A model generated the notes under the pieces. That model saw only the letters and a list, made by a program, of their open reading frames with translations. It searched no databases and was not told the DNA's origin. Below are positions 1 to 64,000 of a stretch of 64,000 nt of DNA, in pieces. How positions within the stretch are numbered: the first letter of the stretch is position 1; the number at the start of each line of letters is the position of its first letter. The translations under genes and the position numbers were made by a program. Source of the DNA: Hysterangium stoloniferum (lineage: Eukaryota; Basidiomycota; Agaricomycetes; Hysterangiales; Hysterangiaceae); NCBI GenBank assembly GCA_015178975.1, contig WHVD01000084.1, forward strand, positions 62,001 through 126,000. Reading direction: 5' to 3'.

Positions 1-1853
1 CAAAAATATCGATGGCTGTGTCAACTTGTGTGATCAAGTCATCAGACAAGAAGTAGCCATCACGATTTTTTCCTGCTTTGAAGACAATGCGTGCTGACCT
101 GCATTTCATAGATGAAATAGTAATTCTAAATTCAGAGTGCAAGATTAACTCACTCCATGCCATCCTCACTTTGCAATCTTCCCCATTCAATGGTCAAAAA
201 ATCTGAGACCATGAGAGAAACACCTTCCCCCTTCTTTAATGGGACTGCTTTATCTGATTGATGGGCCCACATGGTTTTCTGACGGTCAGTCTCATAAAAT
301 GTTGATTCATCATGGGTGATAAGAATGAGCTGGAAACGTTGGCCAGGTGGGACAGGGAATCCAGTGAGTTCACCTTCGCGGTTTCCATCATTATCATATG
401 AATACATCCGCTTGTCATAGACTTTCCACCGTTCAATAAATTCCATCCGGTATTTGACAACATCTTCCCTCTCATGGCCATCAACATACATACCATTCCT
501 TTTCCTCCCATATCGCCATCCCATCCTGTGGAGCCACCATTGTGTGGTACGTATTGATATCTCCTTTTTCTTGGAACCAATCTCCTCAAGCCTTTCTTGC
601 ATTTCTGGTGTCTGCATGAAGTCAACAATATCCTGAGCTTGGATATAGTTGTTCTTTGCAATTCCAGACAGGTGAATCTGTATTGCTTGTGAAAAGTCCT
701 CATCATCAAGAAGGGTACCCCGTAGCTTTCCATATCTGTGAAGAGGTAATTTCCCAGAACCCAGGAACTGATGTATCCATGTTCGCAGATTGCGTGCATG
801 GCTAACTCCATGGCCTTGTGATTTTGATGCAATAAGAGAAGCCTCGTGCCAGGTATATGAGAGCTGTGGGTCAAGATAAAGGTTCAATGTCCCAACCATC
901 CCAGTAAGCCATCCTCGAAAGAGAACATCAATTTTCTTATTGTTGCTCTTCACAGTCAGTGCTGCACAGGCTTGCCGAAGCTTTGGTAAGTCCTTGTAAT
1001 TTAATTGATCCAGTATGATATTGGATTCTGTGGATAGAGTGTTGTCCCCAGGTTTTTAGCCTTCTCGTAGTGCCTGAAGGAGCTCTTCAACCTTTTCATG
1101 AGCTTTGGAAGGTGGATATATTTCAGTGTTAACCTGTCTTTCAATTTCTTCAATTGACTAATAATATTTGGTCAGTAGAACAATAACCACAGCAGTCCAT
1201 AAGATCAAGCTCACTGAGTCGCTTTTTCCAGCAGATATGTTCTCTTGATCTTTGTCAAGGGTGGCCATTTCCACATCTGACTCAGAATTCTGCCCCCTAG
1301 CAACCTCATTAACCTCACTCTCTGCAGCATTGGCTTTTGCAAACCATGTCCTAATGGAAAGGTAACCTTGCTTCTCTAAGTCCTTTCCAATCTGTTTATG
1401 CCTTCGTTTTGTTCATGCAGAGTTTTTGAGATATTTCTTTGGTTGCCTGTTTTCCTTTAACCTCTCATCTTCAGCCTCAACTGCTATCCTCTGTGCCTCA
1501 GCAAGTATCCTTGAGAACTGTTCCAGGTCAGAGAGTTCTTGAATCTCTGGGTAATTATCTCTAGGATTTTCATCATTTTCATCATCCAAGTCCAAATCAT
1601 GAGCAAGATCTAGTAGAGGTTCTTCCTCAAAGTCATCAAGAAAGCCTACCAAGGTGAGAGATCTACCTTCTTCATCCACAATAAATGCTTCCTCATACAT
1701 CCTTTCATTGCTTTGATCTAGATTGAGAGAAACTGGTTTGCAATTGAAGTCATCATCATCTGGGATATCCTTGATTGTCACTGAGGGCTTTTGTTGTGCC
1801 TTGGATCCAAGGTTTTTGATGCGAGATTGTGCAGCTTTAGACTTCTGAGGCAT
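1..1853 (-). pseudogene. Degenerate DDE transposase (pogo/Tigger-like, agaric type), truncated by the window edge
   Basis: The coding frame starts at the ATG at 1853 (MPQKSKAAQSR..., basic N-terminus followed by an acidic stretch) and runs leftward almost without a shift to 154. Key blocks are a helix-turn-helix-like segment, RTTQWWLHRMGWRYGRKRNG near 540-500, and the catalytic-region motif ITHDESTFYETD near 310-285. A 55-bp intron (99-153, GTGAGT...GCAG) restores the frame into a further exon, read as SARIVFKAGKNRDGYF, which leaves the window. Three in-frame stops break the frame: TGA at 1413-1415, TAG at 1158-1160 and TAA at 1056-1058. Each differs from a sense codon (CGA, CAG, CAA) by one C-to-T change. 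Such proteins are common in agaric genomes; the class assignment is by motif memory, while the dead state is directly seen. Confidence 0.75.
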
Positions 1854-2389
1854 GGTAGTAGAACTGTGCAACCGTGCATTTGCCACTGTGCTGCTTATGT
1901 AATGTGGCCTGTGATCAAGTGCACAGCTTACTGCACAAGTACATGTGCAGCTATACCCTCTTTTTCTTAGGAGAATTTTTATGTAAGAAAGATAAGTACA
2001 TATATTTGAATTTAATACAGTTTTCTTTCCCAATTTTAGGCCCTTAAAACAAGGCTGCCCAATATATCACGTGATGATTATGTAAGTGGCCAATACTGAC
2101 ACTTGCAAAATTTTGAAAATCTCAGAATCACATGGAAATGAGTTTTTAAGCATTCAGAGACTCAAAAAAGAAAAGTTAAAAAATTTGTAAGTCCTACTAC
2201 TTGGCAAGGGTGAATTATTTTTCAAGTTTTAAACCTGAGAACTGGAGGAATGGATCCCAACTCCACTTCCCTGGGCTTTAATTACAGATTATCTATGTTG
2301 TTTGGCCCAACACTCGACTTATCCTTCAGTCCCAATCAGTAACTCACCGTGAGGTACTCGTTAGGACTAGTCTTTGCCTGTCCAAAATT
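1854..2389. other. Non-coding flank between the transposase and the Gypsy remnant
   Basis: AT-rich, no supportable gene. It probably holds the 5' terminal region of the DDE element and the left part of a decayed LTR, but no clean terminal inverted repeat could be fixed by eye. Confidence 0.4.
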
Positions 2390-2499
2390 TAAGGACACCT
2401 GACAGTTATTTGCGAGGTTACAGCATATACACTGAAGCCAAGTCCTTCCAATCAGTCCCCATCAGCCTACTGACATTAGTCAGTATTTAGTTCTTAACA
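2390..2499 (+). mobile_element. 3' part of a decayed Gypsy 5' LTR
   Basis: It ends in TTCTTAACA, the same end as other LTRs here, and contains the block ACTGAAGCCAAGTCCTTCC at 2431, which is shared with every other LTR in the window. A short leader of about 37 bp separates it from the gag ATG at 2537, as in the related element at 26 kb. The left border could not be placed. Confidence 0.5.
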
Positions 2500-2536
2500 G
2501 TATATTCTGATTTCACACTCGCATTTTCCATTCATA

Positions 2537-5500
2537 ATGCCTCTGAGGACAAAAGGTACCAAGCCAAGTGGCGAAGCAGAATCTTCCACTCTCAAGTCTC
2601 CATTCCTGTATACAGCCTGAGCTACTCTGAAAACCCCACAACCAGAAACCTCCAAAGAATCCCACTTTGTGGAAATTACCGGCAATGCTGAAGAAGTTAC
2701 TGAAGCCACTGAACCCAAAGCACCTGAAGAAGTTATGTAACAATCAATCAGCTCCAGGACCTGAACCCGAGGATAGCAACCAGTCCTTACCTCAGGCTAG
2801 TGATCCTAAGAAGTCCGTGAAACAAAAACCAGATTTCAATCCCGACAAGACATGGGAATTATTCTCTAATGATTTCCTTAAGAACAATACCAAGGAAAAA
2901 GAACCTGGGCAAACCCAAGTCAACAAACCCGAACCATTTACCAGCTCAAACCCGAAGAAGTTACTGACATTTCTTATTTAATGTCAATTCAACTTTTGGG
3001 ACCAACTGGCTGCTTTCGCAATGGATGACCAAAAGGTAAACTTTGCACTCTCTTACCACAAGAATTCCACAGCAGCCTGCTTTGAACCTGCATTCTCTGG
3101 CCTCACTTCTGAAGATCCCAATTGGCTTCACGATTGGGATGCCTTGTTGAGGAACTTGAAACAAACTTTGGCCCCTACGAACAAACTGGTGATGCTGAAA
3201 CCGTGCTTTCTAATCTCAAAATGAAAGACACCCAACACATCACCAACTACATCGTCCAGTTCAACAACCTCGCCACATGTTGTGACTGGGGTGATTCGGC
3301 CCTCCATTACCAGTTTTACTCTGGCCTCCCATCTCACCTCAAAGATGAAGTTTCCAAAGGAGAGAATGGCAAACTGAAGACTCTCCCCCTCATGTGTCTA
3401 AAGGCCCAAAATGTGGATGCCTGATACTGGGGATGATGCTCGGAAATCAGTTGTGAAAACCCATCAGACAAAAAATCATCAGACAACAAGAATGCCAACA
3501 AGTCTGGTAATCAAAATACCAACAATAGTAGCAACTCGAACTCCAATAAAAAGTCCGACAACAAGGGTTCTAATGACAAAAAAGGCAAGGGCAAACTGTT
3601 GAATAAGTCTCAAGACAAAGACAAACCTGACCTAACTGGCAAACTCAACTCTGACAGCAAGCTCCTACCACAAGAAAAGCAATGCCAAATGGACAACAAT
3701 CTTTGTTTGTTGTGTGCAGATCCCAGACACCGAATCGCTGCATGACCAAAGGCCACAAAAGCCCGATCGGCCAATATGGCCACGACTTCACAATTGGCTA
3801 AGCTGGCTGCCGAGTCAAAAAAGGATTAAGCAACTCTCTGGATTCCATGCAGTTAGAGAGTTGCATTGAATCTCCCCGCACACCAGAAAATTGTCATCTT
3901 AATGCATCTGCCCTGTATGATCCAAATTCTTTGTTCATAAATCTTACTTTGGAACCCCTTGGGAGCCTTATTTTTCAATCTCTCGTAGATTCAGGTTCAA
4001 CCCATTGTTTTATAGATATAAATTTTTCCCAAAACAAAATCAGTTAAAAACCTATGCAATAGATCCAATTCCACTCCGACTCTTTGATGGTACCTCAAAC
4101 TCCATAATCTCACAAGCCTGTGAACTCTGACTTCAGTTCCTGTGTGGAACCTTTCAGACAGTTACGTTTTTTGTAAGACAGTTGGACTCGAGCTGCTCCA
4201 TGGTTCTAGGATATAACTGGCTCACCCACTACAATCCATTGATTGATTGGGTATTGGGCAGTATCCATTTCTGAACCCTATCAGCACCCAATACGACTTC
4301 CACCTGTTTCAGCAAATATGGCCTCTACAGCACCTCCAGCCCCTGTGGCAAATCCAAGCTCTCCACCTCCCGTCTCTCTAATAAATGCCGCAGCTTGTAT
4401 GAGAGCCATCAAGTTGGAAGGCTCCCGAGAATTTACAGTCAACCTTAAAGTTGATGAAGCCACCAGTCACTTCGCATCCCTGGTGGCCAAACTGATTGCA
4501 GATTTGGAAGGTGTTCCAGAAAAATACCACCAATTTGCAGACGTCTTCAGTAAACAAAAAGCTGATCGACTTGCCCCTCACAGGCCCTATGATTTGAAAA
4601 TTGATATTGAAGAAGGTTTACATCCACCCTTAGGCCTGGTTTATCCTCTCTTGCAGTCTGAATTATCGGCTATCCGAGATTTCTTGGACAAACACTTAGC
4701 CATAGGTTTTATCTGACCCTCAAAGTCTCCCCTGTCCTATTTGTTCAGGAAAAAGATGGTTCCCTTTGGCTTTGCATTGACTTTTGAGGACTAAATGTGA
4801 TCACTTGAAAAGATAAGTACCTGTTACCACTAATCTCTGATTTACTTGATGCCTCTCAGATCTATACAAAGATAGATCTCAAATATGCCTATCATTTGGT
4901 TCAGATTGCCAAAGGTGACAAATGGAAAATGGCTTTTCACACTCACTATGGCTCCTTCGAATTGTTAGTGATGCCGTTTGGCCTCACCAATGCTCCATCG
5001 GTCTTTCAATGTTTTATCAATGACATCTTTTCTGACCTCCTTGATGTTTTTGTCATTGTGTACTTAGATGACATCCTCATATTCTCTGAAGATCCTACAC
5101 TTCATGATGAACATGTCCGTGAAGTTCTCCAAAGTCTCCGAAAACATGGTCTTTTTGCAAATGGTAAAAAATGTTCATTTGATGTCGACACAGTTGAATA
5201 TTTAGGTTTCATGATGGGACCTGACAGTCTCCGCATGGACGACTCTAAAATTCAAGTTATTCAAGATTGGCTGGAACCCTGAAAGGTTAAGGACATTCAG
5301 TCCTTTTTAAGCTTCGCCAATTTTTATCATCGTTTCATTCATAACTACTCAAAAATTACTGTTCTGCTCACTTGGCTTACTTGTAAAGACACCCCATGGA
5401 ATTTCTCTGAAGAATGCCAAATGGCATTCTGAGAATTGAAAAGTGCATTTACATCTGCCCCTATTTTGTTGCACTGGAAGCCTGATGTTCAACTCATTGT

Positions 5501-7165
5501 GGAAACTGATGCCTCGGATTATGTGCTCACTGCAATATTGTCCATTCTGGACACTGATGGTGAAGTCCACCCAGTAGCTTTTTTGTCTCATACTTTTTTG
5601 GCACCCAAACTCAACTATGATGTTCACGATAAAGAACTACTCGTGATATTTGAAGCTTTCACAACATGGTGACATTATTTGGAAGGATCGGCTCATTCGA
5701 TAGATGTTATAACTGACCACAAAGATTTGGTTTACTTTTCAACCACAAAACTGCTTACCTGTTGGCAAGCCCAATGGTCTGAATACATCTCCAGTTTCAA
5801 TATGTTAATCCACTTCCATCCCAGCCACCTTTGTGGAAAACCCGACGCTATGACTAGATGATGGGACATCTATCCTAAAGAGGGGAGTAGTGACTACACC
5901 ACAGTTAATCTGCATAACTTTAAGCCTATGTTTTCATCAGAACAACTGTCCGTGTCTATCCGAGCCACTTACCTCATTCATCCAGTCTTGCGAAGTGTTA
6001 TCCTTATGGATACTGAAAAGTTACATCAAGATATACTATTGGCAATTCCATTAGACCCAGTCACCAAATCATACCTCAATAACCCATCCGACCCTGATCA
6101 ACCCCGATGGTCACTAGACTCACAGGGTTTCATTAGACTTGACAACTGCATCTATGTATCAGATTCCGACACCCTTTGGCTGTGAATCTTACAACATAAG
6201 CACGACCACCCAATGTCAGGACATTTCGACCTCAATAAAGCTCTTTCACTCATTAGAAGAGAATATACATGGCCCGGCATCTGAGATTTTGTTAAGCACT
6301 ATTGGAAATCCTATACAATGTGTTTATGCTCTAAATCACAGTGACACAAACCATATGGCCTACTCAAACAATTACCGATACCGGAGAAACCCTGGAACTC
6401 AATTTCTATGGATTTCATTGAGCACCTACCAGCATCCAAAGGTCATACAGCAGTCCTAGTTGTTGTGGATAAGCTCACAAAGCAAAGTATTTTCATTCCA
6501 ACATATGACACAATAACATCTTTACAGTTAGCTGAATTATTCTCACCCATGTATTTTCCAAGCACAGTGTTCTGTCACATGTCACATCTGATTGTGGATC
6601 CGAGTTTGTCTCTCATTTCTTTAGGTCACTTGGAAAAGCACTAGACATGAAATTACACTTCACTTTGGGCTATCACCCAGAAGGTGATGGCCAAACCAAA
6701 CATATGAATCAAACCCTGGAACAGTACATTCGTGTCTATTGTAACTATCAACAAAATAATTGGAAATCACTACTACCACTAGCCGAATTCACATATAACA
6801 ATGCACTGAACACCACAACTGGCATTTCACCTTTCTTCGCAAACAAAGGCTACAACCCCAATATCACAATCCACCTGGAATGCGATCTCGCATTCACCCG
6901 CGCTCAAGACTTTATTACAAACCTTGACAAGCTACATTAAGAACTTTGAAAAACTATCACAATGGCCCAAGAACGATCCCAATGGTCCACGGATAAGAAT
7001 CAACTTCCACCTCCTGATTTAAAGATCGGAGACTGAGTATTCATCAAAGCTGAGTTTTTCCAAACTACTAGACCCTCTAAGAAGCTCTCTGAAAAATATT
7101 TAGGTCCTTTTGAAATTATAGCACAAGCTGGCACACTTTCATGGACACTTCGGCTTCCTGACAAC
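2537..7165 (+). pseudogene. Ty3/Gypsy gag-pol, multiply inactivated
   Basis: Domains appear in order. Gag is at about 2650-3420 (MDDQKVNFALSYHK, LPSHLKDEVSKG). A broken zinc knuckle CLLCADPRHRIAA lies near 3700, its last cysteine replaced by a stop. The protease has the active site VDSGSTHCFID at about 3985. Reverse transcriptase, about 4740-5280, has YLDDILIF. RNase H is at 5436-5860 (ETDASDYVLTA). Integrase, about 6180-6940, has HKHDHP, SMDFIEHL, SDCGSEFVS and NQTLEQYI. Frameshifts lie near 3120, 4040 and 6580. In-frame TGA stops occur at 4137, 4788, 4806, 5280, 5431, 5671, 5860 and 6183, nearly all where the family carries arginine (CGA). The integrase C-terminus ends abruptly after LRLPDNMHA at about 7165. 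No functional product is expected. Confidence 0.9.
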
Positions 7166-8108
7166 ATGCATGCAGGGCTTCAAACCCAACACATCATGCA
7201 TGATGACTCATACAATCCTAGAGGGACCACATCATGCCAAAGGGGTGAATTGGAGAGGGCAAAGGCAGACTTGGGAGGATATCTGAAAACTATTAAGTAT
7301 ACCAAATTCTAATATACTCTAAAGGTCATTTAAACATCTGGGATGTGATTCAAACATAATTTGGTTTTTAAAACTTTCAAAAAGTTTTAAACTCTCTCAT
7401 ACATTACAAACTAAAGAATCTTTCTGGACACGAGTAGACAATAAAAAAAATTAGTAGTTTGAAACACTAATACTTTTAAAAAGTAGATACCTTTAGATAG
7501 TCCATTCCATGCATATGTATATCATTGGCACCTCTAAATACATATGTATTACTTTGGAATGGATCTGTCAATCTGAACAGATTTCTACTTGATTCAACAT
7601 ACCCAGAATATATAGGTAATTTCACTTAATAAAGAAGGCCATAGGATGAAAAATTTCCAATGACATCTCATATATTTTACTAGGAAATAACTACATTACA
7701 GCTTTTAAAAGACAAAGTACTAATAAAAGTATTAGTAGACATCTGTAAAAGGAAGGAAATTATATACAATAGAATTTGTTAAATAACTATGGGTTGTATA
7801 AGATGTAATATGGAGAACTATTTCTGATGGTTGTTTTTTGATGATATAATTGTTTCAGAATAGATATCACTATTTAAAGATGGAGTTTTGTAAAAATAAG
7901 ACTTTTATTAGTAAATATTTGAGATTATAGTAATTATAAACACCCTCCTTGATCAACTGCAAGTATTCCAGCAAGCCATTGAAGACCAGATTGTGAGAGG
8001 CAGCTGTCAAGGAGTGGTCTATTTACTCTCTCAAATAGTTTAATGAATGTGACACAGCAAGGGTTTCAAGAAATACACAAATAAAGGTCCAGTAATTTAA
8101 GTACTGAT
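7166..8108. other. AT-rich non-coding interval
   Basis: No open frame or recognisable family. It lies between the broken Gypsy 3' end and a solo LTR and is probably old transposon-derived sequence. Confidence 0.4.
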
Positions 8109-8932
8109 TGTTACAACCAGAATTCCCACCAGACTCCGGGCACTAACTTATACGCACCCATGCCCTATACACACCAATTGTCAGTTTACCAGAATTCCTG
8201 CCAGACTCTGTATGTCAGACTTGTCTACATTTGACTTTGTTACATTGTGTATCAGTCACCAGAATACCCACCAGACTCCGTCCCTGTCTATGTCCGACCT
8301 CATCCCACACATCAGTCACTGGACCCTGCTCAGAAAACCTGTCATCCCTCTAACTGAGCCCCGTTCCCATTTTAGTCAAATGACATGTCACGATTTGGAC
8401 TCCACTCCCGCTCCATTTCCTGTTATGGTTTATGATTTGTCACAATTTGGACTCTGCTCCATTCCATCCCATTCCTAACACCAAATTTGGTGTTTACTAT
8501 TCCCATTTTATGTTTTGCTAGTTTCGTTTCATTATTACTGGATTTGGTATGTCATTCATTTGATGGTCTATATAGTCTGGCAGATGTTGTACATACAATC
8601 CAGTCAGAAAATCGGCTTAGATTCCCCCCAGTAATCTAAAACATTTTCCACTCTAAACTCCTACTTGAATCACACCGCTCACACTAGGCAGAGCTCATGG
8701 GCTCTGGCGCATCTATCTCTCTTATCTATCTTGACTCATGACCTCTCGACCCATGACCTCTGACCCATGACCCCTTGACCCACGAACCCTGTCTGGACTC
8801 CCCGGGATTCCCATCTGCCTGTCTGAAATTGGACAACACGATCTCATGAGGGCGCAGCCTATAAGCTGAAGCCAAGTCCTACCAGATATTCCATGGGTTT
8901 CTCTGGAAACCTGCTGTGTACATACCCTAACA
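8109..8932 (+). mobile_element. Solo LTR, family A (copy 1)
   Basis: The 824-bp unit begins TGTTACAACC and ends CCCTAACA (TGTTA...TAACA termini). It is flanked by a perfect 5-bp target duplication CTGAT (8104-8108 and 8933-8937). It is near-identical in layout to 14834-15647 and 16896-17709. Promoter-like TCTATATAG lies near 8570. No internal domain is attached, so it is a recombination product. Confidence 0.9.
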
Positions 8933-9017
8933 CTGATAGATTAATTAGCTGCACTGTTAAGCTTAAACAACTAAAGTCAATATTTGTTGATCTCTTGACA
9001 AACTCAACAATGAATTT

Positions 9018-9320
9018 GAGTTTAGGGTTTAGGGTTTTTATACTAGTCTCTTTTTATAGAGAGGCTCAATGGGACATATATAGATTTAGTATGGAAACAT
9101 ATAACATATGAGAAAGTAAGTTGCAACAAGGAAGGGGAAAATAAAGAAAGTTTAAGGAAATAATAAGATCTAGTGCACTCATCTTTGCAGTTAAATCTCC
9201 ACAAATAAGGCAATATTCCAGTGAAAAGGTGCAGAGGGTGCACAGTGACAAAGATGGAGGGATAAACAAACAATAGGTAAATAAGTGACTGTGCCTTAAA
9301 ATAAAATAAAATAAACAAAA
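9018..9320 (-). mobile_element. Retroelement-like fragment with (TTTAGGG)n end
   Basis: It starts with TTTAGGG units followed by TATACTAGTCTC and AGAGAGGC, and ends in a TTAAAATAAAATAAA run near 9296-9312. The same left-end block occurs at 26606. On the minus strand this is an element whose 3' end is a short CCCTAAA repeat, as in some non-LTR retroelements. No reverse transcriptase frame is attached, so the class is a guess. Confidence 0.4.
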
Positions 9321-9545
9321 AATAATATCAAAATCAGAATTGCAACAAAAATAAAGAATCATAATAACATTCTCACTGTGTTAAAACCAAGCCAGACTGA
9401 GGGCAGGATATGATAGAAATGAATTAGAGAATTCTGGCAAGTATAGACACTTGATAGTTTGGGTGGATAATGACTTGTGTAAGTCAGGATGAAAGGAGAA
9501 TAGATGGTAGACTCCCCCTCCTTATATATGTTTTTGGGTGGTTGT

Positions 9546-10586
9546 TGTCAGGAACCAGAAAACCCACCAGCCTCCGGGCTCCTGGACCCCATCCTACATG
9601 TTACCGACCCTCTATATTATATAGTTACAACTGGAATTCCTGCTGGAGCCCACATGTCAACTTGTTTATGCCTGACTCTCAATATGTATCTGCCTCCAAC
9701 TAGACACCTTCTGTTATGACCCAGAAAACCCGCCAGACTCTGGACTCCACCCTATATACACCTGACACTCTGTATCTCACGGACCAGTCACTGGACTACA
9801 ACTGGGCTCCTGGAACCCCTCTAATAGAGCATAGAACCCTATGGTCAAACAGTCTGTCATGTGTCTCATGTAGTCATGTGTCTCATATACCAGTCGTCAG
9901 ACTCCACCGGACTCTGAAATCCACCCTATATATGCCCAACATTCCATATCTCATGGTCTAGTCACTGGACCCTGACTGGACTCCCCGGAACCCCTCTAAC
10001 AGAGCCCAGTTCCCATTATGGTCTAATGACCTGTCATGATTCGTTCTCCACTCCCATTCTGTTCCATCCCTAATTCCCAGTTTAGTATTTATTTGTTTCA
10101 TTTTATGTTTAATAGTTCTGCCCCTCATTAACACTGGATTTGGTATTATTACATTTCACAGTCTATATAAGTCTCCTATATTCATGTACTTAGAATCCAG
10201 TTTGAATCTCGAACAAGTTACTCCCTCATCCTGATCCAGTCTCTAGTCCTCTTGTCTCTCTGCATGCTCGATTCCCAGAACTCCTATGGGAACTCCAGAA
10301 TATACATACATCTTCCTGTATGCATTCTGTCAGTTCGAAATATGGACACCCAAATGAGTGTACGAGGGTGTAGCCCATAAGCTGAAGCCAAGTCCATCTC
10401 AGCAGTCCCACACCACTTCTGGTAATTATTCTAATACCACACTCCCTTGTACTAATATCCCTGGAAACTCCCCCAGACTTATTACCTGGGGACTCCGTGG
10501 GACATTTCCTGGAAGAAAAGAGGTGTTTGGAATAATTACTGGAAACCTCCATGGGACTTCCACAGGCTTGTGTTCGGAACTTAACA
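9546..10586 (+). mobile_element. Solo LTR, family B
   Basis: The 1041-bp unit begins TGTCAGGAACCAG and ends GGAACTTAACA. It is flanked by a perfect 5-bp duplication GTTGT (9541-9545 and 10587-10591). The shared LTR block CTGAAGCCAAGTCC lies at 10382. A truncated inverted copy lies at 15947-16493 and a diverged copy at 24102-25116. Confidence 0.88.
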
Positions 10587-10591
10587 GTTGT

Positions 10592-11085
10592 GCACAGACT
10601 GGTTAAGGATTCTGAAGATTGGGGTTTGAATTGGCAGATCCAGGAAATTGGATAGAGGTATTCTCCCCCAAGGTATAGTGACTCTCAAAACCTTTTCAAT
10701 GTTTGACATTTGCATATTGGCAGGCCACTACCAGGGGAGATAAAATAGCAAGAAATCTCAAACAAATACAGTATATAGCTAAACACGTGTAGAATCAGTA
10801 TCTAAAATATTATTATGTAATATCCATCTTTGGGTATGAACAAGACCGAAATGAAGACCAGGACATTGATGTTGAGATGACATCCTCTATTACACAGCCA
10901 GGATTGGGATGGAATGTACAAAGTCAAAGTCAAAGATATGGTTGCCATCATGGCCACAGCCATGAATCATCACCCAATTTGATTTGCTCAAACTGCGAAT
11001 CAGTCAAACTTTCAAATTCAAATTTGATTGATTCACAGTTTGAGCAGCAAGTTTGATGATGTCAAGCATAGTCTTATCATGTGAT
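10592..11085. other. Non-coding interval
   Basis: No gene seen. A near-palindromic block lies at about 10986-11048, where AAACTGCGAATCAGTCAAAC is roughly mirrored by TTTGATTGATTCACAGTTTG. Confidence 0.35.
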
Positions 11086-11089
11086 GATA

Positions 11090-11665
11090 GCAAGGAAGCC
11101 AAAGCACATCATCCCCCACTATCCTCCCGCATCCCTCTTCCCCCTCTCAATCTCCTCCAAAGCCTTATCAACCACCTGACAAAATCTGCAACTCATGCAA
11201 AAATGATGGTTCTGTTTGCAATGGCAAATTGCCCTGCTCTTGCTGCTCAATGCACAGCACTCAGTGCATTTTTCCCCTAGCACCTGGACCAAAACTACAT
11301 TGCATGTCCTGTCACCAGCTGAGTATCAAGTGAGAGGACATGGCCATGTCAGCATTGCATCTATTCAGGGACAGAGTGTATAGACAATGCATGCTAGTCG
11401 TGCGGCCAAGGCCCAGTGCAACATTAAGTGCATTTTTGCATTCAGTTTGCTTTGTTGGCATATTCACACTTTCTTCTTTTTCACAGCTGGCCTTGCAAGT
11501 GTTGTGTGAGGAAGGAGATTCAGTGCATTGAGTGGTGTATGACTTGTGGAGATGTGGAGCCCAGATGCATGTCATGTGTGGAGTCGTCTGGTGACACTCA
11601 CGATCACTATCAGGAGAATCCAGCCAAAGTGTTGACGAGCTCATATTTACAAGGTACCATTTGAG
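11090..11665 (+). pseudogene. Decayed protein with tandem Zn(2)Cys(6)-like clusters
   Basis: The first cluster (about 11185-11270) reads CNSCKNDGSVCNGKLPC then SCCSMHSTQC, the classical CX2CX6CX5CX2CX6C spacing of fungal binuclear zinc clusters. It is followed by APGPKLHC and a second cluster (about 11300-11385) with CMSCHQLSIK, then, after a frame break near 11330, WPCQHCIYSGTEC. A third, partial cluster (about 11485-11560) reads WPCKCCVRKEIQCIEWC. A pyrimidine-rich segment ending TTTTTCACAG at 11488 looks like an intron end before the third cluster. At least one frameshift and an in-frame TAG make it non-functional. Zinc clusters of this type bind DNA as single modules in transcription factors; three in a row is unusual. 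Whether 12.6-14 kb once belonged to the same gene cannot be said. Confidence 0.55.
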
Positions 11666-11896
11666 CTGTGCTATTTAATATATAGTTCTCATCGCTGAAC
11701 TCAACCACTAGATAGAGCCACACCCATGTCACCGTCATCACCTTCAGAGTCCCCTCTATCCCCCTATTAATGTCAAAGCTCTCATAATCACAGTGGTATG
11801 CACTCCCGACGCTGATTTACACAACAGCGGTTCACAGGGTGCATTTATTAGGATGAAAAAGGAGAGATGGATTCAAGGCACTGGTGTTGGATCAAC

Positions 11897-12140
11897 TGTT
11901 AAAAAACATGAGTAATGTAGAAAATGAATAGCCAGACTGGGGATTGAACCCAGGATCTCTCGATTACATAACGAAGGTGTTAACCACTACACCATCTGAC
12001 CTTGGGTAGGTTTGGTCTTACACTGTACTTAAGGATATAACCCTAAGCGCCATTCCTATTAGACCATATACACACTGAACTCAGAGCTGTACACCATATG
12101 GTCCCAGTTGGAACAATGGTTGGCATTATATAATCTAACA
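11897..12140 (-). repeat. 3' LTR of the miniature retrotransposon
   Basis: It is 244 bp and is preceded on the minus strand by the purine tract at 12141-12150. The target duplication TCAAC lies directly outside it. Confidence 0.85.
11930..12001 (-). pseudogene. tRNA-Thr(UGU)-like module inside the 3' LTR
   Basis: The 72 nt fold as a tRNA: acceptor stem GGTCAGA/TCTGGCT (with wobbles), D arm GTGT...ACAC, anticodon arm CTTCGT-TATGTAA-TCGAG and T arm CTGGG-TTCAATC-CCCAG. The A box (TGGTGTAGTGG) and B box (GGTTCAATCC, with CA where CG is normal) fit RNA polymerase III promoters. Position 33 is A instead of U and pair 31-39 is T-T, so it is not a working tRNA gene. Anticodon assignment is by alignment to eukaryotic tRNA-Thr. 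Confidence 0.65.
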
Positions 12141-12293
12141 CACCCCCTTAATGCCAGCATTGTTCATTCTACACTCCAGGTTCGATCTTGGGTATTAACT
12201 ATATCATATGCCAGTATAGGTCCTCTCTGGCTCTTTTTCGTCCAGACTTGTCCACTATACCAAACACACAAATACAGCCAAACCAAGTTAACC

Positions 12294-12308
12294 TTGGAGT
12301 TGCTACCA
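12294..12308 (-). other. Primer-binding-site-like sequence
   Basis: TGGTAGCAACTCC directly follows the minus-strand 5' LTR. The TGGTAGC start resembles initiator-tRNA-Met primed elements. Its complement would be a tRNA 3' end reading ...GCTACCA. Confidence 0.6.
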
Positions 12309-12551
12309 TGTTAGAAAACATGAGTAATGTAGAAAATGAATAGCCAGACTGGGATTGAACCCAGGATCTCTCGATTACATAACGAAGGTGTTAACCACTA
12401 CACCATCTGACCTTGGGTAGGTTTGGTCTTACACTGTACTTAAGGATATAACCCTAAGCGCCATTCCTATTAGATCATATACACACTGAACTCAGAGCTG
12501 TACACCATATGGTCCCAGTTGGAACAATGGTTGGTATTATATAATCTAACA
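12309..12551 (-). repeat. 5' LTR of the miniature retrotransposon
   Basis: It is 243 bp and ends TG...CA in both orientations. It differs from the partner LTR by a handful of substitutions and one missing G in the tRNA-like T arm, which implies a fairly recent insertion. Confidence 0.85.
12342..12412 (-). pseudogene. tRNA-Thr(UGU)-like module inside the 5' LTR
   Basis: Second copy, 71 nt, identical to the 11930-12001 copy except for one G missing in the T stem. It lies at the same place within the LTR, so it is part of the LTR rather than a chance insertion. Confidence 0.65.
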
Positions 12552-12556
12552 TCAAC

Positions 12557-14020
12557 AAGCATGGGATAGTCCACAATGGCCATATTCGGCTATATGACTA
12601 CATGGTCATATGGTCATGCAAAGGCCGCAATATGGCCTTATGGCCATATAAACACAGGTAACAATAGACATTTCATACCCTTGTCTTGATATCATATATT
12701 TGCAAGATGTTTCTGATATATTATATGGATATTTCTCTTGGCTCCTAAATAGTTTAATACAAGACAATTTAGTTAGTATCACCTCAGCTATTTGGCATAC
12801 TGTGTGCAAATACTGAGGTGAGATAGTTATCACTACTTTTATTTATCATTCTTACTCATTTATTACCTAGTATTAATTGTTGTATCTAGGTAATCAACTC
12901 AGCTATTTGGCATACTGTGTGCAAATACTGAGTATTAATTGTTGTATCTAGACTCTCAACACTAATAACTGGAAGTGCAGGAGCTTGGACACGGACACAG
13001 ACATGAATGAGTGAACGAAGTTTCACCAGAGCACACTATGGACCCACAACAGTACACAAGTTGTAGCTAATGTGCCGAGTCACTAAATATAACAGCATTG
13101 TACACTGCTTATTAGTTTTATTCTCTATAATGACCTGCAAACTAGATCACAGTCCTCCTACTCCCACACCGTCCCCATTCCCAGTGTTCCCAACACAGTC
13201 CTATCTATCTCAGCTGCCCTCTACATCTCTTCACCATCGCAATACAATGGTGCATATGGCTGCTTCCACTTTGGACCTGTGAGGTAGGCGTTTAGACTTG
13301 GAATATAAGATATTCCATGCTCACTATACTCTACCTGTTATTGCTAACCCCCCATTAGACTACAAGGAGTCTCCTGGAATGCTGATGTCACCATTTTCAC
13401 CCCATCCTCTTCAAGTACCCACTACCACTTCCCTTTATCACATAGTGCCACATCCTGTCGAGCTGCACTTGTACTCAGAGGGTATGTTGTGTTTAACTGA
13501 CTATTATTTTCTCTTGTCGCTGAGATGACAATTAGGCAACGCACAGCATCCTGTGTCGCCGGCGTCCTGTTATCCATCTCAAAGGTGGCACTCTGGCTCG
13601 TATTATCCCCCAGTAGTGTCACACAAATCTGCACCTGCTCTCAGCCCATTAGGGATGCATTCACATCCGTGAGGTATGTATTTTACTCTTCAGAAAGCAT
13701 TTTTCTTTTTGACATTGAATAATCCACCAGATGAAGTGTCACCCACATCCTCCTCCTTATCTTATCTCCCCCAAACCAACCCCACTGCCACGTCATCTCA
13801 CTCAATGACATTGAGCACAGACCTCTCACCTGCCATCCATATTCTGTTCGTGACACTTTCCACCATGATGTTGGAGCAGCATCAGGCTCCCAGCCTCTCC
13901 AGCCGAGGTTGCCCTTCACCAGCCATCTGACACGACCTCAAGCTGTCCATGAGTCACCAAACGTAACACTTCTGTCTTTTGCAGAAGGCCTTCCCAGAAT
14001 TTGTTGGATCTTCATTGAGC
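12557..14020. other. Non-coding interval with a duplicated hairpin
   Basis: A 35-bp imperfect palindrome (CTCAG...TATTTG...CAAATA...CTGAG) occurs twice, at 12783-12817 and 12898-12932. Pro/Ser/Thr-rich open stretches at 13130-13930 have no recognisable domain and several stops. They could be remains of a low-complexity protein region. Confidence 0.35.
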
Positions 14021-14024
14021 AACC

Positions 14025-14530
14025 CACGTCTTAATGAGGTGGTGCAGTTTTCATGTGCCAAGTTTCCAATGGTGATGGAGAAAAGCCTAATCTCACAATC
14101 ACCCCATCCTCTGGTGGATTCTCCTCCCCAACTGTCCTGATGCAGACTGAGCCTTGGAAATTTTATGTAAACCCTTTGGTGTTATGAATTTTCCCATTAG
14201 CTCAATTTCATCCTCACCAGAACCACTTTGATCTGAGTACATTTCCCAATGCTTCTGCTCCAACACTTTCCTCATACACCTGTGATGGTCACCTCTGGCA
14301 ATGTAGCTGCATACCATCAACTGCAGGGCCCCAGGGCATTGCTCTATAATGGCAGCCTCAGCGGACAGTATAGAGGGGTTCCTGAACTAGATGGAGCTTA
14401 TTGGTCACTGGATCGAATGGTCATCTCGTCTTTAGTCCATTGGTGATTGAAGGTGAGGCAACGGTGATCACTTCTAACTTGCACTGTACTGTTAACCCTT
14501 ATCTCCACTTACTCACAATGGTTGATTCTT
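14025..14530 (+). pseudogene. Decayed 3' copy of the SPCL-type membrane protein gene
   Basis: It aligns by eye to the last two exons and 3' flank of the intact gene at 19508-20723. Matching blocks are AATGAGGTGGTGCA (intact AATGAGGCGGCGCA), CCAATGGTGATG, ATGCAGACTGAGCCTTGG, TTTTATGTAAACCC across the intron donor, the CATTAG acceptor, then frames reading HFPHTPVMVTSGNVAAY and GQYRGVPEL (intact copy NVVAYYHPQGP and GRYTGAPQI). The homology continues past the stop: CTTATCTCCACTTA plus CACAATGG occurs in both. Many C-to-T and G-to-A differences and small indels are present, and the N-terminal exons are absent. It is a relic of a local duplication. Confidence 0.7.
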
Positions 14531-14833
14531 TATATACCCTTCAGACTATGGCGTGATCTAAAGGCCTTCGCTATTGTAAGGACAATCTATGGTGCTCTTG
14601 ACTTGGTTGATAGGCAAAACAAACCGTCATATATATTTGTGTAGATAGCTTAACTCCTCATATTCAATATTCATGTATAATTGTTTTTGTGTCCTTCAAG
14701 GAGCGCCACACCCATAAGGATACAACTTGAACCCAAATCTATGACTCCCCCAGTTCAGTATAGACTCCTTCATTGAATTCATCTAATCTACTCTGGATGG
14801 TTATATTGCACAGCAGATTTGGAAACAAAAGGG

Positions 14834-15647
14834 TGTTACAACCGGAAATCCTGCCAGACTCTGGGCACCAACTTATACACACCCACGCCCTATACGCACC
14901 CATTATCAGTTCACCGGAATTCCCACCAGACTCCATACATCAGACTCATCTACATTCGTCTTTGTTATGTTGTGTTTCAGTCATCGGAATACTCACTGGA
15001 CCCTGTCTCTGTCTAATTCCGACCTCATCCCGCGCGTCAGTCACTGGACCCCACTCAGAATACCTGTCATCCCTCTAACCGAGCCCCATTCCCATTGTAG
15101 TCAAATGACCTGTCACAATTCGGACTCCGCTCCCACTCCGTTTCCTGTTATGGTTTATGATTTGTCACTATTCGGACTCCGCTCCGTTCTGTCCCATTCC
15201 TAACACCAATTTGGTGTTTACTATTCCCATTTTATTTTTTGCTCATTTTGTTTCATTATTACTGGATTCAGTATGACATTTACTCCACAGTCTATTTAAA
15301 CTGGCAGATGTTGTACATACAATCCAGTCAGAAAATCGGCTTAGATTGCCCCCAGTAATCTAATACATTTTCTGCTCTAAAACCCTACTTGATTCACACC
15401 GCTCGCACTAGTCGGAGCCCACGGGCTCCGGCGTATCTATCTCTCTCACCAGTCTTGACTCATGACCCACGACCTCCAACTTATGACTCATGACCCACGA
15501 CCCCCGCCCGGACTCCCCAGGATTCCCGTCTGCCTGTCTGAAATTGGACAACACGATCTAGCGAGGGCACAGCCTATAAGCTGAAGCCAAGTCCTACTGG
15601 ATATCCCGTGGGTTTCTCCATAGACCCGCCCTGTATGTATCCTAACA
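14834..15647 (+). mobile_element. Solo LTR, family A (copy 2)
   Basis: The 814-bp unit starts TGTTACAACCGG and ends ATCCTAACA. A perfect 5-bp duplication AAGGG flanks it (14829-14833 and 15648-15652). The conserved block CTGAAGCCAAGTCC starts at 15581, 67 bp from the 3' end as in the other family A copies. Confidence 0.9.
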
Positions 15648-15946
15648 AAGGGCATGAACATAACACTGTATAACCGTAAGCTGCATAGCAAAGCCGCACA
15701 CGCGGCACTCCATTGTTTGCAACATCCTGATTAAAACATTTCAACACTTTAATGGTTGATATCGCCGCTGAAACACCCTAGTAAACTGATGTGTGTGAAG
15801 TGGTCCCTCTGATTTGCAATCATAGTGCAGAGCACATGAATGTATACACTAAAGGTCTTGCGAGATTAACCAAAGAATTCAAGTGTGAGTTTACATGATC
15901 TTTTGAATATATATTTGTGGTGTGTCTTTGTATGCATTGAAGGCTT

Positions 15947-16493
15947 CCATAGACGGTTCCCATTAGGGACGGAATGGAACAGGAGCGGAGAACGAATCAT
16001 GACAGGTCATTAGACCATAACTGGAGCAGGGCTCAGTTAGAGGGGTTCCGGAAGTCCGGTCGGAGTCCGGTGACTTGGTGCACAAGATAGTGTCGGGTAT
16101 AGACAGGCTTGATGTGCAGGAGGTCTGGTGGAGTCCGGTGGGTTTTCCAATGACTGGTGTGTGAGATGCAGAGACAGATCATAACAGGAGTGGGGTTCTA
16201 TGCTCTGTTAGAGGGGTTCCGGGAGTCCAGTCAGAGTCCGGTGACTGGTACATAAGACACAGAGTGTCGGGTGTATGTTGGGTGGAGTCCAGAGTCCGGT
16301 GGAGTCTGAGGACTGGTGTATGAGACACAGAGGGTTAGATGCAGACAGGTGGGGTGCGTACAGAGTCAGGCATAAACAAGTTGACGTGCAGGCTCCAGCA
16401 GGAACTCCATTGTAACTATACAATATAGAGGGTCGGGAGCATGTCGGATGGGGTCCGGGGCCCAGAGGTGGGTGGGTTTTCCGGTTCCTGACA
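15947..16493 (-). mobile_element. Truncated family B LTR, inverted
   Basis: On the minus strand it begins TGTCAGGAACCGGAAAACCC, matching the first half of the LTR at 9546, and stops after about 547 bp. Both sides carry GGCTT (15942-15946 and 16494-16498). The truncated end lacks the expected CA terminus. Confidence 0.65.
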
Positions 16494-16895
16494 GGCTTAG
16501 ATACCTGATAGTGATGAGAATCTTAGTAGCACACCTTAGATATTTCTTCACTGGTCATTCGAAGCATGGCTTTGATTGATTTCGGATCAAAGCCCTCATT
16601 TATTTTGTCATCCAGCCATTGTCATATCTCATCTGGACTCCTCGAAGCTTTCATATCATTCAAAGAAGCAGGATCTGTAATATTCTTCAATTATAAGAAA
16701 ACCTTATCAATGTACTAAAAATACGGACCATGACCATTGTGCATCCAATGATATTCAATCTGCACCCCTGTTGCATCCACAAGTTGTGATATATGTACCT
16801 TTGCATTGCAATCACATTTAATACTTATATTGCATTGGCGTCGTTTGCTAGGACTCGCATCATTGTTAGCCTGAGAATGGCATGAACTGGCATGG

Positions 16896-17709
16896 TGTTA
16901 CGACTGGAAATCCTGCCGGACTCTGGGCACCAACTTATACGCACCTGCGCCCTTTACACACCCGTTATCAGTTCACCGGAATTCCCACCGGACTCCATAC
17001 GTCAGACTCGTCTACATCTGTCTTTGTTATGTTGTGTTTCAGTCACTGGAATACTCACCGGACTCCATCTCTGTCTAATTCTGACCTCATCTCACGTGTC
17101 AGTCACCGGACCCCACTCAGAATACCCATCTTCCCTCTAACCGAGCCCTGTTCCCGTTTTAGTCAAATGACCTGTCACGATTCGGACTCCACTCCCACTC
17201 CGTTTCCCATTATGGTTTATGATTTGTCACTATTCGGACCCCGCTCTGTTCTGTCCCATTCCTAACACCAATTTGGTTTTTACTATTCCTGTTTCATGTT
17301 TTGCTTGTTTCATTTCATTATTACTGGATTCAGTATGACATTTACTCCACAGTCTATTTAAACTGGCAGATGTTGTACATACAATCCAGTCAGAAAATCA
17401 GCTTAGATTCCCCCCAGTAATCTAATACATTTTTTGCTCTAAAAACCTACTTGATTCACACCGCTCGCACTAGTCAGAGCCCACGGGCTCTGGCATATCT
17501 ATCTCTCTCACCAGTCTCGACTCACAACCCATGACCTCTGACTTATGACTCACAACACATGACCCCCACCCGGACTCCCTGGGATTCCCATCTGCCTGTC
17601 TGAAATTGGACTCGATGATCTAGCAAGGGGGCAGCCTATAAGCTGAAGCCAAGTCCTACCAGATATTCCATGGGTTTCTCCGGAAACCCACCCTGTACAT
17701 ATCCTAACA
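16896..17709 (+). mobile_element. Solo LTR, family A (copy 3)
   Basis: The 814-bp unit starts TGTTACGACTGG and ends ATCCTAACA. A perfect 5-bp duplication CATGG flanks it (16891-16895 and 17710-17714). It is closest to the 14834 copy. Confidence 0.9.
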
Positions 17710-17784
17710 CATGGTCACACTCATAAGTATCTTTCCACAAATATTTACTTCACCGTGTAATGTGTTTTTCTGAATATGTTCATA

Positions 17785-18240
17785 TTAGATAATGTGGTTT
17801 GTCAATTTTAGCAGACACAGACACATACTGGGAACATAATGTTTTTTAAGATGCCAATTGGTCTTTCGAGATTGTAGTTTCAACCATTCCTTCCAAGTGT
17901 CTGTTGAGATGAGATGGACTTCAACCTCACCCAGGTATAGCAGGGACCCTCGCAAATGTGCAGGGAGCTCTATTTGCATGTAGCTACATATATATACAAT
18001 AAGAACAATAGAATTTAAATGAGGAGAACAATCAAGATGTGAGACAAGAGGACAATGGGGGAAAGGAACAAAGGAATATGAGCTTGTATGATGCCCGAAA
18101 TCCAACAGTGTCACCTAGCAACTGGAAACAATGAGGATTTTCAGTGTATACTTCTTCAATGAGGAGTCGCTTGATAGCTAGTTTCACTGCTTCTGCTGTC
18201 ATAATAATGTGAATATTGGAGTTTTCTTGTGAAAACAAAC
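17785..18240 (-). other. Possible coding remnant, unrecognised
   Basis: Minus-strand frames read AVKLAIKRLLIEEVYTENP (about 18200-18145) and LGEVEVHLISTDTWKEWLK (about 17935-17880). They look protein-like but have no recognised family and no complete gene structure. Confidence 0.25.
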
Positions 18241-18249
18241 TTTATTTGA

Positions 18250-18780
18250 CGCTGTGACCAAACAAACGCGACGCGAACGACGCGAATGTGTATTACAAAG
18301 CTGTCGCCTAATGTCGCCTAACGTAACATTCCCGGGTTTTATAAGCTCACCCCTGCTGGGGTCCCTCGTCCTGCAGGTGACACGCGCAGTACAAAAGGTA
18401 CGTTGTATATTTTTTTATTTTATCTCACTTGCAGCTGAGCGGATGTTGTGTGGCTAAAGGCTCGAGTTGCTCACCTAACTGAGATGGACACTGTTCAAGC
18501 CATCATTAATGGCGCCAGCATCACGATCAAGTGCCGCCATTCTGATTCAAGCTAAGCTAACGGTCACTTTTTTTGTATTTACACAGCTCACCGTTCAACG
18601 TACTGCGGACATGTATAGAAAGAAGCTTCTTATGTCATTAATTCAGGTGATGGATCCACTCCCGTATAAAGTCCGCATGAGGAGCATTTCTCCCGGTGCC
18701 TTGACGGCCTGCTGCATATCAAATCCCTTCTCCCTCTACGCCGTCTACCCAGATGGTTGCCTCACTGTCATCTAATGCAA
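18250..18780 (+). other. Possible gene remnant, unrecognised
   Basis: Short coding-like segments are separated by intron-like borders. One reads VVWLKARVAHLTEMDTVQ (about 18440-18500, heptad-like); another reads LTVQRTADMYRKKLLMSLIQ (about 18590-18648), preceded by a pyrimidine tract ending ACACAG and followed by an open frame to the TAA at 18774. No domain is recognised and the frames could not be joined into one gene. Confidence 0.3.
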
Positions 18781-19411
18781 TGCAGTTCAATTCATAGCCG
18801 ACCACAGTGAAGATTCAATCAGGCGTTTGGGGGAATGGAACCTAATGTGTATAGAGTATAGAACTGACTCGTATTTTTATTTCTATTGATTATTGATTAT
18901 TCCCTCCCATACAATTGATGTCCCCGTTAGGTCACCGCTATGTATTAGCGCTCGGAGGGGATCAGTTCTATACCCCATGTACATGAGGTCCCGGCGTGTC
19001 TAACCTGTTGCACTTTTGATGCAAGAGAGCGCCAATCATCCACCCTATAATTTTCAATAAGTGTCAAATTGCCAATAGTATTGTCATGATATGATGTAAC
19101 TGATTTGGTATCATGCTATCAAATTATTTAACAATTCACCACTTCCGTGGGAATCTAAACTAATCATAAATCCACTTTGAGGTGACACTGCAAATCTATC
19201 TTTTCACCTGTCATGCAATTGAATATGGGCGCCACCGATCGATAGAATTCTGATGGATATCATGCGAGAAATTGTTTCTACTTTTAAAAAAAACTGCGTG
19301 TTATCATGTTTATCTTCTTTCAGCGATGACAATGCAAGAAATCACGTAATGGGATTGTGCAAGCCCCGCACTTGTTGTGAGATTTGAGTTTGAGCAGTGC
19401 CCACAAGGAAG

Positions 19412-19417
19412 TATATA
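19412..19417 (+). promoter_or_regulatory. TATA-like box of the membrane protein gene
   Basis: TATATA within AGTATATAGATAGGGGG lies about 96 bp upstream of the ATG at 19508, a plausible core promoter position. Confidence 0.5.
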
Positions 19418-19507
19418 GATAGGGGGTTCTTTATCCTTAACATGGTTCCACGATAGCAGCCCTTACGAACGAACTGGGCAGATCTTTATTCGTTTTCGCT
19501 CGCTTTC

Positions 19508-20723
19508 ATGTTCTCTGTGTGGGCTCTCGCAATTGTAGGTCTCGCATTTCCATACCGATGCAGTGGGCAAGCGGTATGTGCTACTGTTGCTTAGAATAGC
19601 TTATCACTGATAATTTGTCAAGACGTCTACTGTAACTTGTACTACAGATGAATGGGTCTGTAATCCTAATTGTGGCTTAACTTGTACATTTACATGTCCA
19701 TTCTATAGACTTTTAATAAGGACAATCTCAGTCCATGTCGGGGTAAGTCAACACTTACACAGGTCTCCAACTGACATTCAAGTCAAGCATCTTGGTTCGA
19801 TACAGTTGCCTCTGCTCTTCTGGCAGCCTGCAATGGTAGCAGTATGTTTTTATTCTAATTTGACCCCTTGAGTCATTCACACAGGTTTTGGTTTCTTTCA
19901 GCCTGGATTGTCAATCCATTAGGCCCAAATCAGATGTATACTGGAGATGGATCAAACAAATGCATATGCAGTACGGTGCCTTACTGCCTCCTCTCAGCCT
20001 GTGCTGCATGTCAGGGGGACAGGTTCATCACGTAAGCGCTCGTTATAAACATTCTAATCACAACACTCATCTCATTATCATCTTAAACAGGTGGAGTGAA
20101 TGGAGCCAAAGTTGTACTGCCTCGGACATCACAATTAGTCAGTTCCCCATCCCAGTGGTTATATCCATCCCTATCTGGGCCTACCTCGATGTCACAATCT
20201 CCAACGTTTGGAACTCTACAGAGGCACAGGCTGTCCATAATTCCAGCGCGGCTGGAACTGTCGGAAAGAAATCGAACCATGCAGGCGCAATTTCAGGGGG
20301 TGTTGTTGGTGGTGTCGTAGTACTTTCCTTAATTGCCATTGGTGTGTTCCTTCTAATGAGGCGGCGCAATACCACGACCCCGGTTCCAAATGGTGATAAG
20401 GACACGTTAGATGTGGCGGCCAGCCAAACCTCGCCTCACGGGTTCCCCTCGTCAACTTTCCCAATGCAGGCCGACTGGCAAAGGTATTATGTAAATCCCT
20501 CGTGTTACCTCGTTTTGGAACCTTTTTGTTACTCACTTTTAATCCGCATTAGGACCCCTCTAATCCAAGGCCATTTCCCAACTCTTCTCAAACATTTCCC
20601 ACATACGTACCCGCGACTACCGTTCCTGACAACGTAGTTGCATACTACCACCCGCAGGGACCCCAGTCATCCCTCCCCGACAGTCTTCCGGGTGGACGAT
20701 ATACAGGCGCTCCTCAAATTTAA
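19508..20723 (+). CDS. Single-pass membrane protein of the basidiomycete SPCL/cysteine-rich ectodomain family
   Basis: Seven exons fit one 288-residue frame: 19508-19573, 19648-19659, 19709-19742, 19788-19841, 19902-20031, 20091-20490, 20553-20723. Introns are 45-74 bp. The protein begins with a signal peptide (MFSVWALAIVGLAFPYRCSG). A cysteine-rich ectodomain follows (NLSPCRASWFDTVASALLAAC, then CICSTVPYCLLSACAACQG and WSEWSQSC), with a glycine-rich transmembrane helix near residues 180-205 (AISGGVVGGVVVLSLIAIG) followed by basic MRRRN. The cytoplasmic tail is rich in Pro/Ser and ends GRYTGAPQI. Paralogues with SPC...L, CxCxxVxYxLxSAC and a similar tail are numerous in agarics; their function is not established. 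The 12-nt exon 2 is the least certain part. A decayed 3' copy lies at 14025-14530, and its conserved intron borders support the last splice. Confidence 0.8.
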
Positions 20724-21049
20724 ACACCCTTCCAATGAGGGAATCGGCGCCGTGTCCTTAACCGGTTCGAAAGGCGGGTCGACGGCAATTCCCCCCCTGC
20801 CCAATTTTCACTGTGTTTACCCCTTATCTCCACTTATGCACAATGGTCTATTTAAACCTTTTCTTTTTACTTACGTGACGATCGATGCCTTCCATTTGTA
20901 AGACTATGTTCGAAAGTTGTTCTGTGATCGAATGTCCCAGAAGCGGTGACCACGCTTGATTGCTCCTGGATGCCTGGAGAATGTAAATTTCAGTAGGTGC
21001 CATTGGTAAGATAGTCGGGACTATTCAATTGGACACTGTCTATGAGTGC
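20724..21049. other. 3' flank of the membrane protein gene
   Basis: The first 150 bp are shared with the decayed copy at 14.4-14.5 kb. No further gene is visible. Confidence 0.4.
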
Positions 21050-21295
21050 GACGAGGACCGTTTCCTTCTCTCTTCGTCCCTTTCTGATCGGCCTCCCCTC
21101 TTTCCTCCAGTTGGTGCCTGTACACTTTTCCTCTTCACTTCGACCTTTTCTGATCGGCCTCCTCTCTTTCCTCCAGCGAGTGCATGTACCCTTTCCGTCT
21201 GTCTTCGTCCTCTTCTGATCCGTCTCCTTTGTCCTCCAGGGCGTGCGTGGGCCTTTTTTCCCTTTCCCTCTAACTTATTTTATGCCGCTGTGCAG
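21050..21295 (+). repeat. Four intron-like repeat units directly upstream of an exon
   Basis: Three units ending TTTCCTCCAG or TTGTCCTCCAG each carry CTTCGxCC and TTCTGATC. They are followed by a fourth with a textbook branch site and acceptor (CTAAC, then CTGTGCAG at 21295). The same unit makes up the large arrays at 36.7 and 40.4 kb. Confidence 0.7.
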
Positions 21296-22446
21296 GTAAA
21301 GATTGTCGCGGAACCAGACGAGGTATTTTAATCGATTTACACGCCCGTGGGGTTAATATACAATTGACCCTGCGTGTAGATGACAGAATCGGATCGTCGT
21401 TCGAGTCAGCTTGTGATGAAGCAGCAATTGGATCAGCTGGAGAAGGTCCGTTGAATTCCTGACTTGTGATGGGTTTTGTTATAATGAGCTGGTTGTTGTA
21501 GCAACTTGAACAACTTTCCCCGCAGAAGCTCAGCTGGTCGCCTCGTCCTATGCCTCCCATGCCTGACTGGAAACATAATGGGACTATACGGTCGGCCCCT
21601 CCTAAGGTGGATAAGTTCAATATTCAGGACTCACGGTGGAAGCGGTCAAAAAGTTCTCGACCTAACGCATCAACGCCAACTGCTTATCACCTTGATGAGC
21701 CACTGCTGAATCCCGGCCCTGGGGTTGATAGCCTTGGGCCATTTCCAAGGGAAAAAGAAATGGTCTAAGAAGCAGAGACACAAGCATACCCGAGCTCACA
21801 AAGTTGGTCTGGGTGAGTATCGGTGTCTTCGTGTACGAGACAAATGGTCTAATTCGGTTGACCAACAGGATTCAAATATCAGACATCTGCGATCCCTCAG
21901 ACATTGCCCTTTGGTACCGCTCCCCAAATCGGCCATACATCGCAAGACGGGACACCCCCGCAGCTCATAGTACAACGCGCCTTCAAAAATCCTGTCCCCG
22001 TCGTTTCGGAAGAGACGCGGGCGCGACCCGAGGATGAGGGCCCAGATCTCTTCGTCCCGTCGTCTATTACGTCTTCCAATGACCCGTTTTCTCCACTGAT
22101 GCCTCTGTCCCGCAATCGGTTTGGAAAGCAGCCGGTTGAGGATATGCGAGTGTGAGGAAGGTCGGGCGAGGAGACTTGCCCGCCGTCAAGGATGAATGGT
22201 CCGATTTTGGCGTTGTTTGTCGCTGAGGAGAAGGCGCATAATGCAACCTGGAGCGGCTTCTCGGGGGATTCGGAAGACAGTCTGGAACTTGCGGGAAAAC
22301 AACGGCGGGCGCGAAGCAATTTTATTATGTCTGTCCACAACCTGCGCAATCTGTGGCGTAAAAGCACTGCGCCTGGAGAGGGGAATAACACGCCACCCCG
22401 GCCACGGTGCAGGTCTCGGCCGGAGACGGTCAGGTTCGGGCACTAG
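21296..22446 (+). pseudogene. Unrecognised multi-exon gene, decayed
   Basis: Coding-like exons are 21296-21322 (VKIVAEPDE), 21380-21445 (TESDRRSSQLVMKQQ, ending LDQLEK) and 21502 onward (QLEQLSPQKLSWSPRP, then PPMPDWKHNGTIRSAPPKV). A basic segment GKKKWSKKQRHKHTRAHK lies in another frame, so one shift occurs between about 21715 and 21755. After the intron at about 21815-21869 the frame runs TSAIPQTLPFGTAPQ and GPDLFVPSSITSSNDPF, meets one TGA at 22153-22155 (a C-to-T change from CGA would explain it), and continues to RRARSNFIMSVHNLRNLWRK and a TAG at 22444. No domain is recognised. Either it is a recently dead gene or my intron model is wrong at the break. Confidence 0.4.
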
Positions 22447-22621
22447 CAGATCTATGTTCGACAAAGGTCTTACCGTCGACCAGATGTATGAGTGGAATGT
22501 GACCTTCTCTCTTAATGTGCCTACCTTTCAGTTTCCGGGAGAATCAGGCAGGACACTACGTATATCAATATCTGATTATCTTACAGGGGGAACTCACGCA
22601 GATAATCACCAAAGGTCGACG

Positions 22622-23395
22622 TAACCTGGTCTAATCTGGAGGACGGAATTCCTCGAGGTATCAGCATAATTAGACCTTGCATTTCCGAATGTGAAGCTGG
22701 CTTTCAAAACGAAGAGAAGCCCCTAGTTGTTGGAATACTCGCTGTAGCAGGTATGTCTTATATCAATCTGTGGCCCTATGCTGAATTGTCGAGTAGATAT
22801 TATAACATACACTACCTTCTTGTTCTCTCATATTAGTTTGACTCACCCAGATTTAGGACAACCTCTTCTTCCTTTTCTCATCTCCAGTAGAAATTCTTTC
22901 GTTGCGGTTGCCTATCTCCTTCACGCTAGTGGAGTGAAGTACCTGTGGGTAACAGGGGTTCTATGACTGCCATCGCTAAAGAAGCATTGTGTGACATGTC
23001 CGAAGATGTGGTGCTTCTTCCTTTTCCTTCGTTCCAAGAGCTGTACAAAGACATCTCGTATGGCCGCTCATCCGACTCGAGCTTAGTTGAGAATGTGATA
23101 CACTGGCCAATTGTGGCATTGAGCAAACCGGCCATAATTTTACATTTATCGGTACGAATTATGAACCTCCTCTAACATTGTACATGAAGAAATTCACAGT
23201 TCCATAGGCTCCACTTCCTTCCCCAAACCGCGCACTTTGACACATCTTATCCTCTCAGAATGGTCGGATTCTTTTGGTAAAAGTGTATTCTTGTAGTGAC
23301 TCTTACTGAGTTCCTTCAGTACGAGATGGTGGATTTAGCCTTAAGGATCAAATAGCGGCCATTCATGGTACCCGGAGATTTTCTGATTCGTGAAA
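22622..23395 (+). pseudogene. N-terminal fragment of an NRPS-like adenylation-domain reductase
   Basis: Segments match adenylate-forming (AMP-binding) domains of fungal alpha-aminoadipate-reductase-like enzymes. EKPLVVGILAVAG is at about 22714-22752, DIITYTTFLFSH then QPLLPFLISSRNSFVAVAYL at about 22793-22920, and AKEALCDMSEDVVLLPFPSF at 22975-23035. After an intron-like break comes the phosphate-binding core SIGSTSFPKPRTLTHLILSE at about 23203-23262 (family motif SSGSTxFPKP), then GGFSLKDQIAAIHGTRRF. Frameshifts lie near 22848 and 22960. The rest of the A domain, the carrier domain and the reductase are missing, as the homology ends near 23395. Confidence 0.6.
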
Positions 23396-23399
23396 TTCA

Positions 23400-23706
23400 A
23401 CTTCTAATAGAATTACTCATGTTTGTAATACATTACATTGCTTCTTTGAAAATATAGTGACATTAATACATACATCCTGCATATATCAAGTATAAGTCAG
23501 GCCTGTGAGGATTAGATAGTAAAGTCTTGTTGTGTATCTTGTGCACTGTTCAGGCAATAGGCAGGCAGAGTGTGTGTGATGGCTCGCCAATGGTCTGGTC
23601 GTACAATATAAGGGTCAGGGAGAACACTAAACAGATCAATGGAAAAGTGATTGAGGAACAGGGGGAACACCTAATGGGGTAAGTCGGGTTCCCAAATATG
23701 GGTCAT
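23400..23706. other. Non-coding interval
   Basis: No gene or recognisable element seen between the broken adenylation gene and LTR debris. Confidence 0.3.
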
Positions 23707-24101
23707 AATAGCTAACCTCTAAACACTGATTTCTGAACACTAAGTCTATTTTATTTTATATGATATGTATTATTGTATTTTATTTTATACAATTTTATTT
23801 TATTTTATTTTATTTTATATGATTTTACGTATATTATATCCTATTATTGTATTGTATTTTATTATATTTTATTCCTGAAAGCAATGAGGTAATTATATTA
23901 CTTTCCAAAAATCTTATTATATGATATTTCAACTTAGACCCTTCATGTATGTAAACTGTAGCTCTATTAAGAACTGAAAATGGGGGTCTCGGGGAAGTGA
24001 TGGGAAACAAACAGAAGGACATGGCTTCAGCTTATCTGCTGCACTCTCGGAAAGCTACTGTCAAGTGTCCTTAACTTTCAGATGGGCATAAGTTACTCAA
24101 C
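23707..24101 (+). mobile_element. Partial LTR, family C, with AT-rich run
   Basis: AGCTAACCTCTAAACACTGA followed by TCTGAACACTAAGT repeats the start of the LTR at 25125. It is followed by a TTTTA-rich run (23745-23870). It is broken by the family B-like LTR at 24102. Confidence 0.55.
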
Positions 24102-25116
24102 TGTCAGGAACCGAATGATGTGCAAGATGTCAGATACCAAAGGTATACATAAGTGTTGGAGGTTGTAGTTGTGAATGTAAAGTTGGGCAGGGGTCAGAGA
24201 GTGTGGGAATGTGGAGGTCGTGAACAGATAATGAAGTCAGAGAACTAGAGGTGTATCTAAGTCAATATTCTGATTGACCTGTAGCTACATTACAACTAGG
24301 CTTATATACAGGTTTCCAGCATCTCAAAATACTAATTAAGGGAACAGCAGAAATGTCCAATAGTGACAAATAAACTTGACTAGGAATGGGAAGGTTATGA
24401 TAAGGTCAGAGGTCCAAGACTAGTTGAGAATGGTAAATTACAAGAAAGGAAATAGTCTGTGGTACACAAGTATATATGGGCATATGTGAAACATAGAGCA
24501 AAATGGATCATCAAGGAAACAGGGACATATTGAAGTATAACCAGATAGAGTGAGCATAACCAGACAAGGTTGTAAGTGGGGATTGATGGCCATGAAGGTG
24601 TATGTCAGTGTCAGGTTACCGATGGTGGCTGATTACAATTCATGATTGTGAACTTGGTGTTGTGAAGTGGTAGTACCATCAGGTTCCTACAGGTTGTGAC
24701 ATGGTCATAACAAGCTCCCCAGTTCAAATATCAACTTAGATTGAATTAGCCTGTCACTAGACCCACTAAGACCAACTTAGATTGACTACTATATCCACTT
24801 GTAATACTTTAGACATTGTCAGCCTCCCTGCGACTCTTATACCTTACATGGTCCCTGGTATGTTGGCCTCCTGGTTGATCATGCTGAGTGACATCCTTGA
24901 TTCTTGTCATACTACCTATTTGTTCTGAAGTATTGGAGTGCCTAACAGTTTGATGGGGGTGCAACACCTACATTGAAGCCAAGCTCCACCTTGTTTTTAG
25001 AGTTGGATCTCCCAACTAGTATGACCCCTATCATCAGCCCCCTGCTTCATAGTTGATCCCTATCAATGGTACCCTGACCTTAGGTTACAACTTCCCCATT
25101 ACACCATATCTTAACA
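24102..25116 (+). mobile_element. Diverged family B-like LTR
   Basis: It starts TGTCAGGAACCGAATG and ends ATATCTTAACA. The shared LTR block appears as TTGAAGCCAAGCTCCACC at about 24973. Flanking 5-mers (TCAAC and ATACA) do not match, so the insertion has been rearranged or belongs to a longer lost element. Confidence 0.55.
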
Positions 25117-25124
25117 ATACAGGT

Positions 25125-26019
25125 TGTAACAGCTAACCTCTAAACACTGATCTCTGAACACTAAGTATATTTTATTTTACACAATATGATCTTTCAAAAA
25201 GACTTGAAACATTCCAATTCACCCAGATATGAGGTAATTAAAAATTGAAAAATCATTTGATTTTTTGACCCAGACCCTGGGTCAGAGGAAGATATACCTA
25301 GGAGATGGAGATGGAAGAATGGGAGACGGATATGGAAGAATGGGAGATGGAGATGGAAGAATGGGAGATGGATATGGAAGAACAGGAGATGGAGATGGAG
25401 ACGGAATGATGGGATGGTTGGCTAGCAAGATGATAGGTGTCAGGGGCACCACTGGCAGAGACAACACTGTCAGGGGCTCTGAGAGATGGTGTTATGACCC
25501 GTTCCCGGTTACTTCCATCTTCCACAATTTCTGTATCCACTTTCCGACCCAATCTTCCATCTACAGAATCTCCTTAGTTCCCAACTGTCTGCTATTCTGC
25601 TTTGTTCTGCATTTGGCAACTAGTCTGTTTGACAAGTATTCATTCATTTGTTTATTGTATTCCTACATCATAATCCCTGTCCTATTCTGTCTTATTGTGA
25701 TCTTAGTTTGTAGTACAATAACCACAGGACACACATATATCAGTCTCATGCTTTTGTACCTATACCTTAGATCTGATATCAACTTATTTTGCTATTTCTT
25801 CTGTCTTTCTGTACACTCAATATTCGGAACTCTTTGGAGCTTTGAATATCCATATCTTCCGGCATAACATTATCTCCTGAAATGAAGGACAACTAGCGTC
25901 TGTGTAAGGGCACAGCACATAAACTGAAGCCAACATCCTGACCTTATCTACAAGTTTCTGATTCCCAGTAACTTCCCAATAGTTCCCAGAATAGTTTCCC
26001 ATAAACCTGACACTTAACA
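25125..26019 (+). mobile_element. 5' LTR, family C, of the Gypsy fragment
   Basis: It starts TGTAACAGCTAACC and ends GACACTTAACA, 895 bp, 34 bp before the gag ATG at 26054. It contains the shared block CTGAAGCCAACATCC at 25924 and a coding-like minisatellite at 25301-25407. Confidence 0.65.
25301..25407 (+). repeat. 21-bp minisatellite (42-bp higher-order) inside the LTR
   Basis: About five units of GGAGAT-GGAGAT-GGAAGA-ATG alternate with GGAGAY-GGATAT-GGAAGA-ATG. The length is a multiple of three, so it reads as GDGDGRM/GDGYGRM; this is not taken as a real protein. Confidence 0.75.
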
Positions 26020-26053
26020 GTACATCAGATCTCAAACCTACAGTTCACTTAAT

Positions 26054-26607
26054 ATGGGTCTCAAATATAAAATCTCTGAAGGACCATCTCATCTCCGATC
26101 CCCTTTACAACTCTATACTACCCAGTCACTCACATCAGCCACCATTATTGAGGTTCCCAAGGTAGCAGAAGATCCTGATGCTCCAGAAGGTTCCAATAGT
26201 AATAGTAATGACAGTGAAGAAACCCAGCCTGCCAAGGGCAAGCAGAAAGCTGATGAGATGCCTGATAAAATGTTCTTGAAATACATTGCTAAATTTGCTG
26301 ACTACTTGAAATTCACTGAGGAAAGTAAAGAATCCACCTGTACTGGAGTCAAAGAACCTGAACCATTTACCAGTAAAGATCTGAAGAAGTTGAAGAATTT
26401 CCTTCTTCAATGCAATTTCAGTTTCTGTGATCAACCTATAGCATTCAAAACCAATAGTTGAAAAGTCAACTTTGCACTCTCTTATCTCAAAGACACAGCC
26501 CAAGACTGGTTTGAACCTGGACATTCTGGGATTTCCTCCAAAATACCTGCTTGGCTTGATTATTGGGACACATTTGTTGAAGAACTGGAAACTATTTTTG
26601 GACCTTA
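26054..26607 (+). pseudogene. Ty3/Gypsy gag N-terminal fragment
   Basis: The frame from the ATG at 26054 reads an acidic N-terminus and then EPEPFTSKDLKKLKNFLLQC. After a TGA at 26459-26461 comes KVNFALSYLKDTAQDWFEPG and ETIFGP, parallel to the gag at 2.9-3.2 kb. It is cut at 26606, where (TTTAGGG)n starts. Confidence 0.8.
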
Positions 26608-26870
26608 GGGTTTAGGGTTTAGGGTTTAATACTAGTCTCAGAGAGAGGCATAGCAGATCTCCCTGATTGTTGCTGGTGGTCTCCAGATGTGGGATGACCG
26701 GGGAATGTGGGATACCAGCTGTCGCCGAAAGAGGAGGTTCTGGTCCTGCTTCGGGGTGGGGCAGGTGCCCTTCAGGGTTCAGGTTGATACCCAAGTGGGC
26801 GAACACACCTTGAGGTAGGGATCCAGATGTCATCGAGTGAGCTTTAAAATAAATAAAAAATTAATTGTGT
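26606..26870 (-). mobile_element. Retroelement-like fragment with (TTTAGGG)n end, inserted in gag
   Basis: TTAGGG plus TTTAGGG units are followed by AATACTAGTCTC and AGAGAGGC, matching the start at 9018, and it ends in TTTAAAATAAATAAAAA. It interrupts the gag frame exactly after IFGP. The core sequence differs from the 9-kb copy, so they are old or distinct subfamilies. Confidence 0.4.
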
Positions 26871-28259
26871 AGATATGTAGAGATAAGGATCAGAAGTCAG
26901 TGATGAGAAAAACAGAAAGGACTGAGGATTGACAGTGACGTCGTACGAGAACACAAGGCGTGCGAATCCTACATATGCTCAGCTGGACATTGAGTGCCGA
27001 ACTACTCCCGGCACACCAGGGATCGTGCGGCACTCGACACTAACTGTAACCATCCCCACTTTCATGAGCGTTCATTTTGGCACCCAGAACAGGCTTTCAT
27101 CTCCCCTAAGAGGGATCCTAAACTAATTTGGTTGGTTCATCAGCAGAAGCCTCTCCTTGTGCGAGCGGTTTGTCATGGCATAGTATGTGCCGCGTGAAGA
27201 GCTCCTGTTATCGAGTGGATATCAAGTATGAGTATGAGCCCAAGCATGTGAAATGGTACATGCATTTGGAGTGGAACCTAATATTGCGGCCTGAATAGAA
27301 CAAATTATGCATAACTTGTTCTGGCATGTATTATGGTAACCAATGAATACAAGGATCATTTTCAGATGAATTTGGCCTTTTTTTGCAGTAATATCCCAAA
27401 AAAATGGGGTCCTTGTATTGATAAAAGCACCAAAAAGAAAACGTCGCTGAGGTTGCAATAGGACTAGAGGAATATATGAAGATTTGATTAGGAGGTCGTT
27501 ATTTAATGAGCTCGAGTACACAGGATTATATAGAAAGTGCTGGCTATTTCACCTAATTTACACCTGAAGTAACTCCCATTATGTAACTGCTGTGCGTGTA
27601 AGTCGATCGAGCTGAACTATTTGGTATCAAGGCAGATGACATCACACATAGTGACAACTCCCCACTGGCATCGCTTCCATGGAAGAAGCATCGCCATGAA
27701 TGCTTATAATCTTAGCAAGGGTTTCAAGCTATTATTACTGGAGCGATCCTTCCGGACACCATTTTCGATGTCAATGCTGAGGGTTCTATTCACACCTAGA
27801 TCACAAGCCTACGCACATCCATACAAAATTTCAAACTCCGGCACTGTGCATGATCACTATCAGTGTGCCTATGAATTCAAGTGCATTTATTACGCACATC
27901 ACAAGGATATCAACAGTACACATTGATCGGAGATCATGATGTCTTCTGGCTTAATTTCGGTTTCATGATACATTGAGCCAACCCTGTCACAAAGATCCAA
28001 AAACTGAATGTACCAGATAAGCGACACAAGCCGCCGAATAGGTCTGGTTGGCCCTGATCGACCACCTGATCGACACTTGAGCGACCGAACCAGGCCTATG
28101 CAGTGGTTCGTGTTGCTTATCAAGGTTTTGGATTTTTGGGACACCTGTAGGCTGTGGTCCCGAAACTTAGAGACCCAGTCTACTAAAGACCGCTTTCTTC
28201 ACCATTGCTAACGTATTCCTTCATCCATTTAATCTACATTTTAGCCAAACCAGGGTATG

Positions 28260-29834
28260 ACATGATGTCTTCATTGCACACCATCAACATTCAGGCCTTG
28301 TCATTGCTTTTAGAGAACCATCGTGCTACAACGGTAAGCTTTCAGCGTTGTACAGGTTCAATTATGTCCAGATTATCTGCATTATCTTCTAGTATTCTGA
28401 TAGTATGTATTGTCTACCATTTGTCAATCATTGATCCGTCCACACCAACCGTTTCATAGTAGCCAGCTATACCTTATTGGTGCGTTAAGAATACTTAAAC
28501 ATAAATGTAGATCGAGGTTGAAGCTTGTCGGACGCAGTTGTACGACCACTTCTTGAACTTAGGGGAAGAAATTGATCTCATTTGGTCCACTCCTTGGAAC
28601 GCTGGAAAAGTTCTATATTATGCTGCGAAAACTAGACCAATTCGCGCCACTGGGTACAACGCCGGGTACATGTGATGTTCTATACAAACTACCTGGAGGT
28701 ATGAAGCACCCATCATGATTAAAACGGTATCATTCTGAAGACCTGCTTATCATGTCTGCCAGTAATGATGATAGCTGGGATAATCGTTGCGGAATGTATG
28801 TGTCCTTTCAGAACCCGAGTTTCAGCCAAATAAATCAACGTTTGTTGCAGTTGTTCTAGTCTTCAGAACCTGGGCCGTTTGGGGAAAGAACAGCAAAGTA
28901 GGAATATCCCTTTTTTGTGCAGGACTATTAATGGCGGCTCCGAGTGGATATTTCGTCTACCACAGTCTCTCGCTCACCACATGTAAACCACTCATTTTTC
29001 GATCGGCATGATTCAAATATCTTACCATTACGGGCCATGCAGTCGGACCAAGTCCAAGCGGTGTAGACTACGGTTGCCGGATCGTAACACCTACTGGCAA
29101 CATAATATTTCTCAACTACATCTTGGTTGCAGTATTTGAAACAAATATTTGCCATTCTGTAGATGACAGTATTCGCCTCCTTGTGTGCCCTTTTTAGTCA
29201 TCTCAGTACTGACCATCCTTAAGTGCTTTCAACACCGTGAGTGCTGCTTGGTCTTGGCACAAGTCAACAACACATTTAAAATCGCTCCGGGACTTTCTCG
29301 CAGCCAGAATAAGCAGATTCCGTCTAATTGTTACATTATATCAAGACGGTGAGTTTCTCAGGTAACTCGTAAGACACCAACTGATTTTCCTGGGGTAAGG
29401 TGTACTGTACTATGGATACCTCATCGGTGCGTAGATATGTCATAGACTTAACGATCATGTTGTAACCTTACCACTGGGAAGGCATATCAATTATGAACAT
29501 CATCCTTTTTGTCATTGATCTATGCCACCAATACTCCTACACCCTGCATACTCTAAGCTTCACTTTACCTAGCCCAAGCCCGCGCCCAGCCTCGTACTGT
29601 CCGTGCATCTCTTTCGTTTTCCGCGTCATTCGAAATTCAGTCTCATTGCTACAAAGTACACAGCGCATCTTCCATGCAATATTTACTGCACGGATTTTAG
29701 TCAATCTCCGAAAAGCGGCGTGTGGAAATTGTAAAGATTCTAATGCCTTGACCACTACCGGCCGTGGCCGTAGAAACTTTAGCAGTGTCTTATTAGGTGG
29801 TTCCACAACCCGAACGCCATCACACAGATGGTAA
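28260..29834 (+). pseudogene. DUF6533-family membrane protein gene, copy 1 (decayed)
   Basis: Exon-like blocks occur in order. The start MMSSLHTINIQALSLLLENH is at 28260. After an intron ending ATGTAG at 28510 comes the DUF6533 signature QLYDHFLNLGEEIDLIWSTP at about 28530-28590. Then come AGIIVAE (about 28775), VLVFRTWAVWGKNSKVGISL (28855-28914) and TPTGNIIFLNYILVAVFETN (about 29088-29147), followed by a segment ending LIVTLYQDG and the C-terminal QRIFHAIFTARILVNLRKAA near 29670-29730. DUF6533 proteins are predicted seven-helix fungal membrane proteins of unknown function. Faults are loss of the exon end at 28630, a TGA at 29009-29011 and further frame breaks at 29195. Confidence 0.7.
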
Positions 29835-30289
29835 TGAAACCTTCATATTATCTTCAACTGTTCTATATTTGGCTGAAACAGACCTCAACTTTAGACTTTA
29901 TCTGACGTATATGATAGTGTAGACCCCTTCCCTCCTCAATCACGCATATGAAACAACATCTTTGAACGCAGGTGCCGTTCACCACTTTTAAACATTTTCC
30001 GGTGGCTGTGACCTGGAACAACAACAAAGCTACAGATGTATAAAGGAAATATCGGGGAAGTCGTCTCATCAGTTTTGAATAATTAAAAACCTTTTGGTTG
30101 CAACTTAGACTGATCCATTTTGGGTGGCATGTTAGATTTAGTGACTGTACAATGTTGATGATATAGCAAAAATGGACGAAGTTAAGTTCATATGACTAAG
30201 CTACTGTAAAGTACAACTTAGCTGAGTGTCGAAATAAACTACGTCGAATATAGAACAGCTTGCAATACAATGAGTTCTAACAGTGACCT

Positions 30290-30312
30290 GGCACAATGTG
30301 TACCATTGTGCC
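30290..30312. repeat. Perfect 9-bp inverted repeat
   Basis: GGCACAATG-TGTAC-CATTGTGCC forms a clean hairpin in non-coding sequence. Confidence 0.8.
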
Positions 30313-31708
30313 ATACTGCAATTTGCATTCACTCATCTGCATCTGTGTTTGTGTCTGAGCTCGCTTCACATCCACCTCCCTTTCTCATTCTAATATGGCA
30401 CTCATAGTATTTTAAGAGAAGCTAGCTATCTGTAGTCTGCCTATTTTAGAACTTTTCTAGGAGGCAAAGAATGTGTTGGAAATGATGATGAAATTGAACC
30501 TCTTTATAGGGGCAGTTCACCCATTTCTTCAACTTTTCATATGGAGATGCTAATTGTGGACCATGAAAATGGAGGTTAGTGCATGACAGAACCACATTAC
30601 ACCTAAACCAGTCCCCAGCCTACTCTGTCAGGAGGTGATACACTAACTGACACTTGATTGAGACATAAGTACTTTTATTTAAGCTTGATAGATTGTCCCC
30701 TGAAGAGCTGATACTGCATGAGGAGATCTATAGTGTTTACCTACAGCATCAAATGTGGACACATAAAGTAATTAACTGCAATATAAGCTTGTTCCTACCA
30801 TAGGCAGAATGGAAGATCAGTGGAATACCTGGAGACCGAATTTCGACACCTAAGGTAATTACCTACAGATGAGCTTGATGCTCGGAGTGATACAGATTAT
30901 AGAACAAGTGAGTATCTGACGAGTCATCTTTGTTCCGAAGCACGTTAGTGTATTGCATTTTTGTTTGTTATTGACAGAATCGATATGAGGGCAGAGGTTG
31001 CCTGAAACTCAGCCGCTGCCTAAGATGGGTGAAAATGACTGATTTACCTATATGAGAGCAGAGGTTGCCCGAAGCTATTGTACATCAGCTTAGGAAAGAG
31101 AATCTGAATAAACGAACGCAACTCAGCCGCTGCCTAAGAAGGGCGAAAACGACTGAGGTGCCTGTGGGTGGGCCGAACATATAAATACTATGTGCAGAGG
31201 TATACTTGCATAACATCATTAAAATAAGCGAAACACAACTCAGTAAGAAACTGGAGATTTGTGGAGGTTGTTCAAGCATCTCTGCGAAAGTGGAAATCCT
31301 CTAGAGTTTGCGGTATTTTGTCAGTTATGTTTCGAATGTTTGCTGGAAGTTATGAACAGAATTATGACTGTTTTTTTGATAGGATCCACGCACATAAATA
31401 CAAATTTTGTCTGGGAAGAGGTAGTTTAGTGCTTGCTTGAGATCAGAAATCCACCGTAGCAGTTCGGCAGTCAGAACTGTCAACTCGCCAGCTACTCGAA
31501 ACCTCGCAACATTGAAATCTTCGGCAAACATGCAATAGAGTGGTGGTGTTTCGTCATTGGCCGAAAAGACACGTGTTTCTATGGTACATCGAATTGACCC
31601 CTGAGATCCTGGGTCCGTACTAGTATATTAGAGATAGCTGTCTTGCTAGTATTTCCTTTACGATTCTCATGCCTGTATTTCTTCGCGTACCGGTTCTCCG
31701 GAATTTTA

Positions 31709-31980
31709 GCCAAACTAGCATATAACATAATGTCTTCATTGCAGACCATCGATACTCCGACTCTGTCATCGGATTTATTGACTTAACGTACTACAGCGGT
31801 AAGCCCTTGGCGGTGTAAGAGTTCGATTATGTGTGAACAATGGCGCATTATCTTCTAGTATTCTGACCGTATGCGTGCTTTGCCGTTTATCAACCACTGA
31901 TTTGTCCGGACTAACTAACCCTCACATGGTTGCCAGCTCTACTTTATTGGTGTGTTAGGAATACCTAAGGAGGCAAAATA
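31709..31980 (+). pseudogene. DUF6533 gene, first-exon fragment (third copy)
   Basis: It reads ATAATGTCTTCATTGCAGAC, then the intron donor GCGGTAAGC, and further homology through the first intron (TTCTAGTATTCTGA) to CTTTATTGGTG, parallel to 28253-28490 and 33170-33410. The rest of the gene is absent, and the segment lies between the two main duplication copies. Confidence 0.65.
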
Positions 31981-32237
31981 AGTATGGCTCGAGACTAATA
32001 CACGCAGAATCATGACCTTGAGATGAGGAATCTGTGAACACTAAATATTCTAACCAACAACTTGAGTTTTTTGAAGATTGATGGATGTGAGCCAAGCTAT
32101 TCAGAACGACCCGACGCTAACCCATGTTTGATGATAATGAAAAGTATGCTGAAAAGCTGTAGACTTGGAAGGGGTGTAAAGGAAGTGGCGATGGGTAATT
32201 GGCAGGTTGAGCTGACCTTCGTGCCCATCTTTCCTAA

Positions 32238-35200
32238 TAGGGATAAACTAATTTGGTTGTTTCATCAGCAGGAGCCTCTCCTAGTGTAAATGGTTTTTCA
32301 TGTCATATGCATGTACTGTGTGAAGCGCTCCTGTTATCGAGTGGGATATCAAAATGTGATTATGAGCCCAAGAATGTGATATAGTATATTCATTTGACGT
32401 GAAACCTAATGCTGCGGTATGAATAGAGCAAATAATCCATAACTTGTTCTGGCACGTATTATGGTAATTACTAATCAATGAATACAAATATATATATTCA
32501 GATGAGTTTGACCTTTTGTTGCAGTAATATTCTAAAGGAATTGAGTCTTTCTATTGATAAGAGCACCAAAAAGAAAACGTGGATGAGGTTGCGATAGGAC
32601 TAGAGGAATATGAGGTCATTTATGAGCTCGATCACACAGGATATATAGAAAGTGCTCGCTATTTCACCTCATTTATACCTGAAGTAACTCCCATTATGAA
32701 ACTGATGTGCGTGTAAGCTCCCTCACGGGCATCGTTTCCATGGAAGAAGCATCGGCATGAATACTTCAATGTCAACGGTGAGGCTATGTATTGGTGGTAT
32801 TCACACCTAACTCTAGATCACAAACCTACGCACATCCATACAAAATTTCAAACTCTGGCGCGGGTGCATGATCACCATCAGTGTGCCCATGGCTTCAACC
32901 GCATTGATTACGCACATCACAAGGATATCAACAGCACAGATTGATCGGAGATCATGGTTATGATTCCTTCTGGTGCTCAATTTCGGCATATATACAATAC
33001 CTTTGATGGCTTCCTTTGTCTTACTGGAGACACGCTTCTATGATACATTGAGCCAACCCTCCAGGCTGTGGTGCCGAAACTTACGCATCCAGTCTACAAA
33101 AGACGGCTTTCTTCACCATTGCTAACGTATTCCTTCACATTCCATTTAATCTACATTTTAGCCAAACCAGTATATGACATGATGTCTTCATCGCACATTA
33201 TCAACATTCAGGCCCTGCCGTTGGTTTTAGAGACCCACCGTGCTACGGCGGTAAGCCTTCAGCGTTCTACAGGTTCAATTATGTACGGATTATCTGCATT
33301 ATTTTCTAGTATTCTGATAGTATGCATTCTCTACCATTTTTCAATTATTGATCTGTCCATACTAACCGTTTCATAGTAGCCGGCTATGCCTTATTGGTGC
33401 GTTAAGAATACTTAACATAAATGTAGATCGAGGTTGAAGCTCGTCGGAGGCAGTTGTACGACCACTTCTTGAACTTAGGGGAAGAAATTGATCTCATTTG
33501 GACCACTCCTTGGAACGTTGGAAAGATTCTATATTATGCTGCGAAATACCCCGCATTTCTGGATGGTGCATTTTCTCTCTATAGTACGTGAAGTAAAAAT
33601 TGATCTGGCACTTCAAAACGATTTGAAAAATTCCCCCTGACCAGTCCAGTTCGCACCATTTGGTACAACGCCAAGCACCTGTGAGTTTCTATTCAAACTA
33701 GCTGGAGGTATGAAGCACCCGTTATGATTAAAACGGTAGCATTCTGAAGACCTGCTTATCATGTCTGCCAGCAATGGTGATAGCTGGGATAATTGTTGCG
33801 GAATGTATGTACCCTTTCAGAAACCGAGTTTCAACCAAATAAATCAACGTTTGTTGCAGTTGTTCTGGTCTTCAGAACCTGGGCCGTTTGGGGGAAGAAC
33901 AGCAAAGTAGGAATATCGCTCCTTTGTGTAGGACTATTAATGGCGGCTCTGAGTGGATATTTCGCCTACCACAGTTTCTCGCTCACCACATGTAAACCAC
34001 TCATTGTTCGATCGGCATGATTCAAATATCTTACCATTACGAGCCATGCAGTCGGACCAAGTCCAATCGGCGTAGACTACGTTTGCTGGATCGTAACACC
34101 TACTGGCAACATAATATTTCTCGACTACATCTTGCTTGTGATATTCGAAACAAGTATTTGCCATGCTATCACTGGTGATCTTCATCTGCTTATTCGCTCT
34201 GTCCAGTCATTTTAATATTGACCATCCTCAAGTGCCTTCAACACCGTGAGTACTGCCTAGTCTTGGTACACGTTATCAACACATTTTAAATTGTTTCGGG
34301 ACTTCCTCGCAGTCAGAATAAGTAAATCACGTCTAATTGTTATATTATATCGAGATGGTATGTTTCTCACCTAACTCGTAAGATGTCAGCTGACCTCTCC
34401 TGCGAGGATAGGTGTACTGTACTATATGTACCTCACCGGTGCGTAGATATGTCATAGACTTGACGATCATATTGTAACTTTACCACCGGGAAGGCATATC
34501 AATTATGAACATCATCATTTTTGTCATTGACGTATGCCACCAATACTCCTTCAGCCTACATACTCTAAGTTTCACTTACTTAGCCCCACCCCAAGCCCAG
34601 CCTCATAGTGTCCGTGCATCTCTGTCGTTTTCCGCGTCATTCGAACTTCAGTCTCATTGCTACAACAGTATACACCGCATCTTCCATGCAATATTCACTG
34701 CACGAATTTTAGTCAATCTCCGAAAAGCGGCGCGAGATAATTGTAAAGATTCTAATGCCTTGACCACTACCGGCCGTACAAACTTTAGCAGTGTCGTATT
34801 AGGCGTCAACACGTGGTTTCACAACCCGAACGCTATCACACAGATGGTAATGAAACCTTCATATTATGTTCAACTGCTCTATGTTTGGCTGAAACAGCCT
34901 CAAATTTAGACTTTATCTGATGTACACGATAGTGTAGACTCGACTCCCTCTCCTCAATCACGCATATGAAAATAACATCCTTGAACACAGGTATAATTCA
35001 CCACTTTTGAAGATTTTCTGGTGGCTATGACCTGTATCAACAACAAAGTTACAGATGTATAAATGAAATATCGGACAAGTCGTCGCATTTTGGGAGAGTA
35101 GTTACCTACGGTCCGACTATTTTTCTAGAAGCGAATGTTGATCACAATATGCTAAGCCTAATAAATTATCCCCTGAAGGGCTGATACCGCATGAGATGAT

Positions 35201-35515
35201 CCATGTTGTTTACCTATAGCGTCGAATGTGAACACACAAAGTAATTAACTGCAACATAAGCTTGTCCCTACCATAGGCAAAATGGGAGGTCAGTGGAATA
35301 CCTGGGGACAACATTTAGACAAAGGCAATTACCTATAGATAAGCTTGATGCTCGGAGTGATGCAGATTATAGAACAAGTGAATATCTGACAATCATTTTT
35401 GTTTCTTATGCTTCAACTGTCTGGGGAAGTTATGACCAGAAATTTTACTTTGCATGAATACAAATTTTGCCAAATGCAAGGTTGTTTAGGGCTTGCTTGG
35501 GATCAGAAATCCACA
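32238..35515 (+). repeat. Segmental duplication, copy 2
   Basis: Partner of 27115-31470 in direct orientation. It is shorter because segments at about 27540-27640 and between 30100 and 30660 are reduced, but it retains about 100 bp near 33545-33645 that copy 1 has lost. Confidence 0.75.
33178..34860 (+). pseudogene. DUF6533-family membrane protein gene, copy 2 (decayed)
   Basis: Same exon order as copy 1, but better preserved. The exon at 33426-33585 keeps the DUF6533 end (GKILYYAAKYPAFLDGAFSL), a 66-bp intron follows, then FGTTPSTCEFLFKLAG (about 33658-33705), AMVIAGIIVAE (33772-33804), the helix VLVFRTWAVWGKNSKVGISL and TPTGNIIFLDYILLVIFETS. The C-terminal block reads RIFHAIFTARILVNLRKAA near 34678-34735. 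It shares the TGA after IVRSA (34018-34020) with copy 1. It carries a stop after RSVQSF at about 34211 and a frame break before the last exon. No intact protein is expected. Confidence 0.7.
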
Positions 35516-35637
35516 AGTGCCAAATGAGTGCAACCGTAGCATTTACAATGAGTCAAAAAACCCTTCCAATGTTTGGTACTTCAGATGTATATCCTTAATA
35601 ACTCAGAGGATAAAATTGCAAAAATATCAAAAATCAA

Positions 35638-36150
35638 AGAAAGTAAAGTTGTACGGTGGGTGGTGGGCACTTGTAGGTGCCAAAGGCACCCTAATGCGTG
35701 AGGGCATGGAGTGCCTGAATTCTTCCCCAATTTGTGAGGGCACATAGTGCCCGAAGGCTTCCCTGATTAGGCCACCCAGAAATGAGGGCACATTAGTGCC
35801 CGAATGTCGCAATTAGTCAGCATGGGAGTATTTCTGCATTCGCAGAAGCATTTTGGGTGCTGCAGGACTATTCTGTGACTGTGTGGGAGTATTTGTAATG
35901 CCGTGGGAGTATTTTGTGACAGGTGTGGAAGTATTTTGTGATGTGCAGGAGTATTTTGTCACTTGCACGGAGGTATTTCATGAAGTGCCAGAATATTGTT
36001 ACAGACGTGGGAGGTATTTTCCGATGCTGCGGGAGTATTGTTACAGGTGCGGGAGTATTTTGTCACATGCACGGAAGTATTATTACATGAGGGATTTTCC
36101 ATACTTTTCGCTGAACTATTTCCCACGCCCCTCACAGGGGCATCATATAA
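35638..36150 (+). repeat. Hairpin-rich element, decayed copy
   Basis: It starts AAGTAAAGTTGTACGGTGGG and contains GAGGGCATGGAGTGCC-type stem-loops. A run of roughly 25-30-bp units follows, each with a GGAGTATTTTGTGAC-like core (about 35830-36085). It ends CATCATATAA next to the start of a second copy. Confidence 0.65.
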
Positions 36151-36153
36151 AGT

Positions 36154-36515
36154 AAAGTTGTACGGTGGGTGGTGGGCGTTTTTAGGCGCCGCAGGCCCTG
36201 TTCGTGAGGGCGCGGAGCGCCCGAACCTGGAGGTGTGGGAGAGTGTGACTAATATTGACGCCCAAAGCTCCTTATTACTCAGCGCGGGAGCAAATGCGGA
36301 GGCTTTTTGCCATTCGCGGAAGCATTTCTGCGCTCGCGGGAGTATTTTTAGTGCCGCGGGAGTATTTGTGACTAACGCGGAAGTATTTATGCAAGCGCGA
36401 GAGTATTTTGTCACGTGCGCGGAGGTATTTTATGACGCGCGGAGGTATTTTTACATGCGCGGGAGTATTATATCAGGTGCGCGGAGGTATTTTGCAATGC
36501 CGCGGCAGTATTGTT
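36154..36515 (+). repeat. Hairpin-rich element, CpG-rich copy
   Basis: Same layout as 35638-36150 but with intact stems such as GAGGGCGCGGAGCGCCC and units GCGCGGGAGTATT. Differences from the first copy are mostly CG to TG or CA. Confidence 0.65.
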
Positions 36516-36524
36516 ATACTGCAT

Positions 36525-36722
36525 CCACCGTGCACCCATCCGCCCGCACCCATCCACGGCGCACCCATCCACGGCGCACCTGCTCCCATCCACCGTGCAC
36601 CCATCCACCCGCTCCCATCCACGGCGCACCCATCCGCCCGCACCCATCCAAGGCGCACCCACTCCCATTCACGGCGCACCCACTCCCATTCACGGCGCGC
36701 CCTCTCCCATTCACGGCGTGCC
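36525..36722 (+). repeat. GC-rich 12-bp-class minisatellite
   Basis: Units of the type CGCACCCATCCA/CCCGCACCCATC recur with variants, then CACTCCCATTCACGG, leading into the intron-like array. A second block of the same type is at 40575-40918. Confidence 0.8.
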
Positions 36723-38420
36723 TCTCTCTTTCCTCCAGGTGATGTGTGTACTCTTTCCTTCTCCCTCCGTCCTGCGCTAATCCGCCTCCTCTCTCTTTCC
36801 TCCAGCGAGTGTGTGTACTGTTTCTTTCTCTCTCCGTCCTCCTCTGATTGACCTCTTCTCTCTTTTGTCCAGCTGGTGCGTGTACCATTTCCTCTCTCTT
36901 TGTCCTCTGATCATCCTCCTCTCTTTCCTCCAGGTGTGTGTACCATTTCCTTCTCTCTCCATCCTCCTCTCATTGGGACCCTCTCTTTCCTCCAGCCGGT
37001 GTGTCTACCATTTCCTTCTTCCTCTGTCCTGCGCTGATTTGCCTCCTCTCTCTTTCCTCCAGCCGGTGCGCGTTCCATTTCCCTCTCTCTCTGTCCTCTT
37101 CTGATTGGCCCCCTCTCTTTCTCCAGCCGGTGTGCATTCCCTTTCCCCTCTCTCTTTGTCCTCCTCTGATTGTCCCCCTTTCCCTCTTTCTCTGTCCTCT
37201 TCTGATTGGCCCCTCTCTTTCCTCCAGCCGGTGCGCATTCCCTTTCCCCTCTCTTTGTCCTCCTCTGATTGTCCCCCTCTCTTTCCTACAGCCGGTGCGT
37301 CTACCATTTCCTTCTTCCTCTGTCCTGTGCTGATTTACCTCCCCTCTCTTTCCTCCAGCCGGTGTGTACTGTTTCTTTCTCCCTTTGTCCTCCAGCCGGT
37401 GGGTGTACCGTTTCTTTCTCCCTTTGTCCTCCTCTGATCGGCCTCCTCTCTCTTTCCTCCAGGAGGTGTGTGTACCATTTCCTTCTCTCTTCATCCTCCT
37501 CTAATTGGCCTCCTCTCTCTTTCCTCCAGCCTCTGCGTGTACCGTTTCCTTCTCCCTTTGTCCTCTCTCTTTCCTCCAGGAGGTGTGTGTACCGTTTCCT
37601 TCTCTCTTCGTCCTCTGATCGGCCTCCTCTCTCTTTCCTCCAGCCTCTGCGTGTACCGTTTCCTTCTCCCTTTGTCCTCTCTCTTTCCTCCAGGAGGTGT
37701 GTGTACCGTTTCCTTCTCTCTTCGTCCTCTGATCGGCCTCCTCTCTCTTTCCTCCAGCCTCTGCGTGTACCGTTTCCTTCTCCCTTCGTCCTCTCTCTTT
37801 CCTCCAGGAGGTGTGTGTACCGTTTCCTTCTCTCTTCGTCCTCTGATCGGCCTCCTCTCTCTTTCCTCCAGCCTCTGTGTGTACCGTTTCCTTCTCCCTT
37901 CGTCCTCTCTCTTTCCTCCAGGAGGTGTGTGTACCGTTTCCTTCTCTCTTCATTCTCTGATCGGCCTCCTCTCTCTTTCCTCCAGCCACTGCCTGTACCG
38001 TTTCCTTCTCCCTTCGTCCTCTCTCTTTTCTCCAGGAGGTCCATGTCCCCTTTCCTCCTCTCTCCTTCCCCCAGCGAGTGCGTGTACTATTTCATTCTCT
38101 CTCCATCCTGCTCTGATCTGCCCTTTCTCTTCCCTCCAGGTGGTTTGTGTACCCTTTCCTTCTCTCTTCATCCTGCCCTCATTGGCCTCCATTCTCTTTC
38201 CTCCAGCCAGTGCGTGTTCCTCTGATTGGCCTACTCTCTCTTTCCTAAAGTATGTCTACCATTTCCTTCTTCCACCATCCTCCTCTGACCAGCCCTCTCT
38301 TTCCTCCAGGTGGTGTGTGTACTCTTTCTTCAGTGAGTGTGTGTACTGTTTCCTTCTCTCTTTGTCCAGCTGCTGTGTGTACTGTTTCCTTCTTCCTCCG
38401 TCCCCATCTGATTGGCCTCA
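36723..38420 (+). repeat. Tandem array of about 25 intron-like units (array 1)
   Basis: A typical unit is about 61-66 bp: GTGTGTGTACC (or GTGCGCGTTCC), GTTTCCTTCTCTCTTCGTCC, a branch-like CTGATCGG, then CTCTCTCTTTCCTCCAG. Units are separated by 2-6 bases such as GAG, CCG or CGA. The middle part (37462-38040) is a homogeneous 114-bp dimeric repeat. Long open frames on both strands (for example 37269-38225 plus and 37301-38044 minus) result from the unit length and are not taken as genes. Confidence 0.85.
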
Positions 38421-38570
38421 ATAAAATCAGAATAATTCAAATAAAATAAAATAAGTGAATATAAAATGTTTTAAAATAAAATAAATTGAAATGAAAAACA
38501 ATAAAATAAAATAAAATTCAATAAATCAAAATAAAATGCTAAATCAAAATAAATAAATTGAGTGACCACA
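38420..38570 (+). repeat. ATAAAAT-rich tail of array 1
   Basis: Irregular AATAAAATAAAAT repeats. An equivalent tail (42346-42500) follows array 2. Confidence 0.75.
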
Positions 38571-38723
38571 GTAATTACTTGCAGTTGAGAGTCAATTTAA
38601 CCACTCTTTCCATTTGTAACCATTGTTTCCATTTGTAACCTGTGTCTCCTTTTGTAACCGTTGTGTCCTTTTGTGGCTGTGGCTTCCATTTGTGACTGAT
38701 GTTTGCTTTTCTATTGTTTTCCA

Positions 38724-38985
38724 TTTTTGGAACACTTTCCGTTCTTGGAACACTTTCCATTCTTAGAACACTTTCCACTCTTAGAACACTTTCCGTTCTT
38801 AGAACACTTTCCGTTCTTAGAACACTTTCCGTTCTTAGAACACTTTCCGTTCTTAGAACACTTTCCGTTCTTAGAACACTTTCCGTTCTTAGAACACTTT
38901 CCGTTCTTAGAACACTTTCCGTTCTTAGAACACTTTCCGTTCTTAGAACACTTTCCGTTCTTAGAACACTTTCCATTCTTTAAAT
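38724..38985 (+). repeat. 18-bp minisatellite 1
   Basis: About 14-15 copies of ACTTTCCGTTCTTAGAAC, homogeneous in the middle and degenerate at the left edge. Each unit contains the palindrome GTTCTTAGAAC. Confidence 0.92.
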
Positions 38986-39029
38986 GGCTTTAGTTCTAAA
39001 ATAGCAAAGCCCCAGATATACTTAGAAGT

Positions 39030-39345
39030 TATGTAATGGTTGTTCCCTTTTGTAACGGTTGATTCCTTTGTAACGGTTGATTCCTTTGTAACCGTTGATT
39101 TCTTTGTAACCGTTGATTTCTTTTGTAACCGTTGTAACCATTGATTCCTTTGTAACTGTTGATTCCTTTGTAACTGTTGATTCCTTTGTAACCGTTGATT
39201 CCTTTGTAACCGTTGATTCCTTTGTAACCTTTGATTTCTTTTGTAACCTTTGATTTCTTTTGTAACCGTTGATTTCTTTGTAACCTTTGTATCCTTCCTT
39301 TGTAACTACTGTTTTCTATGTTACTGTTGTTTCCTTTATAACACT
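39030..39345 (+). repeat. 18-bp minisatellite 2
   Basis: About 16 imperfect copies of GTAACCGTTGATTCCTTT. Confidence 0.88.
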
Positions 39346-39349
39346 TTCC

Positions 39350-40052
39350 ATTCCCTGAACACTTTCTGTCTAACATGACTTTCCATTCTAATGTGACTTT
39401 CTGTTCTAATGCAACTTTCCTTTCTAATGCGACTTTCCATTCTAACATGACTTTCCATTCTAAATGACTTTCCGTTCTAATGCAACTTTCCTTTCTAAAT
39501 GACTTTCTGTTCTAATGCAACTTTCCTTTCTAAAGTGACTTTCTGCTCTAACACGACTTTCTGTTCTAACATGACTTTCTGTTCTAATGCAACTTTCCTT
39601 TCTAATGCAACTTTCCATTCTAATGTGACTTTCCATTCCAAAGTGACTTTCCATTCTAAAGTGACTTTCCATTCTAAATGACTTTCCATTCTAAAGTGAC
39701 TTTCTGTTCTAATGCAACTTTCCTTTCTAATGCGACTTTCCATTCTAAATGACTTTCCGTTCTAATGCAACTTTCCTTTCTAAAGTGACTTTCCGTTCTA
39801 AAGTGACTTTCCGTTCTAAAGTGACTTTCCGTTCTAAAGTGACTTTCCGTTCTAAAGTGACTTTCCGTTCTAAAGTGACTTTCCGTTCTAAAGTGACTTT
39901 CCGTTCTAAAGTGACTTTCCGTTCTAAAGTGACTTTCCGTTCTAAAGTGACTTTCCGTTCTAAAGTGACTTTCCGTTCTAAAGTGACTTTCCGTTCTAAA
40001 GTGACTTTCCGTTCTAAAGTGACTTTCCGTTCTAAAGTGACTTTCCGTTCTA
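39350..40052 (+). repeat. 18-bp minisatellite 3
   Basis: About 38 copies of GACTTTCCGTTCTAAAGT. The left part (39360-39780) is degenerate with 14-18-bp variants; from about 39785 to 40052 the units are essentially identical. It shares ACTTTCCGTTCT with minisatellite 1. Confidence 0.92.
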
Positions 40053-40092
40053 ACAGCTTCCCTTTTAGAACAATGGGCCTCAGAAATACTTA

Positions 40093-40360
40093 AGAGTCAT
40101 GGATGCGGGGGGGTTTGGGGGGCGAAGCCCCCCAACAAGCCGGAGCCCGCAGCGAAGTTGTGGGGCAGGTCACGAAGTGACCGCCCCGCAGCGTAGCAAG
40201 GGTTCCCAGGCTTGTCATCATATAAGTTAATTCGCGTCGGTGGGTCCATGGGCGTCGTTGCTGAGTCATAAAATAGAAGCACTGCGAGCGAAGCGAGCCT
40301 TAGTTTCCCACGGTCTAATCTGCGAGCGAAGCGAGCCTTAGGGCTTCCCACGGTGTTATG
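40093..40360 (+). repeat. GC-rich multi-hairpin element
   Basis: Stem-loops with GAA loops: TTGGGGGGC-GAA-GCCCCCCAA (40115-40135), and GGTCAC-GAA-GTGACC (40168-40182) nested in GGGGC...GCCCC. Two tandem copies of TGCGAGCGAAGCGAGCCTTA (40283 and 40321) each precede TTCCCACGGT. It includes CTTGTCATCA, as do the other hairpin elements, and stands immediately before array 2. Confidence 0.8.
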
Positions 40361-40377
40361 TCACCCTGTCACTTTGT

Positions 40378-42345
40378 TCAAGATTTCTCAACCGGTGTGT
40401 ACCATTTCTGTCTCTTCGTCCTCCTCTCTCTCTTTTCTCCAGGAGGTGTGTACTTTTTCTTTCTCTCTTCGTCCTCCTCTGATCAACCCTCTCTCTTTCC
40501 TCCATCACTTGCGTGCGTGTCCCGTCTCCTTCTCGCTCTAACCTCCTCTGACCAGCTTCGTTTTTCTTCCTCCAGTGCGTACGTGTGTGCATCCACCGCG
40601 CACCTTTCCACCGCGCACCTGCTGCCATCCACCGCGCACCAACTCCCATCCACGGGCACCCATCCACCGCGCACCCGCTCCCATCCATCGCGCACCATCC
40701 ACCGTGCACCCATCCACCGCGCACCCATCCAGCCGCACCCATCTGCCGCGTACCCATCCACCGCGCACCCATCCACTGGCTCTCATCCACCGCGCACCCA
40801 TCAATCTGCACCCATCGACGACGCACCCATCCATGGTGCACCCATCCAACCGCTCCCATCCACCGCGCACCCATTCACGGTGCACCCATCCAGCCGCTCC
40901 AATTCACGGCGCACCCTCTCTCTTTCCTCCAGGTGATGTGTGTACTCTTTCCTTCTCCCTCCGTCCTGTGCTAATCCGCCTCCTCTCTCTTTCCTCCAGT
41001 GAGTGTTGTGTACCGTTTCCTTCTCTCTCCGTCCTCCTCTGATTTGACCTCTTCTCTCTTTTGTCCAGCCGGTGCGTGTACCATTTCCTCTTTCTTAGTC
41101 CTCTGATCATCCTCCTCTCTTTCCTCCAGGTCGTGTGTGTAGTGTTTCCTTCTCTCTTCGTCCTCCGAGTGTCCTCCTCTCTTTCCTCCAGCCGGTGTGT
41201 GTACCGTTTCCTTCTCTCTCTGTCCTCCTCTAATCAGCCTCCTCACTCTTTCCTCCAGGAGGTGCGTGCACCCTGTCCTTCTCTCTTCTTCCTCCTCTGA
41301 TTGGCCCCCTCTCTTTCCTCCAGCCGGTGTGTGTTCCTTTTCCCCCTCTCTCTGTCCTCCTCTGAATATCCCTCTCTTTCCTCCAGCCGGGGTGCGTTCC
41401 TTTTCCCCCTTTCTCTATCCTCCTGTGATTGGCCACACCCCTTTTTCCTCCAACCGGTACATGTTCTCTTTCCCTCTCTATCCTCTTCTGATCAGCCACC
41501 TCTCTTTCCTCCAGCCGGTGCATGTTCCTTTTCCTTCTCTCTCCGTCCTTCTGTGATTGGCCTCCTCTATCCCCCACCCGGTGAGCCTTCCCTTTCCCTC
41601 TTTCTCTGTCCTCTTCTGATTGGCCCCCTCTCTTTCCACTGACCAGTGCGCATTCCCTTTCCTTCTCTCTCTGTCCTCCTCTAATCAGCCTCCTCACTCT
41701 TTCCTCCAGGAGGTGCGTGCCCCCTTTCCTTCTCTCTTCAGCCTCTTCTGATTGTCTTCCTCTCTTTCCTCCAGGGATGTCTGTGTCCCCTTTCCTTCTC
41801 TCTTTGCCCCCCTCCGTCTTTCCCCCAGATGGTATGTGTCCCCTTTCCTTCTCTCTCCATCCTTCTCTGATTGGCCTCCTCTTTCCCACAGTCGGTGCGC
41901 GTTCCCTTTCCCTCTCTCTCTGTCCTCTTCTGATCGGCCCCCTCTCTTTCCTCTTCTGATCGGCCCCTCTCTTTCCTCAAGCCGGTGCGCATTCCTTTTC
42001 CCCTCCTCTCTTTGTCCTCCTCTGATTGGCCTCCTCTTTCCTCCAGCCGGTGTGTTCCCTTTCCCTCTCTCTGTCCTCTTCTGATCGGCCCCCCTCTCTT
42101 TCCTCCAGCCAGTGCGTGTTCCTTTTCCCCTTCTCTCTGTCCTCCTTTGATCGGCCTCCTCTTTCCTCCAGTTGGTGTGTATATCCTTTCCTGCTCTCTC
42201 CGTCCTTTGCTGATTGAACTGCTCTTTTTCCTCCGGTTGGTGTGTCTCCTTTCCTTCTCTCTCCATCCTGCTCTGATCGGGCTCCTCTTTCCTCCAGGAA
42301 GTGTATGTCCCTTTTCCTTCTCTCTGTCCTGCTCCCACTGCTTTT
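40378..42345 (+). repeat. Tandem array of intron-like units (array 2)
   Basis: Two to three units (40380-40575), then the GC-rich minisatellite (40575-40918), then about 20 units, most ending CTCTCTTTCCTCCAG followed by CCGGTGYGTG. It is more diverged between units than array 1, with several lost acceptor AGs (for example CCTCCAAC at about 41448). Open frames here are repeat artefacts. Confidence 0.85.
40575..40918 (+). repeat. GC-rich 12-bp-class minisatellite, second block
   Basis: About 28 units related to CGCACCCATCCA (CCATCCACCGCG, CACCCATCCAGC). Confidence 0.88.
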
Positions 42346-42500
42346 TTGAACCAAAATAAAATGTTTGACAATAAAATAAAATAGAATAGAATTAACCGAA
42401 ATAAAATACAGTAAATGACAATAAAATGCTTGAAAATAAAAGATAATCGGAAAAATAAAAATAAAAAATTCAAAAATAGAATAAATTAAATCAAAATAAA
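42346..42500 (+). repeat. ATAAAAT-rich tail of array 2
   Basis: AAAATAAAATG-type repeats equivalent to 38420-38570. Confidence 0.75.
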
Positions 42501-43546
42501 TTGGGAAATTTCCAATCAAAGCAAATAATTGCAACCAATTCAAAAACCAATCACTTTGACTACTTGAATCAAAAATGAAGTACCAACTGACCAAATGCAA
42601 GCAAACTGTGAAATTGCTCAATTCTCCATATGTATATTCAATGTCTAAAGTTAAGTAGTCAAATAAGTCACAGGGTAAATCTTTAAAATTAGTTGGATTG
42701 GATCTGTGCACTCCTGTCTTCCCACATAGACAGTTGTATGTTGGTGTTTCAAGAGAAAAAATTTGGAGAAGAGTGAAAATCATACTCCATAACACTCATA
42801 TGACTGAATATAGTGTTTAAGGATGTTATTACTGACCCATAAGTATGTATAAAAAGACTCAGGTGGAAGGAATAGATGAGAAATGTGGCATGGAACAACT
42901 AGGTTCAGAGGCTAAGGTCAAAAAGGGTCATAAGTCTCAATCTGGCAGACACTAGCAAAAGGATTAAGCAGTATGAACAACACTTAAAATGTAAATGAAG
43001 GTATTATTGCATACACTTCTAAACATGAGAGTGGAATTCTAAATCAGTATTCTATGTAAGTCAATATTCAAACTGAAGCATAGTAGTGTACATAATGGAG
43101 TTTTATACTAAAGTAAATGGAAGCACAGGGCTGAAAGTGGAGATTTGGTATTTACAGAACAAAGGAAATCAGGAAGCAGAACAGGATATTAAGAAGAGGA
43201 ATACAAGACAACAGAAAAAAGATGAATATTCTGAGATGGCAAATGATATGATGAAGTGATGCAAGAAATAATAGAATGTCATTAGAACAGAACTTAGATA
43301 GAGTGGCTGGAAAAGGAAATCATTAAGTAGGTGTGTTATTGAGTATCACCATGCTAGAGGACAGTATATGTAGGTTGAAAATACACATAGCGGTCTGAAC
43401 AATGTTATAAGTAGAATACAAGACAATAATTTATACTAAATGATTCAATGACAGATGAATGAGTGGAATGGAAGGAAAGTGGGGTATGAGTATGAGAATA
43501 AATGGGAAGCTGGAATGTAGAAGTCCTCAAGATGACATGGTCACGG
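42501..43546. other. AT-rich non-coding interval
   Basis: No open frame or known element. Composition and many ATGs without frames suggest old, decayed repeats. Confidence 0.35.
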
Positions 43547-43636
43547 ATTATTGATCCACCAGGTCGCGCAGCGACCGAGTAAAGTTGTGGGGTGGTAGCA
43601 TGGTGGGGGCTTGCCCCCCACGGGTCACAGCCTTGT
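43547..43636 (+). repeat. 90-bp hairpin element, copy A
   Basis: It reads ATTATTGATCCACC...CAGCCTTGT with stems GGTCGC-GCA-GCGACC and GTGGGGGC-TT-GCCCCCCAC. A second 90-bp copy lies at 49863-49952 with about four differences. Confidence 0.85.
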
Positions 43637-43969
43637 CATCACAAAAATGTGCAGTGACTCATGAAGCGCGAGAATATATGTCATATATTATGTCATCACA
43701 TATTGCTAGGAATATTATGTCATATATTATGTCATCATATATGCTACAATAGAGAATGGCGGAAATGTCTAAAACATTCCAAGTAAAATAGCTAAAATAG
43801 TATAGAAATAAAGTTCAATATGTCTCTAAATGTCTCAGATCTCAGTGTATATAAGGAGCTCTGCTCCAGCCATGAAATATAACTCATTTTATCAACCCAT
43901 TTACACCACATCTGTGTGTCACTGCAGCAAGCAGCCTACTCCACCCCAATCTGGGTAGTTAGACATCTA

Positions 43970-44220
43970 ATTCCACCTCTATCAGAGCTGTTGGAAACCC
44001 TTGCCATCTATCAGAGTTGTTGACCCAATCAGATCCCTTGTCACCTCAATCTGAGCTGTTGACTGATCTGTTGTTCCCCCTGTCACCTCAATCTGAGTTG
44101 TTGACTTTTGTTCTCCCTTGCCACCTCTTAGTTGAGTGGCTGGCTATCCTTTATTGCTTTTCCACCTCTATCAGAGTTGTTGGAACCTGTTGTCACCTCT
44201 ATTTGAGTTGTTGGCTATCA
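43970..44220 (+). repeat. Seven imperfect copies of a ~38-bp repeat
   Basis: The core is TCACCTCAATCTGAGTTGTT, with variants, spaced 30-42 bp apart. Confidence 0.75.
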
Positions 44221-44799
44221 ATTAAAGTAATAACAATTTTGGTTATCATTGTTGAGATTAGGAATACATTTCTAATTTCTACCCAGTTTTTGGCATAAAT
44301 AAATACTGAGAATATCCTTGCAGAATCCTTAAGACTACATTAAGATCCTGATAAGTTAGTATCACAGTAGACCCTGTAGGTTAGTGTAAATAAAGCATAT
44401 ATTAGCCAAATAGTGTTTTATTCTATATCTAATCTTTTGACCTATTTATAAATATTTTTACTGTTTGATAAATAGTATAAAATATATATAAACTAGCTAG
44501 AATCAAAGTTGAATCTAGATTCTGAATCAGTTAATTGTTATTCATATTTTAAGTACATATTTTCACAGAAAAAGAACAGCTTGCAAAAGCAGCTCTCAAA
44601 ACCTTCTTTGTGAAGTTGGGTGCATATATTCAAGTAAACTCTTGACTTCAGGGGTTCTAAGTCTATTTAGGCTGCCACTGATTAATATCAAATACTTAAA
44701 TTATTTTACCTTGCAGTGAATTGAGTATTTGCACATTTTGATAGAGCACTAGACTCCTTTTTCAGAAGATAGTATTAAAATAAGGCTAATACATCACAC
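44221..44799. other. AT-rich non-coding interval
   Basis: Nothing recognisable before the Gypsy fragment starts. Confidence 0.35.
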
Positions 44800-46119
44800 A
44801 ACCCCAATGGTCACAAGATTCTCAAGGTTTTATCCATCTCAATGGACGTATCTATGTTCCAGATTCCAACAATCTTCAACTCCACGTACTTCAGTACAAA
44901 CACGATCATCCAATCTCCGGACATTATAGTATTAACAATACTCTTGGTCTAATCTGTAGAGAATATACTTGGCCCAACCTCCAAGATTTCATAACCCAGT
45001 TCTGTAAGTCATACACCACCTACTTATGCTCTAAAACCCAGAGACATAAGCCGTACGGCCTTCTCAAGCAACTCCCGATACCGGAAAAACCCTGGAACTC
45101 AATTTCCATGGATTTTATTGAGCAACTTCTGACTTCCGAAAGCTTTACATCCATTCTAGTTGTTGTAGATTGATTCTCAAAACAAGGAACTTTCATACCC
45201 ACTCACAATACAATCACATCCTTACAATTAGTGGAACTTTTCATTATTTACATATTTTCCAAACATGGTATTCCATCTCACAGAACTTCCAATCAAGGCT
45301 CCAAGTTCGTCTCCCATTTCTTCCAGGCCCTCAGAAAAGCTCTTGACATGAAACTACACTTCACCTCGGGATATCATCCGGAAGGTGATGGACAAACAGA
45401 ATGTGTTAATCAAACATTGGAACAATATCTCTGCATCTATTGCAACTATCAACAGGACAATTGGAAATCCCTTCTTCCAATCGCAGAATTCACCTACAAT
45501 AACTCTCTGAATGCGACTACCGGTGTCTCCCCCTTTTTTGCCAACAAGGGCTATAATCTGAATCTCACAGTGCATTCTGAACGAGATTTAATTTGTCTGT
45601 GCTCAAGAATTTATTACTGACCTCGACGAATTATATCAAGAACTTCGGAAAGCTATTTCTTCCACCCAGGAATATTACCAACATTCTGCAGACAAAAACA
45701 GGATCCCACCTCCTGATTTTAAAATGGATGATCAGGTTTTTTTCTTCCATACCACCCGACCTTCTAAAAAACTCACTGAGAAATTCTTAGGCCCTTTCAA
45801 AATTATAGCACAAGCCAGTTCACTCTCATGGACTCTCCAACTTCCCGATAGTATGCGAACAGTCCACTCCATTTTCCACATTTCCATGTTAGAACCTTGT
45901 GTTCTTAACAAAATCCCAGAACATATTCAACCTCCACCCCCTCCAGTCATCATTGACAGAGAACCCGAATTTGAAGTTTCCAAAATTTTCTACCTATCGC
46001 TAATGATGGTTCACACCATTTACAGAAAGAAGTCATCGTCAGGCCATCCGATATATCCGAATGCGTCCTCGAGAGGTCCTTTGAGATCTGGCGGACTAAG
46101 GAATCACCACGGCCAGTGA
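44800..46119 (+). pseudogene. Ty3/Gypsy 3' fragment: integrase and C-terminal region
   Basis: It starts inside pol (QDSQGFIHLNGRIYVPDSN), then the integrase zinc-binding region HKHDHPISGHY...CKSYTTYLC and the core SMDFIEQL, with RTSNQGSKFVSHF at the second catalytic position and NQTLEQYLCIYCNYQQDNWK. One TGA (45171-45173) sits after LVVVD, and a frameshift follows RDL near 45590. After it come FLGPFKIIAQASS, SIFHISMLEPCV and the start of a chromodomain linker (EPEFEVSKI), then the homology stops. In the catalytic triad the second Asp is replaced by Asn. It is a diverged relative of 2537-7165. Confidence 0.88.
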
Positions 46120-46269
46120 ACAATCTCGCAATGTGTTCCTACAACGTCAAAATATTGCAGTCATGCATCACTCCACTGGATGCGATAGCTCCGTACACAA
46201 GTCCTGGATATTTAGCCACCCCCCCCTGCAATAAATTCGAGGCATGCAAAGTGCAGGAAGGTCTTTTGC

Positions 46270-46870
46270 ATTTCCTGTTGTGGCAGTAACATCAGTATTA
46301 ACTAAGAAATTTGCAAAATCAGCGATACTTGATCGTTGGTAAACTACCACAGTGATTCTGTGGAAAATCTAGAAACAAGGATTATGGTCAAGCCACCTGT
46401 AGTTTCACTACAACACCACTGTTAATGGAAGATAAATGAGCAGTTCCTGGTGCTTCCCCTCCATCAATTACAATCATAGGACCACCAAGTCTGTAGAATT
46501 GGCTGTAAACCCCAGTAGTGTTGCTGGAGTGTGAACATGTTGTGAAACAAAATGATCAAGACGCTAGATCAATGTACCTTGAATGATCCCGGGAGATGGC
46601 TTCTGAAATGGGCACATCACAAATCTTATCCACTATGAGTCGATAATCATATGGTCTGTCAAATTATAATCGGTTTCAGGAGGGGGTAGTGTCTGTTAGG
46701 TCCAGTAAAATTGTTTCTTTTATCTGAAAGATTCCCACCAATATCTTTGAGCCTCTAGAAGTATCCTGGACATCGTAGAGGGCTTGGAGCCTCGGCCCAG
46801 CACCTGAAACCATTTTACTGATACAAACAAGTCAGAATCTCCATATGGGAAAAGCTACTGATAGATAATT
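46270..46870 (-). other. Possible multi-exon gene or remnant, unrecognised
   Basis: Minus-strand coding-like blocks in order: MVSGAGPRLQALYDVQDTSR (about 46813-46754), PYDYRLIVDKICDVPISEAI (about 46660-46600), VYSQFYRLGGPMIVIDGGEA (about 46510-46450) with GTAHLSSINSGVVVKLQ, and VVYQRSSIADFANFLVNTDV (about 46350-46290). Borders such as CACACTCCAG and TTCCACAG look like intron ends. No family is recognised, and phases could not be fully reconciled. Confidence 0.35.
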
Positions 46871-47219
46871 AACATAGAAACGTGAGATATTTTAATACAC
46901 GGCCTGTGAGGAAAATGGCCAATGCAAGTAATCCAGTGAGCCTTAGAAGATTCAAGCTTCAAGTCTCTGGTAGCATCAGAAAGCATTGACCGAGAGAAAA
47001 AAATGAAACAAGAACAATACTAAGTAAAATTCGGGGTGTAACAGTAGAGCATCCAAAAACTAGCCCGCGTACATAGATTTATATTTAATTGAGGACCAGT
47101 CAACAATCCACAATTTCGCAAGATCCCGCAAGAAGGCATTATCACATGACAGTGGTGCTGAACCGTGGTAGTATCAGTGATAGTGCACTCTATCGCTTCT
47201 AGCGTCGTGCTGCAATACC

Positions 47220-48285
47220 ATGAGGAGCCTTGAGGAGAAAACTCCGCTATTATCCCAAATTACACCCAAGAAATCTAGCCCAAAGTACGTGTTGGTGATC
47301 CAGGGAGGAGCGGGTACAATGAATAGGGCTGGTTCAACACCTGCTCAGAGAGCTCAGTATCATGCAGGGCTAGCGTATGCTCTGAGAGAGGGCTACAATG
47401 TGTTAACTGAGGGAGGAGAAGCATTGGATGCAGTATAACAAATAGAATATCTCAGTTGATGCGCAGCGTTAATCGACTAAGTTGTACGAAGTACCTATAA
47501 CAAATAGAATATCTCAGTCGACACGCAGCGTGAATCGACTGAGGTATAATGTAATAACCATGGTGGTTCTTATACGAAATTTGAGGGTGGAAATTATGGA
47601 GTGAACAATATCAGAGGAATATAACGGGTGATCGAGAAACAATCTATGAGACACAATCAGTGCCTTGTAGCCCTGTGGTATATTGTAACGGTCTTTGTTG
47701 CTCTTGTGATCGTGAGCATGCGGTAGCCCCTTCATGAGCATGCAGTAGCCCCTTCGCGAGCATGCGATAGCCCCTTACTACAACACGCAGTCATAGCTGC
47801 AGTGGCGGCGATGGAAGGTAGTTACACGATCATGTGCCCTGTAAATGATAATCAAACGGGAGTGTAGACAATCCGCTATTCAACTCGTGAAAGGCGCAGT
47901 GTTCAACGTCGCAGGCAAAGTTCGTTCTTCAAGTTTCGTCTTGTTCTTTGGGTATAGTGTTCATGTGCCACTTTAGAACGAGCTTGAGACTTCAGTCATG
48001 CTGTCCAAGCCGCCCACCTCACACCCAAACATTCCTGCCACACGACGGGGCATGTCCTTGACACTTCTTACACACGCAAAGAATCCCTCTCAGCTTGTAC
48101 GTGCACTCTACTTGCACCCAGAGCTTGTCCCACACGCAGCATTGTCTGGTGCCCCTGCAGAAGACATCGGAGCTCAGCTCGGAGAGACACTTGTTGATCC
48201 CTCGTATTTCTATACGGAAAACCGGTGGAAAGAGCACCGTAGAGGACTGGGACTGCCAGAGGACCCCGTGCCTTATCCGAGACCG
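47220..48285 (+). pseudogene. Isoaspartyl peptidase/L-asparaginase (Ntn-hydrolase family), disrupted
   Basis: Exon 1 (ATG 47220) reads YVLVIQGGAGTMNRAGSTPA and GYNVLTEGGEALDAV, the conserved N-terminus of threonine-type asparaginases. A 352-bp insertion (47435-47786) splits the next codons; the gene resumes at 47792 as IAAVAAME, with an intron at 47818-47868. Then NPLFNS and GAVFNVAGK follow with one base lost between them (about 47893). After an intron ending TTTAG at 47972 come NELETSVMLSKPPTSHPNIP and LGETLVDPSYFYTENRWKEH, ending at LGLPEDPVPYP, where a copia gag fragment in opposite orientation abuts (about 48285). The threonine nucleophile segment (GTVGAVA in the family) is missing, so the gene is dead. 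Confidence 0.85.
47435..47786. mobile_element. 352-bp insertion in the asparaginase gene
   Basis: It is flanked by the duplication GCAGT (47430-47434 and 47787-47791). One side holds two copies of TATAACAAATAGAATATCTC, each followed by a CAGTCGA...TCGACTG-type hairpin. The other side holds three 22-bp units of GAGCATGCGGTAGCCCCTTC type. The 5-bp duplication and TGTTGTAG start on the minus strand suggest a solo LTR, but the termini are not canonical. Confidence 0.65.
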
Positions 48286-48775
48286 AAATTGTGATAGCAT
48301 GTCCAGCCTCCAACAATTTGAGCCTAATGGAATCTATCTGAGATTTATATTTGATAATTCCCATCCTGTTGTAATGCATGCGAACGAGCTCTGAAAGCAG
48401 CGTCGCTCGACTATTGGCCAATAGTGTTCCGTAGGTCATCTTTAAAGTTTCCCATGCGTTAACTGGATTATTATCCACCATTATAGCCACCCTGGGCTCG
48501 TCTTCAATGCACAGCATAATCTTGCTGTAGGCCCTCTTCTTTCAAAGCTCCCAGGCCTCTTCAATATCAAGTTCCTCTTTCGTAGGAACCTTTTGATCTG
48601 CACATATGGGATCTGCAAGTTCTCTGGCTACTACCTTCCATTGATTAAGTGACTCGAGCACGATCCTCATGCTCATGCTCCATGTGAAATAATTGTCCTT
48701 CCTCAATTTCGGGAAGACCTGATAAGCACTCCCAGTGCTTATTTCATAATCCTTTACTTTTTTCAAGGTGGCCAT
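48286..48775 (-). pseudogene. Ty1/Copia gag fragment
   Basis: The minus-strand frame from the ATG at 48775 reads YQVFPKLRKDNYFTWSMSMR and ESLNQWKVV, then a TGA at 48542-48544 (family Arg or Lys position), then AYSKIMLCIEDE and AWETLKMTYGTLLANSRATL, ending near LEAGHAIT. This is typical of copia gag. The remainder of the element is absent and its end is fused to the asparaginase remnant. Confidence 0.75.
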
Positions 48776-49862
48776 ATTAACAAATCAAATTGTATTTCAA
48801 CTTGATCAATATGAAGAGCTGGGCCCATAACCTAAAGATGTTTTGAATATCTCAGCGTAAAACATTCACTATATTGTACTATATTTAAAGACGTTTTGAA
48901 TACTAAATACATATAAGTTCCGAGTATTTTAGTCCAGCTACAGAGAGGGCATATTTCACTCCAAAAATACCTTTGCCGCATTTGTAAAGTCAATTCTTCG
49001 CTGTGCCCAGTTTGCCAATAAACTGATGAAATTTTTTTCCACTTTCTCATGTCATATCAGCCTTTGAAGAACTTGGAGAATGGATGGGATTAGTCCCTAG
49101 ACTACTCTTCACTGTCCCAAATCTTCTTTCTGACGAACTTTCAAAAATGTATGGGCTACGTCACCTTGTGGAGAGTACGCTTCGAGTTTGTGGAACTTGC
49201 TTTGTAAACTGGTGAAGCTTCAGTAGTCATTATTGGACTTTACATTGTAACTAGAGTTTCAAGAAGGCAGAGCAGTACAAAATATGAATATAAACCATGA
49301 GGGCATAACTGAACGAGCACTACAATTCAACTAAACCTTTGTATTTAGCAACATTCTCCTCAGCAGTGCCCTCCCAAGACGTCCCTTCTTGCACACAAGC
49401 CTTCCAAGATGGTGATCTGTAAGTTGCAAGAAGTATCTCCTCGATGGCATTTGCATCCAAATGGAGGGACATCATCCCAGGTCTTTGTCCACTGGAAGAG
49501 CCTCCAAGGGCAATATTGGCACGGTTAGCATAGAAAAGAGTCGGTTAGCATAGAAAACAGAGGGGACGGGTTGAACTTACTGGGGACCACTGGAACATGA
49601 AGTGATGACCTTGAGAACATGTGTGTTAGATTAGGAAGAAGGGATATGGTTTGGATGCACTGAGAAATCTGGAAAACATGATGACAGCCTCAGAAAAGAG
49701 TCAGTTAGCATAGAAAACAGAGGGGACAGGTTGAACTCACTGGGGACCACTGTCACATTTTAGATCACACATTGGGAAATATTTTGATTGACAATAAATA
49801 ATAGGCAGAGTTGATGTCCAGATCATTCTGGAGCTGATAATTATTAGTTGCAAATACTCTCT
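48776..49862. other. Non-coding interval with a 60-bp direct repeat
   Basis: 49533-49592 and 49693-49752 are direct repeats (three mismatches) containing GGTTAGCATAGAAAACAGAG-like sequence. A short protein-like plus-strand stretch at 49050-49215 (LGEWMGLVPRLLFTVPNLL) is not recognised. Confidence 0.5.
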
Positions 49863-49952
49863 ATTATTGATCCACCAGGTCGCAAAGCAACCGAGTAAGG
49901 TTGTGGGGTGGTAGCATGGTGGGGGCTTGCCCCCCACGGGTCACAGCCTTGT
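49863..49952 (+). repeat. 90-bp hairpin element, copy B
   Basis: Same as 43547-43636 with about four substitutions. Two G-to-A changes break the GGTCGC/GCGACC stem. It lies 150 bp upstream of the RPEL gene start. Confidence 0.85.
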
Positions 49953-50101
49953 ATCTCTTAATGGGGGGGCGGAAAATTAGGCGCAACGCGGACGCAGATA
50001 TATTAGTCATGTGCCGGTTTGTAACATCACGTGAATCGGCCGTGATGTCATATGATCCTGATTCAGTCGGTTGCTCTGCTCTGGATCCTTTGTTAACTCC
50101 C

Positions 50102-50664
50102 ATGAGTAGGTCACGAACTTATCCCAAGGTTGGGATGAGTACTGATAAAACTTCATAGCGACTGAAAATATCCCACAAACTGCAACTAACGTCACGACCA
50201 ACGCGATTATCGATGACACGAAGGCTAATATTCCCCAAGAAGATAGTATCGACCCCGCTACCGCCCGTCGGGAGCTAGAGCGTAAACTAACCAACAGACC
50301 CGAGAAGCAAGAGCTCGTTGACAAGAATATTCTCAAAGGCATGCTATCGCGTGACATGTGCATTGTCAAGTACCTAATTTACTAGCCGGGATCCAGATTC
50401 GAAAGTTGCGCCCGCACTGCAGGCTGCACAGGCCCATCTGCAGAGGTCTCAGCTTGAGGTATTATTTCAACCACGCGTATAGCAAAAGACATCTACTTAA
50501 GCATGCCAACACAGGATAAGTTGGATCAGGCGCTACAACACCGGCCCCCCGCGGAAGATCTCGTCAAGAGTGGAATACTTCACGGTGCGTGTTCCTGACT
50601 CTACATTAATAAGGCTTGCATCAACACTGAGATGGAAGGGGATGAGGCACCGCCCTCGAAATGA
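50102..50664 (+). CDS. RPEL-repeat protein
   Basis: RPEL repeats bind G-actin in animals; fungal proteins of this type are small and of unclear role. Proposed exons are 50102-50105 (only ATGA), 50159-50338, 50397-50458, 50515-50584, and a last exon from 50632. Repeat 1 reads RRELERKLTNRPEKQELVDK with NILK, and repeat 2 reads DKLDQALQHRPPAEDLVKSG with ILH; both show the RP and IL landmarks. The micro-exon is inferred because the frame TENIPQTATNV has no upstream ATG, while ATG-A|GTAGGT...CATAG|CG gives a start with an ACTGAT branch site. Intron 2 (50339-50396) would be GC-AG. The last junction is uncertain: phase gives a stop at 50645, whereas the more typical tail MEGDEAPPSK ends at 50664. 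It is convergent with the FAM210-like gene, 120 bp away. Confidence 0.75.
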
Positions 50665-50783
50665 AGCGATGCTAGGGTCATGAAAAGGATTTATATGATA
50701 TATGTTACCCAATAGCGGACAGTCTGACCTTCTTTTTCGACTTGATATTACGTGTTATGAAGTGTATGATACCGGTGGATTAA

Positions 50784-51419
50784 TCAATCTTTGGAAGCAT
50801 CAGAGTCTCTCGAACTGCGTCTGACCCTTTCGCGAATTTCCCTGCCTGCCCTTCGCGCCCCGTCGGCGCCATTCCACCCCCGCTGGCGCAGCCATCCTAC
50901 TAATCTTGGCGTGACAGCTGCCGTCAAGCCGATACGAACAGGTAGGAAGAGAGTTTTGTGGACAGTGTACGCTAAGACGAGCATGGCGTACATGCCCTCA
51001 TTCCCCCCCGCAGCGGCTTTGGAGTCGGGGCCCTCAGGCGGCGTGTGACCAATGAGATCATATACGAAGCTTTTAGCGGCGGACGTCACAGAGGAGACAT
51101 AATCAGCTCCGAGGAGGTTGATTGCGGCAAATGCCACGCCGAAATCGAGGGTTGAAATTACCACGTAGACCCCGAGTGCGTACCAGCCGTACGATTTTAT
51201 GAGCGATTTTAAACGACCAGAGAGATTCTGGGGTGGCTCTGGAGTCGTTGGAGACGGCGATGTTGTATGACGTATTCGAGAAGAGGCGAATGAGCGGAGA
51301 AAAGAGGTTGGAGTGGTGGAAATCCGAGGATGAGTTATTCGAGCTATTCGAGTTATGGGGAGTAGGGGACGGGTTGTAGCCCTAGTTAGGGTGGGTAAAG
51401 CTCGAAAGAAACTGCGCAT
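50784..51419 (-). CDS. FAM210/DUF1279-domain mitochondrial protein (yeast NAT2-like)
   Basis: A single exon of 211 residues. The ATG at 51419 (MRSFFRALPTLTRATTRPLL) was chosen because it begins an Arg/Ser/Thr-rich, acid-poor presequence of about 55 residues with no upstream ATG in frame. The DUF1279 domain covers about residues 68-165: LKSLIKSYGWYALGVYVVIS, then LDFGVAFAAINLLGADYVS (first membrane helix) and MLVLAYTVHKTLFLPVRIGL (second hydrophobic segment) before VTPRLVGWLRQRGW. The tail is highly basic. Family members are inner-mitochondrial-membrane proteins with poorly defined roles in mitochondrial gene expression. It is divergent from the SAMDC gene, with 216 bp between start codons. 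Confidence 0.85.
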   Translation of the reverse strand: MRSFFRALPTLTRATTRPLLPITRIARITHPRISTTPTSFLRSFASSRIRHTTSPSPTTPEPPQNLSGRLKSLIKSYGWYALGVYVVISTLDFGVAFAAINLLGADYVSSVTSAAKSFVYDLIGHTPPEGPDSKAAAGGNEGMYAMLVLAYTVHKTLFLPVRIGLTAAVTPRLVGWLRQRGWNGADGARRAGREIRERVRRSSRDSDASKD

Positions 51420-51635
51420 GTGGAAATGACAGGAAGCGTTCAATCAGTATAATAAGAAAATTTGAGGGACAAATGTCGGTAGCCGAGCTCCGTTACATGT
51501 GGCTTAGCGGTGGCTGTTAGGTAATCAGTGTGGCGTGACTACATATTTAGGCGTTGTACACTTACTGAATTACCTGGACTTTTTCCCCCCCCCACCCTCA
51601 CATGCAACAAGCTCCCTCCTTTCTTCCAAAGCACC

Positions 51636-52963
51636 ATGTCGGATATCGCTAGCACCCCCAACTACGCAACTCAAATCGACCTGGTCAACTCGTCTCCATT
51701 TGAAGGTCCCGAAAAACTCCTCGAAATATGGTTCGGCCCTGCTGCAGACGAACCTAGTGCACCCAGTGCAAAACTAGGCCTTCGCGCTGTCAATAGAAAA
51801 GTATGGGAGGATATGCTTGACATCGTCAGGTGTAAAGTGTTGAACATGATAGAAGGCACAGAAGTGGATGCCTATCTCCTCAGGTGGTCCTTCCCAGTTC
51901 ACCCTTCGTTGCGTCGGGACTCACTTTTTGCTTTACACCACTCGCTAGTGAATCTTCATTATTTGTCTTTTCACACAAGGTCATACTCAAAACATGCGGT
52001 ACAACCCTCAATCTTCTAGGGCTCCCCCGCATTCTCGACATTGCAGCGACCCATTGCGGTCTCAAGACGGTTTACCGCTTCTTCTACTCGCGAAAGTCAT
52101 TCATGTTCCCTGAACGTCAGCAGGGGCCTCATAGAGAATGGCGCGCCGAAGTTGAGTATCTCGACAACATTTTCGGAGGAAAGCGTGGTGCCGCATACAC
52201 CGTCGGCAAAGTCAATGGCGACCATTGGCTCCTCTATCTCACCAACCCAAGCGACGACGGCGAAAGTGCCAACAGTTCTGACATCGAGACGGATGTCGAC
52301 ATTCCTATCACTCCTGTCGCCCTCGATGAAGACTACACCCTCGAAATTTTAATGACCAAGCTTTCCTGCGACGCTCGTTCTGCGTTCTTCTTCCCGACGA
52401 CGGAATCCGAATCCGATTCCATAGCCGATGCTCAGTCTCGAGCAGACGTCGTATCCCACAAACTCGGTATCGACTCATTATTCCCTGCATCTATGACCAC
52501 TCTCGACGCATTCGCCTTCACGCCGTGTGGTTATAGTGCAAATGCACTCCTTCGTCCAGCAAAGGGCCCAGAGGGCTACTATACTATTCACGTTACCCCG
52601 GAAGAAGGGTGGAGCTTCGCCAGTTTTGAGTGTAATGTGCCTTTGTCACACTACAAAACTTCCGCCGAAGCGACTAAAGTCTTACCGGACCTTCGAACCC
52701 TCATTCAACGTGTTGTTCAAATATTTCAACCAGGGCATTTGTCCCTGACACTGTTCATGACATCTCCCAACCCCCCTTTCTCGAACGGACACGTCAATGG
52801 CCTTCCCAATGGCAAGGAGCAGGCCCTGATGGAGGCGCCTGTGGATTCAGCCCATCGCGCCTTTAAGGAGGCGCTTACGTCCAAAGGTTATAAGCGAACC
52901 GACAAAATTAATTACGAGTTTGGCGGGTATGATTTGGCGTTCGCTAGTTTTGAAGCTCGGTGA
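51636..52963 (+). CDS. SPE2: S-adenosylmethionine decarboxylase proenzyme
   Basis: It makes decarboxylated AdoMet for spermidine and spermine synthesis in the cytosol. Two exons (51636-51883 and 51949-52963, intron 65 bp) give 420 residues, normal for the eukaryotic enzyme. Exon 1 encodes FEGPEKLLEIWFGP, typical of the N-terminal beta chain. The autocatalytic cleavage site ESS is present (S83-E84-S85-S86, LSESSLFVF), where Ser85 would become the pyruvoyl group, followed by KTCGTT with the catalytic Cys. Other conserved blocks are TVYRFFYSRKSFMFPERQ, GAAYTVGKVNGDHWLLYL, FAFTPCGYSANAL, IHVTPEEGWSFASFECN and FQPGHLSLTLF. The start follows a pyrimidine-rich leader and precedes MSDIASTPNYATQ. The intron splits the Ser83 codon, two residues before the cleavage point. 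It looks intact. Confidence 0.95.
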
Positions 52964-53472
52964 CATGTCTCATTTTACCGAATTGAAATTCCTCTCTTCC
53001 ACTCATAAATTGAGGCCTTTGTACATAATTGACTTCTTCGGTTGTCACGTCATTTGCAAATGCACCTCACCTGATTTGAAGCACGTCTTGAATGATTACA
53101 GCGTTTTCACAAAACGGTCCACCTATATGGAATAACTACATGCCCGATCGAGTCTTTCTCCCGTATTTAATTACTATTTATTATTCAAGCGACAGTATCA
53201 TTAGGGATTCCAATATACTTCCGTAGTTCTTGCGTTCATGATGCATTGGAGGAGAGGGGGCAGGGGGAATCTGCGGTAGAGCGGCCACCAACGATGCCCA
53301 AAAATATATTGCATTATGTCGGTGATTTTGGTGCGTCGTCAAAGCAAACAAGAATGGAGGGCTAACGCCTATATGATTTTATGATGTTGATTTTACAAGC
53401 CGAAGACCCCAGTTCTGGTAGGTTTTGAGGAACAAGCAACCACCGTGCTAAGGGCCCAGCTTGTTATTAATT
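52964..53472. other. Intergenic region
   Basis: 3' flank of the SAMDC gene, then unremarkable non-coding sequence. Confidence 0.35.
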
Positions 53473-53740
53473 TTACTGATGCTCAAATTTGAGTTGGGCG
53501 GGATGGTCTGAGAGGTCGTCGATGTATTTTAGGGCGGCTTGATTATCAGAGAAAAAGAGGAAGTGTTTAACTTCAGGGAGGTTGGGGGTGATGTTGGACA
53601 GAGTAGCGCAGGTGCTTGCTAGGGCGAACATTTCCGCATCGTAGATACCTGACCTTCCATAGGAGAACCAGGTCAAATAAATTTGCCAAACTGTCAAATC
53701 ACTGGCCGTTGTCGAGTACAAAACTATGAATCATCTTCCC
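53473..53740 (-). pseudogene. RNase H fragment of a non-LTR retrotransposon
   Basis: The minus-strand frame reads YSTTASDLTVWQIYLTWFSY, then IYDAEMFALASTCATLSNI and HFLFFSDNQAALKYIDDLSD ending HPAQ. The D-A-E-M and SDNQAA motifs are those of the RNase H domain found in agaric LINE-type proteins. The rest of the element is missing. Confidence 0.6.
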
Positions 53741-54353
53741 GGGATAATTGCGAACGATTCTTTGGGACTTTTTGCAACTCCTGTTGTCACTTATGCAACT
53801 CTTTTTGCGACTTTTTGCGACCTTTGGCGACTTTTTGACTTCGCAACTCTTCGCGACTCTGTGACTTTGTGTGACTCCTTAATTGGGGGACTACGAAACC
53901 TGACTCACATAGTAGTTGCAATTCTTTGCGATTCCTTCTGATTCCTTGTAATTCCTTGTGATTTATTCTTTGCGATTTTGCGGTCTGGGATTTTATATAC
54001 ATCAGAATAATATTGCTCTTGAAATCTTCCAGTGCATGTGACGAAAAACACAAATAAAACACAGCTTTCGCATCGCTACTCGATTTCGGACCTTTTTCCT
54101 GAGAGTTACCTGAATGCTATAAAATCAATCAAAGTGTATCATAATTACTGAGTCTTTTCATTGGCGAAGTCATGGTTTAAGATAGAGAAAATTGTGATGG
54201 TCGTTGGGATGAACCACTGCTGGTCACATGTTCCCCTATATTTAGGGGAAGAATCTTCAAAAATTACTGAATGCTGCTACCTAGCAGAGAAATTCAACAT
54301 AGATATACCAAGTCAGACGAGGGCACCACAACAATAATAATACCTGCGCCCAA
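53741..54353. other. Intergenic region with GCGACT-rich irregular repeats
   Basis: Irregular repeats of GCGACTTTTTGCGACC/GCAACTC type occupy about 53755-53990. No gene. Confidence 0.45.
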
Positions 54354-55784
54354 TCACGCCACTAGGGATACAGCACTAGATAATTGGTCCGAGTTTTCCA
54401 CAAGTGGAGGTGGTAACGATTCCATCCCAGCCTCCTTCTCATTCTTCCAAGCTACCGTACGTGCATTGATCACCTCTTTTATCTCTCGCAAGACAGCTTC
54501 ACCTTCCCAGGGCCCACAGAGATCCTCCATTTCATCATAAGATTTTGCACGGGCCAGAAGCTCTTTGATATCTTTCCTTTTAGCCTTTCCGAGAGTGGGA
54601 CATGGGCCTTTAAATTGATTTATGCAGAACTTAGTATTGGACCAGTGTATAGACATATGCTTTGCCTGGCGGGGAATACGTCAATAAATAAATACAACGA
54701 CGATACATAGCAACGCACGAGCCGAACATAAGGCGGAAGTAGAGTACACTCAAGATCTAACCATGGATTCGGATCAAAACATGTAGGATTCGACTCCGCA
54801 GCGGTGGCAATCATGACAGAATGTGCAGCTAATCAAATAATTAGATAAAGTTCACAGTAAAGGAAAGTGCTGCATACCTGTAATATCTTTGATTCGTTTT
54901 GCATCCCCATAGCCAAGACAGTCACCATTTTCAATAACTGCAACACCAACACCTAACCCTTCGACGAACTCTACAATTTCCCGCATGCGTTCTATCAGTG
55001 CTTTTTCCCTCGGACGCATGTTCCGTGTTCGACAATGTACTGTTATCGCGGTGACGCCAGTATCTACAATACGTTTCACTAATTTCAATGTATCCTCTTG
55101 TGTCGGCAATAAGCGGATTTTGGCGGAAACAGAGATTTCTGGTGGTAGCTGTCTTCGCAACGCTGAAAGGATGGAACACAGAAGATCGGGGTTTGTCAAA
55201 AGCGCCGCTCCCATGCCTCCATGGGTAGAAAATGGTTTCGGGCATCCGCAATTAAGATCAACGCCTGAAACATCGTTCTGAACAACCAGCGCAGCTTGTA
55301 CTGCCAGATCGGGATCTGCAGAGCCAATTTGATAGATGAGGTAAGGTTTCTCTATAGGATGGCAAGAGAATATCGGTTTGGATACCCCGGCGAAGTGAAT
55401 TGTACCGGATATAGCTGTAAGCAATATTAGAGACGATCTATGATGTAGCTTTGGATGACTTACGATCAACGACTCGTTTGGCATGCAACATTGCCTTATC
55501 AACTATCTCTGGTCCCCAAACAAGCTTTGCACCGTGTTTTAAAGCGAACAAACGTGTTGGAACTAGACTCAACTCTTCAGTTCTCAATTCACTTCGTTGA
55601 GGACACACGCACGACTTCCAGATCGAACCATCGGTGCCAGCATAAGTCCGTTCTTGAAATCTGAGGTAGGACGTGTGCATAGTGTGGTATCTAACCGTGG
55701 CTTTTTGGCAGGTGGCGGGGAAGGTAGTGGCGAAGCAGAGAAACTACGAACAGTCATTCGGGGCGAGAAGAAAGAAAAGCGCAT
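54354..55784 (-). CDS. DUS2: tRNA-dihydrouridine(20) synthase
   Basis: A flavoenzyme that reduces uridine in the tRNA D loop. Five exons on the minus strand (55784-55616, 55562-55464, 55414-54878, 54828-54707, 54665-54354; introns 41-53 bp) join in phase to 412 residues. FMN-barrel blocks occur in order: NGLMLAPMVRSG, KHGAKLVWGPEIVDKAM, DLNCGCPKPFSTHGGMGAAL (with the catalytic Cys in NCGCP), VSAKIRLLPTQEDTLKLV, ITVHCRTRNMRPREKA, VAVIENGDCLGYGDAKRI and SVMIATAAESNPTCF. The C-terminal helical domain has HWSNTKFCINQFKGPCPTL, a DUS2 hallmark. The ATG at 55784 precedes a serine-rich, possibly mitochondrial-like leader (MRFSFFSPRMTVRSFSASP). It is divergent from EXO84, only 73 bp between start codons. 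Confidence 0.92.
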
Positions 55785-55857
55785 GGTCACGTGTATAAGT
55801 CACGTGACCTTAGCACCTCACAAGTGCTGAGACGGACTTTCGAGCTGTCTACCAACT
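55785..55857. promoter_or_regulatory. 73-bp shared region between DUS2 and EXO84 start codons
   Basis: It separates two divergent ATGs and holds two CACGTGA-like sites (CACGTG near 55790 and CACGTGAC near 55801). Both promoters must overlap here or extend into the coding regions. Confidence 0.5.
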
Positions 55858-58375
55858 ATGTCACTGCGTAAACGGCCAGATGGAAATAAGGAACCTAAAC
55901 CTCAATCTCGTCCCCAGCAGAGGCCGACGAGGGGTGGTACTCGTGTAGATGACAGGATCAAAAAGCGAATGACGATGCGTTACGCCGATATATCAGAGCC
56001 AACAGGCTTATCGATACCAAACATCCCAGCATTGCCTATAGGGATGGTATCTAGTCCTATAGGAATAGGGGAGACTAATCCTTTGATACCGAACCAGACT
56101 ATCAGACAGGACCCAAAGGGAATCGACCTCAAGCCTATGGAACAGGATAACTTTGATCCGGAAGCCTGTACGTTGCCTTCATTTGAAAAGAATATACATC
56201 AGCTGAGTAGAATTTAGATTTGAAGGCTAAATTAACAAATTCTACAGAAGGGGAACTCGCGTCTCTTCAATCTTTATTAAAACAGTCCAAGGAGGACACA
56301 GCGATGGACTTGAAGAAGAATGTTTTTAACAAGTTCGCATAATTATAACCCGAAAATTATACTGCTAATATTGCTGAAACTATTTAGTTACGAGCAATTT
56401 GTGTCTATTTCTAAGGAGATTAGCACACTAGAAAACGATCTTCTTGAGCTCAAGGAGAGCCTCATCGAATTTAAATCCATGCCGTCTCTTCTTCAAGTAG
56501 ACGACTCCGCGACTGCCGGTCTGTACCTCTGAATATCGAATATACTTCGCCGCTTTCTAACGTTGTGACGTTCCTGCATCTCCCTCACAGACCGTCGTAG
56601 AGTAACTCGATCCTCTGTCGCCGACCTACGTGTTGTCTACGCTACACAGTTGCAAACTCTGCACAATACAATAGAGGGATCAGCAAAGTTTGTTCCGGCG
56701 ATTCCTGGGCGACATATAGTATCTGAAATGGGAGATGTGCTTGCGCTTAACCCTGCTACATACAAGGTCGAAAATACTATTCACTTTGTATTACTGGACG
56801 ACTCGTTACTAGTGGCGAAACGACGACGAAAACGGACGGGAGGTGCTGGAAGGCTCGTCGCTGAACGGTGCTGGCTGTTGACGGACATTGTCATGCAAGA
56901 CGTTAAAGATTCAACGGGTAAGGGAGGTCACCTTTTTGCCGTCGAATATTGCTCTGATTAATCTCTGAATGATAGAGATCAAATTGCGTCATGGAAAAGA
57001 GACACATGTATATCGAGTCGAACGCCTAAAGGAGAAGAAGACTCTACTGTTTGCCTTTCGCCAAGCATCTGAAGAGTTAGCAGCAAGAAAACGCAAAGAA
57101 CGTGAGGGTGAACATGAGCGACGGCGAAGTGTATGGGCCGATGGCAATGTGGGTATATCGAAACTACAACTGACCTGGGCTTACACCACTCGGTTCTCAC
57201 AGAGCTCCTTCCAAACGCCTGATGTTAGCAAAATGCCAGCGCTACCTGATTGGTTAAACGAGATCGGTGCTCGAGAGGGCTTGGATGATTCGAAAGAGAA
57301 AGCCGAACGTGACGCGAGATGGGTAGAAGATTTTTCCGATGATTTGACGGTGGCTATTGCTCTCAGAAAGTGGGAGGAAGCCGTTGAGCTTGTGGAAATA
57401 GGTGCGCAGATCTCTATAGTTATGCGGCGAGTGCGTCTAGTTGTTGACTGAACTATAGGGGAGAAGCGGCTTTCTACTACACCGGTGCTAGCACCAAAGT
57501 TGACAACGCTGAAAGTAACATTAACGACTGCACTATTGCAGACGCTTTCGGATCCGATGCAACGCAAATCGGCAGTAGTACGTCTTACAAGTCTTCTGGA
57601 ACGTCTACAAGCAGGTGCAACTGCTCGCTCTACTTTCCTTGCAATGCGTGGAGAACTTATGCGGACGCGTGTGCGGGCATTACGGTAATCCTTCTGATGT
57701 CAATATTATTTTCGGTCAACTTTTCATACCCTCTCTTTCTGTAGGTTTGAGGGCTCGGTGGAGTTGTATATCTCGGACCTGGCTATCGTCGTTTTCACAG
57801 GTATTAAACACACTGCCGACTGGTTCCTTTCGAGCTTCCGAGATAATGATACCGCATCTGGTATGTCTCATTTGAAAATAGAACTTGATTTAATGTAATG
57901 ACAAAATCAGCTCTCGTGCAATGGGCGAAGGAGCAAATAGAGAGTTACGCTGAAATGTTCCGAAAGCAGGTTCGCGGGAGTGACGTAGCACCTCAGACGG
58001 TTCAAGATTGTCTTGAGGTAACGCGGCTTCAAAGTAGAAAGGTGAGTCCCACACGTTATTCCCATTTTCCAAATACTACTCATGGCATGCATCCAGCTCC
58101 TCAAAGATAACAGTCTGGATTTCTCCTATCTACTGGAGCCGCTTCTTACACGAACCAATGAACCCATACCTCAAGCGCCGCCTTCATTTTCGCGAAGAAA
58201 TCCGCCTCCTGCATTATCTGGTCCTCAGACGCCTAGGATGTCTTCAGAGGATTTACCTTCACCATCATTAGACAGTCCCCGGCCTGCTAGACCACCCCGA
58301 AATCTTCCCCCTCGATCGCGAGACCGACCATCGAGCGCTGCAGGCGTGCGACCCAGGCGAGAAGGCATGATTTAG
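55858..58375 (+). CDS. EXO84: Exocyst complex component EXO84
   Basis: A subunit of the octameric exocyst that tethers secretory vesicles to the plasma membrane. Ten exons fit exactly to 668 residues: 55858-56167, 56218-56332, 56388-56518, 56591-56917, 56976-57148, 57203-57401, 57459-57684, 57745-57860, 57911-58041, 58097-58375. The N-terminus is basic and Pro-rich. A helical vesicle-tethering segment follows (FDPEAYLKAKLTNSTEGELA, YEQFVSISKEISTLENDLLE), then a PH-like domain (HIVSEMGDVLALNPATYKVE, HFVLLDDSLLVAKRRRKR, RCWLLTDIVMQDVKD, LRHGKETHVYRVERLKEKK). A C-terminal cullin-repeat-like helical region contains WVEDFSDDLTVAIALRKWEE, FEGSVELYISDLAIVVFTGI and WAKEQIESYAEMFRKQV. The last 80 residues are a Pro/Arg-rich tail. 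Exon phases all agree, so the gene appears intact. Confidence 0.92.
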
Positions 58376-59096
58376 TCGGGATGTAAGCCTGGCGACCCAG
58401 ACTTACAACACGGACGCCGTTCACATGACATAGTTAACTAGTTACCGTTTTTACCGTTACCATCATCACCTGTATCGTACAATACGATTTGCAAATATTC
58501 AAGATACAATGGAATTCACTGCGATTCACAATTGTTCGAGAAGATTCAGTGCGATTCAATGCGAATCGCTGCGATTTACAATTATAAGGAGAAAAGCGTG
58601 TACAAGCACCACACCACTAGATATTCTGCCATGTACCACACCATTTCGCAAAAGTCATCGCAGGATATGACACCGTGGGCCTCATCGAGCACACATGCAC
58701 ACCGCGACCGCCGCCGGCCGTGCAGTTCTCCAACCATATTTCTGCCCACCGTCCGTCCCTCAGTCCTATGACCCCCCCCGGCTCGTTCCTATGGGGGTGC
58801 CGAAGGACAGGGCCCAGTCCATTTCGAGCGCATTGCTCCGTCTCGCCACACATTTCCGACGACGGTGCGAGGCGCGGCTGCACGCCACATGGGCGAACCT
58901 CGCGCGCATGCCGAGTTCTCGAGAGCGCATATACTATCCACTGCCATGAATACACGTAGTTTGGCCCTGTCCACTCTTGGCGATGTTTTGCTTTTGAGCA
59001 TTTCAAATTCAAAATATATCTACTAACATGCGATTTACCACAGTGACGTGGTTGCAAAAGATTGAAAAAAAACCTAAAATACTTTTATTTGGGAGT
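58376..59096. other. Intergenic region with GCGATTC repeats
   Basis: Several GCGATTC/GCGATTTACAATT words cluster at 58519-58585. GC-rich sequence at 58680-58950 is open in several frames, but none resembles a known protein. Confidence 0.4.
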
Positions 59097-60237
59097 TCAT
59101 CTAATCCACATATCCTCTAGCTCCGCAATCAATCGCTGCTCCTTCGCCAGCAGCAATGAAAACTCCACCGCCACTGCCCTCAGCTCTCTAATAATCTCCC
59201 GTACCGTTTTCCCTCCTTTTCCTTTCTTCGCCTTCTTTGCGACCCGTTCCTCGTCCTCCGACTCTATGGACAAATTGGGTCGCTCTTTGATTGTACTCTT
59301 CACTTTACGAGGATGTTTGGTGGTCTTCGGTGAAGGGACTGGTGTGGCTTTGGGCCGTTGTGAATCTTGTTTTTTCGTAGTTTCAGATACGCTGATAAAA
59401 GTCCAAATATACTAAACACTTACTGTTCTGTTCTTCACACTTTGCATGGTCCCTCATGCATTGTCCGCACTTCAACATGCCAAACGCCGAACACACCTTA
59501 TCCATCGTCGCACAGCGCTTGCATGACCTCAATCGGTATATGATCGTCCCGACGGTGTTTTGATCACCCTGCACTACCGATTCAGTGACAAACGAGGCGA
59601 GCTAAACTCACTTACCCCTTCATCAATCAAGTGGGCCTTCCGATAGCAATCCCTATGATGATAACCTTCTCCCGCTCCAGATCTTTCGCCTTGACGAGAT
59701 CACCATGTCGCTCCAGTTTCAATGGCTTCGCAGATAAACAGTGGTCAGTGTCACCGCAAACAGGGTATGATACCACTCACCTTGGGCTCCTCTAGCAACC
59801 CTGTCGCTTCACCCAAAGTCTGTCTCCACTTGGTTGACTTGCTCTTTACCCCCATCTACTAGCTTCCTCACACCCAGCATTTTTTCCACAAACACAGGTG
59901 AATCCAGCCACGATGAAACAGTCTCAATTTTTTTTACTGCCCAATCGTAGCGCTTAGGTGGCGAGATGTTGCTAATACCCATTTCCTCCCCCACTTTCTT
60001 AGCGCTTATCAAGGACTTGAACACTTTTATCTTAGGGATGCAGAGAAGTCATATCGCAATTTTAAGATCAAACAAACATACCCTTTTCATCTTACAACGC
60101 TCCAACCAGTCTCTCACTTCCTCCTCCAAATCGGCTTTCAGATCGGGCTGGCACTTTACCTCATCACACAACTTATCTAAAGCGTCCGGCACTCGGAATA
60201 GAGGATGATCATCAGAGGCACTGCTGTTGGTTGCCAT
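59097..60237 (-). CDS. Cysteine-cluster (Zn2Cys6-like) coiled-coil protein, possibly frame-broken
   Basis: Start ATG at 60237 (MATNSSASDDHPLFRVPDAL); exon 1 ends MKR at about 60083, and the next exon begins IKVFKSLISAKKVGEEMG and includes RYDWAVKKIETVSSWLDSPV. Further blocks are PLKLERHGDLVKAKDLEREK (about 59735-59676), YRKAHLIDEG, then the cluster CKRCATMDKVCSAFGMLKCG with QCMRDHAKC (about 59530-59445). The C-terminus is strongly basic (AKKAKKGKGGKT), ending in the helix REIIRELRAVAVEFSLLLAK and MWIR at 59097. The cluster spacing is CX2CX6CX6CX2CX6C. Related agaric proteins exist, function unknown. Two single-base frame breaks (near 59810 and 59675) and an unresolved junction near 59420 mean it is either mis-modelled or decaying. 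Confidence 0.5.
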
Positions 60238-60716
60238 TTATGATATGGGCTAAATGCGACCAGGCGATATATATTCGCGAGGTTGACCGTGCACAGACCA
60301 AGCTCATCACGTGTCGATATTTTTTTACTATATTCCTGATATTTCCGCTAATAGTTCTTCAATACATAAGGTAGTTTAAATGAAAAGACGCGTGTACGGG
60401 TTTTGTGAATCCACCGGAGCACAACTCCCTCACCAAAAATTGCACCCCCACCGGAACAGAAATATAACATCATGATATACACCCTACCCTCGCAGTCCTC
60501 TGTCAAGGGAAAATACCATTCCCGATACAAGTGCATCATCGTAAGTAATAGAAACATAAAAACAGACATCCCAAGTAAGAAGCTTTCGCTTTAGTCCACC
60601 CAAGCCCGTCAAGGCTCAAGCGTGCTCAATGTAATAAACAATCCATGCAGATACACAGTGCTGTCATGGGTGGGGTATATATGAAATAGAGAGATTTAAA
60701 AAAGGGCACAATGCAT
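60238..60716. other. Intergenic region and 3' flank of the RhoGAP gene
   Basis: No supportable gene. A 74-codon minus-strand frame at 60348-60569 is hydrophobic but isolated and not accepted. Confidence 0.4.
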
Positions 60717-63700
60717 TCAAATGTCTTCTTGCTCGCGGAAAACAATGGGTGCGTTTTCGACCAGCCATTCGATCGCAAGGGCCTTACCAGCCATATCGGC
60801 GAATTCTCGACTTGGATCGCTTGCTCTCATGAGCGTGGCTATGTATATCCGAATTAGAAAAAGAATCAGAACCGAGAGAACCGCCATGCTTACGACCGAA
60901 AACAACGCCCAAGTTCCGCGCGGTCATTAAGTTATCTTTTGCCCGTAGTTGGACACTGTCATGGGAAGATGATTCAGCCAACGTACTTCGGTAGAAATTG
61001 TTAAAGCATACCGATATAGATGGAGCATAAGAAATCGAAGGGTATGGAAATGCTCACTTGGTAACTGGTATACTAAACTCGATAAAGATTCTGCCTTGGC
61101 CCGTTGGTCCCGGATGACCGCGGCGGTGGAAAAGGCATCATGAAGAGCATGTGTAAGAAGAGGATTGGGCAGCTGCCGGAAATAGGTCTTTAGAACGGAT
61201 GTAATACTCGAGATGTCATTGAAAGCATCCGAATTGCGCAAATCAAATGCGTCGTAGTTCCCCCGTTCGAATAATTGTGTGATGGCTTTGGATTGGGAGC
61301 TACCACCTGTTTTGCGATAAATCCCTTCATAGTCCATGGCTGAGATGATGAACATGAGAACTTGACGAATAAAACCACCCAGAGGACGCTCACCGAGATG
61401 TTCCACGGCTGCGATACATTTTTCAACGATGATGGGAATATCACGGTGTTCCCTGGCTGAATCTGCCCTTACTTGTTCAATGAGATCCCGTCCAAACATG
61501 GAAGGTGCTTAATGATAATTGAGCATGAATAGTCTCGCTATAGCGAATTTTCAAAAAAAAAACTCACGCAGTGGTCCTACATTCACGGCATCTTCACGTA
61601 GTCGAGGTTCGTTCGAACATGCCAGAGGAATTTGACCCACGCAGCGGTTATGGCAAGCGATATTACACGCTACGGAGAATATGAGGATGGGATTTCTGTA
61701 TTATATCAACACTTACTTGTGCATCGCAACTGCGTTCCCCACATTTTGTCCCCGCAATGATCGCATCTTGCGAACCGCAACACGGTAAGTAGTTGGAAAT
61801 TGTGCTTGATAGTCTCCCTCTCTCCATCAGTTAAAGGCCGGAAGGTCTCTTTGCTAGGCTTAAACCATTTCTTTCCACTGTTAGGGGTCACCATCACTCT
61901 CGGCTCCTCTCGGTCTTCAATAATAATAGTTGAACCATTGGATGATGTGGATGCTACTGGGTTAAACTGGTTAAACTGGGGGACCGTTGGCAAATTCTTG
62001 GACATCATGGGCACTAAGGGTTGCGATTGTGCAGCCTGCTGCCATGGTCGTAAATTACTTATATGTGCACCAGCTTCCATTTGTCGAGACATCTGGGCAA
62101 TCAAGGCAGCCAACTCCTCGTTCCGTGCGTTGAGAGCGGTCGTCTCTTCCAGACAAATATTGCGCTCCTCCTTCAGTTCATTGATTTCCCTTAGGAGTGC
62201 CTCTCGCTGCTGCACCAACGGCGCTAGTTCCCGCTTATATTGAGTCTTGATGTTGTCAAACCTCTTTGTAAGGGATCGCTGAGCGGTCGTGCCCTCTGCA
62301 GGGGCGGATGCGCTGTGAAAAACCGATTAGCCGGAAGGTTATTCACATTTTAAGAGCAGTAGACGACATATACCCTTTTACCAAGACTAATTCCTCAACT
62401 TCCGCCGCAGTAAGATCTCTCTCTGCCTTTAGCTTAGATAGGTCGCGTTCAAGGCTGTGAAGATTCTCGCTGATGTCTCGGGAGATTTGCTCCACGATAT
62501 CTCGCTTACGTTCTCCAGCCGACAACTCTGTCAGTCGTGCAGCTTGTCCGGAGAGCTGAACCTTGAGTCGAGTTACTTCCGCTTCTGCTTCACGTCGCGC
62601 CGCAACTTCATTGTCATATTCGTCCTGGGCAACGGAGATGCCATCGATATAATGTTTACTCGCTCGCTATGCTTTAATGTCAATAAAATGACTGACACTG
62701 AAATTGCGACAATTTCCTGACCCGCATCCCGTCAAACTTGTCCCGCATTTCGTGCAGTTTCTCCCGATTAGAGTGAACAGCCAAAAAAAGGACCTCCACA
62801 AATTCCCGATCGAACTTCACCGTGGTATCACCAGTCATCAAGGCATCCGCCAATGCATCTTTGATCCGCTTAGCTACCAGCTCAGTTGAATCTTGTTTAC
62901 CTGTTGCACCAGGACGTGCTGTACGGTTTGAGGATGCGGACGAGTTCGTGACCGTTACAACGGGGGCTGGATTGGACACTGCGCGTGTTGGGGTCGTGAC
63001 AGTTAACTCAGCTGTTAATGGTGATGCGTTGACGCTTGAGCTCCTAGCCCTAGAGAGGGGTGTGACTGGTGATGGCGGCTCGCGCGACGATAACAATCCA
63101 GCTGAGCCAGGTCGTTGAGCAAGTCGATTTCCATTATCCGGCATCTTTGTAGAATCCAGAGACCGCCTACCAGGGGGCGTGGTAGTTAGATAGTCATCTA
63201 AATCATATGCAATTTCTGTATCAAAGGTGTCGGGTAAAATGATAGCATCTGGAACATGCTTGCGGTGAGGTCGTGAGAGAGATTGGTTACGTTCTGGTAG
63301 ATTGGTAAGGACATTGGTCGGCTTGGTCTGTATATCATTAAAACTGGGAACAGAACTGGCGATGGGACTGGCAATCTTATGGGCTTCAGTAACTACTTTA
63401 GAAGGACCTACATCCTTAGGCTCCAGATGATGCGTCTCCAAAGAGGGAATCTTCTGGGGGCTGTTACTCTGACCCATCTTCAGTAAGTCGTCAAAGCCAT
63501 TGTCAGTATCGGGAAATGAAATAGGCGGCAGAGCAAGAGGTATGGATATTCGTTCTTCTTCTTCTTCTTGTCCAGTCTCTTCATCCTCGTCAGTAAACCT
63601 TTCGCCTCCATCTGAATCTACTCCTTGAGGCAGGCTGGGTAAATCTCTCATGGGAGTGTCGGCTCTGGTATGTTGCGACGAGGCAGAATGCCGTTGATAA

Positions 63701-64000
63701 GAGGGTTTCGGCAGTGTGTCCACATTACCGTTTGGTGTGAGAGGCCTTACCGGACTTATGTGGCCCGAGGTAGAGAGAGGAGTTTGTACCGTGGGATGAT
63801 GATGGCTGGTAGAGGAAGTGTCTGGAAGGCTCTGCATCCTAGTCGGAAAATCCCGGTCTTGCGTAATAAAAGGATCAGTTTGATGTCGCTGAGGGTAGGT
63901 GGGACTTGGCAGGGATGATGACTGCGGGGACGATGTTCCAATCCCTGGCGAGAGAGGATAGGGACTGCCTCGGCGTAGTGGAGAAGGTGACCGTGAACGC
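60717..64000 (-). CDS. C1-domain RhoGAP protein, N-terminus beyond the right edge
   Basis: It switches off Rho-type GTPases at the cell cortex. The minus-strand frame is open at the window edge. From N to C are a long Ser/Pro/Thr-rich disordered region (64000-62900), then coiled coil (FVEVLFLAVHSNREKLHEMR; after an intron, ARREAEAEVTRLKVQLSGQA; after another, REALLREINELKEERNICLE). A C1 zinc domain follows, HNFQLLTVLRFARCDHCGDK...LRC, continued after an intron as CNIACHNRCVGQIPLACS (about 61800-61600). The RhoGAP domain (61500-60800) has the arginine finger in MDYEGIYRKTGG, LKTYFRQLPNPLLT and MTARNLGVVFG with the conserved Asn. The final exon reads LMRASDPSREFADMAGKALA and ends REQEDI at 60717. 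LIM domains, usual in related fungal proteins, could lie outside the window. Confidence 0.88.

Follow-up and report, generated by a model that had tools for sequence, protein, structure and literature searches.

Family A, as we call it here, is a family of miniature LTR retrotransposons (TRIMs) in Hysterangium stoloniferum whose two LTRs each carry a tRNA-Thr-like module; it is a new family of the Helenus type, a known kind of element in a new fungal order, likened to the published Helenus by description. The window (the whole stretch of 64,000 nucleotides that was analysed, lying in contig C538) holds one copy, a 655-bp TRIM at 11897-12551 with its sense strand on the minus strand, made up in sense order of a 243-bp LTR (12309-12551), a 168-bp core (12141-12308) and a 244-bp LTR (11897-12140). 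A sequence-only reading of this DNA had described an LTR pair around a 168-bp core, a perfect TCAAC target duplication, and a primer-site start and purine tract on the minus strand, and all of these were recovered: identical 5 bp stand on both sides of the element (the span 11892-12556 of that reading is the element plus both duplications), and the core opens with TGGTAGCAACTCC and closes with AAGGGGGTG, both directly against the LTRs. The features of the window copy are as follows.

11892-11896, no strand: target-site duplication TCAAC, right end in sense, identical 5 bp on either side
11897-12140, minus strand: 3' LTR, 244 bp
11921-11924, minus strand: TTTT run behind the tRNA-like module of the 3' LTR, a possible weak Pol III terminator
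11929-12001, minus strand: tRNA-like module of the 3' LTR, tRNA-Thr (TGT) by ARAGORN, Rfam RF00005 at 49.0 bits
12141-12149, minus strand: polypurine tract AAGGGGGTG, adjoining the 3' LTR, assigned by position and form
12169-12191, minus strand: 23-nt stretch CCAAGATCGAACCTGGAGTGTAG, with an exact copy in family E (L097)
12193-12281, minus strand: 89-nt imperfect hairpin common to families A, B and C, core positions 28-116
12296-12308, minus strand: candidate primer-binding site (PBS) TGGTAGCAACTCC, by position and form, its TGG being the complement of CCA
12309-12551, minus strand: 5' LTR, 243 bp
12333-12336, minus strand: TTTT run behind the tRNA-like module of the 5' LTR, likewise a putative terminator
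12341-12412, minus strand: tRNA-like module of the 5' LTR, tRNA-Thr (TGT) by ARAGORN with a T arm one base shorter, Rfam 46.7 bits
12552-12556, no strand: target-site duplication TCAAC, left end in sense, identical 5 bp on either side

The tRNA-Thr fold that had been proposed for each LTR is thus borne out by both programs, at scores well over the RF00005 gathering score of 29 bits, and these two were the only matches at gathering score in an Rfam scan of the whole window, which returned neither 5S rRNA nor a ribozyme. The module contains a box B, GGTTCAATCC, and a box A, TGGTGTAGTGG, which agree with the usual consensus of each; it ends 32 nt before the 3' end of either LTR, and the TTTT run begins 5 nt past it. 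No ORF of at least 120 aa overlaps the window element, which at under about 1000 bp, with two LTRs and a short non-coding core, has the makeup of a TRIM. The 23-nt stretch CCAAGATCGAACCTGGAGTGTAG that the window element (12169-12191) has in common with L097 includes CCTGGAGT, which shows partial complementarity to ACTCCAAGG, the PBS region; the stretch may derive from the primer tRNA or serve as a signal that pairs with the PBS. Elsewhere in the window, 36400-42400 is a long run of degenerate repeats in which repetitive ORFs overlap on the two strands (words PPLSFLQP, GWRKERGG), and one repeat ORF (38575-38976) has the six-residue word ESVLRT about ten times. The window also contains a tRNA-dihydrouridine synthase frame, 92% identical over 91% of its length to a protein of Hysterangium stoloniferum.

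Across the genome (111,116,353 bases in 554 contigs), the LTR proved to be dispersed in the genome search that the sequence-only reading had suggested: all of the best 40 among 421 first-look candidates matched the LTR query when scored, and the pair in the window is therefore not a chance resemblance. With the core as query, the best 40 of 124 candidates gave 41 matches, comprising 18 of 148-168 bases, three fragments from C212 and 20 shorter ones, all inside core positions 27-128. After removal of duplicates, 94 loci and the window yielded 46 distinct elements or pieces of family A, counts that are lower bounds given that only the best-scoring candidates of each search were scored. Fourteen are complete two-LTR elements, with a perfect 5-bp duplication in 13; another 25 are complete single LTRs, duplicated in 22, and two of the three exceptions (L050, L075) have core pieces attached; the remaining seven are partial. 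Copies with differing 5-bp duplications had likewise been named as something to look for, and such dispersed copies dispose of a simple tandem duplication, one of two findings that would have spoken against the element. The other, LTR copies free of the tRNA-like segment, is equally excluded, the segment being present in every one of the 30 loci that were retrieved by a query of the 139 bp of LTR outside it (177 candidates, of which the best 40 were scored and matched and 30 of these fetched).

Family A is dispersed and recently active, since the LTRs are identical in seven of the 14 complete elements; the pair in the window differs at four alignment columns and the most diverged pair at 15, and the loci were mostly picked by similarity to the window copy, which biases identity upward. 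ARAGORN assigns 41 of 56 complete LTRs to tRNA-Thr (TGT), finds an odd anticodon loop in 10, calls tRNA-Tyr in two and no tRNA in three. The commonest changes in the module fall at two CG dinucleotides of the anticodon arm and suggest decay of methylated C. The module is no more conserved among copies than the remaining LTR: on average, copies depart from the column majority by 0.9% within the module, 0.8% before it and 1.4% behind it. Two insertions have contexts of their own. A complete copy, L072 (C251:11.7 kb), sits at AGGTTAT/GTTATGGGCC, and would be a nested insertion in primer-site-like sequence of Copia or of another Helenus-type family. At C146:597107-600393 (L048 and L075), a family A core with one LTR lies inside antisense Copia RT/RNase H code (by eye), with the 21-mer TCTAACATGGTAGCAACTCCA on either side and the core split by a further insert of about 840 bp beginning TGTTACGACC; the arrangement suggests that a one-LTR circle entered by homologous recombination where the LTR/PBS junction happened to match Copia code.

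Four related families, B to E, were seen in the same genome. Family B (L057, L058) has LTRs of about 115-130 bp that are followed by GGTTATGGGCC and carry a tRNA-Ile (TAT)-like module, at 46.6 and 40.4 bits in L058 and under the Rfam cut-off in L057. The core of L058 measures 159 nt and its 5' LTR is split by an insert of about 740 bp; that of L057 reaches 593 nt and contains a tandem repeat. When the hairpin, purine tract and LTR of B together served as query, our own tally of 81 listed rows came to 43 matches over at least 176 of the 211 bases and 33 further matches to the LTR alone; because the latter, where the spacing was calculated, are 283-287 bp away from one of the long matches, many B copies are probably elements of roughly 410 bp. 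Family C is represented by seven diverged copies (L052-L056, L059, L060), all single units, with neither a two-LTR copy nor a PBS seen among them. One unit, L060, runs for about 245 bp from TGTTAGAATTGG to TTTAACA with the duplication TTTAC, and the C unit would be an LTR by its ends, by that duplication and by its likeness to the LTR of D. None of the three C loci scanned, out of seven copies, reached the Rfam tRNA cut-off. The LTR ends and module halves of C and D are similar, 82-89% identical where aligned, with a different middle part. Family D (L095, L096 and others) has 251-bp LTRs, a 48.6-bit module and cores of 66-67 bp starting with GGTTATGGGCCCC; 5-bp duplications flank four of its single copies (two in L045, one each in L083 and L070). 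It also occurs as tandem LTR-core arrays with a period of 317-318 bp, as in L095 (C4:59600-60800), where four LTRs are present, one cut at the end of the stretch, and by spacing at C534:47742-49855 and C60:62975-63421. Family E is represented by 201 bases (L097), in which an LTR end, TTCTTACA, follows a T-arm-like stretch (by eye); its PBS is that of the window element, and the exact 23-mer is common to both. A and B share ancestry, as do C and D, and these are not independent cases of recurrence of the module.

Small elements that combine some of these properties are known elsewhere. Retrozymes, non-autonomous plant retrotransposons with hammerhead ribozymes, presumably likewise are small LTR elements that code for no protein and have a functional RNA in their repeats; the window differs in having a tRNA module and no Rfam ribozyme match at gathering score. 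Short interspersed elements (SINEs) derived from tRNAs have a tRNA-derived internal promoter module, and family A is set apart from them by its two LTRs, PBS, polypurine tract and 5-bp duplications. The sequence-only reading had looked to Cassandra of plants, and had proposed a fungal TRIM with a tRNA in place of 5S rRNA. It was correct in kind, and what it did not foresee is that such elements already bear a name: Helenus, defined as TRIMs with tRNA-derived sequence in their LTRs (Kojima, 2024, Biology 13:119, PMC10886601). According to the text of that article, Helenus has 113 families in rust fungi, with further ones in animals, Selaginella and some Agaricomycetes, the fungal ones making 5-bp duplications and having mostly Copia-like primer sites; many families have conserved boxes A and B, some fungal members could encode a tRNA-Thr or -His, and the name TRIMp3 is proposed for Helenus, Ajax and Cassandra together (PMC10886601). 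A 2026 meeting report also mentions Helenus in connection with retrotransposons. The Rfam scan of the window gave no 5S match at gathering score, whereas by Kojima's account Cassandra has a Pol III gene module inside a TRIM LTR, as family A does, but one of 5S rRNA (PMC10886601); Ajax, the nemertean TRIMs of the same group, also makes 5-bp duplications, with a 5S rRNA-derived module and in other hosts (PMC10886601).

With Helenus as described there, family A has in common that each LTR contains tRNA-derived sequence including boxes A and B, a PBS and polypurine tract, and the 5-bp duplications of the fungal members; the wider likeness takes in solo LTRs, the presence of several families in one genome, Copia-type primer sites (here those of families B and D) and tandem arrays (here in family D), the last known in Helenus from one fish family (PMC10886601). 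A possible difference lies in the hairpin shared among families here: the words "hairpin" and "packaging" are absent from the main text of Kojima (2024; PMC10886601), and a literature search for packaging-signal hairpins of TRIMs or other non-autonomous LTR retrotransposons found none. Hysterangium belongs to the Agaricomycetes, Phallomycetidae, Hysterangiales, an order absent from the distribution given in Table 1 of Kojima (2024; PMC10886601).

As to how family A moves, a resident Gypsy or Copia element had been put forward as the mobilising partner, and the evidence favours Copia, with Gypsy the less favoured of the two. The length of the duplication cannot alone decide between them, because duplications of 5 bp are also possible for Gypsy elements of fungi. 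Copia is preferred because two resident Copia elements have the same PBS as families B and D, because open Copia frames are frequent, and because Kojima links fungal Helenus to Copia (PMC10886601). GGTTATGGGCC follows the LTR in B (L057, L058), in D (L095) and in the Copia elements L038 and L083, both of which adjoin copies of A or D and show an LTR end followed by GGTTATGGGCCCC. The frame behind the primer site of L038 encodes Copia gag (PF14223, 4.2e-17), that of L083 is Copia by eye, and downstream of the L038 site, the nearest listed Copia RT on the same strand (C60:39929-40663) belongs to an open frame of 1416 aa. Among the best 150 of 1270 candidates, many RVT_2 matches fall in open frames of 1373-1416 aa. 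By Kojima's account the B/D primer site would fit the anticodon arm of an initiator tRNA (PMC10886601). The primer site of A and E is instead TGGTAGCAACTCC, in which TGG would pair with the CCA end of a tRNA. No Copia element with the PBS of family A was found among the 27 CATGGTAGCAACTCC sites in the genome, 20 of which fall in family A loci and seven elsewhere; the one of these seven that was read, L097, belongs to a TRIM-like family with a T-arm-like piece and looks non-Copia. Copia mobilisation is accordingly supported for the group of families, and for family A itself we infer it from these sequence relationships. Sites of the form AACATGGTAGC[CT]ACTC, considered as primer sites of the partner, are doubted: the stretch in C146 is Copia RT code read backwards (by eye), and for the rest the doubt is extrapolated. 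The window itself has LTR retrotransposon gene remains at 4243-5282 and 45231-46119, with an RVT_1 piece (PF00078, 5.1e-24) and a second piece that is integrase-like by eye and has no Pfam match.

Taken as a whole, a cycle in which Pol III transcribes family A from module to module, and a resident Copia element mobilises the product, seems to us quite probable. Pol III would start at the tRNA-like module of the 5' LTR through boxes A and B, and that module would therefore begin R. The polymerase would read past the weak TTTT behind the 5' module, through the PBS, core and U3, and would terminate in the TTTT run that follows the 3' LTR module; the product would be about 490 nt long and have tRNA-like sequence at its two ends. 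A resident Copia element would supply Gag, RT and integrase to package this RNA, a tRNA would prime at TGGTAGCAACTCC, the second strand would be made from AAGGGGGTG, and insertion would generate the 5-bp duplication; recombination between LTRs would leave solo LTRs. The start and stop points, the Copia partner and the primer tRNA are all putative, and transcription of family A by Pol III is itself predicted from the sequence of the module. On the sense strand of U3, module and core, TTTT is found 0 times in 896 bases, as against 5.1 per kb in the flanks, a count that took in A, D and one copy of C. This avoidance has a P of 0.008 against single-base shuffles and of 0.25, not significant, against dinucleotide-preserving ones, and is therefore no more than suggestive: Pol III transcription from module to module would agree with it.

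The same figures bear on another account, in which family A is an ordinary TRIM transcribed by Pol II and the module a passenger, left by a tRNA gene or SINE that once inserted in an ancestral LTR and with no role today. To the non-significant avoidance of TTTT may be added the 15 of 56 complete LTRs that ARAGORN does not call tRNA-Thr, the conservation of the module at no better than that of its LTR, and the position under the Rfam cut-off of the three scanned C copies (of seven) and of L057 in B. A passenger would not, however, be expected to recur in one position, and a tRNA-like module stands near the LTR end in B and D (by Rfam score), in C (82-89% identity to the D half) and in E (by eye only), although A and B, and C and D, are not independent; Kojima, moreover, describes boxes A and B as conserved in many families (PMC10886601). 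We consider a passenger module distinctly unlikely. Dispersed host tRNA-Thr genes that merely chance to sit in a repeat would explain why Rfam and ARAGORN call the module a tRNA, and would recall the suggestion that some fungal Helenus could encode tRNA-Thr or -His (PMC10886601). Such genes would hardly be found time and again inside an LTR with target duplications, nor would the CG sites of their anticodon arm vary in complete copies or the anticodon loop be odd in 10 of 56, and this explanation is very improbable. Separately, many of the 62 listed Rfam tRNA matches in the genome are near-equal copies, 94-95 bp long, that form clusters on C112 (at about 987-1219 kb), C68 and C526; they may be genes or part of another repeat.

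Apart from the module, families A, B and C have in common the stretch at 12193-12281, which in the window element folds as one long imperfect hairpin (-30 kcal/mol, z -3.92, 0 of 200 shuffles as good; 94 bases folded). The same stretch folds in L058 of B (z -2.85) and in L053 and L060 of C (z -3.25 and -2.36), more weakly in L055 of C (z -1.15, 27 of 200 shuffles as good), while the corresponding stretch of D shows no fold (z +0.75). Identity to family A is 83-91%, and a 15-base piece of it occurs at 111 places in the genome against one for the reversed pattern. Among 16 sequences (seven A, two B, seven C), standard pairs fill 98.0% of the 511 cells that the 32 pairs of the structure comprise, a share that falls to 22-50% when the partner is shifted by 1-3 columns. 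With shuffled partners, the percentage paired was reached in 3 of 500 trials and the covariation score in 2 of 500, the number of cells changed on both sides in 32, that of further pair types in 205 and that of pairs changed on both sides (two) in 344; the structure was derived from the alignment on which it was tested, which favours it, and the relatedness of the 16 sequences can inflate the test. The hairpin occupies two kinds of place. In A (positions 28-116 of 168) and B (53-141 of 159 in L058) it is found in the core, flanked by the PBS and the purine tract. In C it is part of the LTR and precedes the module, its first base being base 28 of the unit in six of seven copies and base 27 in one; D lacks it. 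The hairpin begins 27 nt past the LTR end in A and 27 nt past the LTR start in most C copies, an equality that may be chance.

Since the hairpin would fall inside the module-to-module RNA at every one of these places, its position may change while its fold is kept, and it might be a portable cis-acting RNA signal by which the Copia helper recognises Pol III-type TRIMs for packaging, dimerisation or reverse transcription. On the sequence comparisons available we hold this to be rather doubtful; family D, otherwise C-like, would have replaced the hairpin with another signal at the same place in U3. Common ancestry without present use is likelier than a signal with a kept fold: that the hairpin is inherited, or is a SINE- or MITE-like insert, and came to occupy both core and LTR through recombination between families, is an account to which we give somewhat better than even credence. 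Family D has many copies with no hairpin, both Copia leaders examined lack it, and its place in the core is much the same in A and B, as plain descent would give; further, the controls on 16 related sequences are weak where they concern the two double-change pairs (344 of 500) and further pair types (205 of 500). What sits less comfortably with ancestry alone is that 83-91% identity and 98.0% of paired cells persist while the flanks have diverged or been replaced, and that so few shuffles (2 and 3 of 500) attain the covariation score and paired cells, values that relatedness can inflate. A search with the hairpin model R1 of the window and 15 of 97 loci returned TRIM copies and pieces only, and no autonomous element with the hairpin.

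These findings extend Helenus-type elements to the Phallomycetidae (Hysterangiales), and describe a genome in which several such families co-exist with many open Copia frames. LTRs of this kind inflate the count of tRNA genes in annotation, as the article of Kojima (2024; PMC10886601) shows for rust fungi. The hairpin shared by families A, B and C is possibly a new point, and if it should be a recognition signal, then the question of how such TRIMs are recognised would become directly testable.
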